Assembly (NCBI RefSeq): GCF_002847505.1
Contig: NZ_MXAV01000033.1
Location: 62,001-126,000 of the forward strand
From: Acidithiobacillus marinus
Lineage (GTDB): Bacteria; Pseudomonadota; Gammaproteobacteria; Acidithiobacillales; Acidithiobacillaceae
Direction: 5' to 3'
DNA: 64,000 nucleotides
The notes under the pieces are model-generated. The model was not told the origin of the DNA. It made no database searches and saw only the letters and a program-made list of their open reading frames with translations. Position 1 is the stretch's first letter. Each line of letters begins with the position of its first letter. Below are positions 1 through 64,000 of this stretch, one piece after another. The position numbers and the translations under genes are program-made.

Positions 1-1368
1 CCAGGTGCTGAAATTGCCATATACCCAGCTTCCTGCCGCAAGACCCGTGAGATTCTGGATGGCCTCCGGATGGTCCTGCACATAGTCACTGAAGGTGCAC
101 ATTTTGATATGAGGGTGATTGGACAAGGAGCGGTACAGCTCCGAGAGAAAATAATAACCATTATAAGGGTAGTATTCCCAGGCATTTTCCCCGTCGAGAA
201 TGACACTGACGACGGGATGCTCCTGATCTTCTGTCTGTCGCCAGATGGACTCCAGTTTGTGCATGAAATCGGTAACGGCATCATGTCCGAACCAGGTCTT
301 GTAATCAAAACCGATGGTGTCGGAGAGGGCGTCATCCCGAAAAAACAAAGCCGGTCCCTGATCATTTAAACGATAAACGCGATACAAATACTCGGTACGA
401 CCCCGGGGAGCGGCATCCGTATCGCTGCGCAGCAGGCTATGGGTCAGCACGCCTTCGCCCGATGCGGTCCAGGTGACCTGGGCCTCTCCCAGCATTTGTA
501 CGAATGCCGCCGAAACCCCGCCTTCTGCCGGCCACATGCCCTGGGCAGCAATACCAAACTGCTGAGGATGACTGGCTTGAGCGCGCTGGATGTGCCACTG
601 AGCGCGCTCCCGGCCCCCCGGATAATGGGGGGAAGTGGGCAAGGGCGCTTCGGGGACGGCTTCCCGCGCGGCCGCAAAATCCAGCATCAAGGGACCAATG
701 GGATGATAGTAGGGCGTGGTGGAGATCTCGATACGGCCGGCTTCGGCCAGGGCGCGGTAACGCGGGATCAGCCCGGAGATCAGATCACCCAGAAAATGCA
801 CGAGATCCTGACGATCTTCCGGGCTGAAACCACGGCCCTTGTTCATCAGATTCTGGATCAGTGGACTGTTTCTGCGCACGGTTTCCCCGGTCCATGCAAG
901 GTGATACCAAACAAGCAGGTCGGCCATAAACTGGACGGACAAATAGTCAGACAGCTCCACTGGATCCTCGCGCATGCGTAGATAGATTTCATGCAGGCGG
1001 CGATATCCGGGAAAGGGATTCAGCATGTGTTCCGGGTCCAGCCGGAAGCACTGCTCCATGATCTGATGACGTTCTTCGTTACTCAAGGTTTTCAGATCGG
1101 TACTGGCCAGGGCCTTTAGCAAGGGATCACGAAATGCACCGCTTTCAAACTGGCTGCTGTAATCCTGTATTTGTTCGACCAATATGGGAACACAGTTGAA
1201 TACCCCTCGCGCCAGAGGGTTTTCCTCATAATGAGCGATCATGTCGGAGTAATCCTTGCAGGCATGGAGATAAGTCCACGGCAGGGCGTAGATACCCTCA
1301 GCATTGCGATAGTCGGGCTGGTGCATGTGCCAGCAGAAAATGACATGGAGGGCGCGTGCCGGGGGCAT
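1..1368 (-). CDS. Glycoside hydrolase family 57 protein, 3' end outside window
   Basis: The reading frame is open for 456 codons from the ATG at 1368 to the window edge, so the C-terminus is missing. The N-terminus carries FCWHMHQPDYR, the first conserved GH57 block, and a later segment VSVILDGENAWEYY matches the GH57 block with the catalytic Asp. GH57 enzymes act on alpha-1,4/1,6-glucans (amylase, amylopullulanase or branching type). The exact specificity cannot be read from this part. No signal peptide is visible, so it is probably cytosolic. The start lies 3 nt after the glgC stop, so the two are almost certainly co-transcribed. A role in glycogen turnover is inferred from that pairing. 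Confidence 0.88.
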   Translation of the reverse strand, partial: MPPARALHVIFCWHMHQPDYRNAEGIYALPWTYLHACKDYSDMIAHYEENPLARGVFNCVPILVEQIQDYSSQFESGAFRDPLLKALASTDLKTLSNEERHQIMEQCFRLDPEHMLNPFPGYRRLHEIYLRMREDPVELSDYLSVQFMADLLVWYHLAWTGETVRRNSPLIQNLMNKGRGFSPEDRQDLVHFLGDLISGLIPRYRALAEAGRIEISTTPYYHPIGPLMLDFAAAREAVPEAPLPTSPHYPGGRERAQWHIQRAQASHPQQFGIAAQGMWPAEGGVSAAFVQMLGEAQVTWTASGEGVLTHSLLRSDTDAAPRGRTEYLYRVYRLNDQGPALFFRDDALSDTIGFDYKTWFGHDAVTDFMHKLESIWRQTEDQEHPVVSVILDGENAWEYYPYNGYYFLSELYRSLSNHPHIKMCTFSDYVQDHPEAIQNLTGLAAGSWVYGNFSTW

Positions 1369-1371
1369 ATC

Positions 1372-2679
1372 TCACCTCACAAAATGGAGTTGCTGGCCGA
1401 GTAATTCCGGAGTAATGAGGGTCACCCCGTTGGGGGTACGGTAAAAGCGACGGGCATCTTCGGCGGGATCTTCACCGACTACCAGTCCGTCAGGGATGAT
1501 GGTGCCCTTGTCCACGACGACTTTACGTAGGCGGGCACCTTCCCCCATCCGCACATTGGGGAGGATGACCGAGTCTTCGATGAGGGTGTGGCCATCATTG
1601 ACGCGGACATTCGAAAAAAGCAAAGAACGCCGTACGGTGGCACCACTGATGATGCAGCCCCCCGAAACAATACTGTCCAGGGCCATGCCCCGGCGGCCTT
1701 CATCATCAAAGACAAATTTGGCCGGGGGGAGCTGTTCCTGGTAGGTCCAAACCGGCCAGCGACTGTCGTATAAATCCAGGTCGGGGGTGACGTGGACAAG
1801 ATCAATGTTGGCGGCCCAATAGGCATCCACGGTACCCACATCCCGCCAGTAGCAGCGGCTGGCCTTGCCTTCATTACTGCTGATGCAGCTGTTGCGGAAG
1901 CGGTGGGCCATGACCCGATAACGGGGAACCATGTACGGAATCAAGTCATTCCCAAAATCGTGGCTGGATTCGCGGCTGTCGGCATCACGAATGAGTTGTT
2001 CATAGAGGAAGTCGGTGTTGAATACATAAATCCCCATACTGGCCAGAGCCCGCTCCGGATTGTTGGGAGTCGGAGTCGGATCACTGGGCTTTTCGGTAAA
2101 GCCAGTGACGCGATCTTCATGATTGACAGTCATCACACCAAATCCCTTGGCTTCTTCCAGAGGAACCTCGATGCAGGCCACACTCATGTCGGCTTGGCTT
2201 TGCACATGCTCGGCGAGCATCTGACCATAATCCATTTTGTAAATATGATCGCCGGCAAGGACGATCACATAGCGGGGGCGGTGGGCGCGCAAGATGTCGA
2301 TATTCTGGAAGATGGCATCGGCGGTGCCCTTGTACCAGCCGGTATTCATGCGCTGTTGGGCGGGAAGAATTTCGATGAACTCGCTGAATTCGCCCCTCAG
2401 GAACCCCCAACCCAATTGAATATGGCGAATCAGGCTGTGAGCCTTGTACTGGGTCAGAACGCCGATACGGCGGATACCGGAATTCATGCAGTTGGAGAGA
2501 CAGAAATCGATGATCCGGAATTTCCCCCCAAAGGGTACGGCCGGTTTGGCCCGCCAATCGGTAAGCGGTCCGAGGCGACTGCCACGACCACCGGCGAGAA
2601 CCAGGGCCAGGGTGTTTTTGGTGAGATTACTGACGAAGCGCGGGGAATTGCTGAGGCCACTCTGGGTTTCTTCGGACAT
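1372..2679 (-). CDS. glgC: Glucose-1-phosphate adenylyltransferase
   Basis: Makes ADP-glucose from glucose-1-phosphate and ATP, the committed step of bacterial glycogen synthesis. The 435-aa product fits the family (about 430 aa). The nucleotide-binding loop [12 protein letters not shown] is near residues 29-40, followed by [15 protein letters not shown], with a C-terminal left-handed beta-helix region ([14 protein letters not shown]). The ATG at 2679 is preferred over an upstream in-frame ATG at 2847 because AAGGAG lies 6 nt upstream and homology begins just after it. It is divergent from glgB and directly upstream of the GH57 gene. The glycogen synthase gene glgA is not in the window. Confidence 0.97.
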
Positions 2680-2798
2680 GCTGCTCTCCTTATCGGGCAC
2701 TGGTGCTAACCTGACTTGGAGTATAGACAGGATTCCCTGTGCTTTCGCTTTTAAGGTACTGAACTTGAGGTATGGCGGCAAGGGCAGAAATAGTATCC

Positions 2799-2826
2799 GT
2801 GGACTTTTACGCCAATGTGTTATGCT
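2799..2826 (+). promoter_or_regulatory. Candidate glgB promoter in the glgC/glgB divergent gap
   Basis: The 190-nt gap between the divergent glgC and glgB starts holds an extended -10 (TG-T-TATGCT, hexamer 2821-2826) with a weak -35 (GTGGAC, 2799-2804) 16 nt upstream. The leader to glgB would be about 40 nt. This is pattern matching only. Confidence 0.35.
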
Positions 2827-2869
2827 CAAATGAGAGCTGCTCCCCAATCAAAAACATGAAAAGGAGATC

Positions 2870-5065
2870 GTGGTGAATCCAAAGGCCCCTTTTAAGCATG
2901 ACGAACAACTAGTGGATATTGAAGAAACGGCGATTCGAGAAGCCCGTCATCATGATCCCTTTGCCTGGTTGGGGCAGCACCGGAACGCTGCAGGACAGGG
3001 AATACAGCGGGTATTTTTGCCGGGCGCTACCCAGGTAGAAATACAGACCCCTAAAGGCAGGGTTTCTATGACGCGACAACATCCTGATGGGGTGTTTGTG
3101 CATGGCGGAGACATGCTCCCGGTGCCCTATCGATGTCGTTGGCAGGATGCTCTGGGCACCCACGAGGCTTATGATCCGTATGTGTTCGGCCCGGTGCTGG
3201 GTGACCTGGAAGTATATTTATTCAGTGAGGGACGCTTGTACGAGGCCTATCGCCATCTGGGTGCGCATCGCCGCAGCCATGAAGGGGTTGATGGCGTGTT
3301 GTTTGTTGTATGGGCGCCTAATGCCGAACGGGTCAGTGTTGTTGGTGACTTCAACCGCTGGGATGGTCGCTATCACCCCATGCGGGTGCGGGGAATGAGC
3401 GGGCTCTGGGAGTTGTTTATTCCCGGCCTGGAGTTGGGAGAAATCTACAAGTTTGAAATTCGCCATCGGGATTCCGGAGCGGTGTTTGTCAAGACCGATC
3501 CTTACGCCAATGCCTTTGAAAAGCGGCCAAGCACAGCCGCCAGGGTGGTGGAAAGTCAGCATGTCTGGAACGATCAGGACTGGATGACAGCGCGGATGCA
3601 GGCCGAATGGCAACATGCGCCGATGAATATTTATGAAGTCCATCTGGGTTCCTGGCAGCGCGATGCCGATGGTCACTTCCTGACTTATACCGCACTGGCC
3701 GAGAGCTTGCTGAGCTATGTGCAGGATATGGGATATACCCATATTGAACTGATGCCGGTGATGGAGCATCCCCTGGATGAATCCTGGGGATATCAGGTCA
3801 GCGGTTATTTCGCGCCGACCAGTCGTTTTGGTAGCCCCGATGATTTCCGGGCGTTTGTCGACTGCTTTCATCAGGCGGGAATCGGGGTACTGCTGGATTG
3901 GGTGCCGGGGCATTTTCCCAAGGATGACTGGGGCCTGGCGCGTTTTGACGGGACGTCTTTGTATGAATATGCAGATCCTCGTGAAGGAGAACATCGGGAC
4001 TGGGGAACCTACATTTTCAATTTTGGCCGTAATGAGGTGCGCAACTTCCTGTTGGCCAATGCCTGTTATTGGGCGGACTGCTTCCATATTGATGGCTTGC
4101 GAGTGGATGCAGTGGCTTCTCTGCTCTATCGCGATTATTCCCGGAATGCCGGTGAATGGATTCCCAACCAGTATGGAGGGCGGGAAAATATAGAGGCCAT
4201 TGAGTTTCTCCGGGAAATGAATGTGGTGCTCAATGAGCGCTATCCCGGCATCCTCACCATTGCCGAGGAGTCCACGTCCTGGCCCATGGTGTCACGCCCG
4301 ACCTATGTGGGGGGGCTGGGCTTTTCCATGAAATGGAATATGGGTTGGATGAATGACACCCTGTCCTATATGCAGCAGGACCCGGTCTATCGGCGCTTTC
4401 ATCAGAATGATCTGACTTTCAGTCAGTTGTATGCCTACGCCGAGAATTTTGTTCTGCCCCTGTCTCATGATGAAGTGGTGCATGGCAAGCACTCCCTGCT
4501 CGACAAGATGCCCGGGGATACCTGGCAACGCTTTGCCAATTTACGTTTGCTGCTGAGTTATCAGCATGCCCATCCCGGCAAGAAACTCAATTTCATGGGT
4601 AATGAGTTTGCTCAAGGCAAGGAATGGCAATGTGGGGAATCTCTGGACTGGAACTTGCTGGAAATTTCCTGGCACCAGGGAATACAACGTCTGTGTCGGG
4701 ACCTCGCCCATCTTTACCGGGACAGTTCGGCGCTGCATGATCTGGACTTTGCTGCAGAAGGTTTTTCCTGGGTAGACTGCCATGATGCCGATCAATCCAT
4801 CCTCAGTTTTCTGCGACGCGACCGGCAGGGGCGATTTATTCTGGCAATATTCAACTTTACGCCGGTATTACGACAAAACTATCGCATTGGGGTGCCGGAG
4901 TCGGGAGTTTATCGGGAAATTTTCAATAGTGATGCCGCCGCCTACCAGGGTAGCAATGTGGGTAATCTCTCTTTACAGGCAGAGTCTTTCAGCTGGATGG
5001 GCCTGCCCTGTTCTCTGGAAATGACCCTGCCACCGCTGGGGGCTTTGTTTTTGCAGCGCGAATGA
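2870..5065 (+). CDS. glgB: 1,4-alpha-glucan branching enzyme
   Basis: Introduces alpha-1,6 branches into glycogen. The 731 aa length is close to the usual 730. It has an N-terminal CBM48-like region ([17 protein letters not shown]), then a GH13 catalytic barrel with [21 protein letters not shown] (nucleophile Asp), IAEEST (acid/base Glu) and [10 protein letters not shown] (third Asp), all intact. Two adjacent GTG codons (2870, 2873) follow AAGGAG. The second has better spacing (6 nt), so the true product may be one residue shorter. It stands alone on the plus strand opposite glgC and is followed 29 nt later by the NfeD gene. Confidence 0.97.
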
Positions 5066-5094
5066 GTCGTTGCCGGCGCTGAAAGGTGACTACC

Positions 5095-5556
5095 ATGTTA
5101 TTCGTCTATGTCATTATTGCTTTTGTGGCTGGCGTGGCCGAACTGTTTACAGGAACTTTCTATCTGGCGGCAGTGGCATTGGCGGCCTTATTTACGGCCA
5201 TTACCGGGCTCTTGTTGCCCGGAACCATTTTACATTGGGTGTTTCTGGGCTTTTGTCTGGTGCTGCTGCCTGCCGGCATGGGTTTTCGTCATCATCTGGC
5301 CAGTAAGGTCCAGGATTTGCAGGACTTTGATTTGGGCCAGGGGGTCGATGTCATTGCCGGCCCGGACCAGAACGAGCACTATACGGTGCGTTATCGGGGA
5401 AGTGAATGGATGGCGGTGGTGGATGATGGCCCAGCTCCCTGTGCGGGCGATCGTGCGGTGATCGTTGGCAAGACCGATAACCTGCTACATTTAGGCGTAT
5501 TACCTCGGCAAGATGCCGTCAAGGAGTCTCTATGTCCTCCCTCATCATCATCCTGA
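5095..5556 (+). CDS. NfeD-like membrane protein (short type)
   Basis: A 153-aa protein with two or three N-terminal hydrophobic segments (roughly residues 2-25, 27-45 and 46-65) followed by a soluble beta-rich domain containing VRYRGSEWMAV, typical of the short NfeD (OB-fold) family. NfeD proteins are usually encoded beside SPFH/stomatin proteins and are thought to work with them in membrane microdomains. Here the last 25 nt overlap the start of the SPFH gene, which strongly suggests translational coupling. The ATG at 5095 is chosen, with AAAGG upstream; an in-frame GTG at 5086 is an alternative. Confidence 0.85.
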   Translation: MLFVYVIIAFVAGVAELFTGTFYLAAVALAALFTAITGLLLPGTILHWVFLGFCLVLLPAGMGFRHHLASKVQDLQDFDLGQGVDVIAGPDQNEHYTVRYRGSEWMAVVDDGPAPCAGDRAVIVGKTDNLLHLGVLPRQDAVKESLCPPSSSS

Positions 5557-6461
5557 TTGTCATTGTTGCCGCATTTTTGATTCTGCGAACCACTATCCGC
5601 GTAGTGCCGCAACAACGCGCCTGGGTTATCGAACGTCTGGGCAAATATCACACCATTCTGGAACCCGGTCTGAATTTCATTATTCCTTTTCTGGATCGGG
5701 TGGCCTTTCGCTTTGATATGCGTGAAGTACCCATGGAGGTGCCGGCTCAGGCCTGTATCTCACTGGATAACACCACCATGACGGTGGATGGGGTACTTTA
5801 TCTGCAGATTACCGATTCGGTGAAGGCCGCCTATGGTTCCAGCAATCCTTTTACCGCCGTCATCCAGCTGGCCCAGACCACCATGCGTTCGGAAATCGGC
5901 AAGTTGCACCTGGATGTGGCCCTTTCTTCACGGCAGTTGCTCAATACCGCCGTAGCCTCTGCGGTGGATGAAGCGGCGCTGAACTGGGGCGTAAAAGTGC
6001 TGCGCTACGAGATTCGGGACATTACCCCGCCCGCTGAAATCATCCGGGCGATGGAACTCCAGATTACTGCCGAGCGTGAAAAGCGCGCCATGATTGCCAA
6101 ATCCGAAGGCCAGCGGCAGCAGCAGATCAATACCTCAGAAGGCCAACGCCAGCAGGAAATCAATGTGGCCGATGGGCGCAAGCAGGCTGAAGTATTGCGC
6201 GCTGAAGGCGAAGCCTCGGCCATAAAGTTGGTCGCCGAGGCGACGGCTGGGGCCATCCGCGTGATTGGCGAAGCCGCCCATGAGCCGGGTGGTTTCGAGG
6301 CTCTGCAAATGCAGTTAGCCAAGGACTATATCGAAAAGTGGGGGAACCTGGCCAAGAGCAGCACCAGTCTGGTCATCCCGGCAGATCTGGGCAATGTGGG
6401 TGCCCTGGTGGGCACGGCGCTGTCCATGGTCAAGCAGTCCCAGGCCAGCGTCAGCGAATAG
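5532..6461 (+). CDS. SPFH/stomatin-like membrane protein (QmcA type)
   Basis: A 309-aa protein with one N-terminal membrane anchor (LIIILIVIVAAFLIL) followed by a stomatin/prohibitin domain (VVPQQRAWVIERLGKYH, then EPGLNFIIPFLDRV). A coiled-coil stretch rich in Glu, Gln and Arg near residues 180-240 includes two tandem SEGQRQQ-type segments. This matches the QmcA/paraslipin group, which forms membrane-associated oligomers and modulates membrane proteases. Pairing with the upstream NfeD gene is the classic arrangement. The precise role in this organism is unknown. Confidence 0.93.
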   Translation: MSSLIIILIVIVAAFLILRTTIRVVPQQRAWVIERLGKYHTILEPGLNFIIPFLDRVAFRFDMREVPMEVPAQACISLDNTTMTVDGVLYLQITDSVKAAYGSSNPFTAVIQLAQTTMRSEIGKLHLDVALSSRQLLNTAVASAVDEAALNWGVKVLRYEIRDITPPAEIIRAMELQITAEREKRAMIAKSEGQRQQQINTSEGQRQQEINVADGRKQAEVLRAEGEASAIKLVAEATAGAIRVIGEAAHEPGGFEALQMQLAKDYIEKWGNLAKSSTSLVIPADLGNVGALVGTALSMVKQSQASVSE

Positions 6462-6494
6462 CTTGCGGGCGGCGGGGCGGGCGCCTGTTGCCGT

Positions 6495-7205
6495 TTATTG
6501 GGTTTCGGGCAGCATTTCCGGCCAGGCGGCCTTGTCCAGCCACACATCGGCGTCACTGCCCACTGCCGCAGCGGGAATAGCCGCGTTCTGCAGCCAGGCC
6601 CGCAGAGCATTTTGTTTGCCAGCGCCACAAACCAGAAAAAACAAGGCCCGTGTTTGTCGCAAGCGCCAGGCACTGAGGCTGACTCTCTCCGCCGGAGCCT
6701 TGGCCGCATCAAAAATAGCCAGGGTAGCGGGTGTGTGTTTGTCCCGGCCCCAATCGTGATCGGGGAACAGACTGGCCGTGTGTCCATCCTCGCCCAAACC
6801 GAGAAGAACCAGGTCGAAGTGTTGCCGGGGCAGGACTTCGGCATAAATCCGGGCGGCTTCTCGTGCGCCTTTTTCTGCCGGGATGTGATGAATCTGGGTG
6901 CGGGGGATAGGCACTTGTGACAACCACGTGTCTTCCAGCATTACGCTATTACGTTCAGCATCTTCTACCGGCAGGCAGCGCTCGTCACCATGGTAAATAT
7001 GCCAGCGCTGCCAGTCGTTTCCCAGCGTGGGTAAGCGGGCATAAGCAGCACGTGGTGTATTACCACCGGCTACCACCAGATGGAAAGCGCCGCGCCGGGC
7101 GATGGCCTCAGCGGCGATCCGGGTGACGGCCGTAGCCAGCCGAGTGCTGATTTCTGCGTTATCGGGATATATATGCCACCTTGGTGCAGCATTTTCTCGA
7201 AGCAT
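6495..7205 (-). CDS. pgl: 6-phosphogluconolactonase
   Basis: Hydrolyses 6-phosphogluconolactone in the oxidative pentose phosphate pathway. The 236 aa length is normal for the DevB/SOL type. Motifs seen are VVAGGNTPRAAY near the N-terminus, YHGDERCLP, and LLGLGEDGHTASLFP with the conserved active-site His. It converges with the SPFH gene (33 nt apart) and has no zwf or gnd neighbour in the window, so it appears to be transcribed alone or with a gene not adjacent here. Confidence 0.95.
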   Translation of the reverse strand: MLRENAAPRWHIYPDNAEISTRLATAVTRIAAEAIARRGAFHLVVAGGNTPRAAYARLPTLGNDWQRWHIYHGDERCLPVEDAERNSVMLEDTWLSQVPIPRTQIHHIPAEKGAREAARIYAEVLPRQHFDLVLLGLGEDGHTASLFPDHDWGRDKHTPATLAIFDAAKAPAERVSLSAWRLRQTRALFFLVCGAGKQNALRAWLQNAAIPAAAVGSDADVWLDKAAWPEMLPETQ

Positions 7206-7230
7206 GCTGGACTCCTCCTGATGCGAAAGC

Positions 7231-7971
7231 CTAACTGATGGCTTGGCTCAGCAGATGACCAACCAGTGCCGTAAACGCCAAGGCCACACTCCCCCAGAAT
7301 AGCACGCGCAGCGCTCCGGCGCGGATCCGGGCTCCGCCGATGCGTGCCGAAATCCCGCCCAACAGAGCCAGCAAGATCAGGGTGATGATAAATAAGGCCG
7401 CTAATGCATAGGCATGAGGCATGAACGTGCTGATCAGAACGGGGGGTAGGGCACCACTGATAAAGGAAATGGCGGAGGCCATGGCCGCCTGAAGTGGGCG
7501 CGCCTCGGCCACTTCTGTCAGTCCCAGTTCTTCCCGGGCATGCGCTTCAAGAGGATCTTGTTGCATCAGCTGAAAAGAGACTTGGCGGGCCAATGCTTCA
7601 TCCAGGCCCCGATCCATGTAGATTTTGCAGAGTTCCAGTTGTTCCAGCTCGGGGTTTTTACGAATTTCCTGGGCTTCCTGGTGCAGTTGCGCTTTCTGGC
7701 TGTCACGCTGGGAGCTCACGGAAACATATTCCCCCGCAGCCATGGACAAGGCCCCAGATAATAAAGCGGCTACTCCAGCCAGCAGGATCTGATCATGATT
7801 GGCCTGACCGGCAATGACGCCACTGAGTAAACCGGCAGTAGAAAGCAGGCCGTCATTGGCGCCGAGAACGCCAGCGCGCAGCCAGCCAGTATTTTTTTCG
7901 TGATTTTCAGAGTGGTTGTTGTCCATCGCTGGTTTTACTGTCGAATTTAGTGATGGAGCAAGATAGCTCAT
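7231..7971 (-). CDS. VIT1/CCC1-family iron/manganese transporter
   Basis: A 246-aa protein. The first hydrophobic segment holds LGANDGLLSTAGLLSGV, the hallmark of the VIT family, followed by GALSMAAGEYVSVSSQRD, also conserved. A charged cytosolic loop of about 70 residues follows and three more membrane spans close the protein (five in all, as in the family). These proteins move Fe(II) or Mn(II) out of the cytosol. Metal export would suit an iron-rich acidic habitat, but the substrate is inferred. An internal ATG at 7926 could be the real start, since the first 15 residues look non-conserved. It is divergent from cysM, 55 nt away. Confidence 0.88.
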   Translation of the reverse strand: MSYLAPSLNSTVKPAMDNNHSENHEKNTGWLRAGVLGANDGLLSTAGLLSGVIAGQANHDQILLAGVAALLSGALSMAAGEYVSVSSQRDSQKAQLHQEAQEIRKNPELEQLELCKIYMDRGLDEALARQVSFQLMQQDPLEAHAREELGLTEVAEARPLQAAMASAISFISGALPPVLISTFMPHAYALAALFIITLILLALLGGISARIGGARIRAGALRVLFWGSVALAFTALVGHLLSQAIS

Positions 7972-8026
7972 CTTTGGTGCTTGGGTCTATGATGAAGGTC
8001 TAGCTCGAAACTATGAGGACAATTGG

Positions 8027-8911
8027 ATGGCTGGTCTGGAAGATTGGGTAGGCAACACGCCCCTTTGTGAATTGAGAAGTCTGGCACCCCGGGCCGGGGT
8101 CCGGATTTTTGGCAAGCTGGAGGGCAACAATCCAGCGGGTTCCGTCAAGGATCGCCCGGCCATGAACATGATCCGTCGCGCCCTGGAGCGAGGCACCATC
8201 AGCACTTCGACACGCCTGATTGAGCCCACCAGCGGTAATACCGGGATTGCCCTGGCTATGGCGGCTTCGGTGCGGGGTATCCCGATGACCCTGATCATGC
8301 CCGAAAACATGAGCATTGAGCGCCGCCAGGTAATGCGCGCCTATGGCGCTGAAGTCATATTGACTCCGGCAGAAGGCAGTATTGAAGGTTCCATTGATCT
8401 GGCCCGGCAGATGGTAGCAGACGGAAAGGGCTTCATGCTGGATCAGTTTTCCAATCCCGATAACCCGGAAGCGCATTATCTTAGTACCGGACCGGAAATC
8501 TGGCGGGATACGCGCGGCACTGTGACCCATTTTGTTTCGTCCATGGGTACCACCGGCACGATCATGGGGACTTCCCGGTATCTGAGAGCAGTGAAGCCGG
8601 ATATTCAGATTGTTGGCGTACAACCAGCAGAAGGGGCGAAAATACCGGGAATTCGTCGCTGGCCGGAAGCCTACTTACCCAAAATCTATCATCGGGAAAT
8701 GGTCAGCCAGATTGAGGACGTGACCCAGGAGGAAGCCGAAGACATGACCCGGCGACTGGCCCGGGATGAAGGGGTGCTGGCAGGTATCTCTTCGGGGGGC
8801 GCCGTAGTGGCCGCCCTGCGTGTCGCCAGAAACCTGGAGCGAGGGGTGTTGGTTGCCATTATTTGTGATCGTGGTGACCGTTACCTGAGTACAGGCGTTT
8901 TTCCGGCCTGA
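8027..8911 (+). CDS. cysM: Cysteine synthase B (O-acetylserine sulfhydrylase)
   Basis: PLP enzyme that forms cysteine from O-acetylserine and sulfide or thiosulfate. At 294 aa it is in the CysM size range. The PLP lysine is in NPAGSVKDRPA (Lys41), the substrate loop is EPTSGNTGIA, and the phosphate-binding loop is SSMGTTGTIMGT. The assignment to CysM rather than CysK rests on the short length and overall motif pattern. A GAGGA sequence precedes the ATG. The stop codon is followed directly by the GTG of the YdbH-like gene. Confidence 0.93.
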   Translation: MAGLEDWVGNTPLCELRSLAPRAGVRIFGKLEGNNPAGSVKDRPAMNMIRRALERGTISTSTRLIEPTSGNTGIALAMAASVRGIPMTLIMPENMSIERRQVMRAYGAEVILTPAEGSIEGSIDLARQMVADGKGFMLDQFSNPDNPEAHYLSTGPEIWRDTRGTVTHFVSSMGTTGTIMGTSRYLRAVKPDIQIVGVQPAEGAKIPGIRRWPEAYLPKIYHREMVSQIEDVTQEEAEDMTRRLARDEGVLAGISSGGAVVAALRVARNLERGVLVAIICDRGDRYLSTGVFPA

Positions 8912-10987
8912 GTGGCGATGCCCGCTTTTTCCATGTTTCGTCCACCGAGGCCTTTTGGGATATGGACAAGCCTGGTGTTACTCTGCGGCGGTGGGCTTTT
9001 CCTGACTGGTTCAGCCGGGGCGCAGACCCTGGAAATCAGTGCTTCCAGCGTTCAGGGGCCAGGCTGGCAAGCGCAGCACTTACAGGCGTCACTGCAGACC
9101 GACTCCAGCTATACTGCTCACCTGCAAGTACAGGCCGGAGTAGTGGCGATGGGCAAGCAACGGGTATGGCAAAAAATGCAGGGTCATTGCAAACTGCAGA
9201 CGCAGTATGGCTGGTCCTGCTCCGGCCTGCAGTTGACGGTTTCCGGAAGCCCTTGGGGAGAACTGCAGAGTGATGGCCGCTTGCAGGTGCTGCGTAGCGA
9301 TGGCGCGGGTAGCTTGCAGCTCCATCTGCAAGGCGCAACATTCGGACACACGACCTTGCGGATTCACAGCGGGGCAACGGGACACTGGCAGTTGCAAGCC
9401 CGGGGAGATCTAGCCTTAAAGGGGTGGGTTCCCGCCCTGCAAATGCTTCCCGCCAAGTGGCAGGCGGGCGGCGCGATGCATTGGCAATTGACGTCTGATG
9501 GAAAAAGCTGGTCCCGGATAAACCAGTTGCATTTTGTGGCGCGACTTTACAAGGGTCAGTTTAGCAGTCCCGACGGCTTGCAAGCGGCTCAGAATGTGGC
9601 TGCAACGCTCACGGGTGATGGCCAATGGCTGCGACACTGGCAAGGACAGCTGCAGCTTCGCTGGACCCAAGGCGGCGTATTATGGAGCCCCTGGTATTGG
9701 GCAGCGCCCGTGCGTCCAGTAGTGGTGCATAGTGACTGGCAACAGACCGCAGAACAGTGGCGCCTGAACCGGGGCCGCATTGACTGGCCGGAACTGGGTA
9801 CGGCCAGATTCACCGTGAGTCAGTCTCTTCATGGTGGTTCCATGCGCTGGGATTTGCACGATGTGGATGTTGGCCTGGAACCTCTTTTTGCTCACTGGAT
9901 CAAACCCTTGTTGCCTGCCAGTAGTTTTGCGGCGCAAGCGCTGCTTGCAGGCCGTTTGCGTTTTTCCGTGGCGGGAGTCCCGGCACTGCACGCGCTGCGT
10001 TGGGATCTGCAGGGCGGCAGTTTTTCTAGTCCACCCATGAGCTTGCAGGGTGTTAGCAGCCATGGGGCCTGGGACGAACATTCGCCGTTGGAAAGCGCGG
10101 TGTTTCATTGGCAGCGCGCTACCCTGTATCATATTCCTCTTGGACCCGTGGCGCTGCGGCTGGCTCTGCATCCTGGTGGTTTTGCCTTGTACCATCCCCT
10201 GGATATTCATCTTCTGGGTGGTGTTCTGCATTTTCAGCAACTCTCCGGGCATTGGCGGGGGGCGCATTCCGGCTTTGCCATGCGCGGTGACCTGAAGGGG
10301 CTGAGTATGCGATCGCTGACCCGGATCATGCACTGGCCGCCATTTACCGGGACGATTCAGGCTACCATACCGGAACTGACCTACCATGCCGGCACGATCC
10401 ATACCAGCGGCGAATTGAGTGCGGGCATTTTCGGTGGTGAAGTCCGGGTGCGTGATTTACAGGTGCAGAATTTCTTGGGTGTGATGCCGCTGCTGCGCGC
10501 CAATGTCTCGGTACAGGGGTTACAGTTGAAGCCGCTCACCGAAGCCTTTCACTTTGGTTATATCAGTGGGGTGCTGGATGGTAATCTGCGTCATCTTTAC
10601 CTGTTGAACTGGTCTCCTGAAGCTTTCCAGGCCCGCTTCGCTACGGTAAAAACCCCGGGGGTTCCCCAAAAAATTAGTTATCAGGCTGTTCAGAATATTA
10701 CCAAATTAGGGGGGGGCGCAGGCATTGGTGGCTTTTTTCAGGGCATGTTTTTACGTTTGTTCAACACGTTCAGCTATCGTCACCTGGGCATGGGTGTTGA
10801 TCTCGCAAACGGTATTGCCGAGCTTTCGGGAGTAGGGACAGAAAATGGCGGCTTTGTGATTTTGCAGGGACAAGGACTGCCCAGGGTGGATATAGTGGGG
10901 TACAATCACCGGGTCAGCTGGGATGAATTGCTGGCCAGATTAAAAACGGCCATGGAAACCGGGCCGCAGGTACACACAGGAGAATAG
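8912..10987 (+). CDS. YdbH-family (AsmA-like) envelope protein
   Basis: A 691-aa protein with an N-terminal signal sequence (hydrophobic core around residues 17-32, probable cleavage after SAGA) and a long beta-rich, Gln/His/Trp-rich body. The C-terminal block (VQNITKLGGG, GVGTENGGFVILQG, LPRVDIVGYNHRVSWDELL) is the signature of the YdbH family. In E. coli YdbH is one of the large AsmA-like proteins implicated in phospholipid transport between the two membranes and works with the lipoprotein YnbE. The next gene is the matching YdbL-type partner, so the module is preserved. GTG 8912 or ATG 8918 may be the start. Confidence 0.82.
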   Translation: MAMPAFSMFRPPRPFGIWTSLVLLCGGGLFLTGSAGAQTLEISASSVQGPGWQAQHLQASLQTDSSYTAHLQVQAGVVAMGKQRVWQKMQGHCKLQTQYGWSCSGLQLTVSGSPWGELQSDGRLQVLRSDGAGSLQLHLQGATFGHTTLRIHSGATGHWQLQARGDLALKGWVPALQMLPAKWQAGGAMHWQLTSDGKSWSRINQLHFVARLYKGQFSSPDGLQAAQNVAATLTGDGQWLRHWQGQLQLRWTQGGVLWSPWYWAAPVRPVVVHSDWQQTAEQWRLNRGRIDWPELGTARFTVSQSLHGGSMRWDLHDVDVGLEPLFAHWIKPLLPASSFAAQALLAGRLRFSVAGVPALHALRWDLQGGSFSSPPMSLQGVSSHGAWDEHSPLESAVFHWQRATLYHIPLGPVALRLALHPGGFALYHPLDIHLLGGVLHFQQLSGHWRGAHSGFAMRGDLKGLSMRSLTRIMHWPPFTGTIQATIPELTYHAGTIHTSGELSAGIFGGEVRVRDLQVQNFLGVMPLLRANVSVQGLQLKPLTEAFHFGYISGVLDGNLRHLYLLNWSPEAFQARFATVKTPGVPQKISYQAVQNITKLGGGAGIGGFFQGMFLRLFNTFSYRHLGMGVDLANGIAELSGVGTENGGFVILQGQGLPRVDIVGYNHRVSWDELLARLKTAMETGPQVHTGE

Positions 10988-10991
10988 GCAG

Positions 10992-11690
10992 ATGAACAAG
11001 CAGAATTGGCTGAAAACCCGCAGTACCCAGGCGTTGCTGTTGCTGGGCATGCTCGTCGGCCTTTCGGCTTGCGTCACTGTAAATATTTATTTTCCGGCTG
11101 CGGCGGCCAAGCGTCTGGCAGATCAGGTGGTTGGAGAAGTTTACAAGGCCGCTGCCAGCGGCGCAGTGTCCCCATCCGCCGCAGCGAATCATGTATCTCC
11201 TGATCATTCTGCCCCAGCATTGACTGCCCCTGTCGTTTCCCCAGCTCCCAGTGCTTTTGAGCGCCTGACCCCGGCCCATGTGGCAGGGTATCTGCTGGCT
11301 ACGGGGTTTTCAGTCGTGAGTACTCCGGCTGAAGCGGCGGCCGACTTGAATGCCTCCAGCCCCGGGGTGCAGGCTGCCCGGGCTCAGTTGGAAGCCATCG
11401 CCACCCGGATGCGCCCCTATTTTGAGAGCGGGGCAGTGGGCTGGACTGCCAATGGACTGGTCGCCATTCATGACGCAGCGGCGGTGTCCTTGCAGGCCCG
11501 CGCCGGTCTCAGTGGACTGGTCAGCAGCAACAACAGTGCCCTGCAGAATCTTTATCAGCAAATTGCCAATGCCAATGGCCATCCCGACTGGGAAGGACAA
11601 ATTCAGCAGACCTTTGCCCAGACCTGGATCAGCAAGGCTCCGGCCGGATACTGGTACCAGAATGCCAGTGGGCAGTGGCAGAAGAAATAA
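10992..11690 (+). CDS. YnbE/YdbL-like lipoprotein (DUF1318)
   Basis: A 232-aa lipoprotein. The signal peptide ends in the lipobox LSAC (lipidated Cys27), followed by VTVNIYFPAAAAKRLADQV, the start of the DUF1318/YnbE-like segment. An Ala/Pro/Ser-rich linker lies around residues 55-85. The C-terminal half resembles YdbL: ESGAVGWTANG, then [14 protein letters not shown]. In E. coli YnbE and YdbL are separate; here both parts seem to sit in one chain. AGGAG precedes the ATG, 4 nt after the YdbH-like gene, so the two are co-transcribed. Confidence 0.78.
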   Translation: MNKQNWLKTRSTQALLLLGMLVGLSACVTVNIYFPAAAAKRLADQVVGEVYKAAASGAVSPSAAANHVSPDHSAPALTAPVVSPAPSAFERLTPAHVAGYLLATGFSVVSTPAEAAADLNASSPGVQAARAQLEAIATRMRPYFESGAVGWTANGLVAIHDAAAVSLQARAGLSGLVSSNNSALQNLYQQIANANGHPDWEGQIQQTFAQTWISKAPAGYWYQNASGQWQKK

Positions 11691-12496
11691 ATCTAACTTT
11701 GCAGAATATCCTGGTTTTTGATATCGAGACCATTCCGGATATTGCCGGAGGTCGGCGTCTGCATGGCATTGACCTGGCTGATGATGCGGGTGTGGCGGAG
11801 TTGCTGCAGCATCAACGCCGTATTGAAACCCAGGGGGCCACTGAGTTTCTGCGTCCCTACCTGCATCAGGTGGTGGCCATTTCCGCCTTGTGGTGGCAGG
11901 GTGATCAGGTCAAGCTCAGCAGTTTTGGGGCGCTGAGCGATAGTGAAGCCACCCTGGTGCATGCCTTCTTCCAGATGATTCAGCGCTACGCCCCGCAACT
12001 GGTGTCCTGGAATGGTGCCGCTTTTGATCTGCCGGTGCTGCATTATCGGGCTTTCCTGCACGGCATTCCGGCGGCCCGCTACTGGGAGCAGGGGCAGGGT
12101 GACAGCAACTATCGCTGGAATAATTACACCAGTCGGTATCATGAACGCCATCTCGATCTTATGGACCTGCTCTCTGGATATCAGGCCCGGAATGTAGCTC
12201 GTTTGCAGGACATGGCTCTGTTGATGGGTTTGCCCGGTAAGCTCGGCATGAGTGGTGCAGAAGTGCTGGCGCATTACCAGCAAGGAGAAATAGCCTCCAT
12301 CCGCCACTATTGCGAGGTGGATGTGCTCAATACCGCCCTGATGCATCTGCGCTTTGAGTTCACCCGGGGGCACCTCGATAAATCCGCCTACGAAGCCCGG
12401 CAAACTCAGTTGCGCAGCTATTTACAGCATCGTGATGAGGTCCACATCCGGGAGTTTCTCGACTTGTGGCCGGAAAACCTGCATGTCGCGCCCTAA
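11675..12496 (+). CDS. Predicted DnaQ-fold 3'-5' exonuclease (PolB-exo2 type)
   Basis: A 273-aa protein with the DEDD-type exonuclease motifs: VFDIETIP (Exo I), [11 protein letters not shown] (Exo II), HLDLMDLL, and YCEVDVLNT (Exo III). It matches the predicted 3'-5' exonuclease family related to the proofreading domain of family B DNA polymerases. No polymerase domain is present. The GTG at 11675 overlaps the preceding gene by 16 nt; a TTG at 11699 just before the first motif is an alternative start. It overlaps rlmD by 14 nt. The biological substrate is unknown; DNA or RNA processing is inferred. Confidence 0.85.
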
Positions 12497-13805
12497 ACTC
12501 ATTCGCGATGCCTTACCCGAAAGGGTGCGTATTGAGAGCCTGGACGGCGAAGGGCGCGGTATTGCCCGGGTCGATGGTAAGGTGCTGTTTGTGGATGGTG
12601 CCCTGCCCGGCGAGGAAGTGCTGGCCCGGCGCACGGAAAATCACAAGACCTTTGAGCGGGGGGAAACTGTCGCTCTCCTGAAAAGCTCGTCCTTGCGGGT
12701 GCCACCGCCCTGTCCGCATTTTGGACTCTGTGGTGGCTGCAGTTTGCAGCATCTGGAAATGACCGCGCAGGTCGCCATCAAGCAACGGCAGCTGGAGGAT
12801 AATCTCTGGCGCATTGGCAAAGTGCGTCCCCAACGGATTTTACCGCCGATTTTTGGTCCGATCCTGGGTTATCGCAGCAAGGCCAGACTGTCGGTGCGCA
12901 CGCCCAAAACCCGGGGAGCTCTGGTCGGCTTCCGTGAACGCAGCAGCAACTATGTGGTGGACATGCAGCAATGTCTGGTGCTGGATCCCAGAGTCGGACA
13001 GCGTATTGCCGCGTTGCGGGTACTGATCGGTCAGATGCAGTCGCCCCAGGATTTCCCTCAGATTGAGGTCGCCTGCACCCCTGATGCCGTGGCCCTGGTA
13101 TTTCGGCACATGCGTCCGCTGGCAGACAGCGATCTCCAGCATTTGCGCCAGTTCGGGCAGGATCACGACCTGCAAATCTGGTTGCAGCCGCGCGGTCCCG
13201 ATACCCTCCATCCACTTTTTCCCGAACAGCCCGGCACCCTGCATTATGACCTGCCCGATTATCAGTTGCGTATGCGTTTTGATCCTCTGGTTTTTACCCA
13301 GGTGAATCAGCCGGTCAATCAGGTGATGGTGCGCCGTGCTATGGCCTTGCTGCGTCCCCAGGCGGGCGACCATATCCTCGATTTGTTTTGTGGTCTGGGA
13401 AATTTTACCCTGCCCATCGCCCGTCTGGGGGCTGAAGTGCTGGGTATCGAAGGCGATGCGCGACTGGTGGCTTTGGCCACGGAAAATGCTGCTGCTAACG
13501 GTCTTTCTGCCCTGGCCCGCTATCAGGTGGCGGATCTGACCCGGGCGCAGATGGGCGATTTTCAGATAGCAGGGAAAATCGACAAAATGCTCATTGATCC
13601 TCCCCGCAGTGGTGCCATGGAAGTGTTGCAAAGCCTGACCCCCAGCGTTGCCCGTCTGGTCTATGTGTCCTGTAATCCGGCGACGCTGGCGCGGGATGCC
13701 GAATATCTGGTTCATCAGCGCGGTTACACTCTGCGTGCTGCCGGTGTCGTCAACATGTTCCCCCATACCGCCCATGTCGAATCCATCGCTCTCTTTGAAA
13801 AATGA
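12483..13805 (+). CDS. rlmD: 23S rRNA (uracil-1939-C5)-methyltransferase
   Basis: Methylates U1939 of 23S rRNA using SAM. From the ATG at 12483 the product is 440 aa, the usual length. It has an N-terminal TRAM domain (residues about 10-65), an iron-sulfur cluster motif [10 protein letters not shown] with a fourth Cys downstream (QQCLVLDP), a SAM-binding motif ([12 protein letters not shown]) and the nucleophile loop [13 protein letters not shown]. An upstream in-frame extension to 12354 lies inside the exonuclease gene and is not homologous. It overlaps the gene before by 14 nt and the L,D-transpeptidase after by 32 nt. Confidence 0.94.
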
Positions 13806-14328
13806 TCCCTCTGCCCATTGGCTGTGGGTGGACGTGGCCGGTCAGCAACTGCGGGTGATGGCGGCTCTGGACGAGCAGGCCCAATATCCGGTGTCCACCG
13901 CCCTGAAAGGCTTGGGAGAGTTGCGTGACAGCGCCTGTACGCCGCGAGGCTGGCATCAGGTCCGCGCAAAAATCGGCGCGGGCTTACCGAATAACGCCAT
14001 CCTGCGCGGGCGGCGCTGGACCGGAGCGTGCTTTTCTCCCCGGGATGCGACCGATATCCCCCAGCAAGACTGGATACTGGGGCGGATTCTCTGGCTGTCG
14101 GGGATGGAGCCGGGACTGAATCGTGGCGCTTTGCAGGATACTTTTCGCCGTTATATTTACATTCATGGCACGGCTGATACTGCGCGGCTTGGTCAAGCTG
14201 TTTCTGCAGGCTGTATTCGTATGCATCCCGAGACGTTATGCAGCCTTTTTCCAGCGATTGCGCCGGGACACCCGGTCTTTATCGGGCTACAGCCCCCTGT
14301 TGATTTTCCCCCGTTGAGGAGGTCCTGA
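13774..14328 (+). CDS. L,D-transpeptidase (YkuD) family protein
   Basis: A 184-aa protein with the YkuD catalytic signature: YIYIHGTAD (His131) and SAGCIRM (Cys147). It also has [15 protein letters not shown], typical of the short proteobacterial YkuD group. These enzymes cross-link peptidoglycan or attach lipoproteins to it. From the ATG at 13774 no signal peptide is seen, as is common in this short subgroup. The same frame is open upstream inside rlmD, where starts at 13648 or 13696 would add an Arg-rich then hydrophobic leader. It ends immediately before the permease ATG. Confidence 0.85.
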
Positions 14329-16473
14329 ATGGCCTGGATTCGCTTACCCCGATTTCGTCGCGCCGTAAACGTATTCAACCCGAAGCTGTTTGAGAGTTTG
14401 TCTTTAGCGGCCTTTCTGGCCTGGGTGGGGCTGGGTTCAGACGCCTTGTCCTCCTCGGCCTATGGTCCTCCAGAAATTTATTATGCCTTGAAGGGCCATG
14501 AGTATCTGGCAGTTTTTCTGGCGATTGGTATCCCGATTTCGGTATTCATTATTTCGGCTGGTTACAAACAGGTAATTGCTCTTTTTCCGGATGGAGGCGG
14601 TGGTTATCACACTGCGTCGACCCTACTCGGTCCCAAGGCGGGGCTGGTGAGCGGTTCGGCCTTGATTGTGGATTATGTGTTGACGGCGGCCATTTCCGTG
14701 GCTTCGGGTACCGAAACACTGCTCAGCAGTTTACCCGCCTACTGGTACAGCGAACGCATTCTGATTGATGTGGCCATTCTACTGTTTCTGATTTTCATCA
14801 ATTTGCGGGGCATGAAGGAATCCATCAAGATTCTCCTGCCCATTTTCATGGCTTTTGTCGCCACCCACATCATCATGCTGGGTTTTGGTCTGGTCAGCCA
14901 TGTGGGCGATTTTCCGAGCATCGCCAGTAATACCATAGCTGGTGCCCGGCACGACGATCAGGTGTACGGCTGGATATTCATTGCCGCACTGGTTATGCGT
15001 GCCTTCAGCCTGGGCGGCGGAACCTACACCGGCCTGGAGGCAGTGGCCAACGGCGTGCACATCATGCGCGAACCGCGTATCCAGACCGGGCAACGCACCA
15101 TGACTTTGCTGGCAACCTCCCTGTCACTGGTGGCGGGAAGCCTGATTTTTCTGTATCTGATGTATCACGTCCATGAACACTCCGGGCAGACTCTGAATGC
15201 TGTTCTGTATACGGCTATCACCAGCGACTGGACCATTGCCGGGATCCATTTTGGCCCTACGGCTACCATTATTACCCTGATTACCGAAGGGCTGTTGCTA
15301 TTCATCGCGGCCAATACCGGTATTATCACCGCCCCCATTGTCATGGCCAATATGGCGGTGGATCGCTGGTTGCCTGAGCGCTTTTCCTATCTCTCGGATC
15401 GCTTTGTATCGCGCAACGGCATTTTACTGGTGGGCTTTTCAGCAGTCGCTATTTTGTTGGCCACTGGGGGTCATGTCAGAATTTTGGTGGTGCTCTACAG
15501 CATCAACGTGTTTATTACCTTTACCCTGACCATGGCAGGATTGAGCAGACACTGGTTTACCCAGCGCCATCAGGAGCCGCGCTGGAAAGGTCGACTCACC
15601 ATCAGTGTGCTGGGCTTATTGGTGACAGCCTCCATTCTGGCGATCACCGTTTTTGAAAAATTTGATGCGGGTGGCTGGTTTACCTTGCTGGTGACCTTGG
15701 TGGTGGTGGTGCTCGGCTATCTGATTTACCGGCATTACAAGAGCATTCGCAAAATCACGGCAGAACTGGATGAAACCATGCTGGATGTGGTTCCCGAGCA
15801 TCTGGAACCTGGTCCCAACTTACCCCTGGATCCCCGAGGGGCGACGGCGGTGTTTTTTGTGAGCCGTTTTGACGGTCTGGGCTTGCATACCCTGTTGACT
15901 GCCCATCGGATGGTGGGTGGCTTTGTCAAGAATTACGTGTTTCTGCTGGCGGGTATTGTCGGGCAGGGGGAGTTCAAGGGTATCAAGGCGCTGGAAGACC
16001 TGAAGGTGTATGTAGAAGCGGAAGCCGATCAATATATGGCTTTCTGTCGTAATGAAGGGATGGCATCAACCTGGTTCGCGACCTATTCCACGGACCGGAT
16101 TCTGGCGATGGAAGAGCTGGCCGATGTGGCCATCCGTTATTTTCCGCAAAGTATTTTTTTTGCGGGGCGTGTCATCGACAATCGGGCCAGGGGACCCTTC
16201 CATGGTCTGTTGCATGATGAAGTCAGTTTTATTGTCCAGGATCGTTTGCAGCATGACGGATTCAGCATGATGATCGTCCCGGTGCATGTGCATGGTATTC
16301 CCAGTCAGCCGCCGCGCATTGAGCTGCCGATTTCCATGTCGCCGGACATGGAGCTGGTCCAGCAGGAAGACGCAGACAAGGAGGGCAGCAAGGCCAAGGC
16401 CCAAACGCAGGAAACTGGCGAAGCAACAGAACAGCCGACGAGCGGAAACTCCCAGGATGCCCCCCGGAACTGA
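14329..16473 (+). CDS. APC-superfamily permease, KimA/YdaO-like (probable K+ or amino-acid transporter)
   Basis: A 714-aa membrane protein with about 12 predicted spans in the first 480 residues and a soluble C-terminal part of about 230 residues ending in a Lys/Gln/Glu-rich tail. The start (GLGSDALSSSAYG, LFPDGGGGYHTAS, ALIVDYVLTAAISVASGT) aligns with the KimA group of APC transporters, which in Bacillus import potassium under c-di-AMP control. Whether this homolog carries K+ or an amino acid is not decidable here. It directly abuts the L,D-transpeptidase stop, and nagZ follows. Confidence 0.82.
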   Translation: MAWIRLPRFRRAVNVFNPKLFESLSLAAFLAWVGLGSDALSSSAYGPPEIYYALKGHEYLAVFLAIGIPISVFIISAGYKQVIALFPDGGGGYHTASTLLGPKAGLVSGSALIVDYVLTAAISVASGTETLLSSLPAYWYSERILIDVAILLFLIFINLRGMKESIKILLPIFMAFVATHIIMLGFGLVSHVGDFPSIASNTIAGARHDDQVYGWIFIAALVMRAFSLGGGTYTGLEAVANGVHIMREPRIQTGQRTMTLLATSLSLVAGSLIFLYLMYHVHEHSGQTLNAVLYTAITSDWTIAGIHFGPTATIITLITEGLLLFIAANTGIITAPIVMANMAVDRWLPERFSYLSDRFVSRNGILLVGFSAVAILLATGGHVRILVVLYSINVFITFTLTMAGLSRHWFTQRHQEPRWKGRLTISVLGLLVTASILAITVFEKFDAGGWFTLLVTLVVVVLGYLIYRHYKSIRKITAELDETMLDVVPEHLEPGPNLPLDPRGATAVFFVSRFDGLGLHTLLTAHRMVGGFVKNYVFLLAGIVGQGEFKGIKALEDLKVYVEAEADQYMAFCRNEGMASTWFATYSTDRILAMEELADVAIRYFPQSIFFAGRVIDNRARGPFHGLLHDEVSFIVQDRLQHDGFSMMIVPVHVHGIPSQPPRIELPISMSPDMELVQQEDADKEGSKAKAQTQETGEATEQPTSGNSQDAPRN

Positions 16474-16480
16474 ACGAATC

Positions 16481-17494
16481 ATGCCGCGTGGTCCCCTGAT
16501 GGTGGATATTGCTGGCCTGCAGCCCACGCCGGAAGAGCGGCAGATGCTCTGCGAACCGGCCGTCGGCGGCGTGATTCTCTTTGCCCGCAACTGTCAGGAT
16601 GCCCGCCAGGTCCATGCGCTCTGTCAGGAAATTCATGCCCTGCGCAGTCCGCCGCTGCTGATCGGTATTGATCAGGAAGGCGGCCGGGTGCAGCGCCTCA
16701 AGGAGGGGGTGACCCGTTTCCCGCCCATGGCCAGGTTGGGGCAAATCGCCGAGCAGCAGGGACTGCAAATTGCCCAATCCCTGGCTTATGACTGGGGGCG
16801 CCTGCTCGGTGCGGAATTACGGGAGCTGGACTTGGATTTCAGTTTTACCCCTTGTCTGGATCTGGAACGCGGTGTTTCCCGGGTGATCGGTGATCGCGCC
16901 ATCCATCGTAATCCCGAATGGGTAGCCGCCATTGCCGCGCGTCTCTGGCAGGGGATGTCGGATTCTGGTTTGCAGGGAGTAGGCAAGCACTTCCCTGGTC
17001 ATGGTGCCGTCACTGCCGACTCCCATCACGATTTACCCAGGGATGAGCGGCCTCGTGGTGTTCTGGAAGAAGACATCCGCCCTTTCAGGGATATGATTCG
17101 GGCGGGGATCCCGGCCATTATGCCCGCCCACTGCTTGTATCCGCAGGTAGATCCCGAGCAGCCTGCCGGTTTTTCCCGTATCTGGCTCAAGGACGTGCTG
17201 CGGCAGGAGATGGGCTTTACGGGGGTCATTGTCAGTGACGATTTGAGTATGGGCGGTGCTCATGGAGCAGGTACAATGACCGCGCGGGTGGATGCGGCGC
17301 AGCAGGCCGGCGCCGATCTGCTGCTGGTTTGCAATGATCCTGAGGGGGCTCGAAAGGCAATCACGCATGTGCAGAAGCGGGGAGAAGCGTCGGGCGCTGC
17401 CATCCTGGATTCCCTTGCTGGAACAGCCGGTAAATCGCTGTCAGAGTCGGATCGTGTTCACTATATCCGGGAAATTGCCGAAATATCCGGTTAA
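16481..17494 (+). CDS. nagZ: Beta-N-acetylhexosaminidase (muropeptide recycling)
   Basis: Cytosolic GH3 enzyme that removes GlcNAc from anhydromuropeptides during cell-wall recycling. From the ATG at 16481 it has 337 aa (E. coli 341). Motifs: GVILFARN, IGIDQEGGRVQRL, and the catalytic loop KHFPGHGAVTADSHHDLP with the His/Asp dyad, then VIVSDDLSMG containing the nucleophile Asp. The start at 16481 (PRGPLMVDIAGL) fits the family; the ATG at 16457 overlaps the permease gene and adds 8 residues. It links to the nearby L,D-transpeptidase in function. Confidence 0.95.
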   Translation: MPRGPLMVDIAGLQPTPEERQMLCEPAVGGVILFARNCQDARQVHALCQEIHALRSPPLLIGIDQEGGRVQRLKEGVTRFPPMARLGQIAEQQGLQIAQSLAYDWGRLLGAELRELDLDFSFTPCLDLERGVSRVIGDRAIHRNPEWVAAIAARLWQGMSDSGLQGVGKHFPGHGAVTADSHHDLPRDERPRGVLEEDIRPFRDMIRAGIPAIMPAHCLYPQVDPEQPAGFSRIWLKDVLRQEMGFTGVIVSDDLSMGGAHGAGTMTARVDAAQQAGADLLLVCNDPEGARKAITHVQKRGEASGAAILDSLAGTAGKSLSESDRVHYIREIAEISG

Positions 17495-17498
17495 GCTC

Positions 17499-17526
17499 TT
17501 GTTTTTCCCGCGCCGCGTATTAGAAT
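17499..17526 (+). promoter_or_regulatory. Candidate rpsF operon promoter
   Basis: TTGTTT (17499-17504) and TAGAAT (17521-17526) are separated by 16 nt just after nagZ. The predicted transcript starts near 17533, leaving a leader of about 70 nt before rpsF. Confidence 0.5.
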
Positions 17527-17554
17527 ACGCCCTCACCAATTTTTACTCCTTGTT

Positions 17555-17571
17555 CGGACGATGGGCGTCCG
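17555..17571 (+). promoter_or_regulatory. rpsF leader hairpin, possible S6:S18 autoregulatory site
   Basis: A perfect 6-bp stem (CGGACG/CGTCCG) with a 5-nt loop lies 30 nt before the rpsF start and is followed by GACTCCG. Many bacteria carry an S6:S18-binding leader at this position. The resemblance is positional, and the known motif was not confirmed. Confidence 0.35.
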
Positions 17572-17601
17572 GACTCCGTAGTGAACCATAAGGAGCAACG
17601 T

Positions 17602-17997
17602 TTGCGTCATTATGAAATCGTGTTTCTGGTCCATCCTGATCAGAGTGAGCAAGTTCCTCAGATGATTGAACGCTATCGCGGCATGATCGAAGCCGACGGC
17701 GGTCGTTTCCATCGTTTGGAGGACTGGGGTCGTCGGCAGCTGGCTTACCCCATCAAAAAGGCCCATAAAGCCCACTATGTGCTGATGAATGTCGAATGCA
17801 GCGGCACGGCTCTGGCTGAAGTCGAAGATGCTTTTCGTTTTAACGACGCAGTATTGCGCCACCTGATTCTGGTACGTGAAGAAGCGGTCACCGAACCGTC
17901 CTTCCTGGCCCGTGATGAAAATGACCGGCGTGAGCGCGTTGAAACAGAAGATGAAGCAAGCGAAAGCAATGACAATGAAGCCGTTGAGACGGCCTGA
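17602..17997 (+). CDS. rpsF: 30S ribosomal protein S6
   Basis: S6 binds S18 on the platform of the 30S subunit. The protein starts [14 protein letters not shown], the family N-terminus, if the TTG at 17602 is used; AAGGAG at 17590-17595 sits 6 nt before it, which decides the start over the in-frame GTG at 17581. The body carries [10 protein letters not shown] and the C-terminus is an acidic tail ([14 protein letters not shown]). It is the first gene of rpsF-rpsR-DUF2232-rplI, with rpsR 17 nt downstream. Confidence 0.96.
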
Positions 17998-18014
17998 TTC
18001 AAGGAGCAGACAAA

Positions 18015-18287
18015 ATGGCATTTAATCGGGATAGAGATCGGGACGGTGACGGTGACAAACGCGGTGGCGGCAATTTTACCCGGCGCCGCAAGTTCTGCCG
18101 TTTCAAGGCGGAAGGCGTCAAGGAAATTGATTACAAGGATTTGAAGACCTTGCAGGCTTATGTGGGCGAGACCGGTAAAATTGTCCCCAGCCGGATTACC
18201 GGTACCAGTAATTTGTATCAGCGGCAGTTGACCACCGCCATCAAGCGCGCGCGTTTTCTGGCATTGTTACCTTACGTTGTGCGTTAA
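18015..18287 (+). CDS. rpsR: 30S ribosomal protein S18
   Basis: A 90-aa basic protein. After an Asp/Arg/Gly-rich head, the conserved S18 core is present: [37 protein letters not shown] and [15 protein letters not shown]. The single Cys in KFCRF suggests the zinc-binding (C+) set is incomplete. It is in the canonical position between rpsF and the DUF2232/rplI pair, and AAGGAG lies 8 nt before the ATG. Confidence 0.98.
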
Positions 18288-18302
18288 GGCACTGACGGAG
18301 CG

Positions 18303-19220
18303 GTGACGGCGCAGTCACAGGGTGGAATCCTGCGCTGGTTTCTCAGCGGACGCTGGCAAGCCGGTTTAAGTATTGCTGTTCTGTTCAGCCTGGCTGGATT
18401 GGTCCCCTTTCTGGCCGCGCCACTTTTTTTGAATTGTGTGGCCCTGGTAGCGCTGGTGACATTACAGGCGGGACGTAAGGAAAGCCTGGAAGTATTGGTC
18501 ATCGCGGGTATTGCCAGCATGCTCTTTACCTTCAACCCCTGGTTTGGCTTGCTGTTTGTTCTGGTAGCCTGGCTACCGGGACGCTTGCTGGGTGAGGGCT
18601 TGCACTGGCATATCCAGTGGGGTGGGGTGGTCTGGGTGCTGATAGGACTTTCCCTTACGACCCTGGTGCTGATGTTGTGGGCGGTTCCTTTGGGCGCCGG
18701 ACCGACTTTCTGGCAAAGTCAGATGACGCAAATGCTGAAGCCGTTGAATACAGAAATCAGCAAGGCACAGATGACTGCCGTGTTGCGTATGGCGCCGCTG
18801 CTGCCGGGTATCGCGTCTGCCGGTTTGGTTCTCCTGTGGACACTCGCAGCGCTGCTGGCCAGCCGTTGGCATGAACGGTATCAGGGGCTGGAGCAGCCGC
18901 AACGGGTTTACGGCAACCTGGAGTTACCGGGGCGGTTGATCTGGCTGCTGGTGGCAACACTATTGGGAATTGTCCTGGTGCACGGAGCATGGGCCTGGCC
19001 TCTCCAGAATCTGGCACTGCTGGTCGGGACCTGGTACCTCTTGCAGGGTTTGAGCTTTGTGCATTTATGGTTTGCGGCCAAAGGCTGGCCGACGATGGCG
19101 CTGCTGGGGCTGTATATTGTCCTGATTTTGTTGTCACAGCTGCTGCTGGTGTTGAGTGTGTTGGGAATGCTGGATCGGGTATTCCACTTGCGGCACAGAT
19201 TATTGAGACCGCGTTCCTGA
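18303..19220 (+). CDS. DUF2232 polytopic membrane protein
   Basis: A 305-aa protein of about eight hydrophobic segments with few charged residues, matching the DUF2232 (YybS-like) family, for which no function is established. Its place between rpsR and rplI recurs in several proteobacteria, suggesting co-expression with ribosomal proteins rather than a ribosomal role. The GTG at 18303 lies 15 nt after the rpsR stop. No catalytic motif was recognised. Confidence 0.75.
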   Translation: MTAQSQGGILRWFLSGRWQAGLSIAVLFSLAGLVPFLAAPLFLNCVALVALVTLQAGRKESLEVLVIAGIASMLFTFNPWFGLLFVLVAWLPGRLLGEGLHWHIQWGGVVWVLIGLSLTTLVLMLWAVPLGAGPTFWQSQMTQMLKPLNTEISKAQMTAVLRMAPLLPGIASAGLVLLWTLAALLASRWHERYQGLEQPQRVYGNLELPGRLIWLLVATLLGIVLVHGAWAWPLQNLALLVGTWYLLQGLSFVHLWFAAKGWPTMALLGLYIVLILLSQLLLVLSVLGMLDRVFHLRHRLLRPRS

Positions 19221-19256
19221 GGAACGTATTGCAAGGATTTTTGGGAGGATTGGAAG

Positions 19257-19703
19257 ATGAAAGTCATTTTGCTGGAACGTATCAACAAATTAGGTCGTCT
19301 GGGTGATGTGGTTGAAGTCAAGCCCGGCTATGGACGTAACTTTCTGGTGCCCCAGGGCAAGGCGGTAATCGCCAACCAGCGTAATCTGGAAGAATTTGCC
19401 GAGCGCAAGGCTGCCCTGGAGCAGGTTGAAATGGAGCGTCTGCAGGCTGCTCAGCAGCGTGCCGCCGCTCTGGCGGATGCCGTAGTAAAAATTGCCTTGC
19501 AGGCTGGAGAAGATGGGCGTTTGTTCGGTTCTGTAGGCTTGCATGATATCAGTGCGGCCCTCCAGGCGCAGGGACATACAGTGGCCCATACCGAGATTCG
19601 TCTGGTAGACGGACCCATCAAGCGGATTGGTGAGTTTCCGGCGCGGGTCCATTTGCATCCTGAAGTCGAGCTGGATGTCATGGTGTTTGTCGAAAGGGCC
19701 TGA
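19257..19703 (+). CDS. rplI: 50S ribosomal protein L9
   Basis: A 148-aa protein with the L9 N-terminal 23S-binding domain (MKVILLERINKLGRLGDVV, KPGYGRNFLVPQGKA), a long connecting helix (residues about 45-75) and the C-terminal domain with GRLFGSVG. The length equals the family norm. AGGA lies about 8 nt before the ATG. It is the last ribosomal gene of the block and is followed 26 nt later by dnaB, as in many proteobacteria. Confidence 0.98.
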   Translation: MKVILLERINKLGRLGDVVEVKPGYGRNFLVPQGKAVIANQRNLEEFAERKAALEQVEMERLQAAQQRAAALADAVVKIALQAGEDGRLFGSVGLHDISAALQAQGHTVAHTEIRLVDGPIKRIGEFPARVHLHPEVELDVMVFVERA

Positions 19704-19729
19704 TTTCCTGAGCGGCCGAGGCAGCGATC

Positions 19730-21103
19730 TTGTATGAAGAGGATGACTACGGCGCTGGCGTAAAAGCGCCGCCCCATTCCATCGAAGCCGAGCAATCGGT
19801 GATTGGCGCCCTGCTGATTGATCCGGAATCTGCGGATCAGGTCATGGAAGCTGTCGCTGCCGAAGATTTTTATGAACGTCGTCATCGCCTGATTTTTCAG
19901 ACGATCAATGACATGCTCAATGCCGGCCGCGTGGTGGATGCGGTCACGGTGTCCGAGACCTTGCAGGATCACGAGCGGCTCGCCGATGCGGGTGGTGTTC
20001 AGTATCTGCTGCTGCTCGCCAATGAAACCCCCTCCGCCGCCAATGTATTGGCCTATGCCCGTATTGTCCGGGAACGGGCTGTATTGCGGGAACTGATTCG
20101 CGTGGGTCGGGAAATTGCCGAGTTGGCCTACCGACCCGAAGGCCGGGCTGCCCACACGCTTCTGGATGAAGCCGAAAGTCGGGTTTTTCGTCTGACTGAA
20201 GGACAGCAGCGCGCCGGCAAAGGATTCTTGCAATTAAAAGAGGCCCTGCCCGCTGTCATCGATCGCATTGAGGCCATTGCCCGTGAAAAAAAAGGTGTTA
20301 CGGGTCTAGCTACCGGCTTTGTCGACCTGGACGAAAAAACTTCTGGTATGCACCCTGGCCAACTGGTGATTGTGGCGGGACGTCCCAGTATGGGTAAAAC
20401 CTCCTTTGCCATGAATATTGCCGAGCACGTGGCCTGCGTAGAGGGTAAAAACGTGCTGGTATTCAGCATGGAAATGCCCACTGACGAAATTATCCTGCGC
20501 GCCCTGTCTTCCCGGGGTCGGGTCGATCAACACCGGCTGCGGAATGGTACTCTCGGTAACGATGATTGGCCGAGATTGGCCCACGCCATCGGTGAGTTGG
20601 GTACTGCGCCACTTTTTGCCGATGATTCGGCGGCCCTGTCGCCGGCAGATTTGCGTTCCCGAGCGCGGCGTTTGAAGCGGGAACAGGGCCTGGATCTGAT
20701 TGTGGTGGATTATCTGCAGCTCATGCAGGTTCCGGGCCGAGGAGACAACCGGGTGGCGGAAATCTCCGAAATCAGTCGCTCCCTGAAAGCCCTCGCCAAG
20801 GAGTTGTCCATTCCGGTTATTGCCCTGTCCCAGCTCAATCGCAGTCTGGAAAACCGGACGGAAAAGCGGCCACAGATGTCGGATTTGCGCGAGTCAGGCG
20901 CCATAGAACAGGATGCTGATCTGATTTTGTTCCTCTACCGGGATGAGGTGTACAACAAGGACAACGAAGAAGTGAAGGGCATTGCCGAAGTAATCATTGG
21001 TAAGCAGCGCAATGGTCCCATCGGCACCGTACGGATGAGCTTTTTCGGAGAGTACACCCGCTTTGAAAATTATGCCCCGACAGGCGGTGATTACCCGCAC
21101 TAG
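19730..21103 (+). CDS. dnaB: Replicative DNA helicase
   Basis: A 457-aa hexameric helicase that unwinds DNA at the replication fork. It has the N-terminal DnaG-interacting domain (PHSIEAEQSVIGALL) and a RecA-like C-terminal domain with Walker A GRPSMGKTS, Walker B LIVVDYLQLM, and SQLNRSLENR. No intein interrupts it. The only start codon compatible with the conserved N-terminus is the TTG at 19730, which has only a weak purine-rich upstream sequence. It sits in the standard rplI-dnaB-alr-radA order. Confidence 0.97.
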   Translation: MYEEDDYGAGVKAPPHSIEAEQSVIGALLIDPESADQVMEAVAAEDFYERRHRLIFQTINDMLNAGRVVDAVTVSETLQDHERLADAGGVQYLLLLANETPSAANVLAYARIVRERAVLRELIRVGREIAELAYRPEGRAAHTLLDEAESRVFRLTEGQQRAGKGFLQLKEALPAVIDRIEAIAREKKGVTGLATGFVDLDEKTSGMHPGQLVIVAGRPSMGKTSFAMNIAEHVACVEGKNVLVFSMEMPTDEIILRALSSRGRVDQHRLRNGTLGNDDWPRLAHAIGELGTAPLFADDSAALSPADLRSRARRLKREQGLDLIVVDYLQLMQVPGRGDNRVAEISEISRSLKALAKELSIPVIALSQLNRSLENRTEKRPQMSDLRESGAIEQDADLILFLYRDEVYNKDNEEVKGIAEVIIGKQRNGPIGTVRMSFFGEYTRFENYAPTGGDYPH

Positions 21104-21166
21104 ATTGTTCGTTTGCCGGGAATTTTTATTCGGGTTTTCAGACCGCTTTGGGTTATCATCATTACC

Positions 21167-22261
21167 ATGACCCGTCCGATTGTTGCTGAAATTTCCCGTT
21201 CTGCCTTGGCCCACAATCTCCGGGTGGCCCAAACTCATGCCCCCCGTTCCAGAATCATGGCGGCGGTCAAGGCCAATGCCTATGGGCATGATGTGCAGCT
21301 TTGCGCTCCGGTCCTGGCAGATGCTGGAGTGGATGCCTTTGCTGTGGCTTCCCTGGAAGAAGCCGAAACCATTCACGCCTTGAATCTGGCTAAACCCATC
21401 TGCCTGCTGGGAGGCCCCTTTGCCGACGAAGAAGTGTCTGTGGCTGCAGAAAGGGGATATTGGCTGGTCATTCATGAAGATCGTCAGTTACGCTGGATGG
21501 AGAACTGCGCGGCGCAGCAGGACCTGCAGATTTTCATCAAGGTGGATACGGGGATGCATCGTTTGGGTTTTGCGCCCGAACGCCTGCCGGAAATTTTCGC
21601 GAAGCTGCAGGCCTACCCACACTGGCAGGTATTGGGGCTGATGAGTCATCTGGCCCGCGCGGATCATACGGAAGATCCTTTCAATGCGCAGCAGATCGGG
21701 GTTTTCGACCAGACGCTACAGAACTTTTCCGGACTGACTCTGGGGCAGCACAGTCTGGCTAATTCCGGCGCCGTCCTGGCCTTGCCTGCAGCCCATCAGT
21801 ACTGGGTGCGTCCGGGTTTGATGCTCTACGGATTATCCCCTTTTGCCGGCTGGAACGGGATTGATATCGGTCTGCAACCCGTACTTTCCTGGCGCAGCGA
21901 AATTGTCGCTACGCGCCAGCTCCAGGCGGGTGAATGGTTGGGTTACGGTGCCGCCTGGCAGGCACCGGTTGCCTGTCGGGTGGGCGTGGTCGCGGCTGGT
22001 TATGGAGATGGCTATCCGCGTCCGTTGGAGACCGATACCGACATCGTGGTTGCGGGTCAGAAGACCCGGACTTTGGGGCGGGTCAGCATGGACATGCTCT
22101 TCGTGGACCTCACCCACGTTCAGGCGGATATCGGGAGTGCGGTGCATTTGATGGGCGCTGGCGGTCCTACCCTGGAATCTCTCGCCTCGCGCCTGGAGAC
22201 CATTCCTTACGAGATGAGTTGCCGCCTCCAGATGCGAGTACCGCGCAGGTTGGGACCATGA
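21167..22261 (+). CDS. alr: Alanine racemase
   Basis: PLP enzyme that makes D-alanine for peptidoglycan. The product from the ATG at 21167 has 364 aa. The PLP lysine lies in [10 protein letters not shown] (Lys35), and the second catalytic Tyr is in the [15 protein letters not shown] region, with RVSMDML downstream. The longer frame from 21113 adds a non-homologous head and is rejected. The stop overlaps the radA start (ATGA), so the two are translationally coupled. Confidence 0.96.
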
Positions 22262-23613
22262 GCCGAGATAAAAACGTGTTCGTCTGTCAGGACTGTGGCA
22301 GTACCAGCAGCAAGTGGTTGGGCCGCTGCCCGGATTGCGGGGCCTGGAACAGTTTTGTGGAGCAGCGGGTGGAAAAAAGCAGCCCGCGCGCGCAAACGGC
22401 TTTCAGCAACGCCAGCCCGCCACAGTTTCTTCATGCAGTCCCTCTGGAAGATCTGGATCGTCGCTCTACGGGCATGCAGGAGCTGGATAGGGTGTTGGGC
22501 GGCGGACAAGTGCCCGGTGCGGCGATTTTGCTAGGGGGTGAGCCGGGAATCGGCAAATCCACCCTATTATTACAGACCGCCCATCACCTGAGTCTGAATA
22601 ACCGGGTGCTCTATGTAACGGGAGAGGAATCTGCCGCCCAGGTAGCCATGCGCGCGCAACGTCTCGGTGTCGCCAAAAGTCCGTTGCGGGTGCTGGCGGA
22701 AAATCATCTGGAAGCCCTCGAAGTTCTACTCCAGACCGAAAAACCCGATTTATTGCTGGTGGATTCCATTCAGACCTTGTACACCGACAGTCTGCAATCG
22801 GCGCCCGGTTCGGTGGCCCAGGTGAGGGAATGTGCGGCGCGGCTTGTACGTTTTGCCAAAGCCAGTGCTACGACCCTCTGGTTAGTTGGGCATGTCACCA
22901 AGGAGGGTGCCATTGCTGGGCCGCGTGTGCTGGAACACATGGTGGATAGCGTATTGTATTTTGAAGGGGAAGCGGGCAGTCCTTACCGGATTGTTCGTGC
23001 CATCAAGAACCGCTTTGGTGCCGCCAATGAGCTGGGGGTCTTCCAGATGCAGGAGTCTGGTCTCAGCGAAGTCGCTAATCCCTCGCAGCTGTTTCTTTCC
23101 CAACATGAAAAACCAGTGCCCGGCAGCGTTGTTCTGGCGACCCAGGAGGGCACCCGCCCGCTGCTGGTCGAAGTGCAGGCACTGGTCACCCCCAGCCCTC
23201 TGGCGAATCCGCGTCGGGTGGCCATTGGTCTGGATCCCAACCGCTTGTCCTTGCTGCTGGCGATTTTGCACCGCCATGGAGATACCCCTTTTTTTGATCA
23301 GGACGTTTTCGTCAATATTGCCGGAGGTGTCCGGGTTAATGAGCCTGCCGCAGATCTGGCGGTGGCGCTGGCCTTATTGAGCAGCTTTCGCAATAAGGCG
23401 TTGCTAGGCCGGCGGGTGGTTTTTGGTGAGTTGGGTCTGGCAGGGGAAGTGCGGCCCGTTGCGGACGCCCAGGGACGCATTCGCGAAGCCGTCAAATTAG
23501 GCTTCACCGGCGCAGTGATGCCGCGTAGCGATCAGTTATCGGCTCCAGACAAATTCAGGATTGCTGCGGTCTTGCGACTGGGAGATGCTATGGATGCCGC
23601 ATTTGATGAATGA
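22258..23613 (+). CDS. radA: DNA repair protein RadA
   Basis: A 451-aa RecA-like protein that promotes branch migration in recombinational repair. Features in order: a zinc finger [19 protein letters not shown] (residues about 9-27), Walker [10 protein letters not shown], the RadA-specific KNRFGA motif, and a C-terminal Lon-like domain ([19 protein letters not shown]). All key residues are present. The ATG at 22258 overlaps the alr stop. It is the end of the dnaB-alr-radA run, and a 118-nt non-coding gap follows. Confidence 0.97.
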
Positions 23614-23731
23614 ATCAAGCGCTTGCCAAATCGCTTTGGAGTCGTTAGGGTGACGACTGCAGGTTCGCTAAAAGTTCACGTAATATGCTGATATATGTTG
23701 TTTATTTTTCTTTTTTGAGAGGAGAAATTTT

Positions 23732-24085
23732 ATGCGGAAATCGTTGCGTCATGCTATTCGGTCCGGGCTTGTAATCGTTGCCTTGGGCGTTGCGGGACTG
23801 GGCAGCAGTATGGCTGTTGCTGCCACCGCAGCAAGCCCTGCCCAGGTCAAAGATTTTGCTCATGCGGTGCAACAGATCAAGCCGTTAAATGAGCAGGCCC
23901 ATGCTGAAATCAGCCAAAAAGGCGTCAGTAAAGCAAAGCAGGATGCGGTCAAAAAGTCCTATATGCAAAAAGTGGACAAGGTGCTGGAAAGTAACCATCT
24001 GACGGCCGTAGAGTATTCCAACATGCTCAAGCAGACCCAGACTGATCCCGCCTTTGCCAAGGAAGTCGAAGCGGCCATGCACTAA
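23732..24085 (+). CDS. Small secreted protein, DUF4168-like (paralog A)
   Basis: A 117-aa protein with a clear Sec signal peptide (hydrophobic core around residues 12-28, cleavage near VAA). The mature part is a charged, helical domain of about 80 residues: FAHAVQQIKPLNEQ, KGVSKAKQDAVKKSY, DPAFAKEVEAAM. The DP-x-(F/L)-x-x-x-V ending recalls DUF4168, but this is not a firm match. It is clearly homologous to the C-terminal domain of the gene at 26871-27374. A strong GAGGAG site precedes the ATG. The function is unknown; a periplasmic location is inferred. Confidence 0.8.
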   Translation: MRKSLRHAIRSGLVIVALGVAGLGSSMAVAATAASPAQVKDFAHAVQQIKPLNEQAHAEISQKGVSKAKQDAVKKSYMQKVDKVLESNHLTAVEYSNMLKQTQTDPAFAKEVEAAMH

Positions 24086-24208
24086 GTTTTAGGTCTGCTG
24101 TGGGCAGAGAGACGTATGCGCTAGATAAGCCTTGTAACCATAAAAACAGCAGTGATTTTTAAATTGGAAGCAATTTATGTCATCATGGTGGCATAGGAGA
24201 TATGCCCC

Positions 24209-25537
24209 ATGAACCCATTACCGAACCCCGATTACGTTTCCCGTCGACGCCAGCTCATGCAGAAAATGCATGATGCCGCTGTGGCGGTGATTCCTACTGC
24301 CCTTCCCAAACAGCGTAACAGCGATGTGCAATATCCCTTTCGGGGAGATAGCGATTTTCTCTATCTCACGGGATTTAACGAACCAGATGCAGTGCTTGTC
24401 CTGGTTCCCGGACATCCCGACGGAGAGCAGATCCTTTTTTGTCGTCCCCGCGATCCGGCCCGGGAAACCTGGGATGGGCGCCGAGCGGGCCTGGAAGGTG
24501 CCCTGAGTCAATGTCAGGTGGATCAATGTTATTCCATCCATGACCTGAACGAGCAGATGCCCGCGCTCCTGGAAAATCGGGACTTGCTGTTTTATCCCAT
24601 GGGCCAGAGCAGCGATTTTGATGCCAGAGTGATGCACTGGCGCAATCTGGCCAAAGGCAAAACGCGGCAAGGCATTCGCTATCCCCAGGAAGTTGTTGAT
24701 GTTGGCAGCCTCATTCACGAAATGCGGCTGATAAAGGATGCGGACGAGCTGGAATGTATGCGGGCTGCCGTGGGCATCAGTGGCGCCGGGCACCGCCATG
24801 CCATGCGTCAGTGCCAACCCGGAATGATGGAGTATGCGCTCTGTTCAGAAGTTGAGCATGTTTTCCGACGTCTGGGTTCGCCCAGTGTGGCCTATCCCAG
24901 CATTGTCGGAGGGGGTGAAAACGGCTGTATTCTCCACTACACCGAAAATAACGCTGAATTACGGGATGGTGATCTGGTCCTGATTGATGCCGGTGCAGAA
25001 ATTGCCGGTTATGCCGGAGACATTACCCGGACCTTCCCCGTCAACGGGCAGTTCAGTTCGGCCCAGCGGGAAATCTATGAAATCGTGTTGGCTGGTCAGG
25101 AAGCCGGCATTGCCGCAGTGCGGGCGGGACGTCCGGTTTCTGATTATCATGATGAGGCCGTCAAGGTGCTGGTGGATGGGTTGCGTGACTTGAAAATCCT
25201 CACCGGCAGTCGTGATGCGCTGATCGAGCAGGGCGCCTACAAGGCCTTCTATATGCACGGCACCGGACATTGGTTGGGGCTGGATGTGCACGATGTCGGG
25301 CAGTATCGTCGCGCCGACAAGTCTTCACGGCCACTGGAACCCGGTATGGTGTTGACTGTTGAGCCAGGATTGTATTTTGCGCCAGCCAATCCATCCGTGC
25401 CAGAAAGATGGCGGGGAATCGGCATTCGCATTGAAGATGACGTGGTAGTGACTGCGGGTGAGCCGGAAATCCTTTCTCAATCGGTTCCCAAGAAAATTGC
25501 CGACATAGAGGCGCTGATGGCTGCCGGGCCCCTCTGA
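24209..25537 (+). CDS. pepP: Xaa-Pro aminopeptidase (aminopeptidase P)
   Basis: Removes N-terminal residues preceding proline. The 442 aa include an N-terminal creatinase-like domain (FRGDSDFLYLTGFNEPDAVLV) and the pita-bread metallopeptidase domain with metal ligands in LVLIDAGAEIAGYAGDITRTFP (two Asp), HGTGHWLGLDVHD (His), TVEPGLY (Glu) and GIRIEDDV (Glu). The length equals E. coli PepP (441). It is not in the usual ubiH operon here: its neighbours are a small secreted protein upstream and a convergent gene 8 nt downstream. Confidence 0.95.
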   Translation: MNPLPNPDYVSRRRQLMQKMHDAAVAVIPTALPKQRNSDVQYPFRGDSDFLYLTGFNEPDAVLVLVPGHPDGEQILFCRPRDPARETWDGRRAGLEGALSQCQVDQCYSIHDLNEQMPALLENRDLLFYPMGQSSDFDARVMHWRNLAKGKTRQGIRYPQEVVDVGSLIHEMRLIKDADELECMRAAVGISGAGHRHAMRQCQPGMMEYALCSEVEHVFRRLGSPSVAYPSIVGGGENGCILHYTENNAELRDGDLVLIDAGAEIAGYAGDITRTFPVNGQFSSAQREIYEIVLAGQEAGIAAVRAGRPVSDYHDEAVKVLVDGLRDLKILTGSRDALIEQGAYKAFYMHGTGHWLGLDVHDVGQYRRADKSSRPLEPGMVLTVEPGLYFAPANPSVPERWRGIGIRIEDDVVVTAGEPEILSQSVPKKIADIEALMAAGPL

Positions 25538-25545
25538 GCAAAAGT

Positions 25546-26121
25546 TCAGACGCCGTGCGCGGCGGCGCTGTGATAGGCGTGGACAAAACGTAGGCGGGCT
25601 TGCCTGACCCCAAAATCCAGGGCCTGTTGCACGCTGCCCATCAGAATGTCGGCAGCCATGTGGTAGCGTGGGCTCATGGTATCCCAGACTACACCATGAA
25701 TGATGGTGCCCGAGGGAAGAATGATGTCGATTTTTTCACCGCAGCGGTTACTGCCATTTCTACGCAGGAAAAGATCCGGGGACAAGGCAATCTGACCTGG
25801 ACGAGTCGGTCCACAGGCGGACATGTCTGGATTTTCATTGGTTTGATTGGGAAGGGCATTATATGCCGTCACCCGGCGCAAATAAACAACCTGATGGCGG
25901 GCGATCAGCGCTCCGTCTCCGGGAGAGTCAGGGGTTGCTGTCTGTTGATACGCTTGATCTCCTGTGTTTTCCAGAGGATCGGGATCAGTCCTGGCGGGCT
26001 TTTTTTGAACGATTTGGGTGAGGATGCTGGCAGGCAATCCGGAAGGATGCAAGGCCAGGGCATTGGGTAAAAGCAAAGCTATCAAGGCGATTCCCGCGCC
26101 GGTGGATAGGCTTTTAATCAT
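25546..26121 (-). CDS. Exported 3D-domain protein (RlpA/MltA-like double-psi barrel)
   Basis: From the ATG at 26121 (GGAGAT site upstream) the product is 191 aa with a signal peptide (IALIALLLPNALA). A variable linker follows, then a domain with VTAYNALP, ALSPDLF, CGEKIDIILPSG and a conserved Asp cluster (VVWDTM, MAADILMG). This is the pattern of 3D domains seen in cell-wall lytic or cell-wall-associated proteins. Two Cys residues (SACG, RCGEK) may form a disulfide. Enzyme activity is not established. It converges with pepP. Confidence 0.7.
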   Translation of the reverse strand: MIKSLSTGAGIALIALLLPNALALHPSGLPASILTQIVQKKPARTDPDPLENTGDQAYQQTATPDSPGDGALIARHQVVYLRRVTAYNALPNQTNENPDMSACGPTRPGQIALSPDLFLRRNGSNRCGEKIDIILPSGTIIHGVVWDTMSPRYHMAADILMGSVQQALDFGVRQARLRFVHAYHSAAAHGV

Positions 26122-26391
26122 GCATATCTCCGATTTTGAGTAGGACTTCTTTCTCAAATCATCAAACGTAACAATATTTTATAAAAAATAAAGGCAAAAT
26201 CAAGAAGATAATTTTAGTTTTTTCATAACAAAGAGTTGCGTGGTGGTTGACGATGAGCGAAGCCGGGGGGTGCCGGTCTTGCAGGCAACATACGGTCAGT
26301 GCGACGCAATAGCATAAATGGTGCTGGTGTATTGTTGTTTTTTTGGCTATTATTCATTTGCTCGTTTTCCAACCCAACAAAGGAGACTGCT

Positions 26392-26697
26392 ATGAGCAAG
26401 TTCACCACCGCTTTGAAAGTAACTGCGCTGATTTTGCCCTTGGGCCTGGCCGGTTGCGCTACCAACTCTGATCTCGCCAAGGTTTCTGCCAAGGCTGACG
26501 CCGCGCAGTCTACCGCCAACGAGGCTCTTGCCAAGGCCAATGCCGCGCAGAGCACGGCTACCGACGCCCTGAGCAAGGCTAATGCCGCGCAGAGCACGGC
26601 TGATCAGGCCATGAGCACTGCCAATGCTGCCAATCAGAAGGCTGAAGAAGCCAATGAGAAGGTAGAGCGCATGTTCAAAAAGGCGATGATGAAGTAA
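26392..26697 (+). CDS. Alanine-zipper outer-membrane lipoprotein (OprI/Lpp-like)
   Basis: A 101-aa lipoprotein: the signal peptide ends at LAGC (Cys22), followed by a continuous coiled coil of Ala/Lys/Asn/Gln heptads and the ending ERMFKKAMMK, very like the OprI/Lpp family that tethers the outer membrane to peptidoglycan through the terminal Lys. The coiled coil is built from about four 14-residue units (KANAAQST...). AAGGAG precedes the ATG at 26392; the upstream in-frame ATG at 26299 is not used. It is monocistronic with its own terminator. Confidence 0.88.
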   Translation: MSKFTTALKVTALILPLGLAGCATNSDLAKVSAKADAAQSTANEALAKANAAQSTATDALSKANAAQSTADQAMSTANAANQKAEEANEKVERMFKKAMMK

Positions 26698-26718
26698 TTT
26701 ATCGCTGTAGTGGATGTG

Positions 26719-26752
26719 AAAAGGCCCCGACGGTTTTCCGCCGGGGCCTTTG
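26719..26752 (+). terminator. Rho-independent terminator after the lipoprotein gene
   Basis: A long stem with AAAGGCCCC pairing with GGGGCCTTT and an inner GGCGG-type extension (CGG...CCG), ending in a T-rich run, 22 nt after the stop codon. Confidence 0.85.
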
Positions 26753-26870
26753 CTTTGCTATCTCAAGCTCTGTCACTACGAGGAGCAGCATTTTTACAGG
26801 CTGCTAGGACATTTCATGATTGATGTTGCTCATCCGCTTTCGGGTAACATTTGAAACCTTATAATTGTTT

Positions 26871-27374
26871 TTATGCGCCAGACTTTATGGCGGTTTCGAC
26901 CTTCTTGGCAAATTGTGGATCATCATGCGCTTTTGTCATGAGCATTTCATAGGTGTTCGTCGAGAGATCGTTTTTAGCTAGAATGCTCTGTACATCGCGT
27001 GCGTAAGAATGTTCAAGAGCTTGCTGTTTGGATTTACTGACACCTTTTTGCATGGCTTCTCCACGCATTTTTGAACTTAATGGGGCTATCTCCCGCAATG
27101 CAGAAGCGAAATGCATGATCTCACCATTGCTCACGACTGGTCCAGCTGAAGGCTTTGTGGGCACCATAGGCGCAGAACCAGAGAGTACTTCAGATTGTGG
27201 TTGCACCCCAGAAGCTATAGGTGGTGGATTATGGGATGAACGATTTTGCATGCTGGGTGAGTATTGCTGAGTTTGCGGCGTCATCGTAGGGGCGCTCATA
27301 CTGGCAAAGGCCATGGAGCTTCCAAAAATAAACAAGCCGAAAGCCGTTAGTGCGTTAAGTTGGATTTTATTCAA
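26871..27374 (-). CDS. Secreted protein with Pro/Gln/Ser-rich linker, DUF4168-like (paralog B)
   Basis: A 167-aa protein with a signal peptide (LTAFGLFIFGSSMAFA), then about 60 residues rich in Pro, Ser, Gln and Met. The C-terminal domain (FASALREIAPLS, QKGVSKSKQQALEHSY, DPQFAKKVETAI) is homologous to the mature part of the protein at 23732-24085, sharing KGVSK-x-KQ, SY and DP-x-FAK-x-VE. The extra linker distinguishes it and may allow the domain to reach across the periplasm; that is inference. No function is known. Its upstream region is very A+T rich. Confidence 0.78.
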   Translation of the reverse strand: MNKIQLNALTAFGLFIFGSSMAFASMSAPTMTPQTQQYSPSMQNRSSHNPPPIASGVQPQSEVLSGSAPMVPTKPSAGPVVSNGEIMHFASALREIAPLSSKMRGEAMQKGVSKSKQQALEHSYARDVQSILAKNDLSTNTYEMLMTKAHDDPQFAKKVETAIKSGA

Positions 27375-27754
27375 TCTTTACCTCCAGATTTTGTTCATGA
27401 GTAATAGCATTTATCGTGCTGTTGGTCTGGATATCAAATATCCATGCAACTACGGTATCAAGCACAAAATAGCATTGTCAAATATTGGCATAGCATCATT
27501 TTTCAATAAATTAAATGTGTGATCATTAAACCACATATTTTTATATATAAATTTTAAATAGTTTATTTTTATTCATATAGATATATGGACTTTAAAAAAG
27601 AAAAAACTAATATACAAATTGGTTTATTGTTTTTTTGAAACAGGCAATAAATAGATAGTTTAGAATCTTTTTTTGGTGATGTAGTATGCATATCTGAAGC
27701 GGGTTAATATGCGGCTATAGGATTGTTTGATCAATGGTGAATGGGTGCTAAAAA
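27375..27754 (-). other. A+T-rich intergenic stretch
   Basis: About 380 nt with no convincing gene. Roughly 27480-27700 is far richer in A and T than the rest of the window (runs such as TTTTTATATATAAATTTTAAATAG). A 69-codon open frame at 27313-27522 overlaps the secreted protein gene on the other strand and lacks a ribosome-binding site, so it is not called. The segment presumably holds the promoter of the secreted protein gene at 26871. Confidence 0.6.
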
Positions 27755-27790
27755 ATACAAAAAAAGAGTTAGGTTTTAAGTACCTAACTC
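27755..27790 (-). terminator. Rho-independent terminator of tRNA-His
   Basis: On the minus strand GAGTTAGGT pairs perfectly with ACCTAACTC around a 7-nt loop and is followed by seven T residues. It lies 11 nt beyond the tRNA 3' end. Confidence 0.92.
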
Positions 27791-27801
27791 CTTACGGGTT
27801 C

Positions 27802-27878
27802 TGGGGTGGCTGACGGGGCTCGAACCCGCGACAACCGGAATCACAATCCGGGACTCTACCGACTGAGCTACAGCCACC
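27802..27878 (-). tRNA. tRNA-His (GTG)
   Basis: A full cloverleaf on the minus strand with encoded CCA. The acceptor GTGGCTG pairs with CAGCCAC, and the extra 5' G (position -1) faces C73, the identity element of tRNA-His. The anticodon loop is TTGTGAT with GTG in the centre. The T-arm GCGGG-TTCGAGC-CCCGT is complete. Confidence 0.97.
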
Positions 27879-27910
27879 ATAATGACGAGCCGGAATCATA
27901 CAACGAGCTG

Positions 27911-27932
27911 GGCTTCGCCGCAAGGCGAAGCC
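27911..27932. other. Perfect 9-bp hairpin with GCAA loop upstream of tRNA-His
   Basis: GGCTTCGCC and GGCGAAGCC flank GCAA. There is no T-run on either strand, so it is not a typical intrinsic terminator. It lies between tRNA-His and the left end of the IS, and could be a remnant of a processing or termination site of the prs operon that the IS separated. Confidence 0.5.
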
Positions 27933-27946
27933 TTGTCCAACGACAC

Positions 27947-27961
27947 ATGAGTCTGAACGGG
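27947..27961 (+). repeat. Left terminal inverted repeat of the IS
   Basis: ATGAGTCTGAACGGG, matching the complement of 29301-29315 at 14 of 15 positions. The core TGAGTCTGAA recurs at 27984-27993 in direct orientation and may be an additional transposase site. Confidence 0.8.
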
Positions 27962-28022
27962 GTAGCGTATTTCCAAGCTGAAATGAGTCTGAAAGCGGAC
28001 GAGGGTCTGGGATCATTCGGAG

Positions 28023-29282
28023 ATGATCGTGACTCTACATACCGACAAGCTCACTACCCTGGAGCAACTACGTGCCTTCATTGAAGGGACCCAGGCCAGA
28101 TCTTTCCAGGCGTCCAGCCGTCAGGAAGCCTATGACTGCATCGCCGATACCTTGCGCCGTTTCCACTATGCGCAATGCCGCAAGGCCGACAAGGGATTGA
28201 TCACGCGCTTTCTCTGCCAGGTGACTGGACTTTCTCGCCAGCAAATGGTCCGGCATATCCATCAGTTCCGCGAGACCCGGCAGGTACAGGACCGGCGCAG
28301 GGCACCCGCCAAGCCCTTTCCACGGCACTACACTGATGCGGACGTGCATCTCCTGGCCGAGCTGGACCGGCTGCACGGCACACTCTCCGGCCCGGCCACT
28401 CGCAAGCTCGCCGAGCGGGCGTTCCAGGTGTTCGGGGATATCCGTTACGAACGCCTGGCCGCCATTTCCAACGGCCACCTCTACAATCTACGCAAAAGCA
28501 CCGGCTATCAACGCCTGCGTATCGTCCAAGACAAGACTCGGCCACTGCGTAACCGCATTGGTGAGCGGCGCAAGCCACGCCCTGATGGCCGCCCCGGATG
28601 GCTGCGCGTCGACTCCGTGCACCAGGGCGATCTGGATGGCATCAAAGGCCTCTATCTCATCAATGCCGTCGACGAAGTCACCCAGTTCCAGTTTGTCTGC
28701 GCTGTCGAGCGCATCAGCGAGCACTTCCTGCTCCCCATCCTCGAGCAACTCATCCAGGCCTTCCCCTTCATCATCCACGGCTTCCACAGCGACAATGGCT
28801 CTGAGTACATCAACCGCCGCGTGGCCAGCCTACTCAATAAACTCCATGTGGAGGAATTCACCAAATCGCGCTCCCGCCAATCCAGTGACAACGCACTGGT
28901 CGAGAGTAAGAACGGTTCGGTGGTCCGCAAACACCTGGGCTACAGCCACATTCCCGGACGTTTTTCAAAACAAGTCAATGACTTCACCTTCACCGTCCTC
29001 TCGCCCTACTTGAATTTCCATCGACCCTGCTTCTTTCCTGAGGAATATCTCGATACCAAGGGCCGCCTGCGTAAACGATACCGCTACGCGACCATGATGA
29101 CTCCCTACGACAAGCTCAAGTCTCTGTCCGATGCCTGCCAGTTCCTCAGGCCGGGAATCTCCTTTGTCGACCTGGATGCGCAAGCCCATCAGTTCAGCGA
29201 TAATGAAGCCGCCCGTCGACTGAATATTGCACGGGATAAACTGTTCCGTACCATTTACAACACCTTGACTCCGGTTGCTTAA
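28023..29282 (+). CDS. IS transposase, integrase-core (DDE) family
   Basis: A 419-aa protein. It has an N-terminal helical, DNA-binding region (residues about 1-110) and a central rve domain with the DDE triad in WLRVDSVHQGD, FHSDNGSEYIN and NALVESKNGSV, then a basic C-terminal part. All catalytic residues are present, so it may be active. The frame is intact from the ATG at 28023 to the stop, 19 nt before the right inverted repeat. The long antisense and alternate-frame openings over this gene are shadows. Confidence 0.9.
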   Translation: MIVTLHTDKLTTLEQLRAFIEGTQARSFQASSRQEAYDCIADTLRRFHYAQCRKADKGLITRFLCQVTGLSRQQMVRHIHQFRETRQVQDRRRAPAKPFPRHYTDADVHLLAELDRLHGTLSGPATRKLAERAFQVFGDIRYERLAAISNGHLYNLRKSTGYQRLRIVQDKTRPLRNRIGERRKPRPDGRPGWLRVDSVHQGDLDGIKGLYLINAVDEVTQFQFVCAVERISEHFLLPILEQLIQAFPFIIHGFHSDNGSEYINRRVASLLNKLHVEEFTKSRSRQSSDNALVESKNGSVVRKHLGYSHIPGRFSKQVNDFTFTVLSPYLNFHRPCFFPEEYLDTKGRLRKRYRYATMMTPYDKLKSLSDACQFLRPGISFVDLDAQAHQFSDNEAARRLNIARDKLFRTIYNTLTPVA

Positions 29283-29300
29283 GTATCCTGACTCAGCCCA

Positions 29301-29315
29301 CCTGTTCAGACTCAT
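29301..29315 (-). repeat. Right terminal inverted repeat of the IS
   Basis: CCTGTTCAGACTCAT on the plus strand, the inverted partner of 27947-27961. A degenerate CTGACTCAG sits just inside it at 29289-29297. Confidence 0.8.
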
Positions 29316-29349
29316 TTGTGGATTGGAAAGGACTGGCGAAAGTCCGGGA

Positions 29350-30297
29350 TCAATCCATAAACAGGGAGCTGACGGAATCTTCTTCGGCAATACGACGGAT
29401 GGTTTCAGCCATCAGCTCGGCCACTGATAATACCCGAATTTTGGGGCTCTCCTGGGCTTCTTTGCTGAGAGGGATGGTATCGGTCACGACCAGTTCATCC
29501 AGCTCGGAGCGCGCAATACGTTCCATGGCGGGGCCGGATAGCACCGGGTGCGTACAATAGGCACAGACCTTAACCGCCCCTTGGGCTTTGAGCGCATGAG
29601 CAGCTTCGCAAAGGGTGTTGGCGGTATCCACCATGTCATCGACCAACACACAGGTACGTCCTTGTACGTCACCGATGATGTTCATGACTACCGATTCATT
29701 GGGACGGGGACGGCGTTTGTCGATAATGGCCAGATCCACTTCCAGACGCTTGGCAATGGCCCGGGCACGGACTACACCACCCACATCGGGGGAGACCACT
29801 ATCAGCTCTGGATAGCTTTTGCGCCAGATATCCCCCAGAAGGATGGGTGAGGCATAAATGTTATCCACGGGTACGTCAAAAAATCCCTGAATCTGATCTG
29901 CATGCAGGTCCATGGTCAACACCCGGTTGGCCCCCGCGCTGGTAATCAGATCGGCCACCAGTTTGGCGGTGATGGCCGTCCGCGAACGGGATTTGCGGTC
30001 CTGACGGGCGTAACCGAAATAGGGCATGGCCGCAGTAATGCGATTGGCCGAAGCGCGCTTCAGAGCATCAATCATGGTGAGTAATTCCATGAGATGATCG
30101 TTGGTGGGGGCGCAGGTAGGCTGGAGTACAAATACATCCCGTCCACGCACATTTTCCAGGATTTCCACAAACACTTCGCCATCACTAAAAGAGCTGACTT
30201 CAGCGCGACCCAGGGGGATTTGCAGAAAGCGGGCCACCTGGGCAGCCAGTACAGGATTGGCGTTTCCACTGAACACCATAAGATTGCCATGGGCCAT
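29350..30297 (-). CDS. prs: Ribose-phosphate pyrophosphokinase
   Basis: Makes PRPP from ribose-5-phosphate and ATP for nucleotide, His and Trp synthesis. The 315 aa match the family length. Motifs: [10 protein letters not shown], the ATP loop RQDRKSRSR, metal-binding [15 protein letters not shown] and the PRPP signature [18 protein letters not shown]. It lies downstream of tRNA-Gln and ispE in the order ispE-tRNA-Gln-prs, a common gamma-proteobacterial neighbourhood. The IS right end falls only 34 nt beyond its stop codon. Confidence 0.97.
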
Positions 30298-30345
30298 GTG
30301 ATGTCATTCTCTCTTAGCAGGTGGCAAAACAGTCCGAGGACAATT

Positions 30346-30420
30346 TGGCTGGGGCGCCAGGGATCGAACCTGGGAATGCCGGAATCAAAATCCGGTGCCT
30401 TACCGCTTGGCTACGCCCCA
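30346..30420 (-). tRNA. tRNA-Gln (TTG)
   Basis: A cloverleaf on the minus strand with encoded CCA. The acceptor TGGGGCG pairs with CGCCCCA, with U1:A72 as in bacterial tRNA-Gln and G73. The anticodon loop TTTTGAT has TTG. It sits 5 nt after the ispE stop and about 50 nt before prs, so it is probably part of one transcript processed by RNases. Confidence 0.97.
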
Positions 30421-30425
30421 ATAAA

Positions 30426-31271
30426 TCAATGCTCGGCAGGATCATACAAGGGATGCTGATTTAACCCTTTGACCGCCCAGGACCGCCAGGATGGAGGCAC
30501 CTGACTGGCGATGTTCCGGGCACTTTCAGCATCTTCGGCAACCCCGAAAACACAGGCACCACTGCCCGTCAAACGAACATCCCGCAAACTCTGGCTGCGC
30601 AGCCAGTGAATGGCATGTCCGACTTCCGGGTAACGGGCACATACAGTGCTTTCCAGGGTATTATTCATGGCCCCGCCGAGAAACGCGCCTATTGTGCTGG
30701 GCGGGTGCTGTCGTGTCAATTCTGGCGCGGTAAAAATTTCCCGGGTGCTGACCGCAATTCCGGGATGCACGAGCACATAATGGGATTCGGGCAGATTCTC
30801 CAGAGCGGTTAACTGTTCACCGATGCCTTCCGCCCAGGCGCTGCGCCCGAAAATGAAAATCGGCACATCGGCACCCAGCTGTTTCCCCAATGCCATCAAT
30901 TCTTCGCGGCTATAACCGGTGCGCCAGAGGCGATTGAGCACGATCAGAGTACTGGCTGCATCGGAGGAACCGCCGCCAATTCCGCCCCCCAGCGGCAGCA
31001 CCTTATGCATGTGAATATGGACGCCCTCGCGGATGCCGGCACTTTCCATCAGTAATCGGGCAGCACGAACAGTGAGATCCTCGGCTTCACTGACGCCTTC
31101 AGCGCCGCCAGTGCGGGAAAAAAGCCCCGGCGGCCGGGAGCTGAATTGTAGCTGATCGGCGAAATCGATGAACTGAAAAACCGTCTGTAATTCATGATAG
31201 CCGTCAGGGCGCTGGCCGATGACCCGGAGCATCAGGTTCAGTTTGGCCGGGGCAGGATAGCTGATGCTCAT
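30426..31271 (-). CDS. ispE: 4-diphosphocytidyl-2-C-methyl-D-erythritol kinase
   Basis: GHMP-family kinase of the MEP isoprenoid pathway, 281 aa. The N-terminus is PAPAKLNLMLRV, with the ATP loop LPLGGGIGGGSSDAAST in the middle and LTGSGACVFG towards the end. All family blocks are present. The start overlaps the lolB stop (ATGA). It is the third gene of the run TPR protein-lolB-ispE-tRNA-Gln-prs. Confidence 0.96.
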   Translation of the reverse strand: MSISYPAPAKLNLMLRVIGQRPDGYHELQTVFQFIDFADQLQFSSRPPGLFSRTGGAEGVSEAEDLTVRAARLLMESAGIREGVHIHMHKVLPLGGGIGGGSSDAASTLIVLNRLWRTGYSREELMALGKQLGADVPIFIFGRSAWAEGIGEQLTALENLPESHYVLVHPGIAVSTREIFTAPELTRQHPPSTIGAFLGGAMNNTLESTVCARYPEVGHAIHWLRSQSLRDVRLTGSGACVFGVAEDAESARNIASQVPPSWRSWAVKGLNQHPLYDPAEH

Positions 31272-31927
31272 GGCTGCGCGCTGCGGCCCATTTGCCAGTG
31301 GGTAATGGCCATGCGCAAAGCGATGCCATCGGGACCATTGGCCTGTAATAATTGCGGCATGGTCAGTCCGCCGACCGGGGCATAGCGCAGATAATGCACC
31401 TGCCAGGAACCGCTGCGGAGAATTTGCGGTAATCCTGAAGCGTTATTAATGACGGTAGTGCTGTTGCCGGGTAAGCCTAGCATCCAGTCCGGCAGTTCCC
31501 GGGCGGGTAGGGTAACATGCAGCACCATGCTCAGCAGGGTCGACAGATTTTGGGCTTGGCGATGTTCGCCGGTAATAGTTTCCAGATGGGCCCCAGTAGC
31601 ATCTACGGTGATACGCGCTACGGTTCTGCCCAGTGGGTCGTAAATGGAAAGCTCCTGAAGCTGGGGAGATTGTTCCCAGCGAAAGCCAAAGCTTTCATGG
31701 TGTTTGGGCGTGCTGAGGGCCGCCTCGCCACTGGCCCGCCAGTATTTCAGGCTGGTAATCACCTGATTGCGCTCGCTAGTGGGGAGCAGGGTGGAGGGGC
31801 CGGGGTGGATGGGCGTCACAGTGGCACAGCCTGCCAGGATCAGCCCCAGAAGAGATCCCGCCAAAAGGCGGGGCAGGGACGATCTGGTCACGGTCCGAGC
31901 AGGGGTTTTAAGAAAAGTTGAGCTCAT
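31268..31927 (-). CDS. lolB: Outer-membrane lipoprotein insertion protein LolB
   Basis: LolB receives lipoproteins from LolA and inserts them in the outer membrane. It is 219 aa with a lipobox LILAGC (Cys34), followed by the LolB domain: WRASGEAAL, FGFRWEQSPQLQELSIYDPLGRTV (kept here as the central beta-strands) and LPDWMLGLP near residue 150. Sequence similarity in this family is low, so the neighbour ispE, its usual partner, is important support. It overlaps both neighbours by 4 nt. Confidence 0.92.
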   Translation of the reverse strand: MSSTFLKTPARTVTRSSLPRLLAGSLLGLILAGCATVTPIHPGPSTLLPTSERNQVITSLKYWRASGEAALSTPKHHESFGFRWEQSPQLQELSIYDPLGRTVARITVDATGAHLETITGEHRQAQNLSTLLSMVLHVTLPARELPDWMLGLPGNSTTVINNASGLPQILRSGSWQVHYLRYAPVGGLTMPQLLQANGPDGIALRMAITHWQMGRSAQP

Positions 31928-33585
31928 GGCTGGCGGGAAAGTTCCTGGCGGAGAGAAGCGTCATTGGGGTTTTTATCCAGCGCCTGTTGCCAGGCGTCGC
32001 GGGCTTTCTGATATTGACCCAGTGCCCACAGGACGCGTCCCAGATGCAGGCTCAGTTCGGGGTCATCGGGCAGGGCCTGATGGGCTTTTTGCAGATATTC
32101 CAGGGCTTTTTGATTATCGCCCTGACGATGGTGGAGCCAGCCGATGCTATCAAGAATTTCCGGGTTGTCCGGTTCCAGTGTAATGGCCTTGTGCAGGAGT
32201 TTACCGGCTTCAGCCAGATCCTGATTTCTTTCTACCAAGCTGTAGCCCAGAAAATTGTAGGCCTGGGCATTATCGGGAGCGAGGTGGATCACCTGATGCA
32301 TGGATTTCTCCATGGCCGGGTAATCCTGAAGCTGTTCCTGCACGGCACCCTGGGCATACCAGAGTTCGGCGCTGTCTGGCAGATGTTCCAGGGCTTTCTG
32401 GAGAATCTGCAGGGCTTGCTGAGGCTGACCACTGTTTTGCAGCAGATCTGCCTGGAGCAGGGGGATCTGGACTTCCTTGGGATGCGCCGCTGCCATTTTT
32501 TGCAGATGATCCAGGGCCTTCTGACGATCTCCCAGCAGATATTCCACCCGGGCAGTACGCAGTTCCACTTCGGGATACAGAGGGCCGGAGTGAATCTGCT
32601 GATACCATTGCAGGGCTTCTGCCCAATGGTCCTGGGCTTCGTACAATCGGCCCAGATAATAAATGGGCGCAGGAGACTGAGGCGCAAGATCGAGAGCGTG
32701 CTGGAGTTGGCTCTCGGCGGCTTGCCAATGCCGACGTTCCATTTCCATGATACCCAGAGACAACGCAATTTCCGGATTATCGGGATGTTGCCTGGCCATC
32801 TGCTGATACAGTCGGTAGGCTTGGGTCACGCCCCCCATTTTCAGGTATAAGGCTGCCAGGTACTGATGCGCCCGGATCGCATCGGGATGGCTGGCGGTAA
32901 AAGACTGGATACTATGCAGGGCAACTGTCGGGCCCTGAGTGGCTTGCAGGGCTTCTGCCAGGTGAATGGCCGCTTCCTGCCAATCAGGGCGGAGGCTGAG
33001 GGCTTTTTCCAGCCAGGAGATAGCGTGGTCAGGCTTGTTTTCTATCAGATCAATCCGGCCTAGCGTGTAGTAGGCACTGGCCGAATGGGGGTCTTTGTCT
33101 GCCAGGGCAGTTAATAATCGCCGGGCTTCGCCACTTTGTCCGTGAACAATGAGTAATTCGGAGAGTTGCAGGATGATTTTAGGATCGTTCGGAAACCGCG
33201 CCAGAGTGGCCTGGAGTAGTTGTATGGCTTGTTGTTCCTGGCCCTTGGTCAGCAGCAGGGCAGCTTCAAACTGATCGGCCTTGGCACCGTCGGGTACCCG
33301 TTCCCGCCATTGTTTGGCCAGCTTCAGGGCATCGTCAAAGTCACCAAAACGGGCAGTGACCTGGGTGGCACGCTCCAGCACATTGGCCTCGGGAGCGAGT
33401 TTGGCGGCCTCATTCCATGCCGGTATGGCCAGCTTGGGCTCCTGTTGGGTAGTGGCAAATTCGGCGACCAGCAGGTAATACAGTTGTTCGCCGGTCATTC
33501 CGGCGCTACTGGTATCGGCCAGAGCTTTTCCAGCGATGAGGCCAAGCAGTACCCCTGCCACCATACTGCCCAGCTTGCTTCTCAT
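31924..33585 (-). CDS. Exported tetratricopeptide-repeat protein
   Basis: From the ATG at 33585 (GAGGG upstream) the product has 553 aa. A signal peptide (MVAGVLLGLIAGKALA) is followed by about 14 consecutive TPR units spanning the rest, recognised by repeated patterns such as A-x-x-Y-x-LG and PDNPE-I. It belongs to the periplasmic or outer-membrane-associated TPR proteins often found upstream of lolB in beta- and gamma-proteobacteria. The function is presumably as a scaffold. The 33-codon extension up to 33684 overlaps the hemA side and is not supported. Confidence 0.85.
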   Translation of the reverse strand: MRSKLGSMVAGVLLGLIAGKALADTSSAGMTGEQLYYLLVAEFATTQQEPKLAIPAWNEAAKLAPEANVLERATQVTARFGDFDDALKLAKQWRERVPDGAKADQFEAALLLTKGQEQQAIQLLQATLARFPNDPKIILQLSELLIVHGQSGEARRLLTALADKDPHSASAYYTLGRIDLIENKPDHAISWLEKALSLRPDWQEAAIHLAEALQATQGPTVALHSIQSFTASHPDAIRAHQYLAALYLKMGGVTQAYRLYQQMARQHPDNPEIALSLGIMEMERRHWQAAESQLQHALDLAPQSPAPIYYLGRLYEAQDHWAEALQWYQQIHSGPLYPEVELRTARVEYLLGDRQKALDHLQKMAAAHPKEVQIPLLQADLLQNSGQPQQALQILQKALEHLPDSAELWYAQGAVQEQLQDYPAMEKSMHQVIHLAPDNAQAYNFLGYSLVERNQDLAEAGKLLHKAITLEPDNPEILDSIGWLHHRQGDNQKALEYLQKAHQALPDDPELSLHLGRVLWALGQYQKARDAWQQALDKNPNDASLRQELSRQP

Positions 33586-33711
33586 GCCCTCATGCTCCGG
33601 ATTACCCATTTCAGCAGGCACAATAACTGCTGGCGCTGCGGCTTGCAATCCTGGGCGCGGTCGGCGACAATTCAGCCCCTCCAACGTCGCTCTGCAGGGA
33701 CGGTTGCTGCC

Positions 33712-34974
33712 ATTTTCTGTTTTGGTTTAAGTCATCATACGGCTCCGATTGCGGTTCGGGAAAAGGTTGCCTTTTCTCCGGAATCTCTGGCTGTGGCCCA
33801 TCGTGATCTTCTCGATCAGGGGCTTGCCAAGGAAGCGCTGATTGTGTCCACCTGTAACCGCACCGAGATTTATGTGCATGGCGGGCATGGTCTGAATCGT
33901 CAGGCCCTACAGAATTGGCTGAGTGCTTTCCATCAGATAGATCCCCGCTCCCTGGATGGGCATGTGTACCACTCCAGCGATGCCGAAGCCGTGCGTCATT
34001 TGTTTCGGGTAGCCTGCGGTCTGGACTCCATGATCATTGGCGAACCCCAGATTTTGGGGCAGGTGAAAGATGCCTATCAGGTGGCTGCGGATACAGCCTC
34101 GGCGGGTCCGGTGCTCAATCGGCTGCTGCATTGGACTTTTCGGGTGGCCAAACGGGTACGTTCGGAAACGGCTATTGGTTCTGCTCCGGTGAGTGTGGCC
34201 TATGCGGCAGTGAGTTTGGCCAAGCAGTTGCTGGGAGGATTGGAAGGCCGTTCGGTGCTGCTGATCGGGGCCGGAGATACCATTGAGTTGGTCGCTACCC
34301 ATTTGCGGGAGCATGGAGTAAGTACCTTTTCTGTGGCCAATCGCAGCTCGGAACGTGGAGAACAACTGGCGAGCAAGTTTGCCGGCAATGCGCATGCACT
34401 GGAAATGATTCCCAGCCTGCTCCATGAAGTGGATGTGGTGGTGAGCTGCACGGCCAGCAGTCAGCCTATAGTCAGTCGGGAGGCGGTATCGGCCGTCATG
34501 GCCCAGCGCGAACGTGGCGATTTGATGCTGGTGGATCTGGCGGTGCCTCGGGATATTGCCCCCGAGGTGGAAAGCATTGAAAAGTGTTATCTCTACACCC
34601 TGGATGATCTGAATGATATTGCCCAGGCGGGAATGCGCGCCCGGCGTGAAGCGGCAGCAGCGGCCGAGCTGATTATTGCCGATGAGGTCAGTCAATTTCA
34701 GCAGTGGCGAGAAAGTCTCGACGTAGTTCCTGCCATTCGTCGCCTGCGCGACCACGTCGAAGAACGTCGTTTGGACGAAGTACGGCGTTTTCAGCACTAT
34801 CTGGATCAGGGTCAGGATCCTCATGCTGTCCTCGATGCCTTTTCCAAGGCGCTGATCAACAAGGTTCTGCATGACCCCATTGCAACCTTGCGGCAACCCT
34901 GTCAGGAAGCCACCAATGAAAGCCTGGTCGCCGCCCTGGATATTCTGTTTCATCTTAGCGACGCCGAGGGATGA
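33712..34974 (+). CDS. hemA: Glutamyl-tRNA reductase, apparently with an ATT start
   Basis: First enzyme of C5 tetrapyrrole synthesis, reducing Glu-tRNA to glutamate semialdehyde. The domain begins [16 protein letters not shown], with catalytic Cys in IVSTCNRTE (Cys48), the NADPH-binding Rossmann loop VLLIGAGDT and a C-terminal dimerization helix. No ATG, GTG or TTG precedes the first conserved residues closely. ATT at 33712 gives 420 aa and lies 11 nt after AGGGA; a TTG at 33643 would add 23 odd residues and has no ribosome-binding site. It overlaps prfA (ATGA). Confidence 0.9.
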
Positions 34975-36065
34975 GTCTCAGCCCGCGCTTGCAGGGCCAG
35001 CTGGAGCAATTGGCCTTCCGCTTTGAAGAATTAAGCCAAATGCTGGCCAGCCCCGATTTGCTCAATGATGCCCAGCGCTTTCAGACACTTTCCCGTGAGC
35101 TGGGCGACATCAGCCCCATACTCGATTTGTTGCGTCGCCATGAACAACGTCAGCGGGATCATGACGAAGCCGAAAAAATGCTGCTGGACGAACGGGACCC
35201 CGATTTGCGGGAAATGGCCCATGACGAACTTGCCGCTGCCCGGCATGATCTGGAGGCCCTGGAAGAATCCTTACGTTTGCGCCTGTTACCCAAAGATCCC
35301 AATGATGAGCGCAATGTTTTTGTGGAAATTCGCGCGGGCACGGGCGGGGAAGAAGCGGCCCTCTTTGCCGGAGACCTGTTGCGCATGTACACCCGCTATG
35401 CTGAAAGTCAGGGTTTTATGGTGCTGCTGTTGTCTGCCTCGGAGTCCGAGCGGGGCGGTTACAAGGAGGCGGTACTGGAAATCAGTGGGCGTGGTGCTTA
35501 TTCACGGCTCAAGTTTGAATCCGGTGGACATCGTGTTCAGCGCGTGCCGGAAACTGAGGCCCAGGGTCGCATCCATACTTCTGCCTGTACGGTGGCAGTC
35601 TTGCCGGAAGTGGATACGGTCAGTGAAATCACCATCAACCCGGCAGATCTGCGCATTGATACTTTTCGTGCCAGTGGCGCTGGTGGTCAGCATGTCAACA
35701 AGACCGACTCGGCCATCCGGATTACCCACATCCCTTCAGGTCTGGTGGTGGCCTGTCAGGAAGATCGTTCCCAGCACAAGAACCGCGCCCGGGCCATGGC
35801 CCTGCTGCAAGCCCGGCTCCTGGAAATGGAGCAGGAAAAGCAGCAGAGTAGCGCCGCCCAGACCCGACGTTTGCTGATTGGTTCGGGGGATCGTTCCGAA
35901 CGGATTCGCACCTATAATTTCCCCCAAGGGCGTCTGACCGATCATCGCATCAATCTCACCCTTTACCGGCTGGAAGCCATTCTGGCGGGGGATCTCGATG
36001 CAGTCATTGAACCCTTGATCAAGGAATACCAGGCCGATTTGCTGCAAAATCTGGGTGATGACTAA
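34971..36065 (+). CDS. prfA: Peptide chain release factor 1
   Basis: Terminates translation at UAA and UAG. The 364 aa include domain 1 helices, an RF1-type decoding loop region ([12 protein letters not shown], related to the PxT tripeptide) and the GGQ motif in [14 protein letters not shown] (residues 238-240), whose Gln is the target of PrmC, encoded next door. The start overlaps the hemA stop by 4 nt and the stop overlaps prmC by 8-11 nt, consistent with the classic hemA-prfA-prmC operon. Confidence 0.98.
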
Positions 36066-36900
36066 TCTTCAGGAATGGCAACGCCGGATGCATGCGCAGT
36101 TGGCGAGCGTGTCCGATCAGCCCGCCCAGGAAGCCCGCTGGCTGATGGCCCAGAGTCTGGGGCTGCGCCCCACCGAGTTATTGGTCAATGCCCATCAAGT
36201 CCTGAGTTCTGATCAGGAATACGCTCTGCAAAAACGGCTGGATGAACGCCTCCGGGGCGTACCCTTGGCTTATTGTCTGGGTGAATGGTCCTTTTATGGG
36301 CTTGATCTGGAAGTGAATGCGGCTGTCTTGATACCACGACCTGACAGCGAGTTGCTAATCCATCTGGCGCTGGCGGAGGCCGTTCCCGAGCATGAAATGC
36401 AGATCCTGGATCTGGGTACCGGGTCTGGCGCATTGGCGCTGGCACTGGCGGTAGCCCGACCACAAGCTCGAGTTTTTGCGGTGGAGCAAAGTCTGGAGGC
36501 ACTGGCCGTAGCCCGGCGCAATGGCGAGAGATTGGGCGCAAAGGTGGTGTGGCTGGAAGGGGATTGGTTCGCGCCCCTGGATCCGGCCCTGCGTTTTGAC
36601 TGGATCGTGTCCAATCCACCCTATCTTGCCAGTGCCGACCCCCATTTGCCGGAACTGCAGCATGAACCCCTGGCGGCGCTGGTGGCCGGACCCAGTGGCC
36701 TGGAGTGTCTGGAAAGCATCATTCAGGGTGCCGGGAAGCACTTGCACCCCGGCGGCCAAATTTTCCTGGAGCATGGTTGGGAACAGGGGGCTGCCGTGCG
36801 CAAGCTCTTGCGCACCCGGGATTTCCAGCAGGTGCAGACCCATGCGGACATCGCCGGTCGGGAACGGGTGACGACCGCCAGGAGCCCGAATCATGCCTGA
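36055..36900 (+). CDS. prmC: Protein-(glutamine-N5) methyltransferase, release factor-specific
   Basis: Methylates the GGQ glutamine of release factors. The 281-aa sequence shows an N-terminal helical domain, the SAM site [14 protein letters not shown] and the substrate-binding NPPY in [13 protein letters not shown], with IPRPDSELL before. The start is the GTG at 36055 or, more likely, the ATG at 36058; both lie inside the prfA end. Its end overlaps the mutM start by 8 nt. Confidence 0.97.
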
Positions 36901-37705
36901 ATTGCCAGAGGTAGAAGTCACCCGCTTGGGTATCAGTCCCCATCTCGTCGGAAAAACCCTGCAGGGGGCCATTGTTCGTGAGCCGCGCCTGCGTCTCGCC
37001 GTAAATCCTGATCTGGATGCGCGCATCGCCGGTCAGCCGCTCCGGCAAATACGCCGGCGTGGCAAATATTTGCTGCTGGATATCGATAGTGGCAGCATCA
37101 TGATTCATTTGGGCATGAGTGGCCACTTGCGGGTGCTCCCCCGGGAAACTCCAGTAGTCAAACATGATCATGTAGACCTGCTGTTCAGTCAGGATATCTG
37201 CTTGCGCTTTCATGATCCCCGGCGTTTTGGTGTGTTGTGCTGGCTGGAAGCCGCCGATGCCCACCCACTGATCTCCCGCCTGGGCCCGGAACCTCTGGGC
37301 CCGGAGTTTTCTGGAGATTACCTTTATGTCCACAGTCGGCAGCGTCAGATTCCGGTCAAGGCCTTTTTGATGGATGCCCATCAGGTAGTGGGTGTGGGGA
37401 ATATTTACGCCAATGAGGCCCTGTTTGACGCAGGTATCGATCCCCGTCGTCCAGCCGGGCGGATTTCTCTGGAGCGCTACCGGCGCCTGGCCGAAGCGGT
37501 GCGCAGAGTGCTGGAGGCAGCGATTCAGCAGGGCGGCACCACGCTGCGGGATTTTACCCAGCCGGATGGCAGAAACGGCTATTTTCGACTATCTCTGGCG
37601 GTATACGGACGAGAAGGACAAGCCTGTATCCGCTGCGGAAAAATCCTGCAGGGAATACGCATCGGAGGGCGGGCAACGACTTATTGTTCCCATTGTCAGC
37701 ATTAA
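36893..37705 (+). CDS. mutM: Formamidopyrimidine-DNA glycosylase
   Basis: Bifunctional base-excision enzyme that removes 8-oxoguanine and nicks the abasic site. The 270 aa begin [12 protein letters not shown], with the catalytic N-terminal Pro and Glu, then GRRGKYLLLD-like residues (RRRGKYLLLDID), and end with a complete zinc finger CIRCGKILQGIRIGGRATTYCSHC. It follows prmC with an 8-nt overlap. Oxidative DNA damage is a plausible stress for an iron- and metal-rich habitat; that is inference. Confidence 0.98.
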   Translation: MPELPEVEVTRLGISPHLVGKTLQGAIVREPRLRLAVNPDLDARIAGQPLRQIRRRGKYLLLDIDSGSIMIHLGMSGHLRVLPRETPVVKHDHVDLLFSQDICLRFHDPRRFGVLCWLEAADAHPLISRLGPEPLGPEFSGDYLYVHSRQRQIPVKAFLMDAHQVVGVGNIYANEALFDAGIDPRRPAGRISLERYRRLAEAVRRVLEAAIQQGGTTLRDFTQPDGRNGYFRLSLAVYGREGQACIRCGKILQGIRIGGRATTYCSHCQH

Positions 37706-37721
37706 AACCAGGGAGTGAATA

Positions 37722-39939
<2,218 letters not shown>

Positions 39940-39964
39940 TTACTCCTTGGACCAATTCTATATT

Positions 39965-40489
39965 CTACTTTCCTGAAGGACGGTGGTCCACCCTGTCACT
40001 GAACTGCTGTTTCAGGGCCCGGGCCACGGCAGGCTGGACAAAGGCGCTGACATCGCCGCCCAGGCGACTGATTTCCCGGACCAGGCTGGAAGAAAGGAAG
40101 GTATGCTGGTCGGAAGTCATCAAAAACAGAGTTTCAATTTGCGCGTCCATACGTCGATTGATGGAAGCCAGCTGAAACTCGTGTTCAAAATCCGAAATGG
40201 CCCGCAGGCCCCGCAAAATCAGATGGGTTTTTTCTTCTTCCAGGAGATGAATCAGCAAACCCGAAAAGGCACGCACCCGGACTCCCGGTATGCCAGCCAG
40301 GGTCTCCCGGGCCAGAGCGACCCTATCCTCTAAAGAAAATATGGGGTTTTTAGGCGTTTCCGCCGCGATGGCGACCACAACCTCATCAAAAAGCAGGGCG
40401 GCACGGCGCACCAGATCTTCATGCCCGTGGGTGATGGGGTCAAAGGTGCCGGGATAAATGATGCGTCTTGGCTGGGTTGAGCTACTCAT
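39965..40489 (-). CDS. coaD: Phosphopantetheine adenylyltransferase
   Basis: Penultimate step of coenzyme A synthesis. The 174 aa contain IYPGTFDPITHGHEDLV (with the HxGH signature variant THGH), LRGLRAISDFEHEF and FLSSSLVREISRLGGDVS. The length is slightly above the usual 160 owing to a short C-terminal tail. The start overlaps the rsmD stop by 4 nt, giving the common rsmD-coaD-ferredoxin operon. Confidence 0.97.
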   Translation of the reverse strand: MSSSTQPRRIIYPGTFDPITHGHEDLVRRAALLFDEVVVAIAAETPKNPIFSLEDRVALARETLAGIPGVRVRAFSGLLIHLLEEEKTHLILRGLRAISDFEHEFQLASINRRMDAQIETLFLMTSDQHTFLSSSLVREISRLGGDVSAFVQPAVARALKQQFSDRVDHRPSGK

Positions 40490-41058
40490 GCCTCATCCAT
40501 ATTCTCCTGCTGCTTGCAGTACAAAGTATAAAAGGTCTCGCCACAATGGCCGTGCCGATAGGCTTGCCAGCCGGTCGGAATGTCTGCTTCCTGCCATTGC
40601 TCGGTGGCCGAACTTTCCAGGTACAGCCAGCGAGGGGTGGGGAAGGTGGCCGTGGAACGCAACGCACCGGCCAGGCGGCGAGGCCAGCCCTGATCAAAGG
40701 GTGGGTCAGCGAATACTATATCAAAGGGACGGTGATCCTGCTGCAAATAAAGCAGTGCATCCTTGCCCGCCAGCTGACTCTCGGCCATCCCGCAGACCTG
40801 CAGGTTGCGTAACAATAAGGCGCGATGTTGCGGATTTTTTTCCACAAAAACCACCTCTCCGGCATTGCGCGACCAGGCTTCCAGGCCCAGGGCACCACTG
40901 CCGGCAAAGAGGTCCAGTACCCGCGCTCCGGAAACGGCGCCCCCCAACCAGTTAAAAAGGCGTTCCCGCACGATTCCCGGGGTGGGTCTGACGCCAGGTC
41001 CAGAGGGCGTCAGCAGGCTGCGCCCCCGACAGTGACCCGCAATAATCCGCACAGTCAT
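40486..41058 (-). CDS. rsmD: 16S rRNA (guanine-966-N2)-methyltransferase
   Basis: A 190-aa SAM enzyme that modifies G966 of 16S rRNA. It has VRIIAGHCRGRSL, RPTPGIVRERLFNWL, the SAM site VLDLFAGSGALGLEA and the catalytic DPPF in VFADPPFDQG. It is the promoter-proximal gene of rsmD-coaD-ferredoxin and is divergent from ftsY, with 116 nt between starts. The rsmD-ftsY divergence is standard in proteobacteria. Confidence 0.96.
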   Translation of the reverse strand: MTVRIIAGHCRGRSLLTPSGPGVRPTPGIVRERLFNWLGGAVSGARVLDLFAGSGALGLEAWSRNAGEVVFVEKNPQHRALLLRNLQVCGMAESQLAGKDALLYLQQDHRPFDIVFADPPFDQGWPRRLAGALRSTATFPTPRWLYLESSATEQWQEADIPTGWQAYRHGHCGETFYTLYCKQQENMDEA

Positions 41059-41174
41059 CCATATCTCCGTTGGATTTTGCCCATATAACAGGAGGTTTGC
41101 GCCTGTGCATTGTTCGGCAGGCGGCTTCGGTGGATAATGTCAGGGTTCATGATATGTGAGGTTCTGTAAACTCG

Positions 41175-42377
41175 ATGGTTTTTAACTGGTTCAAGCGTAA
41201 CAAAAGCCCCTCTCCGGAGGAACTGAGTGAAGCCTCCGAAACCGCTGCTACTCACCGGGAATCGGAAGCGCCGGCCGAGGGCCATATTCCTGAAGTGCTG
41301 GAGCCAGAAACAAAATCAGCAGAAACCGACAAAGTTGCCGCTTCTCCATCAGATCAGCTGCCCGAACTTCTGCCAGAAGACGCCGCCGAAAAAATATCCC
41401 AGTCATCTGGAGGAGATGATCTGTCCCCTCCGGTTGCAGACAGCGCTCCGCCTAAAAGTATGTTTGCGCGTTTGCGCGAGGGCCTGAGTCGCAGTCGCGA
41501 ACAGTTTACCGAAGGTGTGGGCCGGCTCGTGCTGGGCAAGAAGGTCATCGACGATGAATTGCTGGAAGATCTGGAGGCCTTACTTTTACAGGCCGATCTG
41601 GGCTCAGCGGCGACCCTGGAAATCATGTCGGCCGTGACTGAAAAGGTCCGTCGTAAGGAATTGACAGACCCCGCCGTACTCAAAAAAGCCCTGCGCAGTG
41701 CCCTTCTCGATATTCTGCAACCCCGCGCTGAAACCTGGGCACCTGAAAAAGGACGAACCCAGGTGCTGATGATGGTCGGCATCAATGGTGCGGGAAAAAC
41801 CACGACCACCGGTAAACTCGCCGCCCGCTGGAAAGCGGAAGGTTTTTCCCTGGTGCTGGCTGCGGGTGACACCTTCCGGGCAGCGGCGGTGGAACAATTA
41901 CAAGGCTGGGGCCAGCGCGTACAGGTGCCGGTGGTTGCCCAGGGAACCGGCGCCGATAGTGCCTCGGTGATTTTTGATGCCTTTACCGCCGCCCGCGCCC
42001 GGGACACCGACCTACTCATTGCCGATACGGCTGGGCGTTTGCATACCCAGAATCATTTGATGGAAGAACTCAAAAAGGTCAAGCGGGTACTGGGCAAGCA
42101 GGACCCGGATGCTCCCCATCAGGTCTGGCTGGTGCTAGATGCCGGCACTGGACAGAATGCCCTCAATCAGGCCCAGCAGTTTCACGAAGCTATTGGCCTG
42201 ACTGGTATTTGTATTACCAAGCTGGATGGGACCGCCAAGGGTGGGGTGGTGGCCGCCATTGCCAAGGCCCTGCCTATTCCGATTCGTTATATCGGCATGG
42301 GTGAACAGGTGGCCGACCTGCGTCCCTTTGATCCTGAATCGTTTGTGGATGCTCTCTTCGCGGAGTCGAAGTCATGA
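41175..42377 (+). CDS. ftsY: Signal recognition particle receptor
   Basis: The SRP receptor that delivers membrane proteins to SecYEG. It is 400 aa: an acidic, membrane-binding A domain (about residues 1-100, rich in Glu, Ser and Pro), the N domain, and the G domain with GINGAGKTTTTGKLA, DTFRAAAVEQL, DTAGRLHTQ and TKLDGTAKGG. All GTPase motifs are intact. The stop overlaps the ftsE start (ATGA), so ftsY-ftsE-ftsX form one operon. Confidence 0.97.
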   Translation: MVFNWFKRNKSPSPEELSEASETAATHRESEAPAEGHIPEVLEPETKSAETDKVAASPSDQLPELLPEDAAEKISQSSGGDDLSPPVADSAPPKSMFARLREGLSRSREQFTEGVGRLVLGKKVIDDELLEDLEALLLQADLGSAATLEIMSAVTEKVRRKELTDPAVLKKALRSALLDILQPRAETWAPEKGRTQVLMMVGINGAGKTTTTGKLAARWKAEGFSLVLAAGDTFRAAAVEQLQGWGQRVQVPVVAQGTGADSASVIFDAFTAARARDTDLLIADTAGRLHTQNHLMEELKKVKRVLGKQDPDAPHQVWLVLDAGTGQNALNQAQQFHEAIGLTGICITKLDGTAKGGVVAAIAKALPIPIRYIGMGEQVADLRPFDPESFVDALFAESKS

Positions 42378-43045
42378 TTGAATTTATCAATGTTACCAAG
42401 CACTATCCCGGTCGTCATCATGTGCTCCGCGAGCTGAATCTCAAGCTCCCGACCGGACAGATGGCTTTGCTGACCGGTCCTTCCGGAGCCGGCAAAAGCA
42501 CCTTGCTGAAATTGCTGCTGCGTCTGGAAGATGTGAGCCACGGTACGTTGATGGTCAATGGTGTGGATGTGTCGACCCTGAAAAAACGCCACATACCTGC
42601 TTATCGGCGGCGCATCGGCGTGGTTTTTCAGGACCACAAATTGTTGATGGATCGTGATGTATTCAGCAATGTCGCCCTGACCCTGCAGGTCAGTGGCATG
42701 CATGCCAAGCTGATTCAAAACCGGGTACGTGCCGCCCTGGAAAAAGTCGGCCTGGGAAATCGGATTCACAACATGCCGGCAACCCTGTCGGGAGGCGAAC
42801 AGCAGCGGGTGGGCATTGCCCGGGCTATTGTCCATACCCCGGAAATTCTTTTGGCAGACGAGCCTACCGGCAATCTCGACGGTTCCTTGAGCACGGAAAT
42901 TCTCGATATGTTCCGGGACTTTCATCAACATGGCACCACCGTTCTGGTGGCAACCCATGACCAGACCCAGGTCGAGCGTCTGGGGCTGCCGGTATTTCAT
43001 CTGGAGCAAGGCATGCTGCAGAATTCTCAGGAGAAGTCCGCGTGA
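42374..43045 (+). CDS. ftsE: Cell division ATP-binding protein FtsE
   Basis: The ABC-type ATPase of the FtsEX complex at the divisome, which controls peptidoglycan hydrolases. The 223 aa carry Walker [12 protein letters not shown], a Q-loop (VFQDHKLL), the signature [12 protein letters not shown] and Walker [13 protein letters not shown]. The start overlaps ftsY by 4 nt and the stop overlaps ftsX by 4 nt (GTGA). Confidence 0.97.
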
Positions 43046-43950
43046 GTGCCATACATATTCGTCTGGAAGCCGCCCAAAACGCCCTGCACACCCTGGTCAA
43101 GCAGCCACTGGCGACGCTGATGACCATTTTCGCCCTGGCCATTGTGCTGGCGCTTCCCGTCGGTCTTTTTGCCGCCTTGAATAATCTCCAGCAATTGCTG
43201 GGACAGTGGCGGGACCAGGCGCAGATTTCCCTGTTTCTGCATCAGGACGCCACCGAGCAGGATGTCCAGCAACTTCAGAAACAGCTCCAGAGCAGTACCG
43301 GGGTCGTCAATGTCCGCTATGTGGGTAAGTCTGCAGCCCTCCAGGAATTTGAGAAAAATGCCGGCATGACCGCAGCCATCAAGATTCTCGGTGAAAATCC
43401 CCTGCCGGCTTCATTTATTGTCGAGTTGAATCCCTTATCCGAAAGCCCCGCTGCCCTGCAGGCGCAGATCCAGTCCTGGGCACGTTTGCCTGGCGTTGCC
43501 AGCGCCCAATCGGATCTGCATTGGGTGGCGCGCCTCCAGGCAATTCTCGCCCTGGGGAAAACCGCCGTCTGGATTCTCGCCATCATGTTGGCCGTTGGCG
43601 CCATTCTGGTCATGGGCAATACTATTCGTCTGCATATAGCCCAGCGCCGCGATGAAATTGATATTGCCAGTTTGGTGGGGGCCACTCGCGCTTTCATTCG
43701 CCGACCTTTTCTTTATCAGGGGCTGATTCAGGGCGCCATCGCTGGTATTTTAGCCTGGATCATCATTGCCATTACCATCGCGATTTTGCAGGGACCGGTA
43801 GATCGTCTGGCTACCCTCTACGGCACGCGCTTTGAACTTTTGGGACTGACAGGCTTGGAAGGATTGATTCTGATTGCCATCAGCGCCATCCTCGGCTGGC
43901 TGGGCTCCCGACTTGCCGTAGGCCAACATCTCGACCATACTTTTTCTTAA
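43042..43950 (+). CDS. ftsX: Cell division protein FtsX
   Basis: The membrane partner of FtsE, 302 aa. It has one N-terminal span (around residues 30-55), a periplasmic domain (about 60-170) and three C-terminal spans, the last ending about ten residues before the stop. The GTG start overlaps the ftsE stop. A short inverted repeat (AAAGCC/GGCTTT) lies just after the gene and may attenuate transcription before rpoH. Confidence 0.95.
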   Translation: MSAIHIRLEAAQNALHTLVKQPLATLMTIFALAIVLALPVGLFAALNNLQQLLGQWRDQAQISLFLHQDATEQDVQQLQKQLQSSTGVVNVRYVGKSAALQEFEKNAGMTAAIKILGENPLPASFIVELNPLSESPAALQAQIQSWARLPGVASAQSDLHWVARLQAILALGKTAVWILAIMLAVGAILVMGNTIRLHIAQRRDEIDIASLVGATRAFIRRPFLYQGLIQGAIAGILAWIIIAITIAILQGPVDRLATLYGTRFELLGLTGLEGLILIAISAILGWLGSRLAVGQHLDHTFS

Positions 43951-43964
43951 AAAGGCAGAAAGCC

Positions 43965-43993
43965 CTTGAAAAGGCTTTACGTGATCCCCAACT
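43965..43993 (+). promoter_or_regulatory. Sigma-32-like promoter upstream of rpoH
   Basis: CTTGAA (43965-43970) and CCCCAACT (43986-43993) are separated by 15 nt, close to the sigma-32 consensus CTTGAA/CCCCATNT. The start of transcription would be about 95 nt before the rpoH ATG. The -35 lies within the loop of a small inverted repeat after ftsX. Confidence 0.5.
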
Positions 43994-44087
43994 GTTCATT
44001 AAGTAGTGTCTGCGTACTGTTTTGCGGCTTGGAACTTACGACAGATATTGAGAGTCCAAGGTATCATGATTGTCATGAGGACAAAAT

Positions 44088-44948
44088 ATGAATGAACTTG
44101 CTATAGCCAGTAGGGATTTGGTCAGCACCGACGGGCTGGCGGCATACCTGCGTTTCGTCAATGCCCAGCCGATGCTGGAGCCTGAAGAAGAGCGGGATCT
44201 GGCTCTGCGACTGCGCGATCATGATGATGTCGAAGCAGCCAAATCTCTGGTGCTCAGTCACCTGCGTTTTGTGGTGCGCATTGCTCGGGGATATCGGGGC
44301 TACGGCCTTCAGGAAGCAGACCTGATTCAGGAGGGTAATATTGGCCTGATGAAGGCGGTCAAACGCTATGATCCAGATCATGGTGTGCGTCTGGTGTCTT
44401 TTGCCGTGCATTGGGTCAAGGCAGAAATACATGAGTTCATTTTGCGTAACTGGCGGATTGTCAAAGTGGCGACCACCAAAGCCCAGCGCAAGCTTTTCTT
44501 TAACCTGCGTTCCAGTCGTACTCACACCGGCTGGCTGAGTGGGGAAGAAAGTGCTGCCATTGCCGAAGACTTGGGTGTGACTCAGGAACAGGTCCTGGAA
44601 ATGGAAGGTCGTATGACCGGTCACGATTACTCCCTGAACATGGAGCCCGATGAAGAGAGCGGAAATTCCCGAGTAATGGAACTGGCCGATCCCGCGGATT
44701 CAACGGTAGATCAACTGTTCGCCCGGGATTGGGATGACCATCAGCATGCCGCCTTGCAGCGTGCGTTGTCAGCCCTGCCTCAGCGGGATCGTTATATCAT
44801 CGAAAATCGCTGGCTCAGTGAGGAACCCAAGACCTTGCAGGTGCTCGGCGATGAGCTCGGTGTTTCTGCCGAACGCATCCGCCAGCTGGAAAAAAGCAGC
44901 ATGAACAAGTTGCGCCAGAAAATGCTGGCGCTGAGTTCGGCGGCCTGA
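44088..44948 (+). CDS. rpoH: RNA polymerase sigma-32 (heat-shock) factor
   Basis: Directs RNA polymerase to heat-shock promoters. The 286 aa show region 2 (EEERDLALRLRDHDD, LRFVVRIARGYRGYGLQEADLIQEGNIG split over 2.1-2.2), the RpoH box AQRKLFFNLR and region 4 with EELG-like DELGVSAERIRQLEKSS. The gene follows ftsX as in E. coli but after a 137-nt gap with its own candidate promoter. The RNA leader was not modelled for thermosensor folding. Confidence 0.97.
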   Translation: MNELAIASRDLVSTDGLAAYLRFVNAQPMLEPEEERDLALRLRDHDDVEAAKSLVLSHLRFVVRIARGYRGYGLQEADLIQEGNIGLMKAVKRYDPDHGVRLVSFAVHWVKAEIHEFILRNWRIVKVATTKAQRKLFFNLRSSRTHTGWLSGEESAAIAEDLGVTQEQVLEMEGRMTGHDYSLNMEPDEESGNSRVMELADPADSTVDQLFARDWDDHQHAALQRALSALPQRDRYIIENRWLSEEPKTLQVLGDELGVSAERIRQLEKSSMNKLRQKMLALSSAA

Positions 44949-44952
44949 GCGG

Positions 44953-45276
44953 ATGCTGCTGTTTCATATTGATGACGCAGGACGGTGGCCGAATCTCCTG
45001 GCCAATGTGCGTAACGCGGCGGCGGCGGATCCGGGTCGGGCTTTGCGCGTCATTGCCAACGGCCAGTCCCCGGTTTCTCTGTGGGCGCATGGACACTGGC
45101 GGCGGGAAATCGAAGAACGGATTACCGCTGGTTTAACTGTGGATTTCTGTGAAAACAGTCTGCGTAACATGGGCCTGGATCCCGCTACCCGACCAGCAGG
45201 GAGTCATCTGGTGCCTGCCGGTGTCATTGCCATTGCCGAAGCTCAGGCAGCAGGGGCCTTGTATATCAAGCCCTGA
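44953..45276 (+). CDS. DsrE/YchN-like small sulfur-relay-type protein
   Basis: A 107-aa protein with the DsrE fold pattern: ALRVIANGQSPVSLW near residue 35, a conserved Cys in VDFCENSLRNMG and the ending AAGALYIKP. DsrE-like proteins include sulfur carriers; this one keeps a single Cys in the typical position. It starts 4 nt after rpoH and is probably co-transcribed, which is unusual and could place it under heat-shock control. The function is inferred only from the family. Confidence 0.78.
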   Translation: MLLFHIDDAGRWPNLLANVRNAAAADPGRALRVIANGQSPVSLWAHGHWRREIEERITAGLTVDFCENSLRNMGLDPATRPAGSHLVPAGVIAIAEAQAAGALYIKP

Positions 45277-45293
45277 TTGTTCAATCAGGGCTT
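45268..45293. terminator. Strong hairpin between the DsrE-like gene and hslU, possible bidirectional terminator
   Basis: AAGCCCTGATTG pairs perfectly with CAATCAGGGCTT around TT. It contains the stop codon of the DsrE-like gene and lies between the converging genes. The T-run is short on both strands. Confidence 0.65.
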
Positions 45294-45314
45294 TCATCCC
45301 CCCAAATTTGCACA

Positions 45315-46643
45315 CTATAAAATGTAGCGGGACAGATCTTCGTCCTGGGCCAGATCTTGCAGGCGGCCATCCACATAGGCTGCATTGACTTCCACGTTGG
45401 GTTGGCCGAGGTCCGGGGCGGTAAATGCCACTTCTTCCAGCAGCCTTTCCATGATGGTGTGGAGGCGGCGGGCACCGATATTTTCGACCCTTTCATTGAC
45501 CTGCTGGGCAATTTCGGCAATACGCTGCACACCGTCATCGGTGAATTGCAGGGTGACTCCATCACTGGCGAGGAGGGCGCTGTACTGGCGCACCAGAGCG
45601 TTTTCCGGTTCCTGCAGAATCCTCACCAGATCCGCTGCACTCAGGGCGTCCAGCTCGACGCGAATGGGCAGACGTCCCTGCAGTTCCGGAATGAGGTCCG
45701 AGGGCTTGCTGAGGTGAAAGGCACCGGAAGCGATAAAGAGAATATGATCGGTTTTCACCACCCCATAGCGGGTGCTGACATTGGAGCCTTCCACCAGCGG
45801 CAATAAATCGCGCTGAACCCCTTCCCGGGAAATGTCCGTGCCCTGCTGACTGCCGGAGCGCACGGCGACCTTGTCGATTTCATCAATGAACACAATCCCT
45901 CCCGACTGGACCCGCTCCAAAGCCAGGGCACGGACTTCTTCTTCATTGACCAGTTTGGCGGCCTCGTCGTCAGTGAGCAGACGCTGAGCTTCGGCCACCG
46001 GCACTTTGCGGGTATTGGTCTTGCCTTGGGACATGTTGGAAAACATATCGCGCAGCTGATTGGTCATTTCTTCCATGCCGGCGGGCGCCATGATCTCCAC
46101 GCCAGCCTTGGGAGCCGCCACTTCGATCTCGATTTCCTGCTGGTCGAGTTTACCTTCCCGGAGCATCTTGCGGAATTTCTGGCGGGTACCTTCATCGTTG
46201 CGTGGCACGGAACTATCCCGGGGACCCGGAATCAGGGCATCGAGGATGCGTTCTTCGGCCATTTCCTCAGCCCGTTGGCGCATGGCGGTCTGGCGTTCAC
46301 TGCGGATCATGTCTACGGCGGTTTCGGTCAGATCGCGGATGATGGACTCCACATCCTTGCCCACATAACCGACTTCCGTAAATTTGGTAGCTTCCACCTT
46401 GATGAAAGGCGCATTGGCCAGCTGCGCCAGACGCCGGGCAATTTCGGTTTTGCCCACTCCCGTCGGTCCAATCATCAGAATGTTCTTGGGAGTGATTTCC
46501 TGATGCAGGGGAGCCGGGACCTGGGCACGTCGCCAGCGGTTGCGCAGGGCAATAGCCACCGCACGCTTGGCCTCGGACTGGCCGATGATGTACTTGTCCA
46601 GTTCCTGGACGATTTCGCGGGGGGTCATTTCAGACATGCTCAT
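45315..46643 (-). CDS. hslU: ATP-dependent protease ATPase subunit HslU
   Basis: AAA+ unfoldase of the HslUV protease. The 442 aa include [15 protein letters not shown], Walker [16 protein letters not shown], an intermediate domain (about residues 110-230), Walker [13 protein letters not shown] and the C-terminal tail needed to dock on HslV, ending LSRYIL as in the family. Its start overlaps the hslV stop by 4 nt. It is the last gene of the dapF-to-hslU run. Confidence 0.98.
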
Positions 46644-47179
46644 AGTTCTTCAATCGTGTGGTGGTGGTTGGTGTAAATACAGATGTCGCCGGCAATACCC
46701 AGAGCCTTTTCGGCCACTTCGCGGGCGGTTAGGGCGCTGTTTTCCAGCAGGGCGCGGGCAGCCGACAGAGCGTAAGGGCCACCGGAACCAATGGCAATGA
46801 TGCCATATTCCGGTTCCAGCACATCGCCCTGTCCAGTGATAATCAGGCTTTGTTTGTCATCGGCCACGGCGAGCATGGCTTCCAGACGCCGTAATACCCG
46901 ATCGGTGCGCCATTCCTTGGCGAGTTCGACGGCGGCCTTGGCCAGCTGCCCCGGATGGGCCTTGAGTTTGGCCTCGAAGCGTTCCAGCAGGGTAAAAGCA
47001 TCCGCCGTCGCCCCCGCAAAACCGGTCAGCACTCCGGGCTCGATGCGCCGCACCTTGCGCGCATTGCCTTTCATGACGGTATTGCCAAAAGTGACCTGGC
47101 CATCACCTGCCATCACCACATTCGCACCTCGGCGGACGCAAAGAATGGTGGTGCCGTGCAGGGGTAACGCATCTGTCAT
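46640..47179 (-). CDS. hslV: ATP-dependent protease peptidase subunit HslV
   Basis: Proteasome-like peptidase core of HslUV, 179 aa. The nucleophile Thr is in [11 protein letters not shown] and is exposed by removal of the first residues; [22 protein letters not shown] and the catalytic-core Gly/Ser stretch IGSGGPYA follow. It starts 4 nt inside the xerC end, showing tight coupling of the recombinase and protease genes, as in many proteobacteria. Confidence 0.97.
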
Positions 47180-48132
47180 AAGGGATCCTCGTTTTGCAAT
47201 GATTTGGACTGTTTGGCGCGGGGATGGGCTTGATCATAGACCTGTGCCAGACGCTGATAATCCATATGGGTATAAATGGCCGTGGTGGCAATACCGGCAT
47301 GTCCCAGATATTCCTGCACGGCGCGCAAATCTCCGGCGGACTGGAGAAAATGACTGGCGGCGCTATGGCGCAGGGTATGGGGATGCATATGCTGACCCAG
47401 GCGCTTTTCACCCAGCGTTTTGATGCGGATCTGGATACTGCGGATACTGAGGCGTTGACCGGAAGCATTGAGGAGCAGGGCGCTTTCTTCCAGATGCTGC
47501 TTGTCCAGGAGCAGGGCATGGCGCAGGGGCAGATAGGCAGTCAGAACCCGCCAGACTGTCGAGCCTGCCGGGACCAGCCTTTCCTTGCGCCCCTTGCCCA
47601 TGACCCGCACGCTGCCGCCCTGACGATCCAGATCTAGTAAGTCCAGGCCCGCCAGTTCACTGACGCGCAGGGCACTGGAGTAGAGCAGCTCCAGGATCAG
47701 TTGGTCGCGGATTTGGGCAAAATCCGGCGCATTTGCGGAGCTGTCTGCGGTGTCCATCAACTGTTTGGCTTGATCTACGGTCAACCAGTCGGGCAAACGT
47801 TGTTCAGACTTGGGCATCAGGATGCCTTGCACGGGGTTGGGCAGCTCCGGGGTATTTTTCTGCAAGTGGCGATAGAGGGCGCGCAGGGCCGCAAAGCGAC
47901 GCCGCAGACTGCGGATTGCTACCCCGCGACTGCGTTCATGCATCAGATAGGCACGCAGATCGGCGGGCTGGACAGCATCCATACGCTGGGCCTCGTCTTG
48001 AGTCTTACGGGTCTGCATGAATTGCCTCCAGCCCTGCAGGTCGCGCTGGTAAGACCCGATGGTGGCGGGGCTGTAGCGACCGCCCTGGACAAGAGCGTTC
48101 AGAAAATCGGCGATGGCTTCCTCAATCAGCAT
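47176..48132 (-). CDS. xerC: Tyrosine recombinase XerC
   Basis: Resolves chromosome dimers at dif with XerD. The 318 aa have an N-terminal SAM-like domain and a catalytic domain with the R-K-H-R-H-Y set: SALRVSEL (Arg), [10 protein letters not shown] (Lys), [12 protein letters not shown] (His/Arg), [16 protein letters not shown] (His and nucleophile Tyr). It follows the DUF484 gene (7-nt overlap) and precedes hslV. No dif site was found in the window. Confidence 0.95.
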
Positions 48133-48818
48133 GGAGTCAGGCAGCGATCCAGGGCCGCTGTCACCAAGCGGGCAATCTGATTGAGCAGATCAGCACCCGC
48201 ATCCTCGGCGTAGCGCTCGGGACTCTGGCTGCCCAGCACAATCCCCGCCTGGAGATGCTGACCGACCAGCGGAATCAGGGCAAAGGACTCCAACGCCGCA
48301 CCATCCGCTGCAAACAAGGTGCTACGGAGTGCTGGCGAAAGAGACAAGCCGGTCGCCGCCCGTAAAGATGGGGCGTCATCCAGCAAGGCCAAAAAGTCTG
48401 TGGCTTCGAGCACGGCAAATTCCGGCAGCTCCGCTACCGGCGCGCGGGCGATCAGCGCCAAGGCTTCCACCTGGAAACCCTCGCGCAGACGGGTCAGCAC
48501 CGTATGCAGAGTGGCCGGGCAGTCGGGTGTATTGAGCAACTCGGTAGCCAGATCGGAAAGGTGCAGGCCCAGGGCGGCATTTTGTTGGGCAGCCCCCAGC
48601 AGGGCACTGATACGCTGCTGCAAGCGTTGATTTTCTTCTCGCAAAATCTGGGCCTGCCTTTCCAGCAGTGAAGAAGCAGAGCCACGTCCCACATGCGGTA
48701 AGGTCAGAGAAAGGAGCAGGTCTTCCTGGTCCCATAAATATTGCGGATGCTCGCGCAGATACTGGTGGACTTGCTGCGCCAGATCATCCTGCTCCGGGAC
48801 GCTGGCCAATTCAGTCAT
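48126..48818 (-). CDS. DUF484 (YigA-like) protein
   Basis: A 230-aa protein. It has a helical N-terminus (VHQYLREHPQYLWDQEDLL), a coiled coil (RQAQILREENQRLQQ) and a GAF-like C-terminal half (FALIPLVGQHLQAGIVLGSQ). DUF484 is regularly found between dapF and xerC in proteobacteria and is of unknown function. The ATG at 48818 has GGGAGG directly in front of it with no spacer; a TTG three codons later (48809) has better spacing, so the start is uncertain. It overlaps the small ORF upstream. Confidence 0.88.
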   Translation of the reverse strand: MTELASVPEQDDLAQQVHQYLREHPQYLWDQEDLLLSLTLPHVGRGSASSLLERQAQILREENQRLQQRISALLGAAQQNAALGLHLSDLATELLNTPDCPATLHTVLTRLREGFQVEALALIARAPVAELPEFAVLEATDFLALLDDAPSLRAATGLSLSPALRSTLFAADGAALESFALIPLVGQHLQAGIVLGSQSPERYAEDAGADLLNQIARLVTAALDRCLTPC

Positions 48819-48987
48819 CCTCCCAGTGGGTATCGCTGTAGCGTTCTGCTGCGCTGTGAATTTCCAGTGCTGCGATGAGATGGGCCAGGGTTTCGCCTTC
48901 CTGATCACTGAGTGGCTGTAAAAAAGCCAGCTGTTCCGGGCTGCTGTTGAGGCTCTCGGCAATGGCGCGCAATATGGTGTCCTGCAT
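48811..48987 (-). CDS. Small acidic protein of unknown function between dapF and DUF484
   Basis: A 58-aa open frame (starts MQDTILRAIAESLNSSPEQL, ends SDTHWEDD) with GGGAGA 9 nt before the ATG. It fills the gap between dapF (18 nt away) and the DUF484 gene, overlapping the latter's ATG by 8 nt, a typical coupled arrangement. It is predicted mainly helical with about twelve acidic residues. Codon use looks like its neighbours. No family was recognised. Position, ribosome site and overlap are the evidence. Confidence 0.65.
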   Translation of the reverse strand: MQDTILRAIAESLNSSPEQLAFLQPLSDQEGETLAHLIAALEIHSAAERYSDTHWEDD

Positions 48988-49005
48988 GACTGGATTCTCC
49001 CTTTG

Positions 49006-49878
49006 CTATTGGGCGGTCTGTCTGGATGGCCAGGTGCCGTCAAAAACCACCCGGACCGGTCCCGTCATCATAACCGCTTGTCCGGGTCCTGCCCATTGGA
49101 TGGACAAGCGCCCCCCCGGCAGATCCACGGCAACCTGTTCGTCCAACTCGCCCCAGCGGATACCGGCCACCACCGCAGCGCAGGCATTGCTGCCGCAGGC
49201 CAGGGTTTCTCCTGCCCCCCGTTCCCAGACTCGCAGACGAATGTGGGTACGGTCGCAGATTTCCATGAAGCCGACATTGCAGCGTTCCGGAAAGTCCGGA
49301 TGATTTTCGATTTTTGGCCCGAGTTGAGTGACCGGTGCTTCGCGGACATCGGGCACGCGCAGCACGGCATGAGGATTGCCCATGCTCAAGGCGGCCATGC
49401 GCAGGGTGTCATGATCTACTTCCAGCAGGTATTCCGGGCCTTCTTCCGCTGCTCGCAAGGGGATCTGTTCGGGAGCGAAGCGCGGGGCACCCATATTCAC
49501 CAGTACCTCATCATTTTCCAGAATCTGCAGTTGCATCTGCCCGGCCCGGGTTTCTACCTGAATAATGGCTTTGTCGCTGAGCCCGGCCCGACGCACAAAT
49601 ACCGCAAAGCAGCGCGCCCCATTTCCGCACTGGGTCACTTCACTACCATCCGCATTGAAAATGCGGTAACGAAAATCGCAATCCGGGGATTCGGGTTTTT
49701 CTACCAGCAGAATCTGGTCGCAACCGATGCCAAAGTGGCGGTCCGCTATGGCGCGGATCTGTTCTGGCGATAAATGAATTGTTTGGCGAATGCCATCCAG
49801 TACGACAAAATCATTGCCCAGACCCTGCATTTTGGTGAAATGCAGGACGCTATCAGAATGGGGTTGCAGAGCTTCCAT
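49006..49878 (-). CDS. dapF: Diaminopimelate epimerase
   Basis: Converts LL- to meso-diaminopimelate for lysine and peptidoglycan. The 290 aa contain FTKMQGLGNDFVVLD, the first catalytic Cys in TQCGNGARCFA and the second in LACGSNACAAV, plus the GNPHAVL substrate segment. Both Cys are present. A shorter start further into the N-terminus is possible, but the 290-aa form is only slightly longer than usual. It heads the dapF-ORF58-DUF484-xerC-hslV-hslU run. Confidence 0.96.
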   Translation of the reverse strand: MEALQPHSDSVLHFTKMQGLGNDFVVLDGIRQTIHLSPEQIRAIADRHFGIGCDQILLVEKPESPDCDFRYRIFNADGSEVTQCGNGARCFAVFVRRAGLSDKAIIQVETRAGQMQLQILENDEVLVNMGAPRFAPEQIPLRAAEEGPEYLLEVDHDTLRMAALSMGNPHAVLRVPDVREAPVTQLGPKIENHPDFPERCNVGFMEICDRTHIRLRVWERGAGETLACGSNACAAVVAGIRWGELDEQVAVDLPGGRLSIQWAGPGQAVMMTGPVRVVFDGTWPSRQTAQ

Positions 49879-50035
49879 GAAGTAAAGTGTAACACGGTGC
49901 AGCGGTAATTGCTTCGCTGGATAGGTCGCAAGGCGTCCACACTGCCTTCTGCTGAGGTCTTTTCAGTAGTATGGGCGACTTTCGGCAAACGTGGATGCCT
50001 ACCAGGGGGCAGTATCGCCGGTGAATCCTGGGCAA

Positions 50036-50062
50036 ATAAAAAAGCCTAGCAAGTCAGCTAGG
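50036..50062 (-). terminator. Rho-independent terminator of tRNA-Gln(CTG)
   Basis: On the minus strand GCCTAGC pairs with GCTAGGC around a 6-nt loop and is followed by TTTTTTATTT, 7 nt beyond the tRNA 3' end. It insulates the downstream dapF operon. Confidence 0.9.
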
Positions 50063-50069
50063 CCTGTTG

Positions 50070-50144
50070 TTGGCTGGGGAACGTGGATTCGAACCACGGT
50101 TAGCGGAGTCAGAGTCCGCTGTCCTGCCGCTAGACGATTCCCCA
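50070..50144 (-). tRNA. tRNA-Gln (CTG)
   Basis: A cloverleaf on the minus strand with encoded CCA. The acceptor TGGGGAA pairs with TTCCCCA (U1:A72), G73. The anticodon loop CTCTGAC gives CTG. The T-arm GTGG-TTCGAATC-CAC is intact. It is a second glutamine isoacceptor; the TTG one is at 30346. Confidence 0.96.
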
Positions 50145-50256
50145 AGAGTGGGCGCGATGATAGCCACGAGCTGACTCTTCTGTCAAATTCTGTGGCGGTT
50201 ATGGAGATATTTTGGAATGGTAATGTGATTATTTCGCCGACGTTGTAAAAAGGGTG

Positions 50257-50296
50257 TTGTCAAAATGTTGCAAAGCACCCACACCGATGCTATAAC
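50257..50296 (+). promoter_or_regulatory. Porin promoter with Pho-box-like direct repeats
   Basis: TTGCAA (50268-50273) and TATAAC (50291-50296), 17 nt apart, form a good sigma-70 pair. TTGTCAA (50257-50263) and TTGCAAA (50268-50274) are 11 nt apart, the repeat period of PhoB boxes, and the second overlaps the -35, where PhoB sites usually lie. The match to the CTGTCAT consensus is partial. Confidence 0.55.
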
Positions 50297-50341
50297 TTGC
50301 AGCGTAGTATCCAGACAATGCTCTCGAGGAGGAGCCTTATC

Positions 50342-51628
50342 ATGAAAAAGAATCTTATCGCTTTGGCCGTTGCGGCCGCAGTTTTGGTGCCTGGTGCAGC
50401 TTTTGCCGCAACCAGTGACACTTCCAGCAAAGTGTTTCTGCCTGAGAATTCTCAGGATACCGGTCCGATTCTGTACGGATATGCCCAGATTACCGGCAGT
50501 CAGCAGTTTGGTAGTTCTGGAAACGAAGGACTAGTTTTTGGTGCGCATCGTATCCGTCTTGGTGTGAAAGGCACCGCCGTGAAGGGTGTGACCTATAACT
50601 TCCAGTATAAGTGGGATGGCGCCTGGATGAGTGGCGGTTCTCTCCAAGGAGCCAGCAAATTTTTTCCGGGTGTTGAAGGTGAGTCCGGAGTACAGGATGC
50701 AGAAATTAACTTCGCTTTCATTCCTGAGGTACAGCTGAAAGTTGGTAAGTTCCGTGTGCCTGTGGGTATGGAGCGGACGCAGTTTGGTGGTGATGATTTG
50801 TGGTTTATCCAGCGTTCCATGAATCAATCTTTAGGCGCGGATCGTAGTGCTGGTGCCATGTTCCACAGTAAGGACGTGATGGGTACCGGTGTTTACTACA
50901 GCTTAGGTATTTTTGATAACCATTCATTGGATGGTAATAACGCCTTTACGCTTTTCGGTAATAATCCTTATGGAAAAGAATATGCCAACGTTGCTGTACC
51001 ATTTGGTGGTCCCAGTGCTTTAGGTGGTTCTTATGGCCAGACAAAAGTTGGCGGTATTCTTACGAACGGAACTGGTCGTTACCTTTTTGCGGGTATGGTC
51101 GGCTACAAGCTGAATCCGCTGCTGAATATCGAGCTGTCTGGTGCTCGTGCAGATACGCTTAATTCTGCCCCAGGCCTTGCAAAGCAAATCGACTCTTGGA
51201 ACGTCGGCGCTCGGGGTGGCTTGATGGGTTTGAAATATATGGCAGAGTACAGTCATGTGACCAGCTACCAAGGCATAGCGGGTTTGGGTGCTCAGGATTG
51301 GTATGTGGCATTGGCCGCTAACTTGCATCAGATGACCCTGACGCCGGATTGGTTGGATATCGAGCCAGCGTTCCGCTTTGAGCGCTTCAACTGGACGGGC
51401 GACAACAACCTAGGTAGCCTCAATAACTACACGATCGGTGTCAACTACTCCTTTAATCCCAACAATCCTTATGCGGCCCGTATTCAGGCTAACTATGTGA
51501 TTCCTCAGGGTGGTTCTATGTACCGCCAGGCATACCTTGGTCACGATGGTGCTTTTGGATCAGGTTCGGTGCCTGTCAATGGCTACATCTACAACACCAT
51601 GGTATTGCAGTTCCAGGCGGGTTTCTAA
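50342..51628 (+). CDS. OprO/OprP-type phosphate-selective porin
   Basis: From the ATG at 50342 (GGAGGAG upstream) it is 428 aa with a Sec signal peptide cleaved near AFA-A. The mature part is a 16-strand-type beta-barrel with alternating aromatic and Gly residues, YGYAQITG at the start, KVGKFRVPVGMERTQF and a terminal Phe (FQAGF) for BAM recognition. KFR-VP-G is typical of the phosphate-selective porin O/P family. Substrate selectivity is family-based. It has its own promoter and terminator. Confidence 0.9.
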   Translation: MKKNLIALAVAAAVLVPGAAFAATSDTSSKVFLPENSQDTGPILYGYAQITGSQQFGSSGNEGLVFGAHRIRLGVKGTAVKGVTYNFQYKWDGAWMSGGSLQGASKFFPGVEGESGVQDAEINFAFIPEVQLKVGKFRVPVGMERTQFGGDDLWFIQRSMNQSLGADRSAGAMFHSKDVMGTGVYYSLGIFDNHSLDGNNAFTLFGNNPYGKEYANVAVPFGGPSALGGSYGQTKVGGILTNGTGRYLFAGMVGYKLNPLLNIELSGARADTLNSAPGLAKQIDSWNVGARGGLMGLKYMAEYSHVTSYQGIAGLGAQDWYVALAANLHQMTLTPDWLDIEPAFRFERFNWTGDNNLGSLNNYTIGVNYSFNPNNPYAARIQANYVIPQGGSMYRQAYLGHDGAFGSGSVPVNGYIYNTMVLQFQAGF

Positions 51629-51665
51629 GTTAAAGTTATTCCCGGGCGGCTTCGGCCGCTCTCTT

Positions 51666-51690
51666 GCCGCCCCTTTTGGGGCGGTTTTTA
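51666..51690 (+). terminator. Rho-independent terminator after the porin gene
   Basis: CCGCCCC pairs with GGGGCGG around TTTT and is followed by TTTTTATTT, 38 nt after the stop codon. A second palindrome, GCGGCTTCGGCCGC, precedes it. Confidence 0.92.
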
Positions 51691-51782
51691 TTTGCATTTT
51701 CGACAGGATACCGTTATAAGAAAACCCGCTGCGGGGTAGCAGGTGCCCGCGTTTTTTCTTATGACCGTTTTGAGGAATATCA

Positions 51783-53606
51783 GTGGCTCGTCAAATCCGT
51801 AACATCGCTATCATCGCTCACGTTGACCATGGCAAAACCACCCTGGTGGACCAGTTGCTCCGTCAGTCCGGTACATTTGCCGCCCACCAGCAGGTGGAAG
51901 AGCGGGTGATGGACAGCAATGACCTGGAAAAGGAACGGGGCATTACCATCATGGCCAAGAATACGGCGGTGCAGTGGGGGGACACCCACATCAACATCGT
52001 CGATACGCCTGGACACGCCGATTTTGGTGCGGAAGTGGAGCGGGTACTGGGCATGGTGGATGGCGTGCTGCTGCTGGTGGACGCGGTGGAAGGCCCCATG
52101 CCCCAGACCCGTTTTGTGACCCGCAAGGCCCTGGAGCTGGGTTTGAAACCTATTGTGGTCATCAACAAGGTGGACCGCCCAGGTGCCCGTCCAGACTATG
52201 TGATCAGTGCCACTTTTGACTTGTTCGACAAGCTGGGTGCTACCGAAGATCAGCTCGATTTTCCGGTGATTTACGCTTCCGGTCTGCAAGGGTATGCGGG
52301 AGAGAATCCCGATGTGCGTTCGGGCGACATGAAACCCCTCTTTGAACTGATTCTATCTCACGTCCATGCCCCGGAAGGCGATTCCGAAGGCCCGCTGCAA
52401 ATGCAAATTGCCGATCTGGATTACTCCAGCTATGTGGGTCGGATTGCCATTGGCCGCATCCGTCGGGGGTCCATGAAGCCGGGCCAGGATATCGTCCTGA
52501 TTCACGGAGTGGATCAGACCCAGACCAAGGCGCGTATCCTGCAGTTGCTGGGCTTTGACGGGCTCAAGCGGGTACCTTGGGAAGCGGCCACGGTAGGCGA
52601 CATTGTGGCGGTAACGGGTATTGAAGAGCCCTCCATTGGTGCCACCATTGCTGCGCCTGAAGCCCCCGAAGCCCTGCCCTGGAAGCCTATTGATGAGCCA
52701 ACCCTGAATATGACTTTTCAGGTGAATACCAGTCCTTTTGCCGGTCGGGAAGGCAAGTTCGTCACCAGTCGCCAGTTACGCGACCGCTTGTACAAGGAAC
52801 TGCTCATCAACGTGGCGCTGCGCGTCGAAGATACGGACAATGCCGATATATTCATGGTGTCCGGTCGTGGCGAGCTGCATCTGACCATTCTCATTGAAAA
52901 CATGCGGCGCGAAGGCTACGAGCTGGCCGTTTCCCGCCCCCGGGTGATCCAGCGGCAGGTGGATGGCGTCTGGGAAGAACCCTATGAGGCGCTGACGGTG
53001 GATGTGGAAGAAACCCATCAGGGCACCATCATGGAGCGCCTGGGCATTCGTCGTGGGGAGTTGCAGGATATGATCCCTGATGGTCGTGGCCGGGTGCGCT
53101 TGGAATACAAAATTCCAGCGCGGGGTCTGATTGGTTTCCACACGGAGTTTTTGACAGCGACATCGGGTACCGGCGTTATCAGCCATATTTTTGATGGCTA
53201 CGGCCCGGTCAAAGGCAGTATTCCAGCCCGGAACAATGGCGTGCTGATTTCGGCGGAAGAAGGCGAGGCCGTGGGTTTTGCCCTCTTCAACCTGCAGGAT
53301 CGGGGCCGGATGTTTGTCAGCCCCGGCGACAAGGTGTACGAAGGCATGGTGATTGGTATCCACAGCCGCGACAATGATCTGGTGGTCAATCCCCTCAAGG
53401 AAAAGAAACTGACCAACATGCGTGCTTCAGGTTCTGATGAAAACATCATGCTCACCCCTCCGGTTAAAATGACCCTGGAAGCGGCAGTGGAATTTATTGC
53501 CGATGACGAACTGGTGGAGGCGACCCCCCAGTCCATCCGCATCCGCAAGCGTTATCTTACCGAGAATGAGCGCAAGAAGGCGGCACGCGGCGGTGGCGGT
53601 AACTGA
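51783..53606 (+). CDS. typA: Ribosome-associated GTPase BipA/TypA
   Basis: Translation-factor-like GTPase involved in 50S assembly and stress adaptation. The 607 aa begin with GTG and contain [15 protein letters not shown] (G1), RGITIMAKN (G2), DTPGHADFG (G3) and [10 protein letters not shown] (G4), then domain II, EF-G-like domains III and V, and the BipA-specific C-terminal domain ([23 protein letters not shown]-like [11 protein letters not shown]). No frameshift is seen. It is monocistronic after the porin terminator. Confidence 0.97.
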
Positions 53607-53731
53607 TTTTTCCAGACAGATGGCGCTGGCCTGATGTTCAGGACAGCGTTGTCGTTGGGATTTGGCAGGGGGTTGTAAATAGGTTGCAGAGCGGTTTTTG
53701 TGACCTGACCCTGCTGTCTGCCTGATACTGA

Positions 53732-54334
53732 TTAGGCCTGTTTTTCCAGGGTGATCAGTCTGAACCATCCTCCTATGGCGGCGGGTTCGTCATGAACGCA
53801 GTGTAATTCCGGTCGTCCTGCCAAAACATCTTCAAAAGTAATATCTGTATGGGTGGCAATGGCACCCGCCAGTCTTCCCAGACCTCGCCTTAACCAGGCT
53901 TTCTGGCCAGGACGCAAAAATTTGTCGAGCAGCAGTATGCGACCATGGGGCTTGAGAACCCGGCTGGCTTCGGCCAGGGCCTGTTCGGCATGGGGAACGA
54001 CCGCCAGAATCAGATGCATGACCACAAAATCGAAAGAGGCATCGGCAAAAGGCAAGCTTTCAGCATCGGCCCGGGCCAAAGGAATGCTGGGCTGCAGATC
54101 TTGCGCACGACGCAGCATGGCGTGGGTCAAGTCAATACCCACGGCGCTACAGTGGGCGGGTAGGAAAGGAATGTCTAGTCCGGTGCCAATACCATCAATC
54201 AGTACCTGACAGGATGTGTCCTGGGGAATCTGGCGGAGACTGCGTTTTCGCAGGGGCTCGGAAAAACCGCGTACCGCCCGATCATATATCGGCGCCCAGA
54301 TGCCGTAGGCGCGCTGCAAGCTGCTCCGACTCAA
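53732..54334 (-). CDS. Class I SAM-dependent methyltransferase (UbiE/PmtA-like)
   Basis: A 200-aa protein with YGIWAPIYDRAVRGF at the start, motif I variant LIDGIGTGLDIPFLP, acidic AVGIDLTHAMLRRAQ, then LPFADASFDFVVMHLIL and RVLKPHGRILLLDKF. This is the UbiE/PmtA layout (menaquinone/ubiquinone or phosphatidylethanolamine methylation). The substrate is not determinable from the sequence. Its start overlaps the apaG stop by 4 nt, so it is expressed with apaG. Confidence 0.85.
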   Translation of the reverse strand: MSRSSLQRAYGIWAPIYDRAVRGFSEPLRKRSLRQIPQDTSCQVLIDGIGTGLDIPFLPAHCSAVGIDLTHAMLRRAQDLQPSIPLARADAESLPFADASFDFVVMHLILAVVPHAEQALAEASRVLKPHGRILLLDKFLRPGQKAWLRRGLGRLAGAIATHTDITFEDVLAGRPELHCVHDEPAAIGGWFRLITLEKQA

Positions 54335-54714
54335 TGAAAAACCGTCGCGACGGCCAAACGAAAGGCGGGGATGGGGCTTTCAAAGTTTTCTCCATCGGCG
54401 GTTACCCACTCATAACTGCCGTGCATGCTGCCCACCGGGGTAGGAAGCACTGAACCGCTGGAGTAGCGAAAGCGTTGTCCCGGCTGCAATACGGGTTGTT
54501 CACCAACAACCCCTGGCCCCTGCACTTCCTGCACGCGGCCCTCGGCATCGGTAATGATCCAATGCCGATTGAGTAACTGGGCGGTTTCGGGGCCGTGGTT
54601 TTCGATGGTGATCTGATAGGCAAACGCGTAATGAGCCTGTTCAGGGCTGGATTGCTCGGGAAGATAGCGGGTTTCGACGCTGATCTGGATATCCGTGGGG
54701 GTTTTATCGGTCAT
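54331..54714 (-). CDS. apaG: ApaG protein
   Basis: A 127-aa single-domain protein with a fibronectin-III-like fold: YAFAYQITIENHG, RHWIITDAEGRVQEVQGPGVVG and GSMHGSYEWVTADG, all characteristic ApaG blocks. The molecular function is not settled; it is often linked to apaH (diadenosine tetraphosphatase), which is not present here. It lies downstream of yhbY with a 100-nt gap that contains a possible terminator (AGGGCCC/GGGTCCT). Confidence 0.95.
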   Translation of the reverse strand: MTDKTPTDIQISVETRYLPEQSSPEQAHYAFAYQITIENHGPETAQLLNRHWIITDAEGRVQEVQGPGVVGEQPVLQPGQRFRYSSGSVLPTPVGSMHGSYEWVTADGENFESPIPAFRLAVATVFH

Positions 54715-54817
54715 GATGCTGCTCCGGGCCGTGGGCCGGTAGATTGTTCAGGAACAGTCTAGCGATGACGGTGCTGACTGCCAAGCCGTGAAATAGGACC
54801 CACTTCATAGCGGGCCC

Positions 54818-55120
54818 TTATTTTATCGGCGTTGGGTCGATTTGCTGGGTTTGGGCGGGGCGGGCGCGGAATAAAATGAGTATGCGTCCGATACGCCCGA
54901 CCGCTTCGGCGTGACTGCGCGCACAGAGGGTTTCGACCATGCTATCGCGGGCGGCGTGCTCCAGCTGGGGCAGGCGAAGCTTGATGAGTTCATGGGCATC
55001 CAGAGCCACCTCTAGCTCGGCGAGGAGGGCGTCTGTCAGCCCCTGTGCGCCAATCATGACCACCGGTTTGAGGGCATGAGCCTGACCGCGCAGGTTTTGT
55101 CTTTGTTTGGCGTCCAGCAT
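54818..55120 (-). CDS. yhbY: YhbY (CRS1-YhbY/CRM) RNA-binding protein
   Basis: A 100-aa single CRM-domain protein associated with pre-50S ribosomes. It shows LRGQAHALKPVVMIGAQGLTDALLAELEVALDAHELIKLR in family pattern (key elements are the GAQGLT loop and the HELIKL strand). The ATG at 55120 follows GAGG by 5 nt and is preferred to the upstream frame from 55147. It is divergent from rlmE, an arrangement shared with many proteobacteria. Confidence 0.93.
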   Translation of the reverse strand: MLDAKQRQNLRGQAHALKPVVMIGAQGLTDALLAELEVALDAHELIKLRLPQLEHAARDSMVETLCARSHAEAVGRIGRILILFRARPAQTQQIDPTPIK

Positions 55121-55208
55121 GGTATCCTCGTCAGGTAGTCGTTTCAAAAAAGGTGGAAGGGAGTGTACGTTTGCGCGATGCAGTGGTCAAAGGGTGGAGG
55201 ATGGCGTT

Positions 55209-55868
55209 GTGGCGAGAAGTAAATCCAGTGAAAAATGGCTGAAAGAACATTTTCGGGACGTGTTTGTCCAGCGCGCCATGAAAGAGGGCTATCGTTCCCG
55301 GGCGGCCTATAAATTGCTGGAAATCCAGGAAAAAGATCGCATCATTCGGCCCGGCATGCGGATTCTGGATGTGGGTGCAGCACCCGGAGGCTGGACCCAG
55401 GTGGCCGCTCCCCTGATTGGCCGGCAGGGCCGACTGGTGGCTGTGGACCGTTTGCCCATGGACCCGGTGGCCGACGCCACGGTGATTTGCGGTGATGTGT
55501 ACGAAGATGCGGTGATCGCCGCCTGTCGCGAAGCCCTGCCCGAAGGCGCGGATCTCATCATGAGTGATATGGCGCCCAATATGTCCGGCATTGCCAGTGT
55601 GGATCAGGCGCGTGCCATTGATCTGGCAGAGCTGGCCCTGGACATGGCGCAGCGCTGGTTGCGACCGGGTGGGACTTTGCTGATCAAAGTATTTATGGGC
55701 TCCGGCGCCGAAGAATTACGCCGCGCCCTGCGCAAGGATTTCAAAAAAATTGTGGTGCGCAAGCCCGAAGCCTCCCGCGCCCGTTCGACGGAACAATACT
55801 GGCTGGCGTTGGATTTTCAGGGGCTTGCCCAGGAAAGGTTGGACAAGCTGCCTGCGAGTTCCCTATAA
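55209..55868 (+). CDS. rlmE: 23S rRNA (uridine-2552-2'-O)-methyltransferase
   Basis: FtsJ/RrmJ, which methylates U2552 in assembled 50S. From the GTG at 55209 it is 219 aa; GGAGG lies 8 nt upstream. It has RSRAAYKLLEIQEKD (with the first catalytic Lys), the SAM site ILDVGAAPGGW, catalytic Asp in LIMSDMAPNMSG and LIKVFMGSGAE (Lys). An upstream in-frame extension (to 55107) overlaps yhbY and is rejected. FtsH, its usual downstream partner, is absent; tRNA-Arg follows instead. Confidence 0.96.
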   Translation: MARSKSSEKWLKEHFRDVFVQRAMKEGYRSRAAYKLLEIQEKDRIIRPGMRILDVGAAPGGWTQVAAPLIGRQGRLVAVDRLPMDPVADATVICGDVYEDAVIAACREALPEGADLIMSDMAPNMSGIASVDQARAIDLAELALDMAQRWLRPGGTLLIKVFMGSGAEELRRALRKDFKKIVVRKPEASRARSTEQYWLALDFQGLAQERLDKLPASSL

Positions 55869-55869
55869 T
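55840..55869 (+). promoter_or_regulatory. tRNA-Arg promoter inside the 3' end of rlmE
   Basis: TGGACA (55840-55845) and a perfect TATAAT (55864-55869) are 18 nt apart and lie about 10 nt before the tRNA 5' end. The -10 overlaps the rlmE stop codon. Confidence 0.75.
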
Positions 55870-55878
55870 CTGCGGCAC

Positions 55879-55955
55879 GCGCAGTTAGCTCAGCTGGATA
55901 GAGTGTCGGCCTCCGAAGCCGAAGGTCACTGGTTCGAATCCAGTACTGCGCACCA
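55879..55955 (+). tRNA. tRNA-Arg (CCG)
   Basis: A cloverleaf with encoded CCA. The acceptor GCGCAGT pairs with ACTGCGC, A73. The anticodon loop CTCCGAA gives CCG, and the T-arm CTGG-TTCGAATC-CAG is intact. Confidence 0.97.
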
Positions 55956-55980
55956 ATATAATCAACGTGTTACAAGATAG

Positions 55981-56002
55981 CTGGCTGCGTGCCAGTTTTT
56001 TT
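55981..56002 (+). terminator. Rho-independent terminator of tRNA-Arg
   Basis: CTGGC pairs with GCCAG around TGCGT and is followed by seven T residues. Confidence 0.85.
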
Positions 56003-56216
56003 GTGTCCAAATGTTGCCATTAAGAACCCTGAATTTCGGGAGCAACCCCAAGTGAGGGGCCAACCTAGATCATGATACATGCGGAGCTCTGCCATGAAGC
56101 CGTCGAGGTCAGCGGATAGTCAAAACTATAGGGCGGTTTGAAACGGGATAGGCCGCTATTGTCAGGGTGGCTCAAACTAGGGTTCTATCGGTTTGATCTC
56201 GTAGCTCATGCTCCGG
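56003..56216. other. Non-coding stretch, possible IS-end remnant
   Basis: About 210 nt between the tRNA-Arg terminator and the sucrose phosphatase gene, with no convincing ORF. Phrases such as GGGCGGTTTGAAACGGGATAGG and GGGTGGCTCAAACTAGGG resemble the subterminal repeats of IS21-type elements, but no transposase is present. Confidence 0.3.
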
Positions 56217-57083
56217 TTAGTCGGACAATGCCATCCACCCGGCGGTTTCGGGAATATAATGCGCGAGTCCTTCCAGCACGCCGGCGGCATAGTAGCCATT
56301 CATGCTCAGGAAGCCGCCCTTAGCGATGTAAAGGGCATCGGGCAAGTCTGAAGCTGTTGCCAAGCGGAGGGCTTCTTCCTGTACTTCAGGGTGGGCGTTG
56401 GCCACCAGAATGGCGTGAATATGGCTTCCCAATACTTCCAGATCATTGCCTGAGTCTCCCGCAAAAACAGTACGTTCCGTAGGGTAGCTATACTGTTGCC
56501 CCAGAAACTCGACGGCATGGAGCTTGCTGGCGCTGTTGGGGAGAATATCCAGCAAGCGCGCGTTCGCCAGTTCATCTACGGACCAGATCAGTCGGGCGTT
56601 GACGCCGATGCCCCAGAGACGATGCTGGAGTTCTGTCTCGAGTGCTTCCCGATCCGCATCCAGCCCTACCTGATAACTGACCTTGAACACTCCCTGCTGG
56701 GCCGTTGGTTGCAGGGTGATGGCGGGGATATCCGCGAGCTCTTCGGCAATGTCCCCGTGGGTCATGCCTCCCCAATCGGGACCGATTTCGGCGGCCCAAT
56801 GGGTCCACGGCTGCCATTCTCCCTCGGCAAAGGTATAAATACTCGTGCCGACATCGCCAATAATGAAGTTTGGAGTGGGCAGTTGCCAGTGTTTGATGGC
56901 TTCGTGAATCAGATCCAGATGTCTTCCAGTAACCATAGCCAAGTGCACGGCGGGATGGGAGCAGAGCTGCCGGAAACGGGGTCGGGCCTCCGGACTTTCC
57001 GCTTGGCTGCCATTGGGAATCAAGGTGCGGTCCAGATCACAACAGAGCAATAAAGGCTGAATTTCAGCGTCGGGCTTGTGCAT
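56217..57083 (-). CDS. Sucrose-phosphate phosphatase (HAD family)
   Basis: Dephosphorylates sucrose-6F-phosphate to sucrose. The 288 aa have motif I LLCCDLDRTLIPN (the two catalytic Asp), motif II MVTGRH, a cap domain (about residues 90-180) and motif IV FAGDSGNDLEVLG, all intact. It begins 5 nt after the synthase stop, so it is the third gene of the invertase-SPS-SPP operon. It supplies the phosphatase activity that the synthase's own HAD domain appears to lack. Confidence 0.9.
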   Translation of the reverse strand: MHKPDAEIQPLLLCCDLDRTLIPNGSQAESPEARPRFRQLCSHPAVHLAMVTGRHLDLIHEAIKHWQLPTPNFIIGDVGTSIYTFAEGEWQPWTHWAAEIGPDWGGMTHGDIAEELADIPAITLQPTAQQGVFKVSYQVGLDADREALETELQHRLWGIGVNARLIWSVDELANARLLDILPNSASKLHAVEFLGQQYSYPTERTVFAGDSGNDLEVLGSHIHAILVANAHPEVQEEALRLATASDLPDALYIAKGGFLSMNGYYAAGVLEGLAHYIPETAGWMALSD

Positions 57084-57088
57084 GCTGC

Positions 57089-59266
57089 TTATCCTCCCTG
57101 CGTGCTGTTTTCTAAAAAATGATAGTGCGCAATAGCCTCCATAACGCCCGTCAAACCGTCTGCGGTACAGGGGTAGATATCCTCTCGTAACTGGTCCTGG
57201 GCGATTTCCCGACCAATTTGGGCAGCGAGAATGTTACCGCCCAGCAGATCCAGATCTGCCTGAGCGCTGCCCACGACCAACACATGATCAAGCGCCATGT
57301 CGAGCTGATCGGCCACGTAGCGAATGGCGAATCCCAGAGAGGCGCGCTGGGGGATGACCAGAAATTCCTGGGGATGAATGGCGACAAGGCGGGCAGGAAT
57401 ATCCTGTTGGTGCAGTTGATCCTCCAGTGCCACCAAGCCGGCGAAATCTCCGTCGATAAAACCATGGACGGCGTAAAAACCCTGGCTGCTGCGACTTGCC
57501 AGATGCAGACCCGGCGTTTCCGACAGCAAATCATAGACGCGATCACCTTGCCAGTTTACGCTAATATGACGACTCCAGGCACGGTCGCGGGTCAGTCCCG
57601 TCCCATAGTGAATCTGAGTCCCGGCGCGGGTGATGAGAATCTCGGGAATCGCCAGCCGCCGCTGTTTGAGCAGTGCTAGTAGCTCATGCAGAGGGCGGGT
57701 AGTTACCAGCCCCAGCGCCACTTGTCGCCGTTTTTGATGCAGCGTGGTCACAAGATCTTCCAATTGATTGGGAGCCGGAGGTGGATCCAGCAGCCGTGCT
57801 CCCAGAAACAGCAAGTGATTGGCGCTGACCCGTTGTTCAGCAGATACGGCTATGTCTGCTGCGAGCGGGGCGGTGAGGGGCAGCGCATCGAGTGCGGCCA
57901 GATATTTTTCCACATGGGCCTGCCAGGTGTAGTTTTGGCGAACTCCGGCAATACCGTTTTGGGCATATTGCTGCCACTTTTTTGCATCATTCAGGATGTT
58001 GAGTAGTTGCTTACCCATATCCGGGATATCCAGGGGGTCAATCAGGTGACCATTATGGCAGTTGGCGATAATGTCTCGGGGTCCCCCGTCTTCGGTGGCC
58101 AGGATGGGCAGACCGCAGGCCGCCGCTTCGATCAAGGTCAGACCAAAAGGCTCGGTCAGGGCGGGATTGATGAATACTCCCCGTAAGCTCGCCGCCCAAC
58201 GATAGAGATCGGGCACGTCATCGGGCTGATGATGGCGGGGATAGGCGACTTGTCCGTAGAGGTTGTAGCGGTCAATCAAGAGCAGGATTTCCGTCAATAC
58301 GTGCCGAGAGCCGGCAGGCATATCCCTAATATCATCCCGATTTCCGGCGACGATGACGAGATTGGCCCGGGCTTGCAGAGCTGGATTCTGCCCATAGGCG
58401 TGAATCAGGCCAGCAATGTTTTTTCTTTCGTCAGGTCGCGATAGCGCAAGAATCGGCGGGCGGTCAGGATGCCGTAAAAACCGATTCAACTCCTGAACGA
58501 TAGGGGGCGCCGGACGTGGTGCAGGATCAAATCGGGAGAGGTTGACCCCCGGGGGGATCACGCGCATGCGCTCCGGCGCCGCCCAATCGTACATTCCATA
58601 CTGACTGGTGATTTCATCCTGAGTGCTGACAACCACCAATGAAGCCATAGAAAGAGTTTCTTCTTCTACCCGAATCCGATGAGATAAATGGTATTTTTCT
58701 TCCAGGCGGCGTTCGGATTCCCCAGAGGCCAGCAGGCTTTGCCGCTTGCTGCGACCCAGGGAGTGCCCAGTGTGTACCAAGGGTACACCAAGTTGAAGAG
58801 CCAGGCGCATTCCCACATAGCCGGCATCGGCGTAGTGGCTGTGAATGAGGTCAGGCAGGCGGTCCTGCTGGCGTAAATAGGCCATGGCATGATCGCTGAA
58901 ACTATCCAGGTGGGGCCAGAGGGCTTCTTTGGGCAAGTATTCGTCAGGGCCTGCCGGCAGGCGAATGATGCGCGCGTTAGGGGCGTCGGAGAGGGTTTCC
59001 TGCGCTTGCGCATAATCGCTGTCTATTCGGGAATCACGGATCTGGCGGGTAAGGAGCTCGACTCTGGCAACTCCAGGATGTGTCGCCAGGGCGCGCAACA
59101 GTTCGACGACATAAAGAACCTGACCGCCGGTATCGGCATCTCGGCCCAACTCCATATTCTGGGCGCGAATCAGTCCATGCATGCTGATCAGCACCAAATA
59201 GAGCCTCTGCCCGTCCTGTACCGGCTGGTCCTGATGGCTTGATGCTGGTTTTCTGGCTTCTGTCAT
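57089..59266 (-). CDS. Sucrose-phosphate synthase with degenerate HAD domain
   Basis: Makes sucrose-6-phosphate from UDP/ADP-glucose and fructose-6-phosphate. The 725 aa comprise a GT4 glycosyltransferase part (residues about 20-480: SMHGLIRAQNMELGRDADTGGQ, HSHYADAGYVG, TGHSLGRSKR, LALSRPDERKN, NPALTEPFGLTLIEAAACG) and a C-terminal SPP-like part (about 490-725). The latter lacks the catalytic motifs (FLGARLLD replaces DxDxT; VVGSAQADLDLL replaces GDSGND). It lies between the invertase gene (8 nt upstream) and the phosphatase gene (5 nt downstream). Confidence 0.93.
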   Translation of the reverse strand: MTEARKPASSHQDQPVQDGQRLYLVLISMHGLIRAQNMELGRDADTGGQVLYVVELLRALATHPGVARVELLTRQIRDSRIDSDYAQAQETLSDAPNARIIRLPAGPDEYLPKEALWPHLDSFSDHAMAYLRQQDRLPDLIHSHYADAGYVGMRLALQLGVPLVHTGHSLGRSKRQSLLASGESERRLEEKYHLSHRIRVEEETLSMASLVVVSTQDEITSQYGMYDWAAPERMRVIPPGVNLSRFDPAPRPAPPIVQELNRFLRHPDRPPILALSRPDERKNIAGLIHAYGQNPALQARANLVIVAGNRDDIRDMPAGSRHVLTEILLLIDRYNLYGQVAYPRHHQPDDVPDLYRWAASLRGVFINPALTEPFGLTLIEAAACGLPILATEDGGPRDIIANCHNGHLIDPLDIPDMGKQLLNILNDAKKWQQYAQNGIAGVRQNYTWQAHVEKYLAALDALPLTAPLAADIAVSAEQRVSANHLLFLGARLLDPPPAPNQLEDLVTTLHQKRRQVALGLVTTRPLHELLALLKQRRLAIPEILITRAGTQIHYGTGLTRDRAWSRHISVNWQGDRVYDLLSETPGLHLASRSSQGFYAVHGFIDGDFAGLVALEDQLHQQDIPARLVAIHPQEFLVIPQRASLGFAIRYVADQLDMALDHVLVVGSAQADLDLLGGNILAAQIGREIAQDQLREDIYPCTADGLTGVMEAIAHYHFLENSTQGG

Positions 59267-59274
59267 GTCTGGAG

Positions 59275-60705
59275 TTATCCCCCTTCGGTGGATCTCTGAG
59301 GCAATGCTTCGTCAAAACCTAGACGACTGAGCAGGTCGGGCGCATCCAGAAAATAGCGGGAGAGGAGAAAGCCCGCCGCACTCCAAACCTGGCCGATGTT
59401 CGCACGACGGCCCACCAGTCGGCCCAGACGCCCGTCATAATACTCAGGCCAGCGGGCCGCAGGTAAACGGCTTTCGACGAGTTGCCAGGCTTTTTCTGCA
59501 AGGTCGGCGCGATCAACCTTCAGCAGGGCCGCGACCAGTGGCCAGATCAGGACGGGCCAATTGCCGCCATTATGATAGGACCACGGAATATTTTTAGGAT
59601 CAGAACCGGTGATCAGCCGCCACTCATCGCCTTCTACTGCCGGATAGACCAGTTTCATGGGCATGCGCCCCAGCAGATCTGTCCAGCGCTGCTCGATGAG
59701 GCTGGTCAGGGCCTCGGCCTGGGTGGTAGTGGCCATACCCGTGGCCAGCATCAGTAGATTACCCTGGGCAAAAAAACGAAAATCCATGCGGCCAGGCCCC
59801 AGATTCCCCACGAAATATCCAGCCCCATCAGGAAGCCAGTCTTGCACCCACAATGGAATGGATTCCGGATGAATGTTGAAAATATTTTCGACGTTTTCAC
59901 CAAGCATTTCTGTCTCATAACGGTAAATCCGGTTGAGTACATCCATATCCAGCCAATAATAGGTCTGCACATAAGACTGCAAAACCTCCCGCCGCCGCTT
60001 GGCCAGATCCACAAGCCATTGACTGCCCGGTTCCGGGAGCAGCAAGGAAGCACTGCGCAGTGTGCTATTGAACAACGCTTGGATTTCGATGGGGTGGCCA
60101 TTGACTCCCATGCGCCGGTCGATCATGAAGGAGCCATCAGGCACCAGGAGGGTGGGAAAAACCTCAAAGCGACTTTGCAGGCACAAACTCAGGATCATGC
60201 GCAGCATCCGCTGAATTTCCGGGCCCCGGGCAAATTCCAGGTCACCAGTGTACTGAACGTAGGCATGCAGCAGTAGTGACCACCACATCATGGAATCCAC
60301 CGGTGCCACCCGACCAATGGCGCGATCGCCAAAGTCGGCCATCACCTCCTCGTCGCCATCTGCGTTGTGCTGGACCCGAAAAGAGGCAGGCAGCACCCCG
60401 GGGGCGATCTGCTGTCCTTCGAGTTCCTCTTGCTGCCCCCGCAGTTGCATAATGAGATGGAGAAATGCGCGGACCACATCCCCCCTTCCTTCCAGCAACA
60501 TGATCAGGCCTACCGGAAAGAAATCCCGGACGAAGCAGTCCGCATAATTACGCGCCGGCGCTTTGGGATCGACACTGGCGGCGGTGCCCACCAGTTGCCC
60601 CTGAAAATGAATGCCTGCGTCCTCGATCAAAGCATAAGCATCATCAAAGGCCGGACTGCGTCCTGCGTAGCGGGGATGGGGAAAACAGGAATTAGGCTGG
60701 ACCAA
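59275..60705 (-). CDS. Alkaline/neutral invertase (glycoside hydrolase family 100)
   Basis: Hydrolyses sucrose to glucose and fructose in the cytosol. The 476 aa have an alpha/alpha-barrel pattern: RNYADCFVRDFFPVGL, RVAPVDSMMWWSLLLHAYV (acid Asp), MGVNGHPIEIQALFNS (Glu) and WSYHNGGNWPVL. It matches the cyanobacterial/plant neutral invertase group. A TTG start at 60705 follows GGAGG. Being the first gene of the operon with the sucrose-synthesis genes, it would give a sucrose cycle. It is divergent from manC. Confidence 0.92.
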   Translation of the reverse strand: MVQPNSCFPHPRYAGRSPAFDDAYALIEDAGIHFQGQLVGTAASVDPKAPARNYADCFVRDFFPVGLIMLLEGRGDVVRAFLHLIMQLRGQQEELEGQQIAPGVLPASFRVQHNADGDEEVMADFGDRAIGRVAPVDSMMWWSLLLHAYVQYTGDLEFARGPEIQRMLRMILSLCLQSRFEVFPTLLVPDGSFMIDRRMGVNGHPIEIQALFNSTLRSASLLLPEPGSQWLVDLAKRRREVLQSYVQTYYWLDMDVLNRIYRYETEMLGENVENIFNIHPESIPLWVQDWLPDGAGYFVGNLGPGRMDFRFFAQGNLLMLATGMATTTQAEALTSLIEQRWTDLLGRMPMKLVYPAVEGDEWRLITGSDPKNIPWSYHNGGNWPVLIWPLVAALLKVDRADLAEKAWQLVESRLPAARWPEYYDGRLGRLVGRRANIGQVWSAAGFLLSRYFLDAPDLLSRLGFDEALPQRSTEGG

Positions 60706-60859
60706 GGGGCGGTTTCCTCCGAGTTGGTGCGCATGAATATTTACTGGATTATCTTTAAAGATAGCAGCAAATTCAGAGCATAGGCACCTGCCAAGCCAGA
60801 CAGCGCGGACGAGGGTCGCATGCGGCGGTAAATGACAGTGTCCGGAGGGCCTGATCGGG

Positions 60860-61015
60860 ATGGGTGATCTCCCCAGTGTCTTTCGCTACAATCCAGCTCG
60901 TAAGCCTTTCATGGAGGCGTTACCCGAACTGCTTCGGCCCAGTATGCTCGGCTTTTACCGCGACTCTGCTCACATCCTGATGTTATTTCAAATGATCCAG
61001 AAAAATGACCATTAA
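60860..61015 (+). CDS. Possible small ORF (51 aa), unknown
   Basis: An open frame starting MGDLPSVFRYNPARKPFMEA with GGAGG 12 nt upstream and ending QMIQKNDH. The residue mix looks protein-like and the frame is intact, but there is no homology I recognise and the spacing of the ribosome site is long. It may be a remnant of a longer gene. Confidence 0.3.
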   Translation: MGDLPSVFRYNPARKPFMEALPELLRPSMLGFYRDSAHILMLFQMIQKNDH

Positions 61016-61058
61016 AATTAAGCCGCAAGTCCTTGTCAGAAAATGCACAATGGGCCAT

Positions 61059-61086
61059 TTGCGCCCCCAGGACGTTATCTTATAAA
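61059..61086 (+). promoter_or_regulatory. Candidate manC promoter
   Basis: TTGCGC (61059-61064) and TATAAA (61081-61086) with a 16-nt spacer, giving a leader of about 100 nt before the manC start. Confidence 0.5.
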
Positions 61087-61193
61087 CTACAAATACTGTT
61101 ATTACAAAAATGTTGTACCTGTAAGAGGCATGATGACCCGAGCAAAATGCTTTGATCATTCACCGTAGATTTAACCGCAAATAGAGGACACAG

Positions 61194-62651
61194 ATGATGC
61201 GCATCGTACCCGTCATTCTTTCCGGTGGCACTGGTTCTCGCCTGTGGCCCTTGTCCCGCAAGTCCTTCCCCAAACCTTTTGTGGTCCTGCCTGATGGCGA
61301 AAGTCTCATTCAAAAAACCCTGCGCCGGGTCATCGATATCAAGGGCGATGCCCCGCTCCTGACGGTCACCAATCGTGATTATTACTTCCTGACCCGCGAC
61401 ACCTTTGCCGAATGCGCGCGGATTCATGACCAGGCCGTCCATAACACCCATTACCTGCTCGAACCCGCCGGACGCAACACAGCCCCCGCCATGGCCGCCG
61501 CAGCCCTCTGGGCACAGGAAGTCGCCGGGCCGGATAGTATCCTTCTGGTGCTGCCTTCCGACCATCTGATTCAGGACCAGTCCCAATTTGCCGCAGCCGT
61601 CCAAAAAGCGGCGGACCTTGCCCGGCAAGCCTATCTGGTCACCTTTGGCATCACGCCGACTGCGCCAGAAACTGGCTATGGTTACATCCAGAAGGGCAAC
61701 GCACTGGAGGGCGGCTATCAGGTAGCCCGTTTTGTCGAAAAACCCGATCAAGCTACCGCTCAGGATTACCTCGACAGCGGACATTATCTTTGGAACTCGG
61801 GCATGTTCTGTATGCGCGCCGATAGTCTGCTCAGCGCCCTGCAAGCCTATGCTCCGGAAGTGTTGGAAGCCGTGCAAAGTGCCATGGACGGCGCTAGCCG
61901 CAACGGCGACACCTGGGAACTGGGCAGTGCCTTCAAGGAAGCGCCGGATATTTCCATTGACTACGCGGTGATGGAAAAAGCCCCCGATGTGGCTGTGGTC
62001 GAAGCAGGCTTTGACTGGAATGATCTGGGTGCCTGGAGTGGCTACGGTTCCTTGATCGCCAAGGATGCCCAAGGCAACCAGGTCCACGCCCCCGATTGCG
62101 TGCTGGTGGATGCGCAAAATTGCGTGGTGCAAAGCCCCGACCGCCTTACCGCCGTCCTCGGCCTGCATGATATCCTGATTGTGGACACCCCCGATGCTCT
62201 GCTGGTGGCCGACCGCAGCCGTGATCAGGAAGTCAAAACTATTGTCGAGCGCCTTAAATCCCGCAAGCACAGTGCCGTTGATCTGCACACCACGGTTCAT
62301 CGCCCCTGGGGCACCTACACCACCCTGGAAGAAGGCGAGCATTTCAAGATCAAGCGCATTGTCGTCAAAAAGGGCGAAAAGCTCTCCTTGCAGATGCACC
62401 ACCACCGCAGCGAACATTGGATTGTGGTGTCCGGCACCGCCCGCATCGTCAACGGCCACGAAGAAAAGCTCATCATGACCAATCAGTCCACCTATATTCC
62501 TGCAGGCTGTCATCATCGCCTGGAAAATCCCGGCATGATCGATCTGGTGCTCATCGAAGTGCAAAGCGGTGCCTATCTGGGCGAAGACGATATTGTCCGT
62601 TTTGATGACATTTACGGTCGCGCTGCGGCGCTTGCTGCTCCTACAGCCTGA
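61194..62651 (+). CDS. manC: Mannose-1-phosphate guanylyltransferase / mannose-6-phosphate isomerase
   Basis: A bifunctional type II enzyme (also called algA/xanB) that makes GDP-mannose for polysaccharides. The 485 aa have an N-terminal nucleotidyltransferase (VILSGGTGSRLWPLSR, FPKPF, FVEKPD) and a C-terminal cupin isomerase (RPWGTYTTLEEG, KRIVVKKGEKLSLQMHHHRSEHWIVV region with the metal-binding His cluster, and YIPAGCHHRLENPG). The length is that of the family (about 480). An ATG at 61194 with AGAGGA upstream. The long antisense frame over this gene is a shadow. It stands alone after a divergent gap. Confidence 0.96.
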   Translation: MMRIVPVILSGGTGSRLWPLSRKSFPKPFVVLPDGESLIQKTLRRVIDIKGDAPLLTVTNRDYYFLTRDTFAECARIHDQAVHNTHYLLEPAGRNTAPAMAAAALWAQEVAGPDSILLVLPSDHLIQDQSQFAAAVQKAADLARQAYLVTFGITPTAPETGYGYIQKGNALEGGYQVARFVEKPDQATAQDYLDSGHYLWNSGMFCMRADSLLSALQAYAPEVLEAVQSAMDGASRNGDTWELGSAFKEAPDISIDYAVMEKAPDVAVVEAGFDWNDLGAWSGYGSLIAKDAQGNQVHAPDCVLVDAQNCVVQSPDRLTAVLGLHDILIVDTPDALLVADRSRDQEVKTIVERLKSRKHSAVDLHTTVHRPWGTYTTLEEGEHFKIKRIVVKKGEKLSLQMHHHRSEHWIVVSGTARIVNGHEEKLIMTNQSTYIPAGCHHRLENPGMIDLVLIEVQSGAYLGEDDIVRFDDIYGRAAALAAPTA

Positions 62652-62744
62652 ATCTGAACGTTTGGGGTTATATATTGAAGCTTGCACTTTGGGGTCATCA
62701 GCATGTAATGGGTGCGATGTTAGACTTTGATGGAGGTATATCAT

Positions 62745-62798
62745 ATGGCACATGTGAACGTAAGAAATCTGCCTATTGATGTATTTCGGGTCCTCTGA
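62745..62798 (+). pseudogene. Truncated FitA/VapB-type antitoxin fragment
   Basis: A 17-codon open frame, MAHVNVRNLPIDVFRVL, with GGAGG upstream. It matches the N-terminus of ribbon-helix-helix antitoxins of the FitA type (usual form xxVNVRNLPDDVHRAL...), which continue for another 50-60 residues. Here it stops after 17 codons, 29 nt before an IS3-type left end, so the gene was probably truncated in the rearrangement that brought the IS. No toxin gene is present nearby. Confidence 0.5.
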
Positions 62799-62826
62799 AT
62801 CCAGGCCGCCCATCATTGAGGTATCC

Positions 62827-63131
62827 TGAACCTCGTGGACACTCCCGATTGAATATAATGGATCGAGGAGGATTTTATGAGAAAGAAAGTACAGAGCTAT
62901 ACGGCTGAGTTTCGGGCGGAAGCGGTCAAGTTGGTTTTGAGTCAAGGACTCAGCTTACAAGAGGCGTCACAGCGCATTCTTGTGCCTAAAGATACGTTAG
63001 CGGGATGGGTAGCTCACGCGCGTGGTGGGAAGGCGATGAACGCCCCGGGCGCACGCACGGTGGCCGAGCTGGAAGGAGAGAATCAGCGGCTCCGCAAGGA
63101 ACTGGCGCAAATGCGTATGGAGCGGGAGTGA
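62827..63131 (+). mobile_element. IS3-family remnant (left end and orfA only)
   Basis: The left end starts near TGAACCTCGTGGACACTCCC (62827), followed by an intact orfA. The orfB transposase gene and the right end are missing. The segment between 63132 and 63293 does not continue any IS3 protein I recognise. This is a truncated, probably immobile element. Confidence 0.75.
62877..63131 (+). CDS. IS3-family OrfA (HTH) protein, truncated element
   Basis: An 84-aa protein with the HTH of OrfA: SYTAEFRAEAVKLVLSQG, LSLQEASQRILVPKDTL and a leucine-zipper end LRKELAQMRMERE. It stops exactly where the family usually continues (ILKKATAYFA), and orfB, which supplies the DDE domain, is absent. GGAGGATTTT precedes the ATG. 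It is probably non-functional for transposition but could still bind DNA. Confidence 0.85.
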   Translation: MRKKVQSYTAEFRAEAVKLVLSQGLSLQEASQRILVPKDTLAGWVAHARGGKAMNAPGARTVAELEGENQRLRKELAQMRMERE

Positions 63132-63293
63132 ATCGACCTGATGTGCGTAGATGCCCAGGCGTGTAAAAGTCCGACCGGAGGGGGAGAGAATTTGGCGTCT
63201 TAAACCCATTGGGGATGGAACCGAGGCGCCACCGCTGGCAAGGACCGTTGGGGCGCAAAGCATCCTGGCACGGCCCCGCAGCACATCCAGGAA

Positions 63294-64000
63294 TTACTTG
63301 ACCCGCATCCCCGGTTGGGCGCCCGTATCGGGTGACAACAGGAAAGGCCCGCCTTCCGGACCGCTGGCGGCCATGACCATACCCTCGGATAAGCCGAAAC
63401 GCATTTTACGTGGCGCCAGATTGGCCACCATGACCGTGAGCCGCCCTTCCAGGCTGGCAGGATCGTAGGCGCTCTTGATGCCCGCGAACACCGAGCGGGT
63501 TTTTTCTTCACCAATATCCAGGGTCAGATGCAGCAATTTGTCGGCGCCTTCCACTGCCTCAGCCGCGACAATGCGGGCAATGCGCAAATCGACCTTGCTG
63601 AAATCCTCGATGCTGATGGTGCTGGTATCATCGCCAGGGCTGGCTGTTGCCGGTGCTTTTACAGCTTTTCCCGAAGCATTGCCGGTGGGGGCGGTAGCCG
63701 TTTCCGTGGGGACCTGAATCAAGGCATCTACTTGGGATTTTTCCATACGTTGCAACAAGTGGCTATAGGGTTGAATGGCATGATTCAGCAAGGGTTGCGC
63801 CAGGCCTGTCCAGCTCAGTTCTGTTTGCAAAAAGGCCAGAGATTTCCGGGCCAGTTCAGGAAGCACCGGGCTCAGCAAGGTCACCAGCACCCGAAAACCA
63901 TTAAGGGTAAGCGTAGCGACACGGTGCAGATCTTCCTGCTGTTCAGGATTTTTGGCCATGGTCCAGGGGGCATTCTGATCCACATAAGCATTGATCTGAT
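63294..64000 (-). CDS. metG: Methionyl-tRNA synthetase, C-terminal part (5' end outside window)
   Basis: The frame is open from the window edge ([20 protein letters not shown]) to a TAA at 63294, about 235 residues. It holds the end of the anticodon-binding domain and a C-terminal tRNA-binding OB domain ([42 protein letters not shown]), as in the dimeric MetG type. The catalytic KMSKS part lies outside the window. The gene faces the IS3 remnant, 162 nt away. Confidence 0.95.

Follow-up and report, generated by a model that had tools for sequence, protein, structure and literature searches.

The 137-nt gap between ftsX and rpoH in Acidithiobacillus marinus appears to carry a pair of stress promoters in tandem, the first read by sigma-32 and the second, nearer to rpoH, by sigma-E, an arrangement to which we give a probability of about 75% on the strength of the sequence. 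Self-activation of rpoH by sigma-32 is the best reading we can suggest. The gap lies within a 64,000-nucleotide stretch of DNA (the window) from a 2.9-Mb, Acidithiobacillus-type genome, and the gene order along it is ftsE, ftsX, rpoH, and a small gene, followed by hslU on the opposite strand. RpoH matches TIGR02392 with 395.7 bits in a profile search (cut-off, 323.1), and A. montserratensis has the closest named RpoH (97%). The features of the locus are as follows.

43042..43950, plus strand: ftsX (TIGR00439), the neighbor upstream of rpoH
43959..43978, no strand assigned: AAAGCC/GGCTTT inverted repeat, with arms at 43959-43964 and 43973-43978 around the CTTGAA -35
43965..43993, plus strand: candidate sigma-32-type promoter, with -35 CTTGAA at 43965-43970, N15, and -10 CCCCAACT at 43986-43993
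44031..44059, plus strand: candidate sigma-E-type promoter, with -35 GGAACTT at 44031-44037, N16, and -10 GTCCAA at 44054-44059
44088..44948, plus strand: rpoH, encoding sigma-32 (TIGR02392), with its ATG at 44088
44953..45276, plus strand: small gene, weakly DsrE-like, 4 nt after rpoH

A preliminary description of this DNA had placed CTTGAA-15 nt-CCCCAACT about 95 nt before rpoH and judged it a better sigma-32 match than chance would give, and both points hold. The site ends 94 bases before the rpoH ATG and agrees with the consensus CTTGAA/CCCCAT, taken as printed in PMC545781, at 11/12 positions, the single mismatch being in the -10, which reads CCCCAA. No second site scoring at least 11/12 occurs in the window at spacings of 13 to 17 on either strand, and a best score of at least 11 was reached in 0.4% of 520 dinucleotide shuffles (253-nt upstream regions from the 26 family loci). 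Genome-wide, the strict pattern CTTGAAN{14,16}NCCCAT, from which the rpoH site is excluded by its CCCCAA, has four matches. Three of these have N15 and lie upstream of grpE-dnaK, clpB, and an Hsp20 gene; the fourth has N14 and is inside an open frame. As the reversed control has five matches, the pattern is not enriched across the genome, and the evidence lies in the places of the matches and not in their number. The N15 spacing at rpoH is the same as at the grpE-dnaK, clpB, and Hsp20 sites, and at clpB it is found in all 16 loci of the genus.

Conservation within the family also points to a functional -10. CTTGAA occurs 95 to 150 nt before rpoH in 19/26 family loci, and in those 19 the match to CCCCAT at exactly N15 averages 4.95/6 (at least 5 in 14 loci and at least 4 in 17), while each of the other spacings between 8 and 24 gives a match of at least 5/6 in 0 or 1 of the 19. 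There is a side peak at N17 (at least 4/6 in 9/19), and two of the 19 score just 1 and 3 of 6 at N15. Mean identity among the 19 is 71% for the -10 and 35% for the remaining spacer; identity in the -35 is no evidence, since the loci were selected for CTTGAA. Moreover, CTTGAA overlaps the ftsX stop codon in nine of them (by eye), so that coding may help to keep it. Eight of the 26 family loci score 12/12. The element is absent in seven (L008 to L011, L014, L016, and L018), which include A. ferriphilus (L010), A. ferrivorans DSM 22755 (L011), and A. ferruginosus (L014). On the RpoH tree, its presence requires three changes, against a mean of 9.1 with shuffled labels, which may represent one gain and two losses; related rows in such comparisons are not independent. 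Scores of 12/12 were also seen in three genomes elsewhere in the class (L146, L147, and L189), two of them with CIRCE. L146 (G135), from another family, has a sigma-32-type site at 12/12 together with a sigma-E-type site at 12/13, and it possesses hrcA but no CIRCE at rpoH; it is a possible independent case.

The sigma-E-type site at 44031-44059, absent from the preliminary description, is nearer to rpoH than the sigma-32-type site and more widely kept. It scores 12/13 at N16 against the sigma-E consensus (GGAACTT, 15-17 nt, GTCTAA-like), with E. coli rpoH as a control. Scores of at least 10/13 are found in 24/26 family loci, compared with ~5% of shuffles; the other two family loci score 9, which is the shuffle level, and two relatives from the same order score 11 and 10. 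The pattern GGAACTTN{15,17}GTCYAA matches once in the 2.9-Mb genome, at rpoH, with one match for its reversed control as well, and a looser pattern again matches once, at rpoH, versus 15 times for the reversed control. The genome contains rpoE (TIGR02939, 338 bits), an adjoining RseA-like gene (RseA_N, 25.7 bits, just above the cut-off of 24), and a fragment of a Do-family protease gene, standing in a row, as well as hrcA. No sigma-E-type motif precedes rpoE in the 13 loci read, in which starts were set by a rough rule that did not recognize rpoE in two further loci, and this makes sigma-E a tentative assignment for 44031-44059. Nor does the motif appear at other expected sigma-E targets, as the strict patterns match only rpoH genome-wide.

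If both sites are used as proposed, sigma-32 would read 43965-43993, and active sigma-32 would thereby raise rpoH transcription in a positive loop. Chaperone control of the sigma-32 protein, which is established in E. coli, would hold this loop in check. Sigma-E (RpoE) would read 44031-44059 and couple the heat-shock response to envelope stress, as at E. coli rpoH. Most likely, the inputs of the two promoters would add, with sigma-E serving envelope stress and sigma-32 serving self-activation. Starts are expected near 44000 from the upstream site and near 44066 from the downstream one; these starts, the sigma factor given to each site, and a response to heat are all predictions from the DNA. 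The positive feedback suggested in the preliminary description thus gains a conserved site, which the E. coli K-12 scan lacks, and acquires a second promoter that had been missed.

It is also possible, if unlikely, that the sigma-E-type promoter alone is used and that the sigma-32-like site is weak or a decayed relic. The sigma-E type is more broadly distributed, reaching a score of at least 10 in 24/26 family loci and the two order relatives, versus the sigma-32 -35 in 19/26, and the sigma-32-like -10 at A. marinus rpoH does carry a mismatch. A relic, however, would hardly keep its -10 at a fixed distance when the spacer sequence drifts, nor score in full in eight family loci. Considerably less probable is that neither site is a promoter, in which case rpoH would be transcribed from a housekeeping promoter or by readthrough out of ftsX, and chance or neutral conservation would account for the motifs. 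Immediately downstream of ftsX, the terminator scan found no terminator-like site having its T tract on the plus strand, and there is a sigma-70-like match at 44038-44067, but this match is at chance level (9/12; one found in 43000-46000 where 1.2 are expected), and relatives do not conserve its second hexamer (by eye). Neutral conservation is at odds with the finding that the sigma-32 and sigma-E motifs outlast their spacers.

The AAAGCC/GGCTTT repeat enclosing the -35 after ftsX is present at 43959-43978, as had been described, and its existence is what favors a terminator coupled to re-initiation. We find this link between termination and initiation scarcely credible, because the T tract that the terminator scan finds at the repeat is confined to the minus strand and because the repeat is not conserved: CTTGAA is flanked by perfect inverted 5- or 6-base arms in 4/19 loci, and only two of the four are alike. 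The repeat is probably incidental to the two stress promoters that we favor. A search of 43000-45400 for an RNA thermosensor returned no Rfam family at gathering score.

We also compared rpoH upstream regions across the class, using 102 other genomes, each from another family, with 253 nt taken around and before the rpoH match. These were the 26 class genomes initially listed, without G033, G036, G043, and G048, and a wider sample consisting of the first 80 listed rows (handles G058-G172), from 80 different families. The CIRCE operator pattern, TTAGCACTC-N9-GAGTGCTAA, occurs with at most 2 mismatches in 77/102 of these regions (for example, L030, L101, L113, and L272) and with at most 3 in 83, and it occurs within 4 mismatches in none of 612 shuffles. 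In 47/76 loci, GGAACTT (at least 5/7) begins precisely 16 nt ahead of CIRCE, and no other offset between -45 and -7 is seen in more than 7; this register puts the sigma-E -10 inside the CIRCE left arm. Among the 57 CIRCE loci with a sigma-E score of at least 10, the -10 has this position in 43; the letters of CIRCE raise the -10 score in such composite loci and leave the -35 score unaffected. Sigma-E scores of at least 10 are found in 68/102 class loci, against ~7% of shuffles, and in only 5/19 of those lacking CIRCE. Four loci (L269, L273, L277, and L282), three of them, L273 included, titled Pseudomonas sp., show GGAACTT followed by GCAGTGCTAG. This is perhaps a decayed CIRCE; read as a whole CIRCE, these loci have 6 to 8 mismatches, which is near chance level.

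In a search for hrcA covering 80 of the 130 genomes, it was found in 36/38 of those with CIRCE (at most 3 mismatches) at rpoH, in two of the 36 as fragments only, versus 6/19 of those without (Fisher p 9e-7); E. coli was not among the matching control genomes. In the family, hrcA is present in 21/21 genomes searched (in one as two pieces under the cut-off) and in 2/2 order genomes, with no CIRCE within 4 mismatches at rpoH in any of 26 family or 2 order loci. The lineage has therefore lost, or never had, the operator and not the repressor. HrcA control of A. marinus rpoH was accordingly rejected, there being no CIRCE before the gene. HrcA seems still to be in use at groES, where a TTGACA-type promoter with a CIRCE-type repeat stands upstream in 15 of the 16 loci L031 to L046 (by eye), the 16th being cut inside the gene.

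These distributions are consistent with an ancestral class rpoH in which a sigma-E-type -10 lay inside CIRCE (GGAACTT-N9-TTAGCACTCTAA-N6-GAGTGCTAA) and HrcA controlled whether envelope stress could reach the heat-shock response. In the Acidithiobacillus lineage, the operator would then have been lost and hrcA kept, and most of the family would have gained sigma-32 feedback. We are evenly divided on this history. The HrcA gate may thus have been exchanged for sigma-32 feedback, to judge from where each is found. If the composite works, cytosolic HrcA and envelope sigma-E converge on one rpoH promoter in many families of the class, and if the exchange is true, Acidithiobacillus illustrates how self-activation can take the place of the HrcA gate.

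The textbook account of rpoH regulation derives from E. coli. In the 250 nt upstream of E. coli K-12 rpoH, the same scan finds TGAACTT-N15-GTCTGA, which scores 11/13 to the sigma-E form and presumably corresponds to the promoter named P3, so that E. coli resembles A. marinus in having a sigma-E-type site before rpoH. It finds no CIRCE there and no sigma-32-type site (best, 8/12), in agreement with the earlier statement that E. coli rpoH is not driven by sigma-32. For organisms used in biomining, the two candidate sites offer a concrete promoter map for heat-shock control.

Parts of this picture are already known, namely sigma-32 autoregulation in Caulobacter, sigma-E control in E. coli, and CIRCE predicted at rpoH in one Geobacter. 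In Caulobacter, rpoH is read from a sigma-32 promoter in a positive loop, according to a title in the reference list of PMC5745026, and this resembles what we propose for A. marinus; Caulobacter is, however, an alphaproteobacterium, and its case is experimental by that title while ours comes from sequence alone. PMC545781 predicts an HrcA/CIRCE site before rpoH in Geobacter sulfurreducens and sigma-32-like candidates before rpoH in two Desulfovibrio. G. sulfurreducens is thus like A. marinus in that a heat-shock regulator is predicted to act on rpoH transcription, and it differs in having CIRCE at rpoH, which the Acidithiobacillus family lacks (0/26). Within Acidithiobacillia, E. coli sigma-factor matrices have been run over genomes, and the rpoH site is not among the results shown in the available part of PMC12194929. 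For A. ferrooxidans, PMC3252397 predicts sigma-32 promoters upstream of three sHSP genes, and the RT-PCR values for A. thiooxidans rpoH under pH stress in PMC10487802 (2.09 +/- 4.46 at pH 1.5, 30 min) are too noisy to use. The two-promoter combination and the class-wide sigma-E/CIRCE composite were not found in the literature searched, which did not include Permina and Gelfand 2003, a study of the heat-shock regulons of beta-, gamma-, and epsilonproteobacteria cited in PMC545781; CIRCE at rpoH in gammaproteobacteria may already be in print there.

The small gene 4 nt downstream of rpoH was previously called DsrE-like and predicted to join the rpoH regulon. Its position is as given, and its assignment to DsrE is weak (E=0.15 in Pfam; 12.7 bits, below the cut-off of 22.7). 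Cotranscription with rpoH is likely, and membership in the regulon plausible: a homologue stands after rpoH in 23/26 family loci, one of them truncated at the end of its contig, and in none of four other loci checked. Inspection by eye showed an inverted repeat with a T run, AGCCCTGATTGTTCAATCAGGGCTTT, at 45269-45294, where the small gene and hslU converge. It is absent from the terminator-scan output and is likely a terminator shared by the two genes.
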